DNA of 31,790 bases from IMG/VR virus record IMGVR_UViG_3300047548_001664, positions 1 through 31,790 of that record. One strand, 5' to 3'. The position numbers were made by a program, and so were the translations under genes. This document shows positions 1 to 31,790 of this stretch, one piece after another. Position 1 is the first letter of the stretch; each line of letters begins with the position of its first letter. Source of the DNA: a virus. The notes beneath the pieces were generated by a model. That model did not search any database. It had not been told where the DNA came from and saw nothing but the letters and a program-made list of their open reading frames with translations.

Positions 1-1889
1 GTATTAAGAAACTTAGTTAGATTGACCTGACTCACTGCTGGAACACCCATAAGAGTTTTAGTCTGAGAGAATCCAGATGTACCCATGCTTCCTAGATCAA
101 TGTCTAAAGTGTCTTTTGACTCAAGCTTTACAATGTTAGTAGCTAAACTATACTGCCAAGCTGATACAGCTCCAGTAATTGCACCAGCTACGATCAATGC
201 AATCTCAGAGGGAGCATAAGGTCTACTTTCTAGGGAAATACTTTTAACCTTTCCACCATCAGTAGCTTGAATAGTTGCTATAGCTGAAGGCTTAACAACA
301 GAAGTTTGATTGTCGGCTACTTGATCTTTAAACCAAAATCCAACTTCATTACTTTCTTCATCTTGAACTGAGAACCACTTACCCATAAGAGAGTAATCAG
401 TTGGTCCTGGTCCTGTTTGCGTACTAGCTACACAAGTAATGTCTACAAATGTAGGGCTTCCAAGCCAAACTTTATTCCTTCCATTAACGAATCTGAAGAC
501 GTGATTTAATGTTTTCTCTTTAGAAGCATCATATTCGGCCGTAGGAGTGAGTTGTATCTGAGCTCCATCGGTAGTGTTGTTGATGATTGTGACATTTGTA
601 TTAGCTATAGGAACTTGTCTATTGCCGTATCTGACATTGTTAATCTCAATCTTGGCCACAGTTGAACCAATAGAGTGAGGAAGATTATAATTTGTCTGAA
701 GAACAATTGTATTCTCCGAGATTCTTCTAATTATTTTAGACTCACCATCAATAGTAATAGTATCGCCAGCAAAGAATCCCGCTGGAGAGTCAACCACTAT
801 GCGGTTACGAGAAATAATCTCAGTGATTGTAGTTTCCCATCTCTTAATGGCATGTCCTGCAACCTGAAATAATCTATTCTTGTTTCTGTAATGAAGTTCA
901 GGGTCTAGTAGAGCACCTAAGTCTTGGAATGAACCTTCAAGCTTTGATACTCTTAGCTGAGTGTTACTTAAAACATCTTCAACAGAGACCTTAAAGGTAG
1001 GGAAGATAAGATCATCTCCGGGGCTTACTTCATTAAGAAATAAAGTATTCGTACCAGTTACAACAGTATCGTCATAGATTCCGCTTAGTGTTCCAGTAAG
1101 AGCATATCCATCTCCAACTTGATTAATAGATTGAATAAGTAAGTTATCAACTCGGCCATAGATTTGTCTTTTAAAGAAGAGTGCGTCAGCTTCACGAGTA
1201 AGGCTTCCGTATTTTACTAGAGGAACCTTTGTCTCAAGAGCATAGAGACTATCTTTAACATTGAATGTAATAAGCTTTGAACTAAAACTCTTTCCTGAAA
1301 CAACTCCTCTAAAGATTAGTCGTGCCTGAGATGGCAGTAAGTCTCTATGGTAGGAGTAAATCTTAACTTCTTTGTTATCCCAAACTAGGGAGTCATAGAT
1401 AGCATTAAGGGTTTTATCTTGATTGATTAAATTCAGTGAACCAGAACCAATTAAGCTTAGACCTTTCTTTCCTTGGGCCATTGTTGACTTAAAGGAAGGA
1501 GAGTTGTCAATTCTTGGTTGGTATTCAACTTCGTACTGATAGTCTTCTAGGTTCCAAGAGAGATTGATAGGAGCATTAGAGAAGAAGAACCTAAACGTTG
1601 CTATGATCTCATCAGTGGCATTGTCATAAGAGAAGAGATACAGCTTAGAAGTTGGGATTTCATAAAAGAATTTAGTATTGTCTGTAACTTCTTCTTTTGA
1701 AGTTACCGAAGTAAGGTCTAATCCTGTCACACCCTGTCTAATTCCTGTAACAAAATAAGGAGAGTGCTTACTGTAGAGACCATCTTCTTCTTGAAAGTTA
1801 TAGATTCTCGCTACAGAGTGAATATGTGCCAATACTATCTTTTCACTAGTAGATGATTCAATGTATTTTTCGAAGCTGGTTAAAGCCAT
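1..1889 (-). CDS. Tail tip / baseplate hub-like protein, N-terminal part (continues at 31790)
   Basis: The frame is open from ATG at 1889 (MALTSFEKYIESS...) to base 1 and, if the window is circular, continues without a shift through 31790 to a stop at 30695, for about 994 residues in total. It lies after the tape measure and minor tail genes on the minus strand, where siphophages encode the distal tail or tip protein. The visible part is mostly beta-rich and Ser/Thr/Asn-rich, with no signal peptide; a short Ala/Gly/Ile stretch (APSEIALIVAGAITGAV) near residue 575 is the only hydrophobic segment. The start is 22 nt beyond the fibre gene stop at 1912 and has no strong ribosome site (gataag precedes it). 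The function is inferred from position, length and composition; I recognise no catalytic motif. Confidence 0.75.
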   Translation of the reverse strand, partial: MALTSFEKYIESSTSEKIVLAHIHSVARIYNFQEEDGLYSKHSPYFVTGIRQGVTGLDLTSVTSKEEVTDNTKFFYEIPTSKLYLFSYDNATDEIIATFRFFFSNAPINLSWNLEDYQYEVEYQPRIDNSPSFKSTMAQGKKGLSLIGSGSLNLINQDKTLNAIYDSLVWDNKEVKIYSYHRDLLPSQARLIFRGVVSGKSFSSKLITFNVKDSLYALETKVPLVKYGSLTREADALFFKRQIYGRVDNLLIQSINQVGDGYALTGTLSGIYDDTVVTGTNTLFLNEVSPGDDLIFPTFKVSVEDVLSNTQLRVSKLEGSFQDLGALLDPELHYRNKNRLFQVAGHAIKRWETTITEIISRNRIVVDSPAGFFAGDTITIDGESKIIRRISENTIVLQTNYNLPHSIGSTVAKIEINNVRYGNRQVPIANTNVTIINNTTDGAQIQLTPTAEYDASKEKTLNHVFRFVNGRNKVWLGSPTFVDITCVASTQTGPGPTDYSLMGKWFSVQDEESNEVGFWFKDQVADNQTSVVKPSAIATIQATDGGKVKSISLESRPYAPSEIALIVAGAITGAVSAWQYSLATNIVKLESKDTLDIDLGSMGTSGFSQTKTLMGVPAVSQVNLTKFLN

Positions 1890-1911
1890 TTAACTTATCT
1901 CGATCTATCTT

Positions 1912-2859
1912 TTAAATTGATAGTGTTGTAATTTTTAGTTTAAGTTTCCCTGATGTGAATCCAGGGTAGTTTGATGATGTGTAAGTGATTTGCCCTAGAG
2001 AAGTTATATCTAGTTCAACACCTGAATCTTGTCCTTGCCCCCAAGCTGTCATTCCCCAACTTGTCCCATCGAAAGTTGCTAAGAGTTCTTTAGATTCAAA
2101 GAGGCTTGCAGTCGCATTGATCTCTATTGTGACTAATGCTTTAAAGCTTCTAAATGAGCTAGAGTTGAACAGAAGTCCGGTTACATCAGTGGGAGTAGAT
2201 TGGTTATTTTGAAGAGCGAATTCAAGTTGAACGAATCCACCAACAGGTTTAAGTGTTCCATCAATAACCTGAAACATTTCCTTTTCATCAGTAGCAAATA
2301 CAAGTTGGCCATTTGAAGCAGTGCTAGCATAACTAGTCAAAGCAGCCTTAGTATCTTTCTTAACATCAAGTCTTGAAGGACTATGAATAGAGGGAGAAGA
2401 CAGTGTTTTATTTGATAGAGTTTGAGTGTCCGTAGTTCCAACTATAGAACCTGTAATACCGTGGATTCCTGAATCTTCCGAAGCATGAGTTGCAAGAGAT
2501 GCAAGAAGTGTGGCTTCGTTGTCACTTACTGTAAGCGTTAGTGAATCAAGTTCATTGTTTATCGAATCAATGTCTTCCTGAAGTTCATCATTTACTGATT
2601 GCTGATCAATGGACGAGAGATTACCAGTAGGAGAGTTGGATATATTTGAAGCTCCTAAAGTAAGTTGAGAATCTAAGACCCATATTCCAGATACTTTGAC
2701 ATATATCTCGCCATTGCTTCTTAAATACACATCACCATCATTAAATTGGCTGTCTAGTGGTGAGTCAGGGCCGGTGTAGATAGAGTGACCAGCAGGCACA
2801 GATAATGTAGGGGTGATCTCACTAGTATAGCCATCATTGAAATTTAATCTTCTAATCAT
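1912..2859 (-). CDS. Tail fibre-like protein
   Basis: A 315-residue structural protein. An N-terminal section (YTGPDSPLDSQFNDGDVYLR) resembles the attachment regions seen in fibre proteins. It is followed by an Asp/Ser-rich helical stretch (residues about 85-120), then the motif TDTQTLSNKTLSSP near 145-158, a repeat type common in phage fibres. The C-terminal half is beta-rich and ends GKLKLKITTLSI. The ATG at 2859 has GGAG eight bases upstream, and a TTAATAAG element lies 19 nt upstream, so the gene may begin its own late transcript. The role in receptor contact is inferred from family-like repeats and from its place between minor tail genes and the tip gene. Confidence 0.7.
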   Translation of the reverse strand: MIRRLNFNDGYTSEITPTLSVPAGHSIYTGPDSPLDSQFNDGDVYLRSNGEIYVKVSGIWVLDSQLTLGASNISNSPTGNLSSIDQQSVNDELQEDIDSINNELDSLTLTVSDNEATLLASLATHASEDSGIHGITGSIVGTTDTQTLSNKTLSSPSIHSPSRLDVKKDTKAALTSYASTASNGQLVFATDEKEMFQVIDGTLKPVGGFVQLEFALQNNQSTPTDVTGLLFNSSSFRSFKALVTIEINATASLFESKELLATFDGTSWGMTAWGQGQDSGVELDITSLGQITYTSSNYPGFTSGKLKLKITTLSI

Positions 2860-2878
2860 TGAATTGTCTCCAATAGGT

Positions 2879-2886
2879 CTTATTAA
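2879..2886 (-). promoter_or_regulatory. TTAATAAG late-promoter-like element upstream of fibre gene
   Basis: Exact TTAATAAG on the minus strand, 19 nt before ATG 2859. It overlaps the stop codon of the preceding gene (stop at 2883-2885). No TTGACA-like -35 is visible upstream. One of nine such sites placed before late genes. Confidence 0.5.
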
Positions 2887-3350
2887 TTTGTATAGAGCTC
2901 AAGCCCAAAAGGGAGATACCAAACATCAATAGCTGGATCAGAAGGATTAGGGTTGTTTTCTGGGTTATAGGTAGGAGTAGCAGGGTCAGGATTTCTGATT
3001 AATCCTAGGTAGGCTTCGTCAGAATCAGTATGTTCAGAAAGTGTTACTCTTAGTGTGAGTTCTAACAATTCTTTACTCGGAGATTTTCTAATAGCTATTG
3101 GAGAGTCAGAAAAGAAGCTAATCATTCCGTGAAAGTTAGTTCCAACTGTATTAAGCTCAGAGCAACTACTAACCATCTGGCCTAAGAGAATTTCATTGTT
3201 AAGAATTTGAACTGTTATCGTGCCATTAAGGAGATTTCCTACTTTGCACATGTTAAGTCTAACTGCTTCCAAGTTCATGGAGCGAGTTACTTTGAACTTT
3301 TGCTCAATCGACACTTCATTCTCAAGCTGTTCAATTGCTAGATAGCTCAT
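2883..3350 (-). CDS. Minor tail structural protein, unknown
   Basis: A 155-residue protein with no motif I can name. It is predicted mostly beta-strand with a Pro/Asn-rich linker near residues 122-140 (NPDPATPTYNPENNPNPSDP). The start ATG at 3350 shares its A with the upstream stop (TAATG), so the two genes are translationally coupled. Its position between the 254-residue tail protein and the fibre gene, within one uninterrupted minus-strand run, indicates a virion tail component. I cannot assign a more exact role. Confidence 0.6.
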   Translation of the reverse strand: MSYLAIEQLENEVSIEQKFKVTRSMNLEAVRLNMCKVGNLLNGTITVQILNNEILLGQMVSSCSELNTVGTNFHGMISFFSDSPIAIRKSPSKELLELTLRVTLSEHTDSDEAYLGLIRNPDPATPTYNPENNPNPSDPAIDVWYLPFGLELYTN

Positions 3351-4114
3351 TAAGTAGCCTCCTCAAGAGAGATCGTCACATCATAGAGACTAGGAGCAAC
3401 ACTTTTCCAAACTAAGTCTTTCATGTAGAAGTAACCAGAGTAGATAAACTTGCTATCTGTAATGCTCATAGAATCGTCTGGGTCTAGAAGAAACCATAAA
3501 GGAGTATTCTCACCATGTTGAACATGAATTGCATTCAATTGATCAAATTCTAGATTGTTAACCAGCTTCATTTCTCCAGAGAGAGTATCAACTGTGTTAT
3601 ATGTATCGATGAACTTCTGGCCGTATGAATTCTTTGTAACTTTATTATTGGTATTACGAGCGTAGCTGAACCCAATGCTAAGGTTGTTATCAATGATCTG
3701 AATCTTCTTCCCGATAAAGATGTTAGAAACTTCTACATACTCATTTCCAGAGAAAGTGAGCTTCCAGTACCTATTCGAAGTCGGGGAGAGTTGCTTAAAA
3801 GCAAAGTTATGAATTGAAGAAATCTCTAGGGATTCACTTGCTCCTGAGAATATAGGAGTTGCAGAGCTCTCTACAGTACAACTATTAAATCCAATTCCTT
3901 CTACCGAAGAACCTTTAATACAAATAATGTCACTCTCAGCAATAGTCTTTAGGTCAATGAGGATAGTTACTTCATCAGTTAGACTTCTGAATACTTTTGT
4001 TGTGAATGTATGTTTAATGTTGTCTAAGGGGAACTGAGCATCTTCAGAACCACTTTCTATAGTGATGTCAGCATTTACTAATTTATTATCTGAACAAAAA
4101 GTTATTTTACTCAT
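3350..4114 (-). CDS. Minor tail protein (distal-tail-like position)
   Basis: A 254-residue, beta-rich protein directly after the tape measure gene, where many siphophages place a distal tail protein. Residues about 20-140 resemble a galactose-binding or discoidin-like jelly roll (FPLDNIKHTFTTKVFRS early, then NRYWKLTFSG). The C-terminal part has the pattern LWFLLDPDDS. Its start overlaps the tape measure stop as TAATG at 4114. The domain suggestion comes from sequence pattern only; the tail role comes from order and coupling. Confidence 0.6.
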   Translation of the reverse strand: MSKITFCSDNKLVNADITIESGSEDAQFPLDNIKHTFTTKVFRSLTDEVTILIDLKTIAESDIICIKGSSVEGIGFNSCTVESSATPIFSGASESLEISSIHNFAFKQLSPTSNRYWKLTFSGNEYVEVSNIFIGKKIQIIDNNLSIGFSYARNTNNKVTKNSYGQKFIDTYNTVDTLSGEMKLVNNLEFDQLNAIHVQHGENTPLWFLLDPDDSMSITDSKFIYSGYFYMKDLVWKSVAPSLYDVTISLEEAT

Positions 4115-6348
4115 TATCTTGATCTCCCAATTTCAATTCCATTCTGAACTCCTCTAGAAACACTTCTTGCGATCTCAGAGTCGTCAGCTAATAGAACAAC
4201 TGGCCTGTTTAGAATTGCAGCTTCTAAGCTGTCTAATCTTGTAAGAAGAGCATCGTTCGCACTTCCTCCACCGTTTGCTATTCTCATGAACTCTTTTTGT
4301 TGTGAGGCATTTAAGACTGCTTCACCTGAGTTAACGTTTGCTTGTAATCTATCGCCTGCGAAACTATTTCCAGGAATGAATCCACCATCAGCAAAGTTAC
4401 CTACGCCAGCTATTCTTGCTGCTTGAGCTGCCATTGCCGCAGCTGCGATACCACCTAATACAGCTCCTAATACTGGACCACCTGTTCTAGTACCAAACGC
4501 GAATGAGCTTGCTACTGCTTCAGGAGTTTTAATTGCTAGTTGAGTAAGAGCTGCTGCTTTACCGATTGCGGCCGCTGCTTTGTTACCTGATTGTTGGAGA
4601 GTAATTGCAGTAGAGAAGAACATCTCTCTATCTTTTAGCTCATCAGCTTGAATCGCTTTAGATTGAGAAGCTGTTAACTTCATAGTGTCGAGTTTCTGCT
4701 TATTAGAAAGATTAAGTCTTGCTAGCTCAGCTTTATTTGCTGCTTCTTCAATAGCTTTCTTACGTTCTATAGAGTCAGTAGTAAGTTTAGCTTTCTGCAT
4801 TTCTGCATCGATCTGTAGTTGAAGCTTAGCCTGTTCAAATTCTTGTCTTCTTAGTAGGTCTTCTTGTTGCTTAACGATCTGAGTTTCTAGGTTCAGAGTA
4901 TCGTTAGCTGTATGAAATTCATTCTCAGCTACTATTGCTTCTTGTTCAGCAAGGAGCATCTCGCCGTTATGGATTCTTTTATTCTCTAGGATGATTGCAT
5001 TAGCTGCTTTCTCGGCCGCTATCTTCTCTGCAAGAGCAGCTGCTTTTTTAGCTGCCAATTCTTCGGCAGCCTTCGCTTCAGCATCTAAAGCCGCTTGATC
5101 TACTATTGGCTGTTGCTTCTGATTAATCTTCTCCTTAACTTTATCAATGGACTGACCAATAGATTCTAGGGAAGAAGTAATCATGCTTGTATCCATTCCA
5201 AACAACTTATTAAACATTGCTTCTAATGGCTGAATCGTTTGAAGGATTACTTGAACACCTGTAAGGAAAGCTAACTTAACTTCATCCCAATACTTAATGA
5301 GAGCAAATACTGCTGCACCAACTGCAACGATGGCAGCGATTGTTAATGTAATAGGAGAGGTAAGAATGGCGATTGCGGTTGCAAGTCCAGTTGTCGCTAT
5401 AGTCGCTAGATTGGTTACTAGAAGATATGCACCATAGGCAGCAGTTAAAATACCTATCGTTTGAATAGCTATCTTAATGTTGTCCATGTTCTTAACGATG
5501 GCATCAGTGAACTCAATCAGGGCAAGGGCGATACTCTTAAACATAGGAAGAACTGTCTTTCCTAATTCACCTGAGAGATTAAAGAAGTTGTCTGAGAGAG
5601 AAGATAGAACACCTTGGAGAGTCTGAGATTGTTTAATCATCCCACCTGCATAAACTCCACCTTCAGCTTGAATCTTGACCATAGTTTCTCTGAATAAATC
5701 AAAAGAAACCTTTCCATCAGTAACAGCTTTACGAACATCCTTTAAAGGAATTCCTAATTTATTTGCTAGTGTTGGACCTAAGTTAACTCCAGCATCATTT
5801 AATTGATTAAGTCTTTCTAGGGAGAGTTTAGTCTCTGCTTGAACCTGACCAAAGATTCTTGCTAGATCAGATAATGGCTTACCAGAACCAGCAGCAATGT
5901 TACCTAAGACTTCTAGTACTTCAGGAATTTCAGCAGCAGTTGTACCAAAACCAAGGAGAAGTTTATTAGCTTCTACGATTCCTGGTAATTGAAAGGGAGA
6001 TGTAGCTGCGAACGCTTGTAGCTTCTTTAACTGAGCTTCACCAGCTTCAGCACTACCTAGCATTACTCCAAGCTCTACGGACATCATCTCAAGCTCACCA
6101 GCATTCTTTACAGCCTGAACTCCAAGATTACCTATAGAAGAAGCAAGGTCTTTAATACCAGTTAATGCAAGCTCAACACCTTTCGCACCTAAGCTGCCTA
6201 CAAAGGAGTTCCATGCTTGAGTGTTACCTCCGGTATTCTTTTTAAAATCTGCACTGAATTCTTTAACAGAAGCGTTCGCTTGATCTAAGGACTGTTGAAA
6301 TCCCTTGACTGCAATTTCTAAATCAAAGTTTACTGTATTGGCTGACAT
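4114..6348 (-). CDS. Tail tape measure protein
   Basis: 744 residues, the second longest gene here. It sets tail length and is threaded through the tail tube during assembly. The N-terminal 280 residues carry the typical tape measure pattern (AGELEMMSVELGVMLGS, then FAATSPFQLPGIVEANKLL). A long hydrophobic block follows at about 293-353, then an Ala/Glu/Lys-rich coiled coil at about 413-566. An Ala/Gly-rich zone (about 580-650) precedes a common terminal pattern, GGFIPGNSFAGDRLQANVNS, with GEAVLNASQQ after it. At roughly 1.5 angstrom per residue it predicts a tail of about 110 nm. It follows the frameshifted chaperone pair, the standard siphophage order. Confidence 0.92.
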   Translation of the reverse strand: MSANTVNFDLEIAVKGFQQSLDQANASVKEFSADFKKNTGGNTQAWNSFVGSLGAKGVELALTGIKDLASSIGNLGVQAVKNAGELEMMSVELGVMLGSAEAGEAQLKKLQAFAATSPFQLPGIVEANKLLLGFGTTAAEIPEVLEVLGNIAAGSGKPLSDLARIFGQVQAETKLSLERLNQLNDAGVNLGPTLANKLGIPLKDVRKAVTDGKVSFDLFRETMVKIQAEGGVYAGGMIKQSQTLQGVLSSLSDNFFNLSGELGKTVLPMFKSIALALIEFTDAIVKNMDNIKIAIQTIGILTAAYGAYLLVTNLATIATTGLATAIAILTSPITLTIAAIVAVGAAVFALIKYWDEVKLAFLTGVQVILQTIQPLEAMFNKLFGMDTSMITSSLESIGQSIDKVKEKINQKQQPIVDQAALDAEAKAAEELAAKKAAALAEKIAAEKAANAIILENKRIHNGEMLLAEQEAIVAENEFHTANDTLNLETQIVKQQEDLLRRQEFEQAKLQLQIDAEMQKAKLTTDSIERKKAIEEAANKAELARLNLSNKQKLDTMKLTASQSKAIQADELKDREMFFSTAITLQQSGNKAAAAIGKAAALTQLAIKTPEAVASSFAFGTRTGGPVLGAVLGGIAAAAMAAQAARIAGVGNFADGGFIPGNSFAGDRLQANVNSGEAVLNASQQKEFMRIANGGGSANDALLTRLDSLEAAILNRPVVLLADDSEIARSVSRGVQNGIEIGRSR

Positions 6349-6351
6349 CTA

Positions 6352-6783
6352 TTATCTTCCTTTCTTAGGAGAGTTCTTAGCTGCCTTAGCTTGTAACTCT
6401 GCTTCACGTTCCATCTTCAAATGCTCAATCAGCTCGATGATCTCCATGATCTGTGCTGGCTGATCCATGACTGCGCCACTAAAGGGCAAGTTTCCTTTCT
6501 CGTAGTTCGCACTAAGAGACATAAGGTGTCCTATAAGAGGATGTTGAAAGTTTTGATGGCAGAGGCAGGAATGGTAAGCGATTCGTCCTATCTCTATCTT
6601 GGGAGAGTTACTGATAACTCCACAGCCTTTCTGTATCCTTCGTATTTTGATCTGCACTTCTGCATCACTTCTTTTTTCGTACATCGATTCAACTCTTGAA
6701 CACTGGAAGTCTTCATTAGTGAGAGACAGCCAAGTTGCATTGATCAATGCGTAGTCATAATCAGATAAGCTAGAAATCTCCAA
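6352..6783 (-). CDS. Tail assembly chaperone, frameshift extension (T-like part)
   Basis: Downstream partner of the tail assembly chaperone. As a free-standing frame it would need a TTG start at 6783 with no ATG nearby, but the frame is open upstream to the A AAA AAG heptamer at 6837-6843 at the end of the preceding gene. A -1 shift there gives VIGSFYYSSLWEYVYSRV and then this sequence, making a fusion of about 305 residues (144 + 161). The fusion product in lambda (gpGT) brings tape measure and tail tube together. It contains SCLCHQNFQHPLIGH and a Lys/Ala-rich helical end, and stops 3 nt before the tape measure ATG. The frameshift reading is well supported by position and frame. Confidence 0.82.
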   Translation of the reverse strand: MEISSLSDYDYALINATWLSLTNEDFQCSRVESMYEKRSDAEVQIKIRRIQKGCGVISNSPKIEIGRIAYHSCLCHQNFQHPLIGHLMSLSANYEKGNLPFSGAVMDQPAQIMEIIELIEHLKMEREAELQAKAAKNSPKKGR

Positions 6784-6784
6784 T

Positions 6785-6836
6785 ACGCGGGAGTAAACGT
6801 ATTCCCACAGACTACTGTAGTAGAAACTTCCAATTA
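6785..6836 (-). other. Possible frameshift-stimulating RNA structure
   Basis: In the minus-strand RNA just after the slippery site there is a small hairpin (CTAC-TACA-GTAG). About 30 nt downstream, GGGA can pair with TCCC and ATACG in its loop can pair with CGTAT beyond it, the layout of an H-type pseudoknot. The spacer to this second structure is longer than usual for a stimulator, so its role is uncertain. Confidence 0.35.
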
Positions 6837-7268
6837 CTTTTTTGGTTTATCTGCCTTAGGACGAACAATCGTTACACCTTCTAAAGGTTCTCCATCTGAA
6901 CCCATAATCTTGTCTGGAACTCCAGCAAGAAGACCTGTACATACTGATGAAATCTTTTGAGAGTAAGGCATGTTTAAAAGATCATTAACTGTTTCATCGG
7001 AGAGTTCTTCTCCATTAAAATCCAATTTATAATCAACTTCCTGCCCTAGAGAATCGAACATTGAAAGACCTTTAACGTCTTTGATAGACATCTTCATGGC
7101 TTTAACTACAGCTTTCATAGCTGCATCCATGTCACCATTAGCTGCTTTAATCATCTCTGATTGAAGGGCCATCTTTTGGTGATAAGAGAGAGGACTGATA
7201 AAGATTGAAATGTCATCGACCTTCACTTCTATGCGGTCGCTAGTCTTGTAAATTCTGAATTTGCTCAT
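6834..7268 (-). CDS. Tail assembly chaperone (G-like)
   Basis: A 144-residue protein upstream of the tape measure, in the position of lambda gpG or HK97 gp13. It starts at ATG 7268 (MSKFRIYKTS), preceded by GGAG seven bases upstream; a TTG start four codons earlier would overlap that ribosome site. It ends ...ADKPKK with the last codons CCA AAA AAG TAA, placing an A AAA AAG slippery heptamer immediately before the stop. Residues 28-58 (SPLSYHQKMALQSEMIKAAN and on) are helical, as expected of these chaperones. A TTAATAAG element lies 37 nt upstream of the start. Confidence 0.8.
   Translation of the reverse strand: MSKFRIYKTSDRIEVKVDDISIFISPLSYHQKMALQSEMIKAANGDMDAAMKAVVKAMKMSIKDVKGLSMFDSLGQEVDYKLDFNGEELSDETVNDLLNMPYSQKISSVCTGLLAGVPDKIMGSDGEPLEGVTIVRPKADKPKK
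6837..6843 (-). other. -1 ribosomal frameshift site A AAA AAG
   Basis: The zero frame is CCA AAA AAG TAA, so the heptamer is exactly in the X XXY YYZ register. Slippage by -1 continues with GTA ATT GGA and runs open into the downstream frame that ends at 6352. This is the classic arrangement for siphophage tail chaperones. Confidence 0.82.
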
Positions 7269-7305
7269 TGTTGTCTCCAATGTATTGTTTGAGTCTCTTA
7301 GGATT

Positions 7306-7313
7306 CTTATTAA
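7306..7313 (-). promoter_or_regulatory. TTAATAAG late-promoter-like element upstream of tail chaperone
   Basis: Exact TTAATAAG on the minus strand, 37 nt upstream of ATG 7268, in the gap after the HNH gene. It would drive the chaperone, tape measure and minor tail genes. Confidence 0.5.
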
Positions 7314-7354
7314 TTGGAGCTGGCAAATAGAATGAGATGTAGGAGAGTTGTGAG

Positions 7355-7888
7355 CTATAGGAGTCGATTACTTTTAGATTTGTTTTCTTCTGCAGATAGG
7401 ATTTGAAGATTCCAGGGTACATGCAAGCCGCAGACTTCTTTACCTTGAAGAGGAATAATGTGATCTACATGGTATTTAATACCGTTATCGTGTTCTAAGG
7501 CTTTAGCACTAGAGTAGAATTGCTCAATCTGCTTTATGTGATCTTCAGTAAGCCATGAAGGGGTAGCATTGAGTTTACTTGCTCTGTACTTGGAGCCCTT
7601 AGCATTAACCTTATCAAGATTCAGGCTGGTCCACTTTTTATTCATTTCTATCACTTTTTGTGGGTTTTCTTCTTTCCACTTCTTTGATGACAGGTTCGAC
7701 TTATCTGGATTTTCTTTTTGATACTCTTTTCTTATAGCTCTAGATTTAACTAAATTAGCTTGATAATACTTTTTACTGGAGAGTCGCTGACAACTTCTAC
7801 ATGAACCTGAAAGGCCATCATTGTTTCTTTTATCCCTAGCGAACTCAGTGAGGGCTTGATGTTCCTTACAGGTTGAGCAGCTTTTCAT
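7355..7888 (-). CDS. HNH endonuclease with N-terminal zinc ribbon
   Basis: 177 residues. The N-terminus carries CxxC-X22-CxxC (Cys 4, 7, 30, 33), followed by a basic helical linker with NPDK/NPQK-type repeats. A C-terminal HNH core begins around residue 138 (YHVDHIIPLQGKEVCGLHVP, then WNLQILSAEENKSK), where HVDH and the later Asn/His residues are the metal-binding positions. HNH genes like this are often homing endonucleases beside terminase genes. It sits 10 nt after the terminase large subunit stop and has AAGGAC upstream of ATG 7888. The same zinc-ribbon spacing recurs in three other proteins of this genome, including the sigma factor C-terminus. Confidence 0.88.
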   Translation of the reverse strand: MKSCSTCKEHQALTEFARDKRNNDGLSGSCRSCQRLSSKKYYQANLVKSRAIRKEYQKENPDKSNLSSKKWKEENPQKVIEMNKKWTSLNLDKVNAKGSKYRASKLNATPSWLTEDHIKQIEQFYSSAKALEHDNGIKYHVDHIIPLQGKEVCGLHVPWNLQILSAEENKSKSNRLL

Positions 7889-7898
7889 GGCTTTGTCC

Positions 7899-9119
7899 TT
7901 ATAAATGAATTGTATGAGAAGGTTTTACCTTGGGCTGTAAAGGAGCTAGCTTCCACATGACGTAGCCTAAGCAAACTGATAAATGGCTTACACTTCCTTC
8001 TTTATCCCTAGAAGAGAGTGTCTCAATCTCTTTGATGGTTAGTGTACAAGAAGGGTCAATTACTAATTGCTTCTTTAAGAAAGCTAAGTTCACTGTATTC
8101 TGTCTATTCCTTATAAGAGGATTAGAAGTCTCAAGAAGATGAAGGCCCATGTCTTTTAGGATTTGATGATCTGAAGTTCCAGAACTAGAGCTAGTCTTTC
8201 TTGCCTTTCCTGTAGAGTCAGCCACGATATGAATTTGATACCCTTGAAGGTCTTGAATTATCTTCTGGCCAAGGTCATGTGTGTTTGCATTTCTATGTGT
8301 GAGTTGAACTTCTTTACATTGATAGAACACTCCATTGATATGCTGAATATAAGTAGCGGACATCATATCTACGTTAAAATCAACTCCAACATAAACTGGA
8401 TACAAAGGATTAAGAGAGCATTCAACTACGTTTATCCCTCTGTTAAACAAGTTATAGATCGCACCTTCTTGTAGGTTAACGAACTCACCAAACAACTCCT
8501 GTCTTGCTAGTGGAGAGTTTTCTCCTCCATACATTTCGAGCAGAGAGTCATAGTATCCATCAGGAAGAAAGATGTTTTCTTCAGTCTTAGCTTTAATCAG
8601 CTTCTTATTTGTATCCTGAGCGTTTCCAAATTGATCATAGAGGAAGTTGAATCCATTAGGGGATGATGTGAGTAGCATCTGCCTATAGCTTGTGTTCTTG
8701 CCTCTTAGACGACCTCTTACGACTTGTAGTGCTTCAAGAGTTGAGAAACCAATTTCATCAAGCCATGCAAAGCTTACTTCGATACCACGGATAGTATCTG
8801 GTTTATCTAAGGAGTAGAGGTAGATGTGTGACTGGCCAATCTCAATTCTTTTACGAGCTCCAGAAAGTGTAGCTGTATAAGGAATTCCTAATTCATCTAG
8901 GAGAGTAGTAAAGGTCTTAACACTTGCACCCATTAATTGAGAGTAAGTACATGCACCAATAAAAGCTGAGCATCCAGGATTAGCAATTACTTTATTAAGA
9001 ACCCAGTTAGCTCCAACAAAACTCTTACCAGTACCAATTCCACCAGAAAGAAGTATTTCTCTTTCCTTAGCTTCCATTGCTTCCATCTGATAACCTAGGA
9101 GATTAATGTCGTGTTTCAC
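7899..9119 (-). CDS. terL: Terminase large subunit
   Basis: 406-residue packaging motor ATPase and nuclease. Walker A is GGIGTGKS at 26-33, Walker B FAWLDE at 117-122, and the coupling motif LLTSSPNG lies at 149-156. The C-terminal RNase H-like nuclease begins at VYVGVDFNV (Asp 247) and has a second acidic position in IVADSTG (Asp 301). The predicted start is GTG at 9119 (MKHDINLLGYQ), keeping the YQ element of the ATPase Q motif; there is no clear ribosome site, and an ATG 11 codons later is the alternative. It follows the small subunit by 49 nt. Length is normal for the family. Confidence 0.95.
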   Translation of the reverse strand: MKHDINLLGYQMEAMEAKEREILLSGGIGTGKSFVGANWVLNKVIANPGCSAFIGACTYSQLMGASVKTFTTLLDELGIPYTATLSGARKRIEIGQSHIYLYSLDKPDTIRGIEVSFAWLDEIGFSTLEALQVVRGRLRGKNTSYRQMLLTSSPNGFNFLYDQFGNAQDTNKKLIKAKTEENIFLPDGYYDSLLEMYGGENSPLARQELFGEFVNLQEGAIYNLFNRGINVVECSLNPLYPVYVGVDFNVDMMSATYIQHINGVFYQCKEVQLTHRNANTHDLGQKIIQDLQGYQIHIVADSTGKARKTSSSSGTSDHQILKDMGLHLLETSNPLIRNRQNTVNLAFLKKQLVIDPSCTLTIKEIETLSSRDKEGSVSHLSVCLGYVMWKLAPLQPKVKPSHTIHL

Positions 9120-9168
9120 AGGACAGCCGTGGGAAGAGTTGTATTCAGTTTTAATTTATTAGAGATCA

Positions 9169-9618
9169 TTACTCGTCCTTGCTAGGTAAGCGGTTGATCT
9201 TGTTATATGAAATCTCTATTTTGAGTTCTTCTTTTTCAGCCTCAGGTTTGAGTGCATTTGGGTAGTAAACATCTAGTTGGGTTTTAGTTTTTTGATAGAT
9301 TTCGAACCACTTTGCGCGCAAGTTTCCGTCACTTTCTGCAAGATAGTTGGCATAAGCTTCATCTATGTCTGCTTGAAGTGCAGCGATTCGCTTGTTTCTG
9401 ATTGTCTTAATTTTTTCTGAGTTATTTTCTTCTAACTCTTCAGCAGCTAGTAAGTACCATTTGTAAGCTTGGACCTGAGTAATGTTGTAAGTAGACATGA
9501 GACTTTTAACAGTTTCATTCTTTGTCTTGTTCTTAGCTATTAGAGATAGGCAATGAGAAACGTACTGAGCTTTGTTAGCTTTTCCTGCTCGTTCATTGAT
9601 TGATTTTTCTTCTGACAT
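9169..9618 (-). CDS. terS: Terminase small subunit-like protein
   Basis: 149 residues, immediately upstream of terL. Small subunits recognise the packaging site on DNA. Residues about 35-65 (KNETVKSLMSTYNITQVQAY) fit a helix-turn-helix, followed by a long charged helical region (about 65-120) likely to form the oligomerisation domain. The start ATG 9618 is preceded by AGGGG. A TTAATAAG element lies 56 nt upstream inside the end of the previous gene. The assignment rests on order, size and HTH pattern rather than a signature motif. Confidence 0.75.
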   Translation of the reverse strand: MSEEKSINERAGKANKAQYVSHCLSLIAKNKTKNETVKSLMSTYNITQVQAYKWYLLAAEELEENNSEKIKTIRNKRIAALQADIDEAYANYLAESDGNLRAKWFEIYQKTKTQLDVYYPNALKPEAEKEELKIEISYNKINRLPSKDE

Positions 9619-9664
9619 TATTGGCCCCTATAACACTGTTATAAAAAGTATGGAGTAACTACTC

Positions 9665-10039
9665 CTAGGGTCTTCTTATTAATTTCTTCTTGGGCTTAGA
9701 TTCTTTAATTGGAACTATGTTTGGGATAGGTGGTTGTCTTGAGTAGTACTCAGCGATTCGCTTTGTTACTTCTTTTTTAGATAGTGTGACTTTCTTAGCT
9801 TTAACTCTTTTATCGATCCTTCCACAGATGTCTTTATTGCAAGTTACACAAAGAAGTCCTCTTATGGTCATTGCTTCGTGGTCATGGTCTACGGCGAGTC
9901 TTGTCTTACATTCTGATTGATGAACTCCACAAATTGCACATCTATAGTCTTGAGCTTCTAGTAAGGAATCGTATTCCTCTAAGGAGATGTTGTAGGTCTT
10001 CTTTAAGTGTCTTGCCCTAGCTTTTTCTTTCGTCGTCAT
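9665..10039 (-). CDS. Recombination endonuclease VII-like protein
   Basis: 124 residues matching the T4 endonuclease VII (gp49) family. The pattern is YNISLEEYDSLLEAQDYRCA with CxxC at 34/37, then LAVDHDHEAMTIRGLLCVTC with the catalytic DHDH at 51-54 and the second CxxC at 64/67, followed by an Asn (68). Enzymes of this family resolve branched DNA before packaging, which fits its place just upstream of terminase. The C-terminus is a Lys/Arg-rich tail. The ATG at 10039 has no ribosome site; a TTAATAAG element ends only 7 nt before it, so the message may be leaderless. Confidence 0.88.
   Translation of the reverse strand: MTTKEKARARHLKKTYNISLEEYDSLLEAQDYRCAICGVHQSECKTRLAVDHDHEAMTIRGLLCVTCNKDICGRIDKRVKAKKVTLSKKEVTKRIAEYYSRQPPIPNIVPIKESKPKKKLIRRP
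9675..9682 (-). promoter_or_regulatory. TTAATAAG late-promoter-like element upstream of terS
   Basis: Exact match on the minus strand, inside the last codons of the endonuclease VII gene, 56 nt upstream of the terS ATG. No -35-like hexamer is seen at the expected distance. Confidence 0.45.
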
Positions 10040-10046
10040 GAAGGAA

Positions 10047-10054
10047 CTTATTAA
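10047..10054 (-). promoter_or_regulatory. TTAATAAG late-promoter-like element, leftward
   Basis: Exact match on the minus strand only 7 nt before the endonuclease VII ATG. It forms a divergent pair with the plus-strand copy at 10067-10074, 12 bp away, at the point where the leftward and rightward late units separate. Confidence 0.5.
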
Positions 10055-10066
10055 ATCCTCTTCCAG

Positions 10067-10074
10067 TTAATAAG
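10067..10074 (+). promoter_or_regulatory. TTAATAAG late-promoter-like element, rightward
   Basis: Exact match in the context CCAGTTAATAAGTA, 57 nt upstream of the portal ATG. The same 12-base context (CAGTTAATAAGTA) recurs before the scaffold gene at 12603-12610. Confidence 0.55.
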
Positions 10075-10131
10075 TAGAAGTTGATGGTCGTACCGTCGCA
10101 CCCCATAACGTACAGCTTGGAGCTTCAATAA

Positions 10132-11604
10132 ATGTCTACTTCTAAACCTCTCAATACTCTTGTTCCTGAATTATTAAGCTACATACAAGTGATGTATCAG
10201 AACCAGGTTATCTATAGCCGAAAGTTGATGGACATCTATCAAGGGAACTTACTTAAGTATGTTGAGGAGAGTTTGGCTTTAGAGTTAAACCCTAGAGCTC
10301 TTGCTAGAAGTAAAGGAAGAATCCCACCTATCAATGTTTTGAATAAAGTTATTGGTAAGCTGAGTAAGGTCTATATTGAACCAGCTATTAGAGATGCAGG
10401 TGATAACTCTATAGATCAGGAGTTGCTTGCTTATTATGAAGATAAGCTAGATGTGAATAATCAACTGGCTACAGCTAATGAGCTTTTAAACTTACATAAG
10501 TATTTTGCTATTGAACCCTATATTAATAATGGTGTTCCTAGTATGAGAGTTCTTCCTGCTGATAAGTTCTTGGTGTGGAGTGATAATAGTTTTGACCCTA
10601 CAGCTATGACTGTCTTTATTAAGTTCATGGGAAGTATTACGAAAGTGGTTCCTACTACTGATAAGAATGGAGTTGTAATTAAGAATGCTGAGAATGTAGT
10701 TAGGGAAGTGGCCTTGTATCATGTTTACTCAGATGAGAGTTTTATGATTATGGATGCTGATGGAGTTGTCTCAGAGTATAGAGATAATCCTTATGGGAAG
10801 ATTCCTTTTGTCTATTGCTCAAGTTCTTCTTTTGAACTTATTCCTACTCCAGATGCAGACAATCTTGCAATGGCCGTACTTATTCCTAAGCTTTTAACTG
10901 ACATAAATTATGCTACTCAGTTTCAATCTCACTCTATCGTTTACGGTATAGACATTGAGACTTCTAACCTTGACAACAATCCAGATGCGTTCTGGGTAAT
11001 CAATAGTGTTGAAGGTGAAGGCAAGAAACCTATGATTGGGACTATTAAGCCTGAAGTAGACATTGATAAGGTTATTACTTTAATCAGCACAGAGATGAGC
11101 ATGTGGCTTGACTCTAAAGGGATTAAGGTTGGTTCAATTGGCCAAGCTAATGTTGATAATGCAGCTTCTGGTATTGCTAAGCTTATTGATGAAGGTGATG
11201 CAAGCTCTATAGGAAGAAAGCAAGTTAACCTTTTTAGAAAGTATGAAAGTGATCTGTGGAATCTAATAGTTAGAATGCACGGTTACTGGGCAAGCTCACA
11301 ACAACTCGTAGATGTTAAGCAAGATTTTAGCTTAGGTTTTAAACCTGCTGTAACTTTTGCTGAGAATAAGATCGTTGTTGATACTAAAACTACTCTTGAA
11401 GAGTTAAAGATTATGTTTGATCTTGGTCTTATTACTCCTAAGCAAGCTCTCTTTAAACTTAACCCTGACTTTACAGACGACCAGATTGAACAGCTTCTTG
11501 CTGAGATTAAAGTAGTGAAGGATGAAGTTAAGTCAATAGAGTTCTCTCAAGTTGAAGATTTAGCAAATAAAGGTGAAGAACCTAATTCAGCTATCGGAGA
11601 GTAA
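10132..11604 (+). CDS. Portal protein
   Basis: 490 residues, the first gene of the rightward head unit. Portal proteins form the dodecameric DNA channel at the capsid vertex. The N-terminal pattern (helical, with a GRIPPINVLNKVIGKLSKVY segment at about 62-81) and the middle beta region VPSMRVLPADKFLVWSDNS followed by YGKIPFVYCSSS fit SPP1-type portals. The C-terminus has helical stretches and an acidic end. Start ATG 10132 has TTGGAG nine bases upstream. The next gene starts directly after the stop. Unlike most siphophages, it is on the strand opposite to terminase. Confidence 0.85.
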   Translation: MSTSKPLNTLVPELLSYIQVMYQNQVIYSRKLMDIYQGNLLKYVEESLALELNPRALARSKGRIPPINVLNKVIGKLSKVYIEPAIRDAGDNSIDQELLAYYEDKLDVNNQLATANELLNLHKYFAIEPYINNGVPSMRVLPADKFLVWSDNSFDPTAMTVFIKFMGSITKVVPTTDKNGVVIKNAENVVREVALYHVYSDESFMIMDADGVVSEYRDNPYGKIPFVYCSSSSFELIPTPDADNLAMAVLIPKLLTDINYATQFQSHSIVYGIDIETSNLDNNPDAFWVINSVEGEGKKPMIGTIKPEVDIDKVITLISTEMSMWLDSKGIKVGSIGQANVDNAASGIAKLIDEGDASSIGRKQVNLFRKYESDLWNLIVRMHGYWASSQQLVDVKQDFSLGFKPAVTFAENKIVVDTKTTLEELKIMFDLGLITPKQALFKLNPDFTDDQIEQLLAEIKVVKDEVKSIEFSQVEDLANKGEEPNSAIGE

Positions 11605-12114
11605 GTGGTAGCTAAGAAAAACGTTCAAACTACATTTACAATTCCTAAGAACTTTACTGCTGCTCAAAGAAAATTAGTAGCTGAACTGATTATTAAAAAG
11701 ATTCAGGACAATACTGCTAATGGTTTAAATCGTTGGGGTGGGAGCTTTCCTTCTTATAGTGCTGAATACAAACAATCATTAGATTTTAAGAATGGTGGCA
11801 AGAGTTCATTAGTAAACCTAGAGCTTACTGGTGACATGATGGTCTCGTTAGAGATTATTAACTCTTCTAAGACTGGTGAAGTTACTATTGGTTATAAAAC
11901 TGGTTCTGAAATGGCTGGTCAAGTAGAAGGAAATCAAATTGGAAGTTATGGTGGAGAACCTAACTCTAATAAAGCTAGGCCTTTCTTGGGACTTCCACAG
12001 GCACAGTTAGACTTAATCATTGCTACAGTTGCAATAGATACTCCTGAAGATAAAGAAGTAAGACAGAAAGTTGATGGCCTAGTTTCGTCACTCCTTAGTA
12101 GGTTTGGCCAATAA
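11605..12114 (+). CDS. Tail completion / HK97 gp10-like protein
   Basis: 169 residues starting at GTG 11605 directly after the portal stop, with GGAGAG just upstream. Features: NRWGGSFPSYSAEYKQSL near residues 41-58 and LELTGDMMVSLEII near 72-86, followed by a Gly-rich strand region (IGYKTGSEMAGQVEGNQIGS). The LTGDM pattern is typical of head-tail joining or virion morphogenesis proteins of the gpS/gp10 type. It overlaps the next gene by one base (TAATG). The neighbouring gene has a related LSGDML pattern, suggesting an old duplication. Confidence 0.6.
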   Translation: MVAKKNVQTTFTIPKNFTAAQRKLVAELIIKKIQDNTANGLNRWGGSFPSYSAEYKQSLDFKNGGKSSLVNLELTGDMMVSLEIINSSKTGEVTIGYKTGSEMAGQVEGNQIGSYGGEPNSNKARPFLGLPQAQLDLIIATVAIDTPEDKEVRQKVDGLVSSLLSRFGQ

Positions 12115-12584
12115 TGAAAGCTGAAGAATTCTCATCAAAACTTGAAAAGATAATGAAGGAGTTAGTTAAAGAAGCTACTTCAAAGGCCAGCTTAGAAGAA
12201 CTAGGGGAAGAAGCTGCTGAACTTATCAAGAAAAGAACACGTTTAGGATACGGTATCACTGAACATGGTGGAACAAAAAAGAAGCTTGCTCCTCTTACAG
12301 AAAAATACATCAAATACGTTAGACCAACAAAAGCAACAGGCCCAACAACAAAATCAAAATCAAACCTAACTCTATCTGGCGATATGCTAGATAAAATTGG
12401 GGCCACAGTTACCAGTGACAACACTGTCTCAATCGGATTTAAAGACGATCACGCTAGCGATAAAGCTAAGTGGGTCTCTAAATTACGCCCTTTCAACTTC
12501 CTTTCTAAACCAGAAATCGCACAACTCAAAAAAAGACTAGAAGACAAGCTCTTCAAAAGAATCCGTGAACTCTTAGCAAAATAA
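12114..12584 (+). CDS. HK97 gp10-like head-tail joining protein
   Basis: 156 residues. A helical, acidic/basic N-terminus (EELGEEAAELIKKRTRLGYG) leads to a Lys/Thr-rich middle, then LTLSGDMLDKIGATV and a strand VSIGFKDDHASDKAKW. The pattern of 'helix, RTRxGYG, LxxSGDMLDxI, GF' is that of gp10/gpG-like morphogenesis proteins that plug into the neck or tail terminator. It ends in a basic helix. It is coupled to the preceding gene by TAATG. Confidence 0.6.
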   Translation: MKAEEFSSKLEKIMKELVKEATSKASLEELGEEAAELIKKRTRLGYGITEHGGTKKKLAPLTEKYIKYVRPTKATGPTTKSKSNLTLSGDMLDKIGATVTSDNTVSIGFKDDHASDKAKWVSKLRPFNFLSKPEIAQLKKRLEDKLFKRIRELLAK

Positions 12585-12602
12585 TCATCCTTCCAAACCC
12601 AG

Positions 12603-12610
12603 TTAATAAG
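12603..12610 (+). promoter_or_regulatory. TTAATAAG late-promoter-like element upstream of scaffold
   Basis: Exact match in the context CCAGTTAATAAGTAAC, 60 nt upstream of the scaffold ATG in a clear intergenic gap. It shares 12-13 bases with the portal copy at 10067. Confidence 0.55.
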
Positions 12611-12670
12611 TAACTCTTGAAGCGAAATGTTTTCGTTTCTTTTTTAATGGTAGTTACCAAGGAAGGTCTT

Positions 12671-13249
12671 ATGTCGAATGAAGTATTAAACGAAGGAACA
12701 GCAACAGAGAAAGAAGCAGAGTTTGTACCAGCTAAAGCTTATCAAGATGTGAATCAGGATATGCACAAGTACAAAGCAAAGCTTAAAGAAACTGAAGCCC
12801 TTCTAAACCAACTCAAGGCTGAGAAAGAAGCCGCAGAAATGAACTCCTTAAAGGAGAATGAGCAGTGGAAGACTTTATACGAAAAAACTCAAGCTCAGAT
12901 GGATCAAATCGCATCGACCAGAGCTCAAGAGAAAGACCAATTCATTAACTATCACAAAAAAAATGCAGTTATCAGAGAGCTAGGTGGCTTCAAGAAGGAC
13001 GAATACAACAACTTCATCAACGTCAACACGATTGAATTAGATGAACAAGGAAACGTCGTTCAAGAAACTTTATCAGCTGAAGTTAATCGCATTAAGCAGA
13101 CATACCCAGAGTTAATCAAAGGTGTGCCAGCTAACAATTTACCGAGTGCTGCTCCAAAGGGATTTGAAGCAAATAACTCGAAGCCTTACTCACAGATGAC
13201 TGAAAAAGAGAAGGCTGAATTCAAGATGAACTTACTAAAAAACAAATAA
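12671..13249 (+). CDS. Capsid scaffolding protein-like
   Basis: 192 residues from ATG 12671 (MSNEVLNEG), which has AAGGAAGG upstream; a frame extension to TTG 12617 is open but lacks a ribosome site. The protein is highly charged, with a long coiled coil from about residue 30 to 100 (YKAKLKETEALLNQLKAEKE). A short basic C-terminus follows (MTEKEKAEFKMNLLKNK). This composition, and its place directly before the major capsid gene, matches scaffolding proteins that guide capsid assembly and then leave. No protease is fused or adjacent. Confidence 0.78.
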   Translation: MSNEVLNEGTATEKEAEFVPAKAYQDVNQDMHKYKAKLKETEALLNQLKAEKEAAEMNSLKENEQWKTLYEKTQAQMDQIASTRAQEKDQFINYHKKNAVIRELGGFKKDEYNNFINVNTIELDEQGNVVQETLSAEVNRIKQTYPELIKGVPANNLPSAAPKGFEANNSKPYSQMTEKEKAEFKMNLLKNK

Positions 13250-13265
13250 TGAATTTAATAATTCA
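13250..13265 (+). repeat. Small inverted repeat before the capsid gene
   Basis: TGAATT-TAAT-AATTCA lies between the scaffold stop and the major capsid ATG. It may be a processing or pausing hairpin. It also contains TTTAATAA, which resembles the late-promoter element but is not an exact match. Confidence 0.3.
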
Positions 13266-13282
13266 CTAAAAAAGGAAAACAC

Positions 13283-14131
13283 ATGGCCATTATCAGTATC
13301 AACGACGTTCTAAGACAAGAAATCTTAGAATCCCTAGAAGGATCAGACTCAGTTCTGGTTAAAACAATTGTAGATTTAACTGCACAAGTTAAACCAGGTT
13401 CAGACAGAACTACTATCCCGAACGTTACAGGACTTGCTTTGTCTTCTGTTACTTCTGGGTCTAGAGCTACTGCTGGTGGAATGACAACTACTGGATCAGT
13501 GTTACTACTTGATCAAGTAAAACAAGTTCCTGAATACATCAACTATGCAAACGGTGAGCAATCAGCTCTTGAATTGAAATCAGCGTTCTTATCTCATGCA
13601 CCAAAAGTATTTGCTCAAGGTATTGAAGCAGTTATCGCAGCTAAACTAGCTACAGCTTCTTCTTTAGATTTTGACTCTGCTTCTGCTACAGCTGGTGTTT
13701 TCACTATTGCTGACGTTGCTAAAGCTAAGAAGAAATTAGATCAAGCAAAAGTTCCTGCGAAAGATCGTTATATGGCAGTTAATGCTGAAGGAATGGAAAT
13801 TCTTGCTTCTATGTCTGAATTCCAAGACGGGCAAAAGTCTCTTTCTCCTGAAGCTCTTCGTCAAGGTATCGTATCTCAAGTTAAAGGATTCAATGTTATT
13901 CAATCTGAAGACATTGCTGGAACTGGAGCAACTCTTAAAGTTCACTTCTACCACAAGTCTGCTGTAGCTTTCGCTCTTCAAGACGGTGTTAATTTCATTG
14001 CTCAAATGGATGAAGCTTACGGACAAGAATTCGTAGCTCTTCGTGGAATTTACGGAGCAATCGATTGTGACAATGCTGGTGGTGCAGGTAAGAGAAAAAT
14101 CACAATGCTTTGTTCAACTGCTACTGCTTAA
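13283..14131 (+). CDS. Major capsid protein (HK97-fold type)
   Basis: 282 residues, ATG 13283 with AAGGA upstream. It begins with a helix (INDVLRQEILESLEGSDSVL), then strand segments in the order expected of HK97-fold capsid proteins: TTIPNVTGLALSSVTSG, then VPEYINYANGEQSALELKSA. The central helical domain follows (IADVAKAKKKLDQAKVPAKD) and then RYMAVNAEGMEILASM. It ends with a strand region including VHFYHKSAVAFALQDGVNF and YGQEFVALRGIYGA, typical of the A-domain and P-domain return. Position after a scaffold gene and a strong terminator just downstream support the call. Codons are the most regular in the window, as expected for a highly expressed gene. Confidence 0.9.
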   Translation: MAIISINDVLRQEILESLEGSDSVLVKTIVDLTAQVKPGSDRTTIPNVTGLALSSVTSGSRATAGGMTTTGSVLLLDQVKQVPEYINYANGEQSALELKSAFLSHAPKVFAQGIEAVIAAKLATASSLDFDSASATAGVFTIADVAKAKKKLDQAKVPAKDRYMAVNAEGMEILASMSEFQDGQKSLSPEALRQGIVSQVKGFNVIQSEDIAGTGATLKVHFYHKSAVAFALQDGVNFIAQMDEAYGQEFVALRGIYGAIDCDNAGGAGKRKITMLCSTATA

Positions 14132-14155
14132 TTCCTTTTTAAAGAAATTTAATGG

Positions 14156-14187
14156 GGGAGAGTGTGAAAATGCTCTCCCTTTTTTTT
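14156..14187 (+). terminator. Intrinsic terminator after the major capsid gene
   Basis: GGGAGAG (14156-14162) pairs with CTCTCCC (14173-14179), followed by eight T residues. It is well placed to set a high capsid-to-connector ratio by partial termination. Confidence 0.85.
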
Positions 14188-14209
14188 ACGAACAGTCATA
14201 AGGAATAAA

Positions 14210-15049
14210 ATGATTAATGTTAAAGAGCTACTTACAGTAAAACACGAAGCAAGTCTTGCTTTTGTTGATTACTCACATAAGACAAATAACTTTGGACGAG
14301 ACGTTGTTTCGATTGAACTAGATAGTTCTGACTTTCTATATGTAGGTTTTAGAAAGCCAATCAATGCTTTCTATTTCAATCATACTTCAACTTATGAAAA
14401 TGAAGCTGTGCTTTCTCTTGAAGTCTATAATGGAACTTCATGGGTAGAAGCTTCTGGAAAGGCCGACGACACACTTGGATTAAAAAGAAGTGGGTTTATT
14501 AAGTTTGATAGAGATCAAGTTGGTCAAGTTTCGCACACTGTAGATGGTTCTAATTTGTATTGGTACAGACTTAGTGTTTCTGAAGCAAGAGAAGAGTTAA
14601 AGATAGAAGGTATCAACTTAGTATTTGCTGATGATTATGAACTAATGCTTGAGCAACCTTACATCACTTTGCCTGAGTTCTTGGGCAAGATCGCGACCAC
14701 AACCCACATTCTTATTCATGCAGCTTGCAGAAATGAGATCATGCAATGTTTTCGTAATAAAGATTACTACAAAATGTCTAATGGAGTTAAGGAAGACATC
14801 AATGCCTGGGACTTACTAGACATTGAAGAAATCCGCCAAGCCGCAGTCTATTTGGCCATGTCTAAAATCTATTTCAATATGAGTGATGCCAACGATGATG
14901 TCTGGGCAAATAAATCGTATGAGTATCGCACACTGTATACAAAGATGATTCAAGTTGCTTCTTTGTCTTTAGATGTTAACGACGATGGAGTTGTAACTTC
15001 TAATGAGAATAAACCACCCAAGATTAACTCAACTTTTATGAGCCGCTAA
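14210..15049 (+). CDS. Head-tail connector-like protein with beta-sandwich N-terminus
   Basis: 279 residues, ATG 14210 with AAGGA upstream. The N-terminal half looks like a carbohydrate-binding or discoidin-type beta-sandwich (DFLYVGFRKPINAFYFNHTS; LEVYNGTSWVEA; DGSNLYWYRLSVSE). The C-terminal half is helical and ends with EEIRQAAVYLAMSKIYFNMS and YEYRTLYTKMI, the pattern of gp6-like head-tail connectors. It lies between capsid and tail terminator genes, where connector genes belong. The combination of a decoration-type domain and a connector domain in one protein is my reading and is not certain. Confidence 0.55.
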   Translation: MINVKELLTVKHEASLAFVDYSHKTNNFGRDVVSIELDSSDFLYVGFRKPINAFYFNHTSTYENEAVLSLEVYNGTSWVEASGKADDTLGLKRSGFIKFDRDQVGQVSHTVDGSNLYWYRLSVSEAREELKIEGINLVFADDYELMLEQPYITLPEFLGKIATTTHILIHAACRNEIMQCFRNKDYYKMSNGVKEDINAWDLLDIEEIRQAAVYLAMSKIYFNMSDANDDVWANKSYEYRTLYTKMIQVASLSLDVNDDGVVTSNENKPPKINSTFMSR

Positions 15050-15057
15050 TTAGTAGA

Positions 15058-15065
15058 TTAATAAG
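15058..15065 (+). promoter_or_regulatory. TTAATAAG late-promoter-like element upstream of tail terminator gene
   Basis: Exact match, 17 nt before ATG 15083, immediately followed by the GGAGGAG ribosome site. It would drive the tail terminator and tail tube genes. Confidence 0.45.
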
Positions 15066-15082
15066 CTTATATGGAGGAGCAC

Positions 15083-15526
15083 ATGGTTACGACTATCAGA
15101 GATAACATTGCAGTCAGACTGTTGGCAGTCCTTGGATCAGAGTTTTCGAAGCTGAGTTATATGAGCGATGTCTCCCAGAATAAGTTTGGAAGAGCAAATA
15201 AGAGATTTGGAGTTATTCCTAAGTCAGCATTAGCTACTTCAGGAGTAAATGGGTTGGACACTTTAGATCATTCCTTTGAAGTCATTCTTACAGATGGTTA
15301 TCTAAGTGGAGCTTTAGCTCAAATTAATGATGAGTTAAAGACTGAGAGGATTGGAGAGTTACAAGATAGAGCACTTCTAATCTATAAAGATTTGCAAGTG
15401 AATAAAGGCTTTCTTGATAGCAAGGTCCTAATAGTGAATGGACTGAGCATGAGTGAGATTGAATACCTTGATGAAGAAAAGGTAGCGATCTTGAGATTTG
15501 AAATAAATATAAAATACAAAACGTAA
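15083..15526 (+). CDS. Tail terminator-like protein
   Basis: 147 residues. I choose ATG 15083 (MVTTIRDNIAVRLL) because GGAGGAG lies directly upstream; an in-frame ATG 12 nt earlier would overlap that site. The N-terminal helix, the strand RFGVIPKSALATSGVNGLDT and the DHSFEVILTDGYLS segment fit the small alpha/beta fold of gpU-like tail terminators that cap the tail and join it to the head. A helix (LKTERIGELQDRALLIYKDL) and a final strand pair complete it. The gene precedes the tail tube gene as in many siphophages. Confidence 0.65.
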   Translation: MVTTIRDNIAVRLLAVLGSEFSKLSYMSDVSQNKFGRANKRFGVIPKSALATSGVNGLDTLDHSFEVILTDGYLSGALAQINDELKTERIGELQDRALLIYKDLQVNKGFLDSKVLIVNGLSMSEIEYLDEEKVAILRFEINIKYKT

Positions 15527-15538
15527 TAGGAGTTATAA

Positions 15539-16696
15539 ATGGGTTACACAATTAAAAACAACACTAAGGTTGCTATCAAAGTAGAAAGCACTGAAGGTAC
15601 ATACGCACCTCCATCAACTGGAGCTGACTATGTTCAGGTATTGGCCGATGGCCTTGAAATGTCTCCTTCGCGTGAGACACTAGAAAGAAATGTTCTTGGA
15701 ACTGGATTAGGAAAGATTACTCCACGATTAGGATTGAAATCTGTATCAGGATCAATTCCTGTTTATATGAAAGCAGGTTCTACAGCTGGTGCAGCTCCTG
15801 AGTATGGGCCAATGATGGAAAGTGTATTTGGTTCTAAAAGATCAAGTGCATTGATTACTTCAGGAACTTCTCACACAACTTCACTAATTAAAGTTGCCTC
15901 TACAGCAAACTTAAAAGTTGGTGACATTGTAGTTGTTAAAGAAGATGGAGCTTTTCATACTTCTCCAATCGTTGCAGTTGTTGCAAATACAAGTATTGAA
16001 CTTTTAGTTCCTATGGCTTCTGCTCCTGCAAATGGAGTTGAGATTGAAGCTTTTACTACTTATGTAATGGCAGACACTGGACATCCAGCTCTATCAATTT
16101 CTAAGTATGTCGAAGATGCAGTTTTAGAAAGTGCAATGGGATGTAAAGGAACTTCAATGGGCCTTGAGAATTTCACTACAGGTCAGATCGCTACTTTTAA
16201 CTTTGGTTTTGAAGGATTAGATTTTGGAAGAAGTTTGACAGCACCAGCAGGTGGAACTCCTGTTTATGATGCTTCAGAAACTCCAGTAGTCCTTAAAGCT
16301 TGTATCTATCAAGATGGAAATGAAATCAGTGTTAATGAGTTCTCATTCTCAGTAGAGAATACTCTAGGGTATATCCAAGATACATGTGATGGGAAGACAG
16401 CTTCAAGAGTAACAGCAAGAACTATCTCAGGTTCAATCAATCCATATAAGTTGAATAACAGTGTTGATCAGTTCAATAGATTTAATACAAATGCTCCTTT
16501 TAGCTTATTTGTTAAGTCTCAGAATCCAACTGTTGTTGATGGGGAATACAAAGAGTCAGTAAGCTTTTACTTTCCTCATTGTGTGATCACAGAGCTTGCA
16601 GAAGCAGATAATGACGGTGTTTTACAAGATGCTATTAGTTTCTCAGCTAATACTTCAGATGGCTCACTTGGTGAGCTTTATATCTCAGTTTCTTAA
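15539..16696 (+). CDS. Major tail tube protein
   Basis: 385 residues, ATG 15539 with AGGAG upstream. The N-terminus (NTKVAIKVESTEGTYAPPS, then LEMSPSRETLERNVLGTGLG) and the strand SVSGSIPVYMKAG are characteristic of phage tail tube proteins with the gpV-like beta-barrel fold. A middle insert around residues 100-150 (ALITSGTSHTTSLIKVASTA) looks like an extra surface domain. Later strands include ISVNEFSFSVENTLGYI and SVSFYFPHCVITEL. It is the last gene of the rightward structural unit and is followed by a perfect hairpin terminator. Confidence 0.85.
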   Translation: MGYTIKNNTKVAIKVESTEGTYAPPSTGADYVQVLADGLEMSPSRETLERNVLGTGLGKITPRLGLKSVSGSIPVYMKAGSTAGAAPEYGPMMESVFGSKRSSALITSGTSHTTSLIKVASTANLKVGDIVVVKEDGAFHTSPIVAVVANTSIELLVPMASAPANGVEIEAFTTYVMADTGHPALSISKYVEDAVLESAMGCKGTSMGLENFTTGQIATFNFGFEGLDFGRSLTAPAGGTPVYDASETPVVLKACIYQDGNEISVNEFSFSVENTLGYIQDTCDGKTASRVTARTISGSINPYKLNNSVDQFNRFNTNAPFSLFVKSQNPTVVDGEYKESVSFYFPHCVITELAEADNDGVLQDAISFSANTSDGSLGELYISVS

Positions 16697-16705
16697 TTCA
16701 AAAAT

Positions 16706-16727
16706 TGAGGGAGAGTGATCTCCCTCA
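16706..16727. terminator. Bidirectional terminator between tail tube and leftward genes
   Basis: A 9-bp perfect stem (TGAGGGAGA / TCTCCCTCA) with a GTGA loop. T-rich runs follow on both strands (TGTCTTTT on plus; ATTTTTG on minus). It separates two convergent units. Confidence 0.8.
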
Positions 16728-16733
16728 TGTCTT

Positions 16734-16928
16734 TTAAGATTCTTTATTGAACTTTCTTCTTAGCTTTGATTTTATAAGCTTACCTACTTCAATAAAAGCT
16801 TCAACAATAATGTAAGCCGATATGGCATTCCAAATTCCGACTAGCGTGAAAGGTTGAAATACTGTTAATACAACTAATAAGATTTGGAGTACGGTTGTTA
16901 AGTTAGCTTTAATTCCTTTAAGATTCAT
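16734..16928 (-). CDS. Small membrane protein, holin-like
   Basis: 64 residues with two hydrophobic segments (LTTVLQILLVVLTVFQPFTL at about 10-29, then IWNAISAYIIVEAFIEVG at about 32-49). A strongly basic C-terminus follows (KSKLRRKFNKES). ATG 16928 has AAGGAG upstream. Two membrane spans, small size and a basic tail are the usual features of class II holins, and the endolysin gene starts 0.8 kb away on the other strand. Other small membrane proteins look the same, so the role is tentative; a second holin-like gene exists at 28644-28922. Confidence 0.5.
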   Translation of the reverse strand: MNLKGIKANLTTVLQILLVVLTVFQPFTLVGIWNAISAYIIVEAFIEVGKLIKSKLRRKFNKES

Positions 16929-16941
16929 ATAATCTCCTTGA

Positions 16942-17475
16942 TTATTTATTTTTGTTGAGTCTTTTTTGACGATCTAGTTCTTTTTTAACTAGCTGGGAAA
17001 GATGAATTACTCTTGATGAGAAGGTTCTTAAAATAACTTCTGCATTACTGAAATCATTTCCTAATTCATCAGTACACTCTTGAATTAATTTGGAGAGTAG
17101 GTTTTCAGGAGTTGACGTTGCCAGGTCGTCTTCGATTGAACTCTTTTCTTCTTCGATTAAATAATCTAGGCACTCATCTAAAGGAACCATGTTATTAGAG
17201 CATCCTGCAATGCCAGTAATGTCTCTATTCTGTGCATTCATGGCCAGGTACATCTCTTGCTTAATACTTTTATTATCGCCTTCAGGAGTTTCATAGCTGT
17301 CTTGAAATGCTTGTCTATGAAGTGAGTTCTCTTTAGTGTGTCCACCACAATAATACTCATCAACAAACTTCCTCATAAATTCCTGCTCGTCTTCAGATAA
17401 TGTTTTCACATAATCCATGTCTGCAAACTTTTGGACGTTTCGTCTTAGCTTGTTGCTTGGATTACTTTTTTTCAA
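16942..17475 (-). CDS. Unknown protein, paralogue of the 21215-21577 product
   Basis: About 177 residues if it starts at TTG 17475 (MKKSNPSNKLRRNV); the next in-frame ATG falls inside the conserved part. It shares with the 21215-21577 product the ordered elements RRNVQKF / HRKHVKDF, then DMDYVKTLSEDE / DQDYIDQLSEDE, then EYY, and QNRDITGIAGC / RNRDLYGIKNC. I do not recognise the family. The C-terminal 80 residues are acidic, then basic helical, and unique to this copy. The gene overlaps the end of the upstream gene at a run of seven A residues, so the start mechanism is unclear. Confidence 0.6.
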   Translation of the reverse strand: MKKSNPSNKLRRNVQKFADMDYVKTLSEDEQEFMRKFVDEYYCGGHTKENSLHRQAFQDSYETPEGDNKSIKQEMYLAMNAQNRDITGIAGCSNNMVPLDECLDYLIEEEKSSIEDDLATSTPENLLSKLIQECTDELGNDFSNAEVILRTFSSRVIHLSQLVKKELDRQKRLNKNK

Positions 17476-17656
17476 TCTTAACCAGCTTTGACTTACTAGG
17501 AGCTGGATCATTAACAAAGTAACGAATTACCTTAATAAATCCTTCTGCCGTTCTGTACTCTAGTGGGTAAGACTGGATGTATTCATATCCAGCTAACTTC
17601 TTTTCTACTTCGTTTGGAGCTGTCTCTATTGGTAGCTCAATGATCTTAATACTCAT
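17462..17656 (-). CDS. Small hypothetical protein
   Basis: 64 residues from ATG 17656 (MSIKIIELPIETAPNEVEKK), with GAGGG upstream. It has an alternating strand/helix pattern, contains LAGYEYIQSYPLEYRTAEGF and FIKVIRYFVNDPAP, and ends ...LVKIEKK. It resembles small phage proteins with a short antiparallel sheet (DUF4177-like 'YEYI...I..F'), but I cannot be sure. It is divergent from the endolysin gene and shares with it a 90-bp control region with dyads. Its last codons contain a seven-A run. Confidence 0.55.
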   Translation of the reverse strand: MSIKIIELPIETAPNEVEKKLAGYEYIQSYPLEYRTAEGFIKVIRYFVNDPAPSKSKLVKIEKK

Positions 17657-17674
17657 AAATCCCTCTATAGATAG

Positions 17675-17725
17675 ACTGCTAAAAATCACAATTAATAAGT
17701 TTTATTAGCAGTAAGTATTTTACTG
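17675..17725. promoter_or_regulatory. Divergent control region with two dyads and a late-promoter-like element
   Basis: ACTGCTAA at 17675-17682 and TTAGCAGT at 17705-17712 form a perfect 8-bp inverted repeat that brackets TTAATAAG (17692-17699, plus strand; 46 nt before ATG 17746). A second dyad, CAGTAA-GTATT-TTACTG (17709-17725), overlaps its right arm. On the minus strand the same tract reads CTAATAAAAC, so it may fire both ways. This looks like an operator wrapped around a promoter for the lysis and sigma cluster. Confidence 0.5.
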
Positions 17726-17745
17726 ACTTGATAGAGGAGCTAGTG

Positions 17746-18135
17746 ATGTTGACAGTAGAGAGTTACTTAATGGGTAGAGATAAAACTCATGTTCAGGAGC
17801 TTACTGATGAGATTAAAGAGAATGCAAAGAAGCTAGTAGAGAGAGTTAACTTACTTTTAAAAGAGTTAAAAATTGATGAGGTGAAAGTTTCATCAGGATG
17901 GAGACCACCTTCAGTAAATTCTCAAGTTAAGAATGCAGCTAAGAAATCACTTCACATGATGGGCCTTGCTATTGATCTGCAAGATAATGGACCCATCAAG
18001 AAAGCAATCCTCGACAACCTAGAGCTACTAGAAAAGTACGATCTTTGGTTGGAGAGTCCAGATCACACTCCAACATGGTGTCACTTAGATTTAGGTATCA
18101 GATCAAAAAGACCTAGAAGAATTTTTATCCCATAA
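17746..18135 (+). CDS. Endolysin, M15-family peptidase
   Basis: 129 residues from ATG 17746, with GAGGAG upstream. It matches the M15 zinc peptidases (L-alanyl-D-glutamate or D-Ala-D-Ala type) used as phage endolysins. The motif VSSGWRPPSVN lies at 48-58, SLHMMGLAIDLQ at 68-79 (His 70 and Asp 77 as zinc ligands), and TWCHLDLG at 110-117 (His 113 as third ligand, preceded by Trp). No signal peptide is present, so it would need a holin. It is the first gene of a cluster with a metallophosphoesterase and the sigma factor. The length is compact, just the catalytic domain. Confidence 0.88.
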   Translation: MLTVESYLMGRDKTHVQELTDEIKENAKKLVERVNLLLKELKIDEVKVSSGWRPPSVNSQVKNAAKKSLHMMGLAIDLQDNGPIKKAILDNLELLEKYDLWLESPDHTPTWCHLDLGIRSKRPRRIFIP

Positions 18136-18144
18136 ATTTAGCAG

Positions 18145-18156
18145 TCCTAATTAGGA
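18145..18156 (+). promoter_or_regulatory. Perfect 12-bp palindrome containing a ribosome site
   Basis: TCCTAATTAGGA is a perfect palindrome and its right half is the AGGA ribosome site of the gene at 18161. It may be an operator or may fold weakly to mask the site. Confidence 0.35.
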
Positions 18157-18160
18157 ACCT

Positions 18161-18370
18161 ATGAGCATTGAAGCTATCGATCGTCAGAAATTAAAAGAAC
18201 TAAGATCAATTTTGAAGTCAGCTCGCTCTATTAGGTATCGATTAATTCGCTTGGGAGATTATGAGCGTTTTAAGAATGACGTTCTTGAGTTTGAAGAGCG
18301 CCTAATGAATAAAATTGATGAAATTGAATTTTATATTGAGCTTGAAAAGCAGTTAAGAGAGGACGAATGA
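18161..18370 (+). CDS. Small coiled-coil protein, unknown
   Basis: 69 residues, almost entirely helical and charged (LKELRSILKSARSIRYRLIR, then an acidic half FEERLMNKIDEIEFYIELEK). No known motif. ATG 18161 follows AGGA. It overlaps the next gene by four bases (ATGA), so it is translated together with the metallophosphoesterase. Confidence 0.6.
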   Translation: MSIEAIDRQKLKELRSILKSARSIRYRLIRLGDYERFKNDVLEFEERLMNKIDEIEFYIELEKQLREDE

Positions 18371-19065
18371 GTAAACAGACAATTTTAATTATAAGTGACA
18401 TGCACATACCTTATGAGCATCCAGATATGTTGGATTTCTTAAAGGCGGTGAAGAAGAAGTACAAGCCAACTGACGTTGTTTGTATTGGAGACGAAGTTGA
18501 TTTCCATGCAATGAGTTTCCATGACAGTGACCCTGATCTTTTATCAGCTGGGAATGAATTAGAATTAGCAGTAAAGAAGTTAAAGCCTATCTATAAGCTC
18601 TTTCCTGAAGTCACAATAGTAAATAGTAATCATGGTTCAATGGCTATGAGGAAAGCACTTGCATGTGGAATACCTAAAGCACTTATCAAATCTAATAATG
18701 ATGCTCTTGATGCTCCTGATACATGGGAATGGGTTAATGATGTAACAATCAAAACTCCATTAGGTGAAGTCTATTTCTGTCATGGAAAAGCTGGTGCACC
18801 AGGAAAGCTTGCTTCTCAGTATGGAATGTCATGTGTTCAAGGTCACTTCCACGAGAAGGCACAGATCACTTATATTTCTACTCCTAATAAACTCATGTTT
18901 GATATGCATGTTGGTTGCTTAGCAGATGATAATTCGTTAGCTCTTGCATACAACAAAGTTAATCCTAAGCGTCCTATAGTTTCTCTAGGTGTAATTATTG
19001 ATGGCATTCCTCAGCTCATTCCAATGATCTTGAATAAGAAAGGTCGCTGGATAGGTAGAATCTAG
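18367..19065 (+). CDS. Calcineurin-like metallophosphoesterase
   Basis: 232 residues with the full set of metal-binding motifs in order: SDMH (Asp 11, His 13), GDEVDFH (Asp 42), NSNHG, FCHGK, and GHFHE. These enzymes hydrolyse phosphodiester or phosphomonoester bonds, and phage members include nucleases and protein or nucleotide phosphatases; the substrate here cannot be told. It lies between a small coil protein and the sigma factor in a tight plus-strand cluster (4-nt overlap upstream, 2-nt gap downstream), suggesting a role in late infection. Confidence 0.85.
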   Translation: MSKQTILIISDMHIPYEHPDMLDFLKAVKKKYKPTDVVCIGDEVDFHAMSFHDSDPDLLSAGNELELAVKKLKPIYKLFPEVTIVNSNHGSMAMRKALACGIPKALIKSNNDALDAPDTWEWVNDVTIKTPLGEVYFCHGKAGAPGKLASQYGMSCVQGHFHEKAQITYISTPNKLMFDMHVGCLADDNSLALAYNKVNPKRPIVSLGVIIDGIPQLIPMILNKKGRWIGRI

Positions 19066-19067
19066 GC

Positions 19068-19997
19068 ATGAATGAATATATGAAACAAGTGACTGCCATC
19101 CCCATGATAGATCATGCCGAAGAGATTAGGCTTGCAGCTCTTATAGCAGCAGGTGACGTTAAAGCTAAAGAAAAATTAATAGAAGCTAATCTTAGACTTG
19201 TTGTTTCTATTGCTCATTCTTATAAGAAATCTTGTATTGAATTTGCCGACTTAGTTCAAGAAGGAAATATGGGACTAATGCGCGCTGCTGAGAAGTTTGA
19301 CCCCTTAAAGGGGTGCAAGTTTTCAACTTATGCAACTCCATGGATAAAGCAATTCATTCAACGTTTTCTAGCAAATCATAGTCGGACAATAAGAGTTCCT
19401 GTTGGTGTTTATGAAGACTTGCTAAGATTTTCTAGGGAAATAAAATCATTTAGCCTTAGATTTGATAGAGATCCAACTTTTCACGAAATGTGCGACATCA
19501 TGGGCGTGTCTGAAAAAAAGATGAGAACTATTCTTGAAGCCAAAGAGCAGTATACTATCTCTATAAATGTTCCACTGGGTTCTGACTCTGATTCTGGTAC
19601 AGTTGAAGATTACATAGGGCATAGTAATTCTCCTGAAGATATATTAATAGCGCATGAAGAATACGGTGAAAGAGAAAGTGGACCCAACTCAGTATCATTT
19701 TCTAAGCAATCTAAGATTTGTGCTCTTTCCACGGAGGAAATTAGGGCTAGAACTAATGCTTATCATAGAGAGTATAGAAAGCTTAATCCGTACTATGTCC
19801 GCGTTACTCCTAAACCTTCTAAAACTCCAGTAACGGCAAAGGTCACGTCTAAGTATTGCAACAGATGCTCTGTTACCAAGGAAGCCAGTGAGTTCTATGG
19901 GAGCAAAAGTAGTAAGACAGGATTGCATGCATTTTGTAAGGATTGTAGTAAGCAAATAGCTCAAGACCGTCGTGATGGAATTTTGTCAAATAATTAA
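19068..19997 (+). CDS. Phage sigma factor lacking region 4, with C-terminal zinc ribbon
   Basis: 309 residues. Region 2 is clear at about 40-112 (NLRLVVSIAHSY, DLVQEGNMGLMRAAEKFDP, FSTYATPWIKQFIQRFLANH, SRTIRVP) and is close to the RpoD/RpoS class. Region 3 follows at about 113-195 (FDRDPTFHEMCDIMGVSEKK; PLGSDSDSGTVEDYIGHSN). After SPEDILIAHEEYG (residue 200) no region 4 helix-turn-helix appears. Instead there is a linker with EIRARTNAYHREYRKLNP, a pattern of HNH-associated proteins, and a Cys4 zinc ribbon (264, 267, 290, 293). The frame is intact, so this is a fusion rather than a visible frameshift. Such a protein should still melt -10 DNA but not read a -35. T4 gp55 is the known precedent for a region-4-less sigma. 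Confidence 0.85.
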   Translation: MNEYMKQVTAIPMIDHAEEIRLAALIAAGDVKAKEKLIEANLRLVVSIAHSYKKSCIEFADLVQEGNMGLMRAAEKFDPLKGCKFSTYATPWIKQFIQRFLANHSRTIRVPVGVYEDLLRFSREIKSFSLRFDRDPTFHEMCDIMGVSEKKMRTILEAKEQYTISINVPLGSDSDSGTVEDYIGHSNSPEDILIAHEEYGERESGPNSVSFSKQSKICALSTEEIRARTNAYHREYRKLNPYYVRVTPKPSKTPVTAKVTSKYCNRCSVTKEASEFYGSKSSKTGLHAFCKDCSKQIAQDRRDGILSNN

Positions 19998-20173
19998 GAA
20001 GCATTTCTCTCTTCTTTAAATTTTCTCCATTCATCTCTTTCAATTAATAAATGTCTGTAGAGGATTTCAGACACTATTTCTTTCCATTTTTTATGAGAAA
20101 TAATCTCAAGTCTGGCCAGAGTATCTATAAGGTATTTGGTTTGGTGAAGGTCTTCGTCTGTATATTTATTCAT
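19994..20173 (-). CDS. Small hypothetical protein (59 residues)
   Basis: An open frame from ATG 20173 (MNKYTDEDLHQTKYLIDTLA) to a stop at 19994-19996. It is helical and charged, with a C-terminal part rich in Trp, Arg and Lys (ERDEWRKFKEERNAS). Its stop overlaps the sigma factor stop on the other strand, leaving no spare sequence. The ribosome site is weak (gataag). It fills an otherwise gene-free stretch in line with the minus-strand cluster. Confidence 0.5.
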   Translation of the reverse strand: MNKYTDEDLHQTKYLIDTLARLEIISHKKWKEIVSEILYRHLLIERDEWRKFKEERNAS

Positions 20174-20198
20174 GATATATCTTATCAGGTGAGTTAGC

Positions 20199-20462
20199 TT
20201 AAACGTAGCCTCTGTTATCTGACATTAAGTATGAATAGTATTTATTCTTCTCATACTCATTGATTATCAAGTCTTCTAAGATTGGGTCTCGATCTTTCTT
20301 CTTATTCTTTTTCCTAAGAGCTTGTTGTTCAGTGTTGCCTTTTTGATAAGTTTTATAGCAGTCCTTGCACCAGTTAGATTTACCATCTTTATTAGCTTTG
20401 TTTTTAGAATAGCAAGCTAAGGTTTTTTCTTTAAAGCATTTATTACATTTTTTTGTTTCCAT
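20199..20462 (-). CDS. Small zinc-ribbon protein
   Basis: 87 residues. The N-terminus is CxxC-X22-CxxC (Cys 6, 9, 32, 35; KKCNKCFKEKTLACYSKN and WCKDCYKTYQ), followed by a strongly basic region (RKKNKKKDRDP) and an acidic/Tyr-rich end. It is the same ribbon as in the HNH enzyme, the sigma factor C-terminus and the 20515-21213 protein, but here no catalytic domain follows. DNA or RNA binding is likely; function unknown. ATG 20462 has only a weak ribosome site. Confidence 0.65.
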   Translation of the reverse strand: METKKCNKCFKEKTLACYSKNKANKDGKSNWCKDCYKTYQKGNTEQQALRKKNKKKDRDPILEDLIINEYEKNKYYSYLMSDNRGYV

Positions 20463-20502
20463 GGCTATGTTCTACTTGGGATGAGGTTGTAGCTAGAAAT
20501 GG

Positions 20503-20528
20503 AAGAAGCGACCGTTAAGCCGCTTCTT
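20503..20528 (-). terminator. Hairpin at the end of the Lys-rich repeat gene
   Basis: AAGAAGCG (20503-20510) pairs with CGCTTCTT (20521-20528), an 8-bp perfect stem covering the stop codon of the minus-strand gene. The T tract after it on the minus strand is poor, so termination may be weak. Confidence 0.45.
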
Positions 20529-21213
20529 GTTTCTTCTTTTCTTTATATTTTTTTACATTTGTCTTATGCTTTTCTTTGTTAGCTTCATAGTATTTTTTAC
20601 TGATTAGTTTGCGTTTATCCTTGTTGTTTTTCTCCCAGTTATTTCTAAGTTCTTTGGCTTTTTCTGGATTAGCTTCTCTCCATGCTTTACATAGTTCTTT
20701 GTGCTTTTCTTTGTTAGCTTCATAGTAAGCTCTTATCTTCTCTTTATTTTTCTCACGCCAATTCTTTGCAGCAGTTTTTATTTTTTCTGGATTGTTTTTT
20801 TTATATTCCTTGACCCTGGTTTTTTCCCTTTCTTTGTTTTTTTCGTACCAGTTTTTCTTAGTAGATTTTATTTTTTCTGGATTGTTTTTCTCGTATTCTC
20901 TCACTTTAGTTATTTGCTTTTCTTTATTAGCTTCGTAGTATGCTTTATTGAGTGCTTTGCGTTTTTCTGGATCAGCTTCATATTCAGCTTTGTTCTTAAG
21001 TTTTTTAGCGACTTTAATTTTCTCTAGGTTCGCGGCTTTCCAAGCTTTTGCATTAGCTTTAAGTTTTTCTGGGTTAGCTTGTTGCCAAGCTTTAACAGCA
21101 GAACGTTGACAAGTTTTACACCAACTTCCAAGCCCATCTTTAGAGCGTTTATCTTTGATGAATTCTGTTGTTTCTTTTTCTATTTTACATTTTGTACAAG
21201 TTTTCATATTCAT
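20515..21213 (-). CDS. Zinc-ribbon protein with Lys-rich tandem repeats
   Basis: 232 residues. It starts with CxxC-X22-CxxC (Cys 6, 9, 32, 35; MKTCTKCKIEKETTEF and DGLGSWCKTCQR). The remaining 190 residues are about a dozen degenerate repeats of roughly 12-15 residues of the form (W/Y)-x-(E/K)-(A/K)-N-(P/K)-E-K-x-K, for example YEANKEKHK and EKNNPEKIK. The linker of the HNH enzyme contains two or three such units, so this protein looks like that linker expanded with the HNH core lost. It should be a long, very basic helix suited to nucleic acid binding. ATG 21213 follows AAGGAAGG and lies one base after the upstream stop. Confidence 0.7.
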   Translation of the reverse strand: MNMKTCTKCKIEKETTEFIKDKRSKDGLGSWCKTCQRSAVKAWQQANPEKLKANAKAWKAANLEKIKVAKKLKNKAEYEADPEKRKALNKAYYEANKEKQITKVREYEKNNPEKIKSTKKNWYEKNKEREKTRVKEYKKNNPEKIKTAAKNWREKNKEKIRAYYEANKEKHKELCKAWREANPEKAKELRNNWEKNNKDKRKLISKKYYEANKEKHKTNVKKYKEKKKQEAA

Positions 21214-21214
21214 T

Positions 21215-21577
21215 TTATACCTTCCTTGGTTTTGACTTTTTGAGTAAGTGATCTAGTAACTCAATTAAAGTGTCCTCAGTGTTATCCTTCCCAACTTCAG
21301 TGACATCGTTTTCACTATCAATCATTCCAACACAGTTTTTAATTCCATAGAGATCACGATTTCTAGAGTTCTTTGCAGCGTAAACAGCTCTCTTAAGCTC
21401 TAAGGAGTTATGAAGATGTATTTGCCCTTTAGGAAAGAAGCTCTTGTAGTATTCATTATTAAATAAGCTTAGCCATGTTTTCTCGTCTTCGGAGAGTTGA
21501 TCAATATAGTCCTGGTCAACAAAGTCCTTAACGTGTTTTCTGTGGGTAGATTTTTTAAGGCCAAGGTGATTATTCAT
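21215..21577 (-). CDS. Unknown protein, paralogue of the 16942-17475 product
   Basis: 120 residues from ATG 21577 (MNNHLGLKKSTHRKHV), with GGGAG upstream and an 8-nt overlap with the preceding gene (ATGAATAA). Conserved with its paralogue: DFVDQDYIDQLSEDE, FNNEYY, a His-rich stretch (KGQIHLHNS), and NSRNRDLYGIKNC. The pattern of Tyr, His, Arg-Asp and Cys suggests a compact conserved domain, but I recognise no family. It lies between the winged-helix gene and the Lys-rich repeat gene in the minus cluster. Confidence 0.65.
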   Translation of the reverse strand: MNNHLGLKKSTHRKHVKDFVDQDYIDQLSEDEKTWLSLFNNEYYKSFFPKGQIHLHNSLELKRAVYAAKNSRNRDLYGIKNCVGMIDSENDVTEVGKDNTEDTLIELLDHLLKKSKPRKV

Positions 21578-22082
21578 CTTTAGCTCCCAAAGTTTCAACT
21601 TGTCTTTGAGAGTCTTTATCAAATTTTGTCCCAGTAACTTTAATCTTTCCTTCATCAAGTAAAGGCTTAACACTTCCACAGACAGTAGAAATTCTAAGGC
21701 CAGTTCTGTTTGCTATTTCACTACGGCTTAAAGGAAGGTCAGATTGCTTAAGTGTACTTAGGATTTTGTTGGCTACTTCTTGCTTAGTTCTCTTGGTCTT
21801 CATAAGAGAAAGGCTTCTAGATGTAGGAGTAGAGGCTTCTGGATCACTTAGAATTAGATCGACTTCAGTATCAAATCTAAATGAAGCTACTTTCCAGTGA
21901 ATGTGCTTAAGTGCATCTAATGCTTTGGTCGTAGCAATCAAGACACGACTCTCAGCTTCGTTAATAATGTCAGCTAAGCGTTTCTCAAGAATGTCTAGAT
22001 AGATAGGTGAGGTAGCATCTAAGCTTCTCATTAGAGAGTTAATTAAAGTTTGTTCTTGTGGTGTGAATTCTGGTCCCTTCAT
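21570..22082 (-). CDS. Winged-helix DNA-binding protein
   Basis: 170 residues. The N-terminal part is helical (EQTLINSLMRSLDATSPIYL) with possible dimerisation helices. Residues about 100-160 form a winged helix: VANKILSTLKQSD, LPLSRSEIANRTGLRISTVC as the helix-turn-helix, GSVKPLLDEGKIKVTGTKF as last helix and wing. It may be a regulator of the lysis-lysogeny or early region. Its ribosome site AGGAG (minus strand, near 22090-22096) is locked in a hairpin, so translation may be controlled. The stop overlaps the next start. Confidence 0.7.
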   Translation of the reverse strand: MKGPEFTPQEQTLINSLMRSLDATSPIYLDILEKRLADIINEAESRVLIATTKALDALKHIHWKVASFRFDTEVDLILSDPEASTPTSRSLSLMKTKRTKQEVANKILSTLKQSDLPLSRSEIANRTGLRISTVCGSVKPLLDEGKIKVTGTKFDKDSQRQVETLGAKDE

Positions 22083-22089
22083 GGTGCGT

Positions 22090-22120
22090 TTCTCCTTAGA
22101 GCTTCATGCTCATAGGAGAA
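22090..22120 (-). promoter_or_regulatory. Hairpin that masks the ribosome site of the winged-helix gene
   Basis: In the minus-strand RNA TTCTCCT pairs with AGGAGAA (7 bp) around an inner GAGC/GCTC stem. The 3' arm contains the ribosome site, 7 nt before ATG 22082. Confidence 0.55.
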
Positions 22121-22164
22121 TTATCTCAGGTGTCAGGGCTTAAAATGGCCAGTTTTGGTCTAGT

Positions 22165-22875
22165 TTATGCAACTTTTTTTGATTTATATTTAAGAATTTT
22201 AACTTTTTGTTTGATGACTTTATTAGTTTTGGGATCAATAACTTCAATCTCTTCTTCAACTTCTTTTATGCCTGGGTCAATACCACCATAAATTACATAT
22301 CTTACTTCTTCAGCTGTGTAGCCTGCTTCTTTTAAGGACTTCATGTTTTCAATTTCATTCTGTAATCTCTTTTCTTCAATGAGTATTCTTTTTTCAATTT
22401 GAATTGTTAACTTGTTCTCTGAAATAACTAGGACTCTTTCAATGAAAGCAGCTACGGCTATGTCATGAGAGTCATGCTGTCCTTCATACTGGTGAATTAA
22501 CTTAACAATCTCTTTAACTTTATAGTCATTAAAGATGTCGTGAACGATAGGTTGCTTTTCTTGAGTAACAGCTCTGTGCACAGACCAATGAACTCTCTTG
22601 GGAGCTTTAATGTCCTTGTATTTTTGGCCACCGTTAAGACGTTCGTCTTTATTGAGCCAGTTAAAAACTAGCTTCTTGAGGTAGATCGAGAGCTCCTTGG
22701 TGTTGCTAAGCTTTTTATCTATAGTTAATTCCGCGTTTTCAACCTTCTTGATTAGTCTCAGAACAACTTCATCAGCATTTACTAAGTCTCTACAAGGCAT
22801 TGTAGGAGAGTAGGTATTCCCCAAAAACTCCTTAACAACTTCAAAAATCACATCTTTTTGCTTCTTATTTTCCAT
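22165..22875 (-). CDS. Hypothetical protein, first gene of the leftward early cluster
   Basis: 236 residues without a motif I recognise. It is helical and charged; the N-terminal half includes LSIYLKKLVFNWLNKDERLN and the middle HDIFNDYKVKEIVKLIHQYE. A long charged helix follows (TIQIEKRILIEEKRLQNEIE), then a C-terminal strand section with EVEEEIEVIDPKTNKVIKQK. The last part, 'EVIDPKTNKVIKQKVKIL', looks like a small beta-hairpin. The start is ATG 22875, preceded 20 nt upstream by an 11-bp-spaced direct repeat (22893-22912) that is shared with other early control regions. Confidence 0.6.
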   Translation of the reverse strand: MENKKQKDVIFEVVKEFLGNTYSPTMPCRDLVNADEVVLRLIKKVENAELTIDKKLSNTKELSIYLKKLVFNWLNKDERLNGGQKYKDIKAPKRVHWSVHRAVTQEKQPIVHDIFNDYKVKEIVKLIHQYEGQHDSHDIAVAAFIERVLVISENKLTIQIEKRILIEEKRLQNEIENMKSLKEAGYTAEEVRYVIYGGIDPGIKEVEEEIEVIDPKTNKVIKQKVKILKYKSKKVA

Positions 22876-22892
22876 GCCTACTTATCGGAGCG

Positions 22893-22918
22893 ACTTCAAC
22901 CTGACTTTAACCAATCGG
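22893..22918 (+). promoter_or_regulatory. 11-bp direct repeat element (early operator candidate), copy A
   Basis: ACTTCAACC at 22893-22901 and ACTTTAACC at 22904-22912, followed by AATC. It lies between the leftward early cluster and the integrase region. The same element occurs at 26134 and 26245. Confidence 0.6.
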
Positions 22919-22967
22919 AAATAAACAGGTTTTCATTCAATTGATTTCAGTATATTATCGTTCCTCG

Positions 22968-23072
22968 TGGATACAATTAGGAGCTTCGAATTGTTAATTG
23001 TGATTATAGTTGATTGATTTTGCAGAAGGATTGGATACATTATATGATTTTGTTGGATACGAAAAATCCAAC
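22968..23072 (+). promoter_or_regulatory. Possible integrase arm sites and hairpin beside the tRNA
   Basis: TGGATAC occurs at 22968-22974, 23032-23038 and 23054-23060, the last two 22 bp apart. GTTGGAT (23052-23058) and ATCCAAC (23066-23072) form a 7-bp hairpin followed by a T-rich run just before the tRNA. Repeated short sites beside a tRNA and an integrase gene are typical of attP arm sites; the stem could also be a terminator. Confidence 0.4.
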
Positions 23073-23081
23073 TTATTTTGT

Positions 23082-23158
23082 CGGACCATAGCTCAGCTGG
23101 ATAGAGTAGCGCGCTTCGAACGCGTTGGTCGGGAGTTCGAATCTCTCTGGTCCGGCCA
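23082..23158 (+). tRNA. tRNA-Arg (anticodon UCG)
   Basis: Complete 77-nt cloverleaf. The acceptor stem is CGGACCA/TGGTCCG (7 bp), discriminator G, and encoded CCA at 23156-23158. D stem GCTC/GAGT, anticodon stem GCGCG/CGCGT with loop CTTCGAA (anticodon TCG), variable loop TGGTC, T stem GGGAG/CTCTC with loop TTCGAAT. It lies 70 bp before the integrase start, so it is probably the attachment site as well as, or instead of, a working phage tRNA. Usually attP carries only the 3' part of a tRNA; a full copy is less common. Confidence 0.9.
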
Positions 23159-23201
23159 TATTTTCCTGCTTCTGCCATCAACATAAAAGCTTTAACTTTT
23201 C

Positions 23202-23224
23202 GTGCTCCTCACACCGAGGAGGAC
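23202..23224 (+). promoter_or_regulatory. Hairpin that masks the integrase ribosome site
   Basis: GTGCTCCTC (23202-23210) pairs with GAGGAGGAC (23216-23224) with one mismatch and a 5-nt ACACC loop. The whole GGAGG ribosome site is in the 3' arm, four bases before ATG 23228. Confidence 0.6.
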
Positions 23225-23227
23225 AGT

Positions 23228-24397
23228 ATGGGAAAGGTTTCAATCAAGTCTACTAACAAGTGGACTATCACACAAGAAAATGGACAGTATTCAATCAGAA
23301 GATGGGTTCTTTATTCTGACGACTCAAGAAAGTTAGAAAGGCTTCCTATTGAGCAGTATCGTAAATTCAGAGACGATATGACTAAGCTAACTGACCTTTG
23401 TACTAGATTAAATTACAGAGAAATTGAAGAAGAGAATGCAAAGAAAGCCTGGAAGGTAAGGTCAGCTTTTGTTGATAATAAACTTCTCTACGAAGGCTTC
23501 AAAAAGTACATGATCTCAAGAGCTGATGATGAAAAGTACGCGGGAAAATGCGCGGGGAATGTTAAGAAATGGTTCTTAGACTATTGGTACAAGCAGAAGA
23601 AATTTGACTATCTTCACTGGCATAAACCAGCTTCTCAATCTGAATTAGCTGATTGGTGGTTAAGTGAGCATGATGGAGAGTTAATCAGTTTTAAAACTAT
23701 TAAAACAAGCATTCATAATCTAAATCACTTCTTTAAATTTCTTCATCAAGAAAGTGAAGGAGAGATACCTGAACTAAAATTTACATTTCCTACTCTCACA
23801 ACTTCTAGAATTAAGAAGCATGAATGGAGTAGAAAGAAATCTCTAGGTTCAAAAGCAGAGAGAAGGTCTGGTCAATACATCAGCAATGACGAATTCAAAA
23901 TGATAATAAAGAATGCTCCCCGAGAGATTAAGTCATGTATTTACTTATCATACTATTTTGGTCTGAGAAGAAGTGAATGCTTGGCTATCACTAAGGATAA
24001 TTTGAGAAAAGGGTATTTGTATTTAGAAAAACAATTAAAGTCTTACGATGGTACTAAAGCTGAATACGGACCTTTGAAGTCTAGAGATGCTAGAAAGGTT
24101 CCTCACTGGCATAAACACTCAATGGAATCAATTCTGAATGCCATTGAAGAAGTTGAACTAATGCACCCATCAACTCTTACAGAACGATGGATAACTCTAA
24201 TGGCCGAGTTAAATCTAAATTACACATTCCACTCATTAAGAAATACATTCATCTCAAATGCGTTTAGAGACGGAAGAAATGCAAGTGACATTCAATTGGC
24301 TGCTGGACACTCTGATCTAAGAACTACAATGGGCTATCAGAGAGACTATCGTGAGATGGATGATGAAGTCTGGACTCCTTCTAAAAGAGCATCATGA
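23228..24397 (+). CDS. int: Tyrosine-family integrase
   Basis: 389 residues. The catalytic domain has Arg 247 (YYFGLRRSE), a likely Lys near 284 (PLKSRDAR), His 335 and Arg 338 (TFHSLRNTF), His 361 (AAGHSDLRTTMGY) and nucleophile Tyr 370. The N-terminal 200 residues hold an arm-binding part (KWTITQENGQYSIRRW) and a core-binding SAM-like helical domain. It would recombine attP with a host site, probably the tRNA-Arg copy next to it. The ribosome site is inside a strong hairpin. The stop overlaps the start of the BrnT-like gene by four bases (ATGA). Confidence 0.93.
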   Translation: MGKVSIKSTNKWTITQENGQYSIRRWVLYSDDSRKLERLPIEQYRKFRDDMTKLTDLCTRLNYREIEEENAKKAWKVRSAFVDNKLLYEGFKKYMISRADDEKYAGKCAGNVKKWFLDYWYKQKKFDYLHWHKPASQSELADWWLSEHDGELISFKTIKTSIHNLNHFFKFLHQESEGEIPELKFTFPTLTTSRIKKHEWSRKKSLGSKAERRSGQYISNDEFKMIIKNAPREIKSCIYLSYYFGLRRSECLAITKDNLRKGYLYLEKQLKSYDGTKAEYGPLKSRDARKVPHWHKHSMESILNAIEEVELMHPSTLTERWITLMAELNLNYTFHSLRNTFISNAFRDGRNASDIQLAAGHSDLRTTMGYQRDYREMDDEVWTPSKRAS

Positions 24398-24732
24398 AAG
24401 AGACTGAAGAAGAAGTCTTAGCTTTATTTAAGTATGAGTGGCACGACACTAAGTCTGAAACAAACTTAGAAAAGCATGACTTCAATTTCAATCAAGCGAA
24501 AGAACTATTTACAAAGAATTACAAGACCACTGTTCAGTATCCTGATTATCGACCTGAAGATAATGAAGATCGGCACAGAATTATATTGCTGGATTTAGAA
24601 ACTAAGAAAGCCTACAGATTAGTCTTTACTATTAGAGACACTACTATTCGTTTTATATCTTGCTCTAGGGTTAGGGATGGAAGTCAGATGACCTTTGCGA
24701 AGTCTGTTTGGAATGAAAAAGGATTTATTTAA
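24394..24732 (+). CDS. BrnT-like toxin
   Basis: 112 residues that follow the BrnT family pattern in order: FKYEWHDTKSETNLEKHDFN (the 'EWD..K...N..KH.v.F' start), FNQAKELFT, then DRHRIILLDLETKKAYRLVF and TIRFISCSRVRD (the 'iRiISaR.a' ending). BrnT is a RelE-fold ribonuclease that is normally neutralised by BrnA encoded just downstream. Here the downstream gene is not BrnA-like, so this is an orphan or has an unusual partner. It is translationally coupled to integrase by ATGA. Confidence 0.75.
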   Translation: MKETEEEVLALFKYEWHDTKSETNLEKHDFNFNQAKELFTKNYKTTVQYPDYRPEDNEDRHRIILLDLETKKAYRLVFTIRDTTIRFISCSRVRDGSQMTFAKSVWNEKGFI

Positions 24733-24740
24733 GGAGAGTT

Positions 24741-25388
24741 ATGACTGATCCATATCTATTGAATCTTTTTATTATGGAAAATAAATATGAAGAACAAAGG
24801 TTACATTTGCTACTAAATGTTATTCGTGCACAAATAGATTTATTGATCGAAAGAGTTGCATTGATTAAAGTAGGTGAGAGTGATGAAGATGATGATTTAC
24901 TTGCTATTGGTGGACAAATAGAGGATTTGCTTGGTGTTGCCTTTGTAATTGTTCAAACAGCTACAACTCACATTGTAAGTACAGCATATAGGATTGCTAA
25001 TCATGCAAAGAAAGATAAACAACCACTTTCAGCTCAACTCACTTCTAAGCATAACCTTTTAAAAATAACAAACAAACCACAAACTCCTTACACAAAAATG
25101 GAAATCTTAGATGCAGCAGCTAATATGTTTAAGCATAAAGATGAGTGGGGTGATTGGAATGCAAGACTAAATGGGAAAGCTACTGTAGGTGAAAAGCAAA
25201 CTTTGAATATATTAATAGCCGCTGGTTGTAAGCAGGAAAGCTTTGGTAATTTTAAAAAGATTTACTCTAAAGTAATTGGAACTGGACCTTATGATAGGAT
25301 TCATGAGTTAATTGACATTTATATTGAATGGAAAGATCAGGTGAGTAATGAATTGATGTTTGAACTAACAGCGAAAGGTTTGATGTAG
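24741..25388 (+). CDS. Unknown helical protein after the BrnT-like gene
   Basis: 215 residues, ATG 24741 with AAGGAGAG upstream, 8 nt after the BrnT-like stop. It is largely helical: an N-terminal amphipathic section (EQRLHLLLNVIRAQIDLLIE), then IEDLLGVAFVIVQTATTHIV with HIVSTAYRIANHAKK after it. The C-terminal part has MEILDAAANMFKHKDEWGDW and LNILIAAGCKQESFGNF. The 'N-FKH-DEW' pattern recalls HEPN-like or abortive-infection-type helical proteins, but the RxxxxH signature is not clearly present. It is the best candidate for neutralising the toxin or for an independent defence role. I cannot assign it further. Confidence 0.6.
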   Translation: MTDPYLLNLFIMENKYEEQRLHLLLNVIRAQIDLLIERVALIKVGESDEDDDLLAIGGQIEDLLGVAFVIVQTATTHIVSTAYRIANHAKKDKQPLSAQLTSKHNLLKITNKPQTPYTKMEILDAAANMFKHKDEWGDWNARLNGKATVGEKQTLNILIAAGCKQESFGNFKKIYSKVIGTGPYDRIHELIDIYIEWKDQVSNELMFELTAKGLM

Positions 25389-25392
25389 AAGA

Positions 25393-25420
25393 AAGAGTGA
25401 CCTAATAACAAGTCACTCTT
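25393..25420. terminator. Bidirectional terminator between convergent genes
   Basis: AAGAGTGAC (25393-25401) pairs perfectly with GTCACTCTT (25412-25420) over a 10-nt loop. T-rich sequence follows on both sides (ttatctt; tctttcttct on minus). Confidence 0.7.
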
Positions 25421-25434
25421 ATCTTAAAAGGACA

Positions 25435-25980
25435 TTAGAACGGGAGAGTAACCCCTACAGAAGTCTGAGGTTGGTAGCCATTACCATTGTTATAAATCCC
25501 GCTCTTAATGTAAAAGTGTAATTGAGGGTCTGGTTCGAAGTCAAATTTCACAGAAGCTCCATGAATCAATGAAACATTATTCTTCTTTTTATAAGCAAAA
25601 CAATCTGGGTGAGCAACGAAAGCTGGATTTCCCTGGGCATCACACTTAACTCCAACTTTTGATTGGTGAAGTTCTTCACTCATTTGCCTTGAGACACCAA
25701 TTAGAGGTGATACTCCAAGTTTAAATTTATAGTGTTTCAGGAAAGTGTAATCTGGTTCAAGTGAGATGTTTAACTCTTTCTTGCGGTCAGTGACGGCTAA
25801 TATAGAATCGTTTCTAATAGTGAGTGGCTTCGCTTCAAGGTATTCAATCCTTAATACTTCTGCTTTAACTGCAACTCCAACAAAGTCATCTTTCTTTACA
25901 ATAGAAAGGCCACCATCAAATGCAGAAACACTTCCTGCGAATAATATAGTGAATAATAATAATGCTAATTTTGATCTCAT
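25435..25980 (-). CDS. Exported beta-barrel-like protein (cargo gene)
   Basis: 181 residues. A clear signal peptide occupies about 1-20 (KLALLLFTILFAGSVSA) with a likely cleavage after Ala 20. The mature part alternates strands (FVGVAVKAEVLRIEYLEAKP, LEPDYTFLKHYKFKLGVSPL, LHFYIKSGIYNN) and ends GVTLPF, an aromatic C-terminal residue as in outer-membrane barrels recognised by BAM. Two Cys (CDAQGNPAFVAHPDC) could form a loop disulfide. ATG 25980 has AAGGAGAC upstream. As a solitary gene between its own terminator and control region it looks like a lysogenic conversion gene, perhaps for superinfection exclusion; that role is inference. Confidence 0.7.
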   Translation of the reverse strand: MRSKLALLLFTILFAGSVSAFDGGLSIVKKDDFVGVAVKAEVLRIEYLEAKPLTIRNDSILAVTDRKKELNISLEPDYTFLKHYKFKLGVSPLIGVSRQMSEELHQSKVGVKCDAQGNPAFVAHPDCFAYKKKNNVSLIHGASVKFDFEPDPQLHFYIKSGIYNNGNGYQPQTSVGVTLPF

Positions 25981-26133
25981 AAATGTCTCCTTTTAAGATT
26001 CGGCATTGGTTCGAATCGGTTTGGTTATACTCTATCAGGCCATTAGGCTTAAAAGGGCCTTTGTACAGTGACAGGAGAAAGTGCTTATAGGTTAGGCAGT
26101 TAATTAGAAGGAGAGTGCCTTGGAGTTAGGCAA

Positions 26134-26156
26134 CTTCAACCCAACTTCAACCAATT
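26134..26156 (+). promoter_or_regulatory. 11-bp direct repeat element, copy B
   Basis: ACTTCAACC at 26134-26142 and again at 26145-26153, followed by AAT. This is the most regular copy. An A/T-rich, -10-like stretch lies just downstream (about 26157-26167). Confidence 0.6.
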
Positions 26157-26168
26157 CTATATAAAATG

Positions 26169-26242
26169 TGAGAGTGAAAGTTAAAGATAGTAATGGGTTA
26201 AATCTCCAAAGGTCCCATTACTATTTAAGGTTTTTACTCTCA
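26169..26242. ncRNA. Long inverted repeat, possible small RNA or attenuator
   Basis: A perfect 11-bp core, ATAGTAATGGG (26187-26197) and CCCATTACTAT (26214-26224), with a 16-nt loop. The stem extends outward with small bulges through TTAAA/TTTAA to TGAGAGTGAAA (26169-26179) and TTTTTACTCTCA (26231-26242). It lies exactly between direct-repeat copies B and C. It encodes no protein. Confidence 0.45.
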
Positions 26243-26244
26243 TA

Positions 26245-26268
26245 ACTTCAATTCGACTTCAACCAATC
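26245..26268 (+). promoter_or_regulatory. 11-bp direct repeat element, copy C
   Basis: ACTTCAATT at 26245-26253 and ACTTCAACC at 26256-26264, followed by AATC. It is about 50 nt upstream of the gene at 26314 and immediately follows the long inverted repeat. Confidence 0.58.
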
Positions 26269-26313
26269 CCAAGTGAAGCTTGAAGCAATAGCGCTTCAGA
26301 GTAAGGAGTTTAT

Positions 26314-26601
26314 ATGTCTGTGAAAATTGATGAAATGAAGAAGAAGATCAACCTAGAGTTAGTGTCTGTTCTGACTAACCCTGATTTGATGGAAATGAGG
26401 AGTTATTACTTAAGGGACGGAGGTTTAAGAATTAAAATTCTTTTAGATCATTGTCTTAAAAGTGGAGCATTTTCTATTGTCTATAAAGAGATAACTGAAG
26501 AAGGAATTAAGGAAGATATAAATGTTATTCCTAATGATTTGAGAGCTGGTAGTGGACCAGCAGCAGATTTCTTTGATGCAATTGATTTGGATAGTTTTTA
26601 G
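26314..26601 (+). CDS. Small hypothetical early protein
   Basis: 95 residues from ATG 26314 (MSVKIDEMKKKINLELVSVL), with AAGGAG upstream. Helical N-terminus, then a strand-rich middle (LRIKILLDHCLKSGAFSIVY) and an acidic C-terminal end (AADFFDAIDLDSF). The size, position next to the repeated operator elements and the acidic tail would suit a regulator or an inhibitor of a host protein, but no motif supports either. It is followed closely by a gene of similar size. Confidence 0.6.
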   Translation: MSVKIDEMKKKINLELVSVLTNPDLMEMRSYYLRDGGLRIKILLDHCLKSGAFSIVYKEITEEGIKEDINVIPNDLRAGSGPAADFFDAIDLDSF

Positions 26602-26650
26602 TAAATTAATGAGTGAGTCAATAACGACTTACTTTAATTTTGGAGTGTAT

Positions 26651-26932
26651 ATGTCACAAAAACCAGTGGATAAGTTTATTAACATGAGACAAAACGGTGA
26701 AGAAGTATTGGAGATCAACATTAATAGAAAAATGGGTAAGAGCGCAGTAGTTACAACACTGTCAGATCTTAGAGATGAGTGTGGATACTATGAAGTACTG
26801 AAGGAAACTATTAATGAGAAAGGTAAGGTTAAAGTCAATTATCATGCAAAGTTTTTAATGAATAATGAGATTGATGCAGAATCAGCTTTAGCAATGGCTA
26901 AAACTGAGTTTGAGCATTCCATCATTAGCTAG
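26651..26932 (+). CDS. Small hypothetical early protein
   Basis: 93 residues from ATG 26651 (MSQKPVDKFINMRQNGEEVL), with GGAG upstream; an in-frame extension overlaps the preceding gene and lacks a ribosome site. It alternates strands and helices (VLEININRKMGKSAVVTTLS; EKGKVKVNYHAKFLMNNEID) and has no recognisable family. A strong terminator follows its stop directly, so it ends the short operon begun at 26314. Confidence 0.6.
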   Translation: MSQKPVDKFINMRQNGEEVLEININRKMGKSAVVTTLSDLRDECGYYEVLKETINEKGKVKVNYHAKFLMNNEIDAESALAMAKTEFEHSIIS

Positions 26933-26939
26933 TGTAACT

Positions 26940-26972
26940 AAGGAGTGGGTTAACAATAGCTCACTCCTTTTA
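26940..26972 (+). terminator. Intrinsic terminator after the small early operon
   Basis: AAGGAGTG (26940-26947) pairs with CACTCCTT (26962-26969), followed by TTTTAT. It isolates the non-coding region downstream from read-through. Confidence 0.8.
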
Positions 26973-27018
26973 TGAAGCTCGCGCTAGTTAAAAACTTTCA
27001 GGAGTGAGATGAAAATAT

Positions 27019-27118
27019 ATGCTTCTCTGGCATCTGTTACGAATTATATATGCCTGGGAAGCATCTTATATATGCTTGGGAAGCATCTATATTGCCATTA
27101 TATATGCCTGGGAAGCAT
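27019..27118. repeat. Four 15-bp palindromic repeats (iteron-like)
   Basis: ATGCYTGGGAAGCAT at 27050-27064, 27072-27086 and 27104-27118, plus a diverged copy keeping ATGC...GCAT at 27019-27033. Each is preceded by TATAT. The second exact form, ATGCTT-GGG-AAGCAT, is a perfect inverted repeat. Start-to-start spacings are 31, 22 and 32 bp, close to 3, 2 and 3 helical turns, so all would face one side of the DNA. Confidence 0.75.
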
Positions 27119-27121
27119 ACC

Positions 27122-27170
27122 AACCATATATATAACCATATAAACCATATAATTAAAAAATATAAAATAA
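27122..27170. repeat. AACCATATA repeats and A/T-rich tract
   Basis: AACCATATA at 27122-27130, 27134-27142 and 27143-27151, then almost pure A/T to about 27170. This could serve as a DNA unwinding element next to the palindromic repeats. Confidence 0.5.
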
Positions 27171-27283
27171 TTCAAGATTTCAGGAGCAACTTATAAATCT
27201 TTCTCCTTAATTTGTTTTTTATGCACGAAAAATTATTTTTAACTATTTTTTCTCTAAGCTATTGATTGCTCGAAAACAGGTCC

Positions 27284-27311
27284 AAGTTTAACCAAAGGCA
27301 CTTCGTATAAT
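27284..27311 (+). promoter_or_regulatory. Promoter with TATAAT box and a degenerate early element
   Basis: TATAAT at 27306-27311. There is no TTGACA 17 bp upstream; instead AAGTTTAACCAAA (27284-27296) resembles the second half of the 11-bp direct repeat element. It would drive the gene at 27393 with an 80-nt leader. Confidence 0.5.
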
Positions 27312-27332
27312 GTTCTCATAGGCAATCCTTTC

Positions 27333-27344
27333 TCTTGATCAAGA
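27333..27344. promoter_or_regulatory. Perfect 12-bp palindrome (operator candidate)
   Basis: TCTTGATCAAGA, about 21 nt downstream of the TATAAT box, flanked by AATCC and GGATT in inverted orientation. It is positioned where a repressor would block transcription of the 27393 gene. Confidence 0.4.
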
Positions 27345-27392
27345 TTGGATTTATCTGTGAAAGCAATAATCCAAAAGAGAAAGGAGAACCTT

Positions 27393-28253
27393 ATGTCTAA
27401 AATTAACACTCACACTGATCAAATTTTATTGAAGGCCATGAAGCTGCTTACTCCTCATGAGTTTGTTGTCTTTACAGCTTGGTATACTGATAAGCTTTCA
27501 TGGAATGCTCCTCAATCTGAGATAGTTGAAAGAACCAAGTTTAGCCAAACTGATGTAAGCAAAAGGTTTAAAGGCATTATTGGAAAGGGGATTCTTGAAG
27601 TCTCTAGTAAGGCAGGAAGATCAATTGACTACAGAATGAAAGATTCATTCCTAGAAAGCATTTTAAATGAACAGCCATTACCCACACTAGGACCTGTCGA
27701 AGAATCAATCCTAGACAATCCTGACAACAATTCAAAGGAAACCAATATGACAAATGAAGACAAAATCTACTTAACGATTAAAAATGAAAATAAAGATGTG
27801 TGGCTTAGCCAAGATTTTCCTGGAGAGTTAATAAGTGCACTTGTTGGAGCAAATACAAGTGAAGAGATAGTTGAAGCTTATGGAAAACGCTATCTAAAAG
27901 AAGCATCAACCTTTATCAACTCCTTAAAAAAGCCAAGTGCTCAAAGAGAAAGCTGGATTCTTAATTTAAAAGATTCTTTTGATAAAGCACTTGTAGAGTT
28001 TTTCCCACCACCTGAAGTTGTTAAGGCAGTTTCTCAAGCTGATAAAGACAACACTGAACCTACAACTCCTGGCCAGTATGGAATGATGTCAGCCAAAGAA
28101 TATAAGTTGCAAAGAGCTCATGCAGATAGTTTTCCAGAACTTGATTGGACTAAAATTCATCGTGAAGTACTTACAGAAGAAGAAGTAAAAGAACTAGAAG
28201 TAGCTTTAAGACCTAAACATGATAGTGACTTCGATTGTGAAGTTGATTTATAA
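27393..28253 (+). CDS. Winged-helix protein, probable replication initiator or regulator
   Basis: 286 residues from ATG 27393 (MSKINTHTDQILLKAMKLLT), with AAGGAG six bases upstream; an upstream TTG lies in the same frame but without a ribosome site. Residues 10-80 form a winged helix: HEFVVFTAWYTDKLSW, QSEIVERTKFSQTDVSKRFK as helix-turn-helix, and GKGILEVSSKAGRSIDYRM as last helix and wing. A low-complexity linker rich in Asn, Asp and Glu follows (about 92-125), then a helical C-terminal domain ending in acidic residues. This two-domain form resembles phage O-like and DnaD-like replication proteins. The iteron-like repeats just upstream support an initiator role, but this is inference. Confidence 0.6.
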   Translation: MSKINTHTDQILLKAMKLLTPHEFVVFTAWYTDKLSWNAPQSEIVERTKFSQTDVSKRFKGIIGKGILEVSSKAGRSIDYRMKDSFLESILNEQPLPTLGPVEESILDNPDNNSKETNMTNEDKIYLTIKNENKDVWLSQDFPGELISALVGANTSEEIVEAYGKRYLKEASTFINSLKKPSAQRESWILNLKDSFDKALVEFFPPPEVVKAVSQADKDNTEPTTPGQYGMMSAKEYKLQRAHADSFPELDWTKIHREVLTEEEVKELEVALRPKHDSDFDCEVDL

Positions 28254-28300
28254 CAAGCAGTATAATCCTAATACCATCATATTCTTTCCCCTTATTGAGA

Positions 28301-28331
28301 AAAGCAGAGTGTAAAAAGCTCTGCTTTTTTT
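28301..28331 (+). terminator. Intrinsic terminator after the initiator-like gene
   Basis: AAAGCAGAG (28301-28309) pairs with CTCTGCTTT (28319-28327), followed by a T run. The rest of the 214-bp gap up to 28467 has no gene; CTTTAACTAATC (28385-28396) resembles half of the early direct repeat element. Confidence 0.85.
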
Positions 28332-28467
28332 ATTTTCTAGCAAACTTAGTTAATCTTAAGTTCAGTTTTAGTACCATTTCAAATCTTTAACTAATCAATT
28401 TCTCAATTCCTAAGTTTGGTATCTTCCTTGCTTTACTGGTTTCAACAATTAAAGAGGAGAGTAGCTT

Positions 28468-28728
28468 ATGAAGTCAGACAGTATTGATACTATTGTAGAA
28501 GTCATCTATGGAAATATGACACCTAATGAAGCAATTGATTTAGAAATGTCTCTAATGAGCTTAGGGGATACTGAGAGAGTGAAGGCAATTGTTGAACATG
28601 TTCACCAGACTTGTGAACAACTTTTAAAGAGAATGAATTCTAGTTATGAGTTAAATTTAAAGATTGCTGCCACAATACCTAATACAACACTGGCCCAAAC
28701 AATGAGCTTTCCTGCACCTTGCATGTGA
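28468..28728 (+). CDS. Small hypothetical protein
   Basis: 86 residues from ATG 28468, with GAGGAGAG upstream. It is acidic and helical (VEVIYGNMTPNEAIDLEMSL, VKAIVEHVHQTCEQLLKRMN), of a size and composition common among phage early proteins. The last 28 codons overlap, tail to tail, with the holin-like gene on the other strand. No family recognised. Confidence 0.55.
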   Translation: MKSDSIDTIVEVIYGNMTPNEAIDLEMSLMSLGDTERVKAIVEHVHQTCEQLLKRMNSSYELNLKIAATIPNTTLAQTMSFPAPCM

Positions 28729-28922
28729 CGAACATGATCTTCAACTGGCCTCATGGCATCAGACTGAGCATTGATCAGCTTCTCAAGAGCATCACTTCTT
28801 TTCATGTGCTCCTCAAGAGAGGTTGTGTTTCTAACTAGAGTTTTATCCATGTCGTTTAGTCGATCATCGATCTTGTCTAGTTTGTCGAGAATTCTTTCTT
28901 CCATATTCTTATCCATGTCCAT
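28644..28922 (-). CDS. Holin-like / XhlA-like membrane protein
   Basis: 92 residues. The first 55 form a charged coiled coil (ILDKLDKIDDRLNDMDKTLV, NTTSLEEHMKRSDALEKLI), followed by VEDHVRHMQGAGKLIVWASV and a single membrane segment to residue 88 (LIVWASVVLGIVAAIF). The 'LxxNTxSLxEHMKRT...VEDHVxxMxGAGK' pattern is widespread in siphophages near lysis and fibre genes and is often annotated as holin or haemolysin XhlA. ATG 28922 has AGGA upstream. It is separated from the fibre genes by a terminator, so it may be expressed at its own level. Confidence 0.7.
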   Translation of the reverse strand: MDMDKNMEERILDKLDKIDDRLNDMDKTLVRNTTSLEEHMKRSDALEKLINAQSDAMRPVEDHVRHMQGAGKLIVWASVVLGIVAAIFKFNS

Positions 28923-28937
28923 TATTTCCTAATAAGG

Positions 28938-28966
28938 GAGCAAGGCTTTCACCTTGCTCTTTATTT
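28938..28966 (+). terminator. Hairpin terminator, plus-strand direction
   Basis: GAGCAAGG (28938-28945) pairs with CCTTGCTC (28952-28959), followed by TTTATTT. It would end transcripts of the 28468 gene after they cross the holin-like gene, at that gene's own upstream edge. Confidence 0.65.
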
Positions 28967-29000
28967 AAAACATCTAAGAGGGAGACACTCTACTAGATGT
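28964..29000 (-). terminator. Terminator of the leftward fibre unit
   Basis: On the minus strand ACATCTA (from 29000) pairs with TAGATGT (to 28970), with an inner AGAG/CTCT pairing, and is followed by a T/A-rich stretch. It closes the unit ending at 29011. Confidence 0.6.
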
Positions 29001-29010
29001 TAAAATTCTT

Positions 29011-29268
29011 TTAATTCCAGTCCACTGATGTGAATACTTCCCAGTCTTGAGCTAGGATTGGATTCTTATCATCTTGTTTGATTGTTTTCTTTTTAAGGAG
29101 AGTTTTATAAGGTTCAGTGACATCTCTAAGTCTCTGTCTATGTTCTCTAAGAGCAGATGTATCTTTGCCCATGTCTTCTAATAGTTTTATGTTGTAATCG
29201 AGCTCTTCAAGTTTTGCTACTCGTACACTTCTTATAATTTCTAATCTTATTTCAATTGTAGTTCTCAT
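29011..29268 (-). CDS. Tail fibre assembly chaperone-like protein
   Basis: 85 residues from ATG 29268, with AAGGAA upstream. It follows the glycine-rich fibre gene by 14 nt. It is helical at the N-terminus, and residues about 23-55 (EELDYNIKLLEDMGKDTSAL, then REHRQRLRDVTEPYKTLL) resemble the 'YRqaLRDip' helix found in fibre assembly proteins. The C-terminus (EVFTSVDWN) is short. The call is tentative and rests on this short pattern and on position. Confidence 0.5.
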   Translation of the reverse strand: MRTTIEIRLEIIRSVRVAKLEELDYNIKLLEDMGKDTSALREHRQRLRDVTEPYKTLLKKKTIKQDDKNPILAQDWEVFTSVDWN

Positions 29269-29282
29269 ATTCCTTCCCTTGA

Positions 29283-30140
29283 TTAAATTGGAGCTGATCC
29301 AGGACTTCCACCGTTAGAAGTAACGAATAGAAAAGTTAATCTTCCATATCCACCAGCTCCACCAGCAGCTCCATTCCAAGAAATACCACCGGCCGAAGCT
29401 GTTCCGTTTGTGCCGTTAGTGTAACCACCTCCGCCACCTCCACCACCAGAAGAAGCATCGTAAGGAGAGTTTCCTGTTCCTCCGTTTCCTCCGTTAGAGT
29501 GAACACTCGCTCCACCGCCAGCTGCTCCGTTAGCTCCTGATCCAATAGAACCTCCAGTTGCTCCAGGTTCAGCAAGAATTGCAGATACAGAACCGCCAGA
29601 TTGAGGTGCAACAGGAATGTTTCCTTGTCCACCGTTACCTCCGCTAGCTCCATTTCTTGAACCAGTTAAAGAAACTTTTGCAGGTTGATTATTATTTATT
29701 CCTCCACCTGCTCCTCCAGCTTTCGCCGTAGAATCACTTCCGCCAGCTCCACCAGAACCACCGTTAGCGGCAATAATAATTCCACTACCGTCAGTAATAG
29801 AAGTATTGCCACCACCAGAACCTGCATTTGCTAATGGACCGTGAATTCCAGAACTATCAGCTCCGCCGTTTCCACCTGCACCAACAATCATTGTATAAAC
29901 TGTGCCAGGAACTACTGTTACGTTTGCTTTGAAGTAAGCTCCACCGCCTCCACCAGAACCTCCAGAAGTTCTATATGACCCAGAACCGCCGCCGCCACCA
30001 GCACCCCACATTTGAATTGTGATTTGATATGAAGCTCCAGTATTAAGAGCATTAGGTGCAGTCCAGGAATAAGTCCCAGGTGTCGTAATTGTATAGTTAA
30101 CTTCTTGAGCAGCTTTCTGTGGAAGATATAAGTTCGACAT
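29283..30140 (-). CDS. Glycine-rich tail fibre / adhesin tip protein
   Basis: 285 residues from ATG 30140 (MSNLYLPQKAAQEVNYT), with GGAG upstream and a one-base overlap with the preceding stop (TAATG). After a short beta start (TTPGTYSWTAPNALNTGASY, then QITIQMWGAGGGGG) nearly the whole protein consists of Gly-rich runs separated by short strands such as VVPGTVYTMIVGAGGNGG and IIIAANGGSGG. It ends with GGYGRLTFLF. Glycine-rich adhesins of this sort, for example in T4-like phages, form polyglycine II bundles with variable loops that touch the receptor. Its runs of GGN codons make local base composition differ from neighbours. Confidence 0.8.
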   Translation of the reverse strand: MSNLYLPQKAAQEVNYTITTPGTYSWTAPNALNTGASYQITIQMWGAGGGGGSGSYRTSGGSGGGGGAYFKANVTVVPGTVYTMIVGAGGNGGADSSGIHGPLANAGSGGGNTSITDGSGIIIAANGGSGGAGGSDSTAKAGGAGGGINNNQPAKVSLTGSRNGASGGNGGQGNIPVAPQSGGSVSAILAEPGATGGSIGSGANGAAGGGASVHSNGGNGGTGNSPYDASSGGGGGGGGYTNGTNGTASAGGISWNGAAGGAGGYGRLTFLFVTSNGGSPGSAPI

Positions 30141-30676
30141 TATGATAAGTCTCCGTAGCAAAGAATTTGAAATGAACCTTGTGAGTCTTTCTTAGAAGTC
30201 ACACTTACTCTCAATAGTTCATCTTGAAGTAGGATTTCTCCACCTGTATTGAATGAAACAAGATTAGATTCTTCTCCTGCCAAATAATGACCATCGCCAA
30301 TAGTAGGCTGAGACACTAAAACACTGGCCCAAGTAGCTCCACCGTTTGTACTTTTTTGTAAGTCGATAGAGAGTGAACCTGCTGAAGAGGAAGTCGTAGG
30401 AGTTGAAGAAGAGTTAAGAATAGCAATTTTAACTTCTGTAATAATTAAATCTTGAGGAGCTCTGTAAGTGCTAATGCCTGTTAATTCAGCAGCAGTATAG
30501 TTAGAGATGAATCCCATTACTTCAAAGTTAAAGATAGTAACCTTGTTAACCCCTTGCTCAACAGCATTAAGCCTTGTCTCGTGGTCATCTAGGTTATCCT
30601 TTACGCGAATGAAGAGGCGTTTCTTGATCGCTTCTCCAACGGTTAACCAGCTATCGGGAATAGTTATGAAAGCCAT
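30140..30676 (-). CDS. Tail fibre or tip-associated protein
   Basis: 178 residues from ATG 30676, with AGGAG upstream. The N-terminal 45 residues (FITIPDSWLTVGEAIKKRLF, LDDHETRLNAVEQGVNK) form a short attachment helix of the sort found at the base of fibres. The remainder is a beta-sandwich (VKIAILNSSSTPTTSSSAGS; LSIDLQKSTNGGATWASV; LLRVSVTSKKDSQGSFQILC). It sits between the tip protein and the glycine-rich fibre gene. A TTAATAAG element lies 22 nt upstream. I infer that it connects the fibre or decorates the tip. Confidence 0.65.
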   Translation of the reverse strand: MAFITIPDSWLTVGEAIKKRLFIRVKDNLDDHETRLNAVEQGVNKVTIFNFEVMGFISNYTAAELTGISTYRAPQDLIITEVKIAILNSSSTPTTSSSAGSLSIDLQKSTNGGATWASVLVSQPTIGDGHYLAGEESNLVSFNTGGEILLQDELLRVSVTSKKDSQGSFQILCYGDLS

Positions 30677-30694
30677 TTATTTAATCTCCTGAAT

Positions 30695-31790
30695 TTAACT
30701 TATTAAATTAGTGCCAGCAGTGTTCTCGTCGTCGTCCACAATCCCGTTGTCTTCTGAGATGTAGGATTGATTGACTCTTTCTGCTATTGTTGAAGTAGAG
30801 TAGGAAGGAGAGTCATCTTCACTGATTCTTGCCCCTCTACTGAATAAAGAACCTAAATCTAGGACCTCAAGATCAACATTCTCTCCGTTATTACTAATCG
30901 CCGAGATTACTCCCAGTCTAAGAGTGTTATCAGTTGAACCATAGGCATTATAAAGATCAGCTAAATTAAGAATGACTCTTTCACCTATCTGGAACTTGCT
31001 TAAAATGACACTTCCCTTGATTTTTATAAGAGAAGTAGAGAGATCGTTAATGAATTGATCTCTTTCTGTAATCTCAATGGCATCAGATTCATTGTAGAAA
31101 TAAATCTCATTCTCAGAAGTGTTTGTACTTTGAGTGTAGTTCTGTGCAAAAGGAGATGTGAAAGTGTGTTGCTTGTTGTTTTCATCTTCAAGCTTAGGAT
31201 CATAATCAATATGTCTATAGTTACTAACAACACTGGCCGATAGATCGAAAGCATCATCATTAACAGTATAAGACAGGATGTCTGAGTCAGTTATATGGCG
31301 AATTTCTTCACCCACATGAGCATCAAGAATGTCATACCCTAAATCTAAAGCATTCGTTATGTGCAAACTTCCTAAAGTACTTTGGTTCAGAATGTTAATT
31401 ACATCTTTAGCTGCTGGGAGAGTTGTGCTTCTAAAGTCTAGTGGGAGAGTAAGAGAGAGAAGGTAAGGAGACCTTTCTTTAGATGCTTCAAAAGATGCAA
31501 CATCAATTCTATCTTCAAGGCCAACTTGCTTTAGGATGTCAGCTACAGCTTCAGGTGCAGTTTCTATGAACTCACCAGTTACTTCGCCGTTCTTTGTCTT
31601 TCCATAGCAGTTAATATAGACAGGAGTATCGTCTTGAATGTACTCCACGTTCTTGTAGTGCATATTTTCTAGTTGAGAAGTTCCTGTATATGGAGTTCTA
31701 AGAACAATACATTTCTCTTCAACTGATAAAACTTCTAAATAGCGACTACTATCCTGATCTATCGACTTAATAAAATCTCTTGTATTAAGA
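30695..31790 (-). CDS. Tail tip / baseplate hub-like protein, C-terminal part (continued from base 1)
   Basis: The frame is open from 31790 (reading ...LNTRDFIKSIDQDSSRYLEV) to the stop at 30695, without a start at its upper end, so the first Met in the window (31663) is internal. It joins in frame to the 1-1889 segment. This half contains VADILKQVGLEDRIDVASFE, SPYLLSLTLPLDFRSTTLPA and ERVILNLADLYNAYG, an alpha/beta region of the kind seen in tip and hub proteins. It ends in an acidic Ser/Asp-rich tail (ISEDDSPSYSTSTIAERVNQ). Treat the two entries as one gene. Confidence 0.75.
   Translation of the reverse strand, partial: LNTRDFIKSIDQDSSRYLEVLSVEEKCIVLRTPYTGTSQLENMHYKNVEYIQDDTPVYINCYGKTKNGEVTGEFIETAPEAVADILKQVGLEDRIDVASFEASKERSPYLLSLTLPLDFRSTTLPAAKDVINILNQSTLGSLHITNALDLGYDILDAHVGEEIRHITDSDILSYTVNDDAFDLSASVVSNYRHIDYDPKLEDENNKQHTFTSPFAQNYTQSTNTSENEIYFYNESDAIEITERDQFINDLSTSLIKIKGSVILSKFQIGERVILNLADLYNAYGSTDNTLRLGVISAISNNGENVDLEVLDLGSLFSRGARISEDDSPSYSTSTIAERVNQSYISEDNGIVDDDENTAGTNLIS
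30699..30706 (-). promoter_or_regulatory. TTAATAAG late-promoter-like element upstream of the fibre unit
   Basis: Exact match on the minus strand in the last codons of the tip gene, 22 nt before ATG 30676. It would give the fibre genes a separate late transcript. Confidence 0.45.

Follow-up and report, generated by a model that had tools for sequence, protein, structure and literature searches.

TTAATAAG, a conserved oriented word, as the probable recognition element of a single-element -10-type promoter in a clade of uncultivated tailed phages

The middle and late promoters of phage phiEco32 carry the sequence tAATGTAtA and are read by the host RNA polymerase together with the phage sigma factor phi32_gp36; in the passages cited, the promoter is a single element of 8-9 bp that has no -35, is located before middle and late genes alike, and is followed by a start 6-8 bp downstream (PMC8948821, PMC4331800). 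The sigma factor itself has no region 4, which has been argued in print to suit a promoter without a -35 (PMC8948821). Late promoters of T4, which involve gp55, gp33, and gp45, are described in the text cited as single, -10-type, phage-specific elements of late structural genes (PMC2988020). A further variation is offered by phage 7-11, whose late promoters are bipartite and are served by SaPh711_gp47, a sigma factor with region 4, and whose phage-specific promoters, according to the same passages, lie at much the same places as in a relative despite a different motif (PMC8948821).

Here we describe the word TTAATAAG in the window, i.e. the whole 31,790-base stretch of viral DNA analyzed (IMGVR_UViG_3300047548_001664, referred to as G000 when compared with relatives). 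It is quite likely that TTAATAAG is the recognition element of a single-element -10-type promoter in a clade of uncultivated tailed phages, and this estimate covers the explanation as a whole, including the word, the polymerase and its factor, the start site, the hairpin, and the operons driven. As in phiEco32, there appears to be one element and no -35. The start is predicted 8-9 nt past the word, compared with 6-8 bp in phiEco32. The word itself is different, as TTAATAAG replaces tAATGTAtA, and unlike phiEco32 most carriers of TTAATAAG have no detectable sigma factor, while two have stem-loops anchored at the predicted start. T4 late promoters resemble TTAATAAG as single, -10-type, phage-specific elements at structural genes, but their consensus is TATAAATA, and TTAATAAG is found before replication genes too. 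An earlier note on this DNA had named T4 as the known example of a -10-only class, which is apt for the architecture, phiEco32 being the closer case; a PHROGs scan of 30 window proteins gave no match to gp55, gp33, or the sliding clamp gp45. As with phage 7-11, relatives carry other words at equivalent genes, although the element here is single. Because the word differs and only candidate readers can be named, TTAATAAG is not filed under the phiEco32 or the T4 type; we rate the putative promoter as a variant of the known single-element -10-type architecture. None of the matches listed in a full-text literature search for TTAATAAG concerned a phage promoter, which is no proof of its being unpublished.

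The window is classed as linear in IMG/VR. However, it is probably a complete circular phage genome of 31.8 kb, because a 994-residue ORF crosses both ends of the record (1-1889 plus 30695-31790) and is matched end to end, at 41%, by a 969-residue protein of the relative G009. PHROGs matches were obtained for the tape measure, TerL, Endo VII, scaffold, major head protein, endolysin, phosphoesterase, sigma factor, integrase, and fibre genes. Among the gene labels in the earlier note, those of fibre, Endo VII, scaffold, and endolysin are backed by these matches, whereas those of portal, terS, tail chaperone, and tail terminator have no PHROGs match and are names by position only.

Exact TTAATAAG occurs 11 times in the window, compared with a mean of 2.75 in shuffled sequence, and none of 100 shuffles reached 11; the copies and coordinates listed in the earlier note are all correct. 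Nine of the copies are in the sense direction at 7-60 nt 5' of start codons, as that note had claimed, with gaps of 7, 17, 19, 22, 37, 46, 56, 57, and 60 nt to starts that were chosen by the analyst. On the minus strand, the word precedes the fibre gene 1912-2859 (2879-2886, where it overlaps the stop codon of the gene upstream), the 6834 gene (7306-7313), the putative terS gene 9169-9618 (9675-9682, inside the end of ORF 9665-10039), the Endo VII gene 9665-10039 (10047-10054), and the gene 30140-30676 (30699-30706). On the plus strand, it precedes the putative portal gene 10132-11604 (10067-10074), the scaffold gene (12603-12610), the gene 15071-15526 (15058-15065), and an operon of endolysin, a 69-aa ORF, phosphoesterase, and sigma factor (17692-17699). 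The other two copies were placed in coding sequence by the note and do lie there, inside the tape-measure ORF 4114-6348 (5206-5213, minus strand) and ORF 27345-28253 (27828-27835, plus strand), and we judge them to be chance copies.

The zone within 70 nt 5' of starts comprises 4.8% of strand-positions and holds nine of the 11 copies (binomial p 7.4e-11). The earlier note had proposed a motif search upstream of genes against shuffled controls; using a gene list curated by the analyst, TTAATAAG was found in 9 of 44 upstream sequences, while 2000 dinucleotide shuffles averaged 0.27 and never exceeded 3. No other 8-mer in the window has as many sense-upstream copies, and among 280 words of the same letters the runners-up have only 5 (a word overlapping TTAATAAG) and 3. 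The word is not palindromic and its orientation is always that of the gene. The sole intergenic space between two divergent genes holds a divergent pair, with 10047 on the minus strand as the left arm and 10067 on the plus strand as the right arm, and divergent pairs were also identified in G001 (18405 minus/18418 plus) and G009 (12581 minus/12614 plus). At the left arm, the gap to the start is 7 nt, and the Endo VII mRNA would be leaderless if the start codon is right.

The relatives G001, G002, and G003 were obtained from scans of viral contigs, and a tail-protein search of viral contigs gave 79 loci, including the G009 group. Identity of TerL to that of the window is 75% in G001, 63% in G002, and 51% in G003 by tblastn; in G009 it is 49%. 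When genome contigs were examined, a portal alignment found no relative, and a TerL alignment found two contigs, one at 49% that belongs to an Akkermansiaceae MAG and another at 28%. Exact TTAATAAG occurs 11, 13, 11, and 12 times in G000, G001, G002, and G009, respectively, and the word read backwards, as a control, 0, 1, 1, and 3 times. Elsewhere, exact copies number 3 in G003, 0 in G004, 2 in G005, 0 in G006, and 1 in L016, and enrichment of the exact word is absent in G003, G006, and L016. In a scan of 60 contigs from which words resembling ribosome-binding sites were excluded, the 8-mer most enriched upstream of genes was TTAATAAG or an overlapping frame of it in seven, namely G000, G001, G002, and four pieces of the G009 group; controls with windows shifted by 250 or 400 nt gave 0 of 180 trials at p<1e-4.

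Conservation in related phages had been proposed as a check in the earlier note, and we compared up to four genomes (G000, G001, G002, and G009) at 16 orthologous genes, scoring the word within 100 nt of the start. The exact word is kept at the portal, scaffold, and 6834 genes in 4/4 genomes each and at the fibre gene in 3/3. It is present at the terS and 15071 genes in 2/4 (at terS it lies farther upstream in G002 and G009) and at three genes in 1/4; seven of the 16 genes, MCP and TerL among them, have no TTAATAAG in any of the four genomes. Each of 299 control words was present in three genomes at one gene at most. Between orthologous sites (28 pairs), identity of the 25-nt flanks is 32% upstream and 33% downstream, compared with 30% and 33% for 136 non-orthologous pairs, indicating that TTAATAAG is kept while its surroundings are replaced. 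Word, orientation, position, and flanking pattern are read from the genomes themselves. It might be argued that such a word is a chance product, or a by-product of A+T-rich DNA and of TAA stops at gene junctions, and the overlap with an upstream stop codon at 2879 would fit. The positional p value of 7.4e-11, the empty shifted-window controls, and the ortholog conservation contradict this explanation, the probability of which we consider close to negligible.

The absence of a shared -35, as stated in the earlier note, was borne out. Among 40 positions 5' of the word at 38 sites of the four genomes, only position -6, which is mostly A, carries more than 0.25 bit (0.30), and no sigma-70 pair (TTGACA and TATAAT, 16-18 nt apart) overlaps the upstream copies. 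The four genomes have 47 exact copies, of which 37 were used to analyze the start site; the other 10 lie within coding sequence or far from any start, or have no start assigned to them. None of the 37 sites has a gap of less than 7 nt between word and start codon. Interference from ribosome-binding sites is lowest where the start codon is 30 nt or more away, and at the 24 sites of this kind G occupies 2 of 96 cells at 4-7 nt past the word, and a purine is present in 21, 20, 19, and 18 of 24 at the 9th to 12th nt. A G-poor gap and then a run of purines resembles a stretch that melts, with a start at a purine behind it.

We also identified a stem-loop of 5-9 bp, with its outer pair 8-10 nt past the word, in 7 of the 9 long leaders of G000 and G001. 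Shuffles gave a mean of 0.27 (0 of 500 reached 7), and background upstream regions show such a structure at about 4%. A long leader is defined by a gap of at least 44 nt, a cut-off that was set after folds had been seen, and the mean folding z-score in those earlier folds was only -0.8 (n=15). In the window, the stem-loops are located at 9652-9665 (minus strand), 10082-10098, 12619-12639, and 17709-17725 (plus strand), beginning 10, 8, 9, and 10 nt past the elements at 9675, 10067, 12603, and 17692, respectively. The seven long leaders of G002 and G009 have no anchored stem-loop, nor do any of 20 upstream words with one mismatch in G000 and G001. Two of the anchored stem-loops, including that at 12619, have terminator-like scores; a terminator-like structure right behind a promoter would be odd and counts against the promoter reading. 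Since the stem sequences vary between sites while the pairing is retained, an RNA structure fits better than a protein operator.

A stem-loop at a fixed distance past the word would also be expected if transcripts were cut shortly past UUAAUAAG, leaving the structure at the 5' end. However, the genes diverge at 10047/10067, where no upstream gene supplies a transcript to be processed, and the same layout is present in G001 and G009, so that RNA processing appears highly improbable. Only slightly less remote is the notion that TTAATAAG is not the -10 itself but a site at promoters to which an activator or repressor of the phage binds. Winged-helix proteins (21570-22082 and its counterparts) are encoded in all four genomes and could supply such a regulator, but the word is non-palindromic and always gene-oriented, no other shared -10 or -35 accompanies it, and its spacing to the predicted start is fixed.

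The promoter reading remains the one that we prefer, and from the pattern of bases we infer promoter activity, a start site 8-9 nt past TTAATAAG that is placed by two sequence signals, and a role for the hairpin. In the proposed mechanism, the host RNA polymerase, with a promoter-specificity factor other than the primary sigma, would recognize TTAATAAG; the G-poor stretch directly past the word would open, and transcription would begin at a purine about 8-9 nt past the G of TTAATAAG. In G000 and G001, the RNA of long leaders would begin with the stem-loop, which probably shields the 5' end. The claim of a -10-only promoter is thus supported, from the genomes, as a directional, conserved, -35-less element at structural, packaging, and lysis genes that is suitably spaced to the predicted start. 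This would be a promoter class deduced solely from uncultivated phage genomes, with a predicted start anchored by two separate sequence signals.

The part of the earlier note that is not supported in its present wording is the statement that the word marks the late genes. In G002 (7939, minus strand) and G009 (10946, minus strand), TTAATAAG is found before a small ORF and, after it, genes for a DUF5906 primase/helicase-like protein and for a primase-like one, and the window copy at 17692 heads an operon that includes the sigma factor in addition to endolysin and phosphoesterase. Because the word precedes replication and sigma-factor operons, 'phage promoter' is a safer term than 'late promoter'. 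We propose that operons for structure, packaging, and lysis are transcribed from TTAATAAG, as is the replication operon of some members; MCP and TerL, having no copy of their own, would need read-through.

Most likely, the word is read by the RNA polymerase of the host after a phage-specific factor has redirected it. Among the window proteins is one of the sigma-70 family (19068-19997, plus strand) that is close to SigA/RpoS/RpoD and has regions 1.2, 2, and 3; region 4 is over the cut-off nowhere in the window. The C-terminus of this protein is Endo VII/HNH-like, as though its end had given way to a homing-type gene. It is conceivable that this factor reads TTAATAAG as phi32_gp36 does its promoter in phiEco32, with relatives obtaining the same specificity elsewhere. 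The lack of region 4 suits a promoter that has no -35, the region 2.4 stretch of the window's protein (PWIKQFIQRFLANH) differs from its aligned counterpart in SigA (WWIRQAITRAIADQ), and the operon of this protein is itself headed by TTAATAAG. Against this, the exact word persists in relatives without Sigma70_r2, a domain that was matched in none of 39 related virus records, with G001, G002, and the G009 group among those covered (a divergent factor could escape and the records may be incomplete), and a sigma scan of viral contigs found no relative of the protein. We therefore consider this explanation unlikely, and the window's sigma factor as a reader common to all carriers is ruled out by the same 39 records. 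As the same word occurs with and without a recognizable sigma factor, something else must be able to read TTAATAAG. The word thus separates promoter from reader in a manner that is directly testable.

A T7-like promoter was considered and set aside as improbable. A TATAG-like sequence is located past the word, but by eye its distance varies from about 14 to 18 nt and no polymerase-sized ORF is free in the window; the window ORFs above 400 aa are the tape measure, TerL, the putative portal, and the ORF across the ends. A search with PF00940 for a single-subunit RNA polymerase found nothing in 8 records, and the control genomes were equally blank.

A host alternative sigma factor alone could also read TTAATAAG, the phages merely tapping a host regulon. 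No common phage sigma factor is visible and the members could share a host group; however, the other words at equivalent genes of relatives would demand a different host sigma factor each time, and we regard this explanation as rather unlikely. More specifically, TTAACGAG-like words in L026 and TTAATATGAT in L016, both read by eye, are repeated upstream of genes, and L047 has four near-identical copies of TTACATATACTATAAAAAGAAA (698, 1614, 5307, and 6691), each before an ORF (p 3e-5). Among these words, only that of L047 stands out statistically, and it looks like another phage-specific promoter. That the word changes in more distant relatives hints at a phage-encoded factor evolving together with it, and differing words at equivalent genes across the wider family may serve as a natural series for the study of change in promoter specificity.

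A protein family common to G000, G001, G002, and G009 (16942-17517, minus strand, in the window) was matched in the viral-contig scan only in G001, G009, and G002. Because the phages with TTAATAAG are also close kin, this family is only a lead, and its structure model is of low confidence (mean pLDDT 61.7, pTM 0.36) and too weak to use. A second window copy of the family is located at 21215-21679. Tentatively, it is possible that the reader is a new phage specificity factor without a recognizable sigma-70 domain, perhaps this family, with TTAATAAG, TTAACGAG, TTAATATGAT, and TTACATATAC as co-evolving words and with long messages that carry stem-loops in G000 and G001.

Other features of the genome were observed as well. 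At 23082-24397, a complete tRNA-Arg (TCG) gene is located directly before the integrase gene, and this locus is a likely attachment site. In a tRNA-based host search of 288 genomes from the phylum of the MAG behind L016, the best match was 83% over 60 nt. Three 22-nt direct repeats (ATTATATATGCCTGGGAAGCAT, 91-100% alike) at 27043-27118, before ORF 27345-28253, are iteron-like and represent a candidate replication origin. Finally, the heptamer GGAGAGT has 36 copies (784, 1498, 1759, 2630, 3100, and so on to 31444), and the octamer GGAGAGTT has 18 compared with 1.47 expected. The strand skew of these words is weak in G001 (1 vs 5) and absent in G002 and G009. In the window, all copies of both words are on the plus strand, those of GGAGAGT genome-wide and irrespective of gene direction, and GGAGAGT behaves like a polarized signal of the Chi or KOPS type.

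Follow-up and report, generated by a model that had tools for sequence, protein, structure and literature searches.

The window analysed here is the whole of one virus record (IMGVR_UViG_3300047548_001664; 31,790 bp). Its two ends join in a single open frame on the minus strand, in which 3-1889 continues into 30695-31663, and no terminal repeat was found at the record ends; thus, the record is apparently a phage genome that is complete and circularly permuted. A relative of the terminase, sought in GTDB contigs for the identity of the host, was not found there. A complete tRNA-Arg gene (anticodon TCG; 23082-23158, plus strand) adjoins the integrase gene (23228-24397) and is a likely attachment site, and directly 3' of the integrase gene a small ORF (24394-24732, plus strand) encodes a protein that matches phrog_4399, a family of ribonuclease toxins from toxin-antitoxin systems.

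The ORF at 19068-19997 (plus strand) encodes a 309-residue protein, P0001, which begins at an ATG and joins a sigma factor to a zinc ribbon. It is the last gene of a lysis operon (endolysin-phosphoesterase-sigma), in which the first gene encodes an M15-type peptidase/endolysin (17728-18135, plus strand; Pfam/PHROGs) and the gene directly upstream, ending 2 nt before the sigma start codon, encodes a metallophosphoesterase (phrog_221; 18367-19065, plus strand; Pfam and PHROGs).

The first 200 residues of P0001 (19068-19667, plus strand) comprise sigma-70 regions 1.2, 2.1-2.4, 3 and 3.2, based on Pfam, phmmer, AlphaFold2 and alignment, and their last stretch, SPEDILIAHEEY, is one that region 4 ordinarily follows. 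Pfam reports Sigma70_r1_2 at residues 4-30 (E 4.5e-5), Sigma70_r2 (PF04542) at residues 37-107 (E 1.1e-20) and Sigma70_r3 (PF04539) at residues 122-182 (E 2.3e-5); the last of these is marginal, with 24.8 bits compared to a cut-off of 25.3, and region 3 is also backed by the helices of the model and by alignment to SigA throughout. Similarly, the sigma family phrog_351 covers residues 8-189 (E 1e-53), and in phmmer residues 3-191 match the solved chains of SigA and RpoS with E values of about 1e-40 (best 8e-40, SigA). The AlphaFold2 run on the full protein, for which the input contained 37 sigma relatives trimmed before region 4, gave confident sigma domains, with pLDDT mostly >90 at residues 1-100 and 121-160. 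The description of residues 1-200 in the first-pass annotation as an ordinary sigma-70 region 2-3 protein is thus borne out by the Pfam, PHROGs and SigA/RpoS matches.

The sigma half is also well conserved. We defined 35 alignment columns that are at least 85% conserved among 37 other viral sigmas, and P0001 keeps 31 of the 35 (89%), compared to a median of 95% and a minimum of 72% for the 37. Three of its four losses are conservative (L14I, I63V and K120R), the fourth being K50H. The retention of 31 conserved residues indicates that the sigma half is not visibly decayed. From sequence and alignment to SigA, regions 2.3/2.4 lie at residues 86-108 (19323-19391, plus strand; STYATPWIKQFIQRFLANHSRTI), and here PW replaces the usual WW pair, a change of W to P that may alter promoter opening or specificity. 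The 25 viral sigma-like matches to a PWI pattern in IMG/VR share the PW by construction, and their C-termini all differ from that of P0001.

Region 4 was found neither in P0001 nor elsewhere in the window. Sigma70_r4 gave no Pfam match at E ≤1 with the whole protein or at E ≤10 with residues 195-309 alone, and no helix-turn-helix is predicted in the AlphaFold2 models of the full protein or of residues 195-309. The absence of region 4 that had been claimed from inspection is therefore upheld by Pfam, by AlphaFold2 and by a home-made HMM. We built this HMM from the region 4 sequences of 40 viral sigmas in which it is intact and ran it with --max across all six frames of the whole window; the best hit, inside the tape-measure protein, had E=0.27, compared to 1e-31 for two positive controls, and thus no intact region 4 was detected elsewhere in the window. 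Region 4 was likewise absent from the other two frames of 19640-20230 on inspection, which means that its loss is not due to a simple frameshift; this inspection and the six-frame scan together rule out a hidden or frameshifted region 4.

What follows the sigma half is a linker and a zinc module. Residues 201-260 (19668-19847, plus strand) form a low-confidence linker with no Pfam match and no helix-turn-helix, in which AlphaFold2 gives low confidence or disorder at residues 201-218 and, in both runs, a single isolated helix at residues 222-239 (19731-19784). The first-pass annotation had likened residues 200-255 to the linkers of HNH endonucleases, a label that is weak: residues from about 239 to 260 do align with the endonuclease VII family phrog_1035, but residues 205-238 are without a detectable relative.

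Residues 261-302 (19848-19973, plus strand) form a Cys4 zinc module and a C-terminal helix of the HNH/endonuclease VII kind, based on PHROGs, AlphaFold2 and Foldseek. The four cysteines are indeed at the positions given earlier (Cys264, Cys267, Cys290 and Cys293). In PHROGs, residues from about 256 to 302 match endonuclease, HNH, endonuclease VII and Lar-like families with E values from 7e-8 to 2e-5, and residues from about 239 to 302 align to positions 41-104 of phrog_1035. The ribbon is weak in the AlphaFold2 run made with sigma relatives, but when residues 195-309 were modelled with other ribbons, the fold of the zinc module was predicted with pLDDT >90, together with the C-terminal helix. 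For the predicted ribbon, Foldseek ranks the beta-beta-alpha-Me endonuclease Hpy99I first, at a probability of 0.97 but an E value of 0.2; this match between folds is suggestive and agrees with the PHROGs assignment. The identification of the ribbon as HNH-type is thus supported by homology and by predicted fold. The catalytic HNH/beta-beta-alpha-Me part is absent from P0001: it has no PHROGs match, and the protein stops 7 residues after the ribbon helix. The frame stays open for ∼109 codons beyond the sigma part, to a normal stop.

To find further sigma-ribbon fusions, we searched three collections, in each case sampling rather than exhausting them. No second fusion was found by tblastn against 50,697 phage genomes, with either the whole protein or the C-terminal part, or with six 8-mers of P0001 in IMG/VR or in GTDB genomes. 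An alignment search of IMG/VR yielded at least 583 sigma relatives among the 599 stretches listed, and none of the best 80, which were examined, is a fusion. Degenerate DNA motifs in IMG/VR gave 25 matches (STYA-x-PWI) and 14 matches (GCKFSTYA) with no fusion among them, and no match at all for FADL-x-QEGNMG. Similarly, we found no paper on a sigma-zinc ribbon fusion. The fusion is so far a singleton, unique within the sampled phage, IMG/VR and GTDB collections, in keeping with the earlier remark that it is not a standard form; because it is a singleton, purifying selection on the fused part cannot be shown.

The sigma gene lies among other genes that encode ribbons. Downstream on the minus strand are genes for an 87-residue protein with a Cys4 ribbon near the N-terminus and a short tail (20199-20462) and for a 232-residue protein with a ribbon and a tail of N-x-E-K repeats (20515-21213). 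Farther away on the minus strand are a complete ribbon-linker-HNH endonuclease gene (7355-7888) and an endonuclease VII gene (9665-10039). The ribbon of P0001 has only about 35% identity to the nearest ribbon in the genome.

Searches with the terminase and the capsid protein identified three related phages: G001 (26.2 kb; terminase 76%, capsid 88%; tail module incomplete), L125 (33.1 kb; terminase 63%) and L126 (terminase 51%). The gene that crosses the contig ends of the window also appears to cross those of L125, and L125 is therefore probably complete. Searches of all three relatives with Sigma70_r2, Sigma70_r4 and P0001 were empty, and control genomes were detected as expected. G001 has a single small ORF between its phosphoesterase gene and a winged-helix gene, and no sigma/ribbon block there; in the window, this interval is filled by the sigma gene, the two downstream ribbon genes and 21215-21679. 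The sigma-ribbon gene is therefore part of an accessory block in which endonuclease-type ribbons abound. The ribbon-linker-HNH endonuclease gene is likewise absent from the equivalent place in G001, and the endonuclease VII gene is also an insertion relative to that phage.

A further observation from the same comparison concerns an orphan family with two copies in the window (16942-17517 and 21215-21679, both on the minus strand) and one at L009:11734-12252. It is the only non-structural protein common to the window phage, G001 and L125, and has no PHROGs match, no Pfam match above the cut-off and no match in the 50,697 phages; it is a candidate for a late regulator.

The first-pass annotation had predicted recognition of the -10 element only, with promoter-like sites of this kind preceding the late genes. 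Indeed, the motif TTAATAAG occurs 11 times in the window, compared to 2.75 +/- 1.64 in shuffles (0 of 100 shuffles reach 11), and nine of the 11 copies lie at most 70 nt upstream of a gene on the same strand (p 6e-11). It ranks first by upstream placement among the 8-mers tested, each of its one-mismatch variants has 0 or 1 upstream copies, and no conserved -35 or other upstream block was found at its sites. By homology or position, structural, packaging and lysis genes make up the majority of the nine. On the plus strand, copies precede the portal gene (10067-10074), the gene before the major capsid gene (12603-12610), the gene before the tail tube gene (15058-15065) and the endolysin-phosphoesterase-sigma operon (17692-17699). 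On the minus strand, they precede the tail fibre gene 1912-2859 (2879-2886), 6834-7280 (7306-7313), 9169-9618 (9675-9682), which is just before TerL in the position of a small terminase, the endonuclease VII gene, which is in the late block (10047-10054), and 30140-30676 (30699-30706). Since one of these copies heads the operon in which the sigma gene comes last, the sigma factor would be made late.

Enrichment of TTAATAAG extends to phages in which we detected no sigma gene. G001 has 13 copies, 7 of which are upstream of genes (p 2e-7), and L125 has 11 copies, 7 of which are upstream of genes (p 2e-8); the motif, also present at L009 and L013, is conserved across three related phages, whose gene contents differ. 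Since G001 and L125 carry it, the motif is a feature of the lineage as a whole and can be used without P0001. The link to late promoters thus stands in part: a strict motif without a -35 element does precede late genes, but P0001 as its reader is not supported, given G001 and L125, and TTAATAAG as P0001's own promoter is weakened in the same way. The T4-type late motif TATAAATA has no copies in the window. We found no paper on TTAATAAG late promoters in phages.

A second enriched word in the window is GGAGAGT, present 36 times on the plus strand and not at all on the minus strand, compared to an expectation of 4.1 +/- 2.1 for both strands (0 of 100 shuffles reach 36). Its sites span 784 to 31450 irrespective of gene direction (24 antisense, 6 sense and 6 intergenic), and it is a sharp 7-mer with uninformative flanks and much rarer one-mismatch variants. 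No enrichment was found in G001 (1/5) or L125 (0/1). GGAGAGT is a strand-polar motif that may be, for example, a Chi-like site, a type III restriction site in one orientation, of the kind known from T7 and EcoP15, or a polarity signal for packaging or replication.

The reading that we favour, to which we give roughly an even chance, is that P0001 is an accessory sigma factor without domain 4, which engages the host polymerase through domain 2 and carries the ribbon as a nucleic-acid-binding tail. The sequence of P0001 preserves both domain 2 and the 3.2 finger; P0001 should thus still dock on host polymerase, where domain 2 would sit against the beta' clamp helices, and it could contact and melt -10-type DNA, but it cannot make the ordinary beta-flap and -35 contacts. 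Where domain 4 would lie, P0001 has instead a zinc module of the kind found at the N-terminus of HNH/endonuclease VII-type enzymes, fused in frame beyond residue 200 or so, and by analogy with the endonucleases this ribbon would most likely be a nucleic-acid-binding tail. We thus infer that P0001 binds both polymerase and DNA. Late in infection, P0001 would probably bias or take over the host polymerase instead of serving as the primary reader of late promoters; its gene is an addition not seen in related phages and is therefore probably not responsible for switching on the late genes.

A more ambitious form of this reading, which we consider improbable, is that the endonuclease-derived ribbon stands in functionally for domain 4: it would touch upstream DNA or the beta flap, so that the fusion steers host polymerase to a promoter set of its own. 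The zinc ribbon of TFIIB docks on polymerase, and the putative replacement would be loosely like TFIIB and a one-polypeptide answer to the pair of T4 proteins gp55 and gp33. If the fusion is functional, then sigma domain 4 is exchangeable for an unrelated zinc-binding module, which would offer a direct way to test what domain 4 adds beyond reading the -35 element. The lineage-wide late-gene motif, in phages without a detectable sigma gene, is of interest in its own right.

Other explanations must be weighed against the accessory sigma factor. If recombination with a mobile HNH/endonuclease VII-type gene had cut the sigma gene short, P0001 might be a transient or non-functional chimera, in frame and with no selected function; we regard this as rather unlikely. 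It fits the lack of any homologue of the fusion in the sampled collections, the two other ribbon genes nearby, the absence of the whole block from the relatives and the end of the phrog_1035 match before the catalytic part, but the conservation of the sigma half, the intact zinc cysteines and ribbon fold, and the frame that remains open to a normal stop all argue against it, and a fusion that is both local and very recent is made less likely by the low identity to the nearest ribbon of the genome. The junction near 19670 could formally also be an assembly chimera, but the reading frame is kept across it and the contig closes in frame.

Two further explanations accept that P0001 works on polymerase and differ in what it does there. 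As a host take-over factor, P0001 would fill the sigma site on the core, be unable to engage -35 promoters and so depress host transcription. The intact core-binding motifs of domain 2, the missing region 4 and a gene position that fits late expression are all consistent with this, but P0001 would have to compete with the housekeeping sigma, and we think the explanation quite improbable. About equally improbable is the proposal that the ribbon replaces region 4, on DNA or on the beta flap, so that P0001 reads TTAATAAG as -10-only late promoters. The sites are real, strict, specific to late genes and without a -35 block, and the anatomy parallels the T4 late promoter with its split sigma, gp55 and gp33 (PMC2988020, PMC7892883); however, G001 and L125 have the motif before genes with no detectable sigma-70 region 2 or 4, and the sigma gene, at the end of an operon that the motif itself heads, would be made late.

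Among known systems, P0001 shares regions 1.2-3.2 with the bacterial group 1/2 sigma-70 factors SigA, RpoS and RpoD (E 8e-40 to SigA over residues 3-191), but differs from them in the lack of region 4, in PW for WW in region 2.3/2.4 and in the added C-terminal zinc module. The sigmas of the cyanophages S-CBS1 and KBS-S-2A are of similar length and come from phage records of 30-41 kb, but have an intact region 4 and no ribbon. The endonuclease VII/HNH phage enzymes (phrog_1035, phrog_2340 and phrog_2255) and Hpy99I have the Cys4 module and its fold in common with P0001, which lacks their catalytic part and has at its C-terminus the ribbon that they have near the N-terminus.

Other phage sigmas have also lost the helix that reads the -35 element: a clade of 20 viral sigmas among L024-L093 (support 99/96) keeps region 4.1 and ends before the 4.2 helix-turn-helix, as does L025, outside that clade. 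No region 4.2 was found in other frames near the sigmas of the clade. These region-4.2-less proteins are mostly 240-290 residues long with a short tail, and differ from P0001 in keeping region 4.1 and this tail. The tree places P0001 outside the clade, on a long branch that makes its exact position uncertain, and its grouping with Kyanoviridae sigmas looks like long-branch attraction.

The nearest system named in the first-pass annotation was T4, which divides sigma into gp55 and gp33; gp33 clamps the flap tip helix as region 4 does, although it is structurally unrelated to region 4 (PMC2988020, PMC7892883). The comparison holds for anatomy and is less apt otherwise, as neither a sliding-clamp family nor gp33, itself poorly conserved, had a match among the window ORFs scanned. 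Like gp55, P0001 is a sigma without its own domain 4, in a genome with a short late motif that lacks a -35 element (PMC2988020, PMC7892883). Unlike gp55, it carries a fused ribbon, and the late motif of the window phage persists in relatives without the sigma gene.
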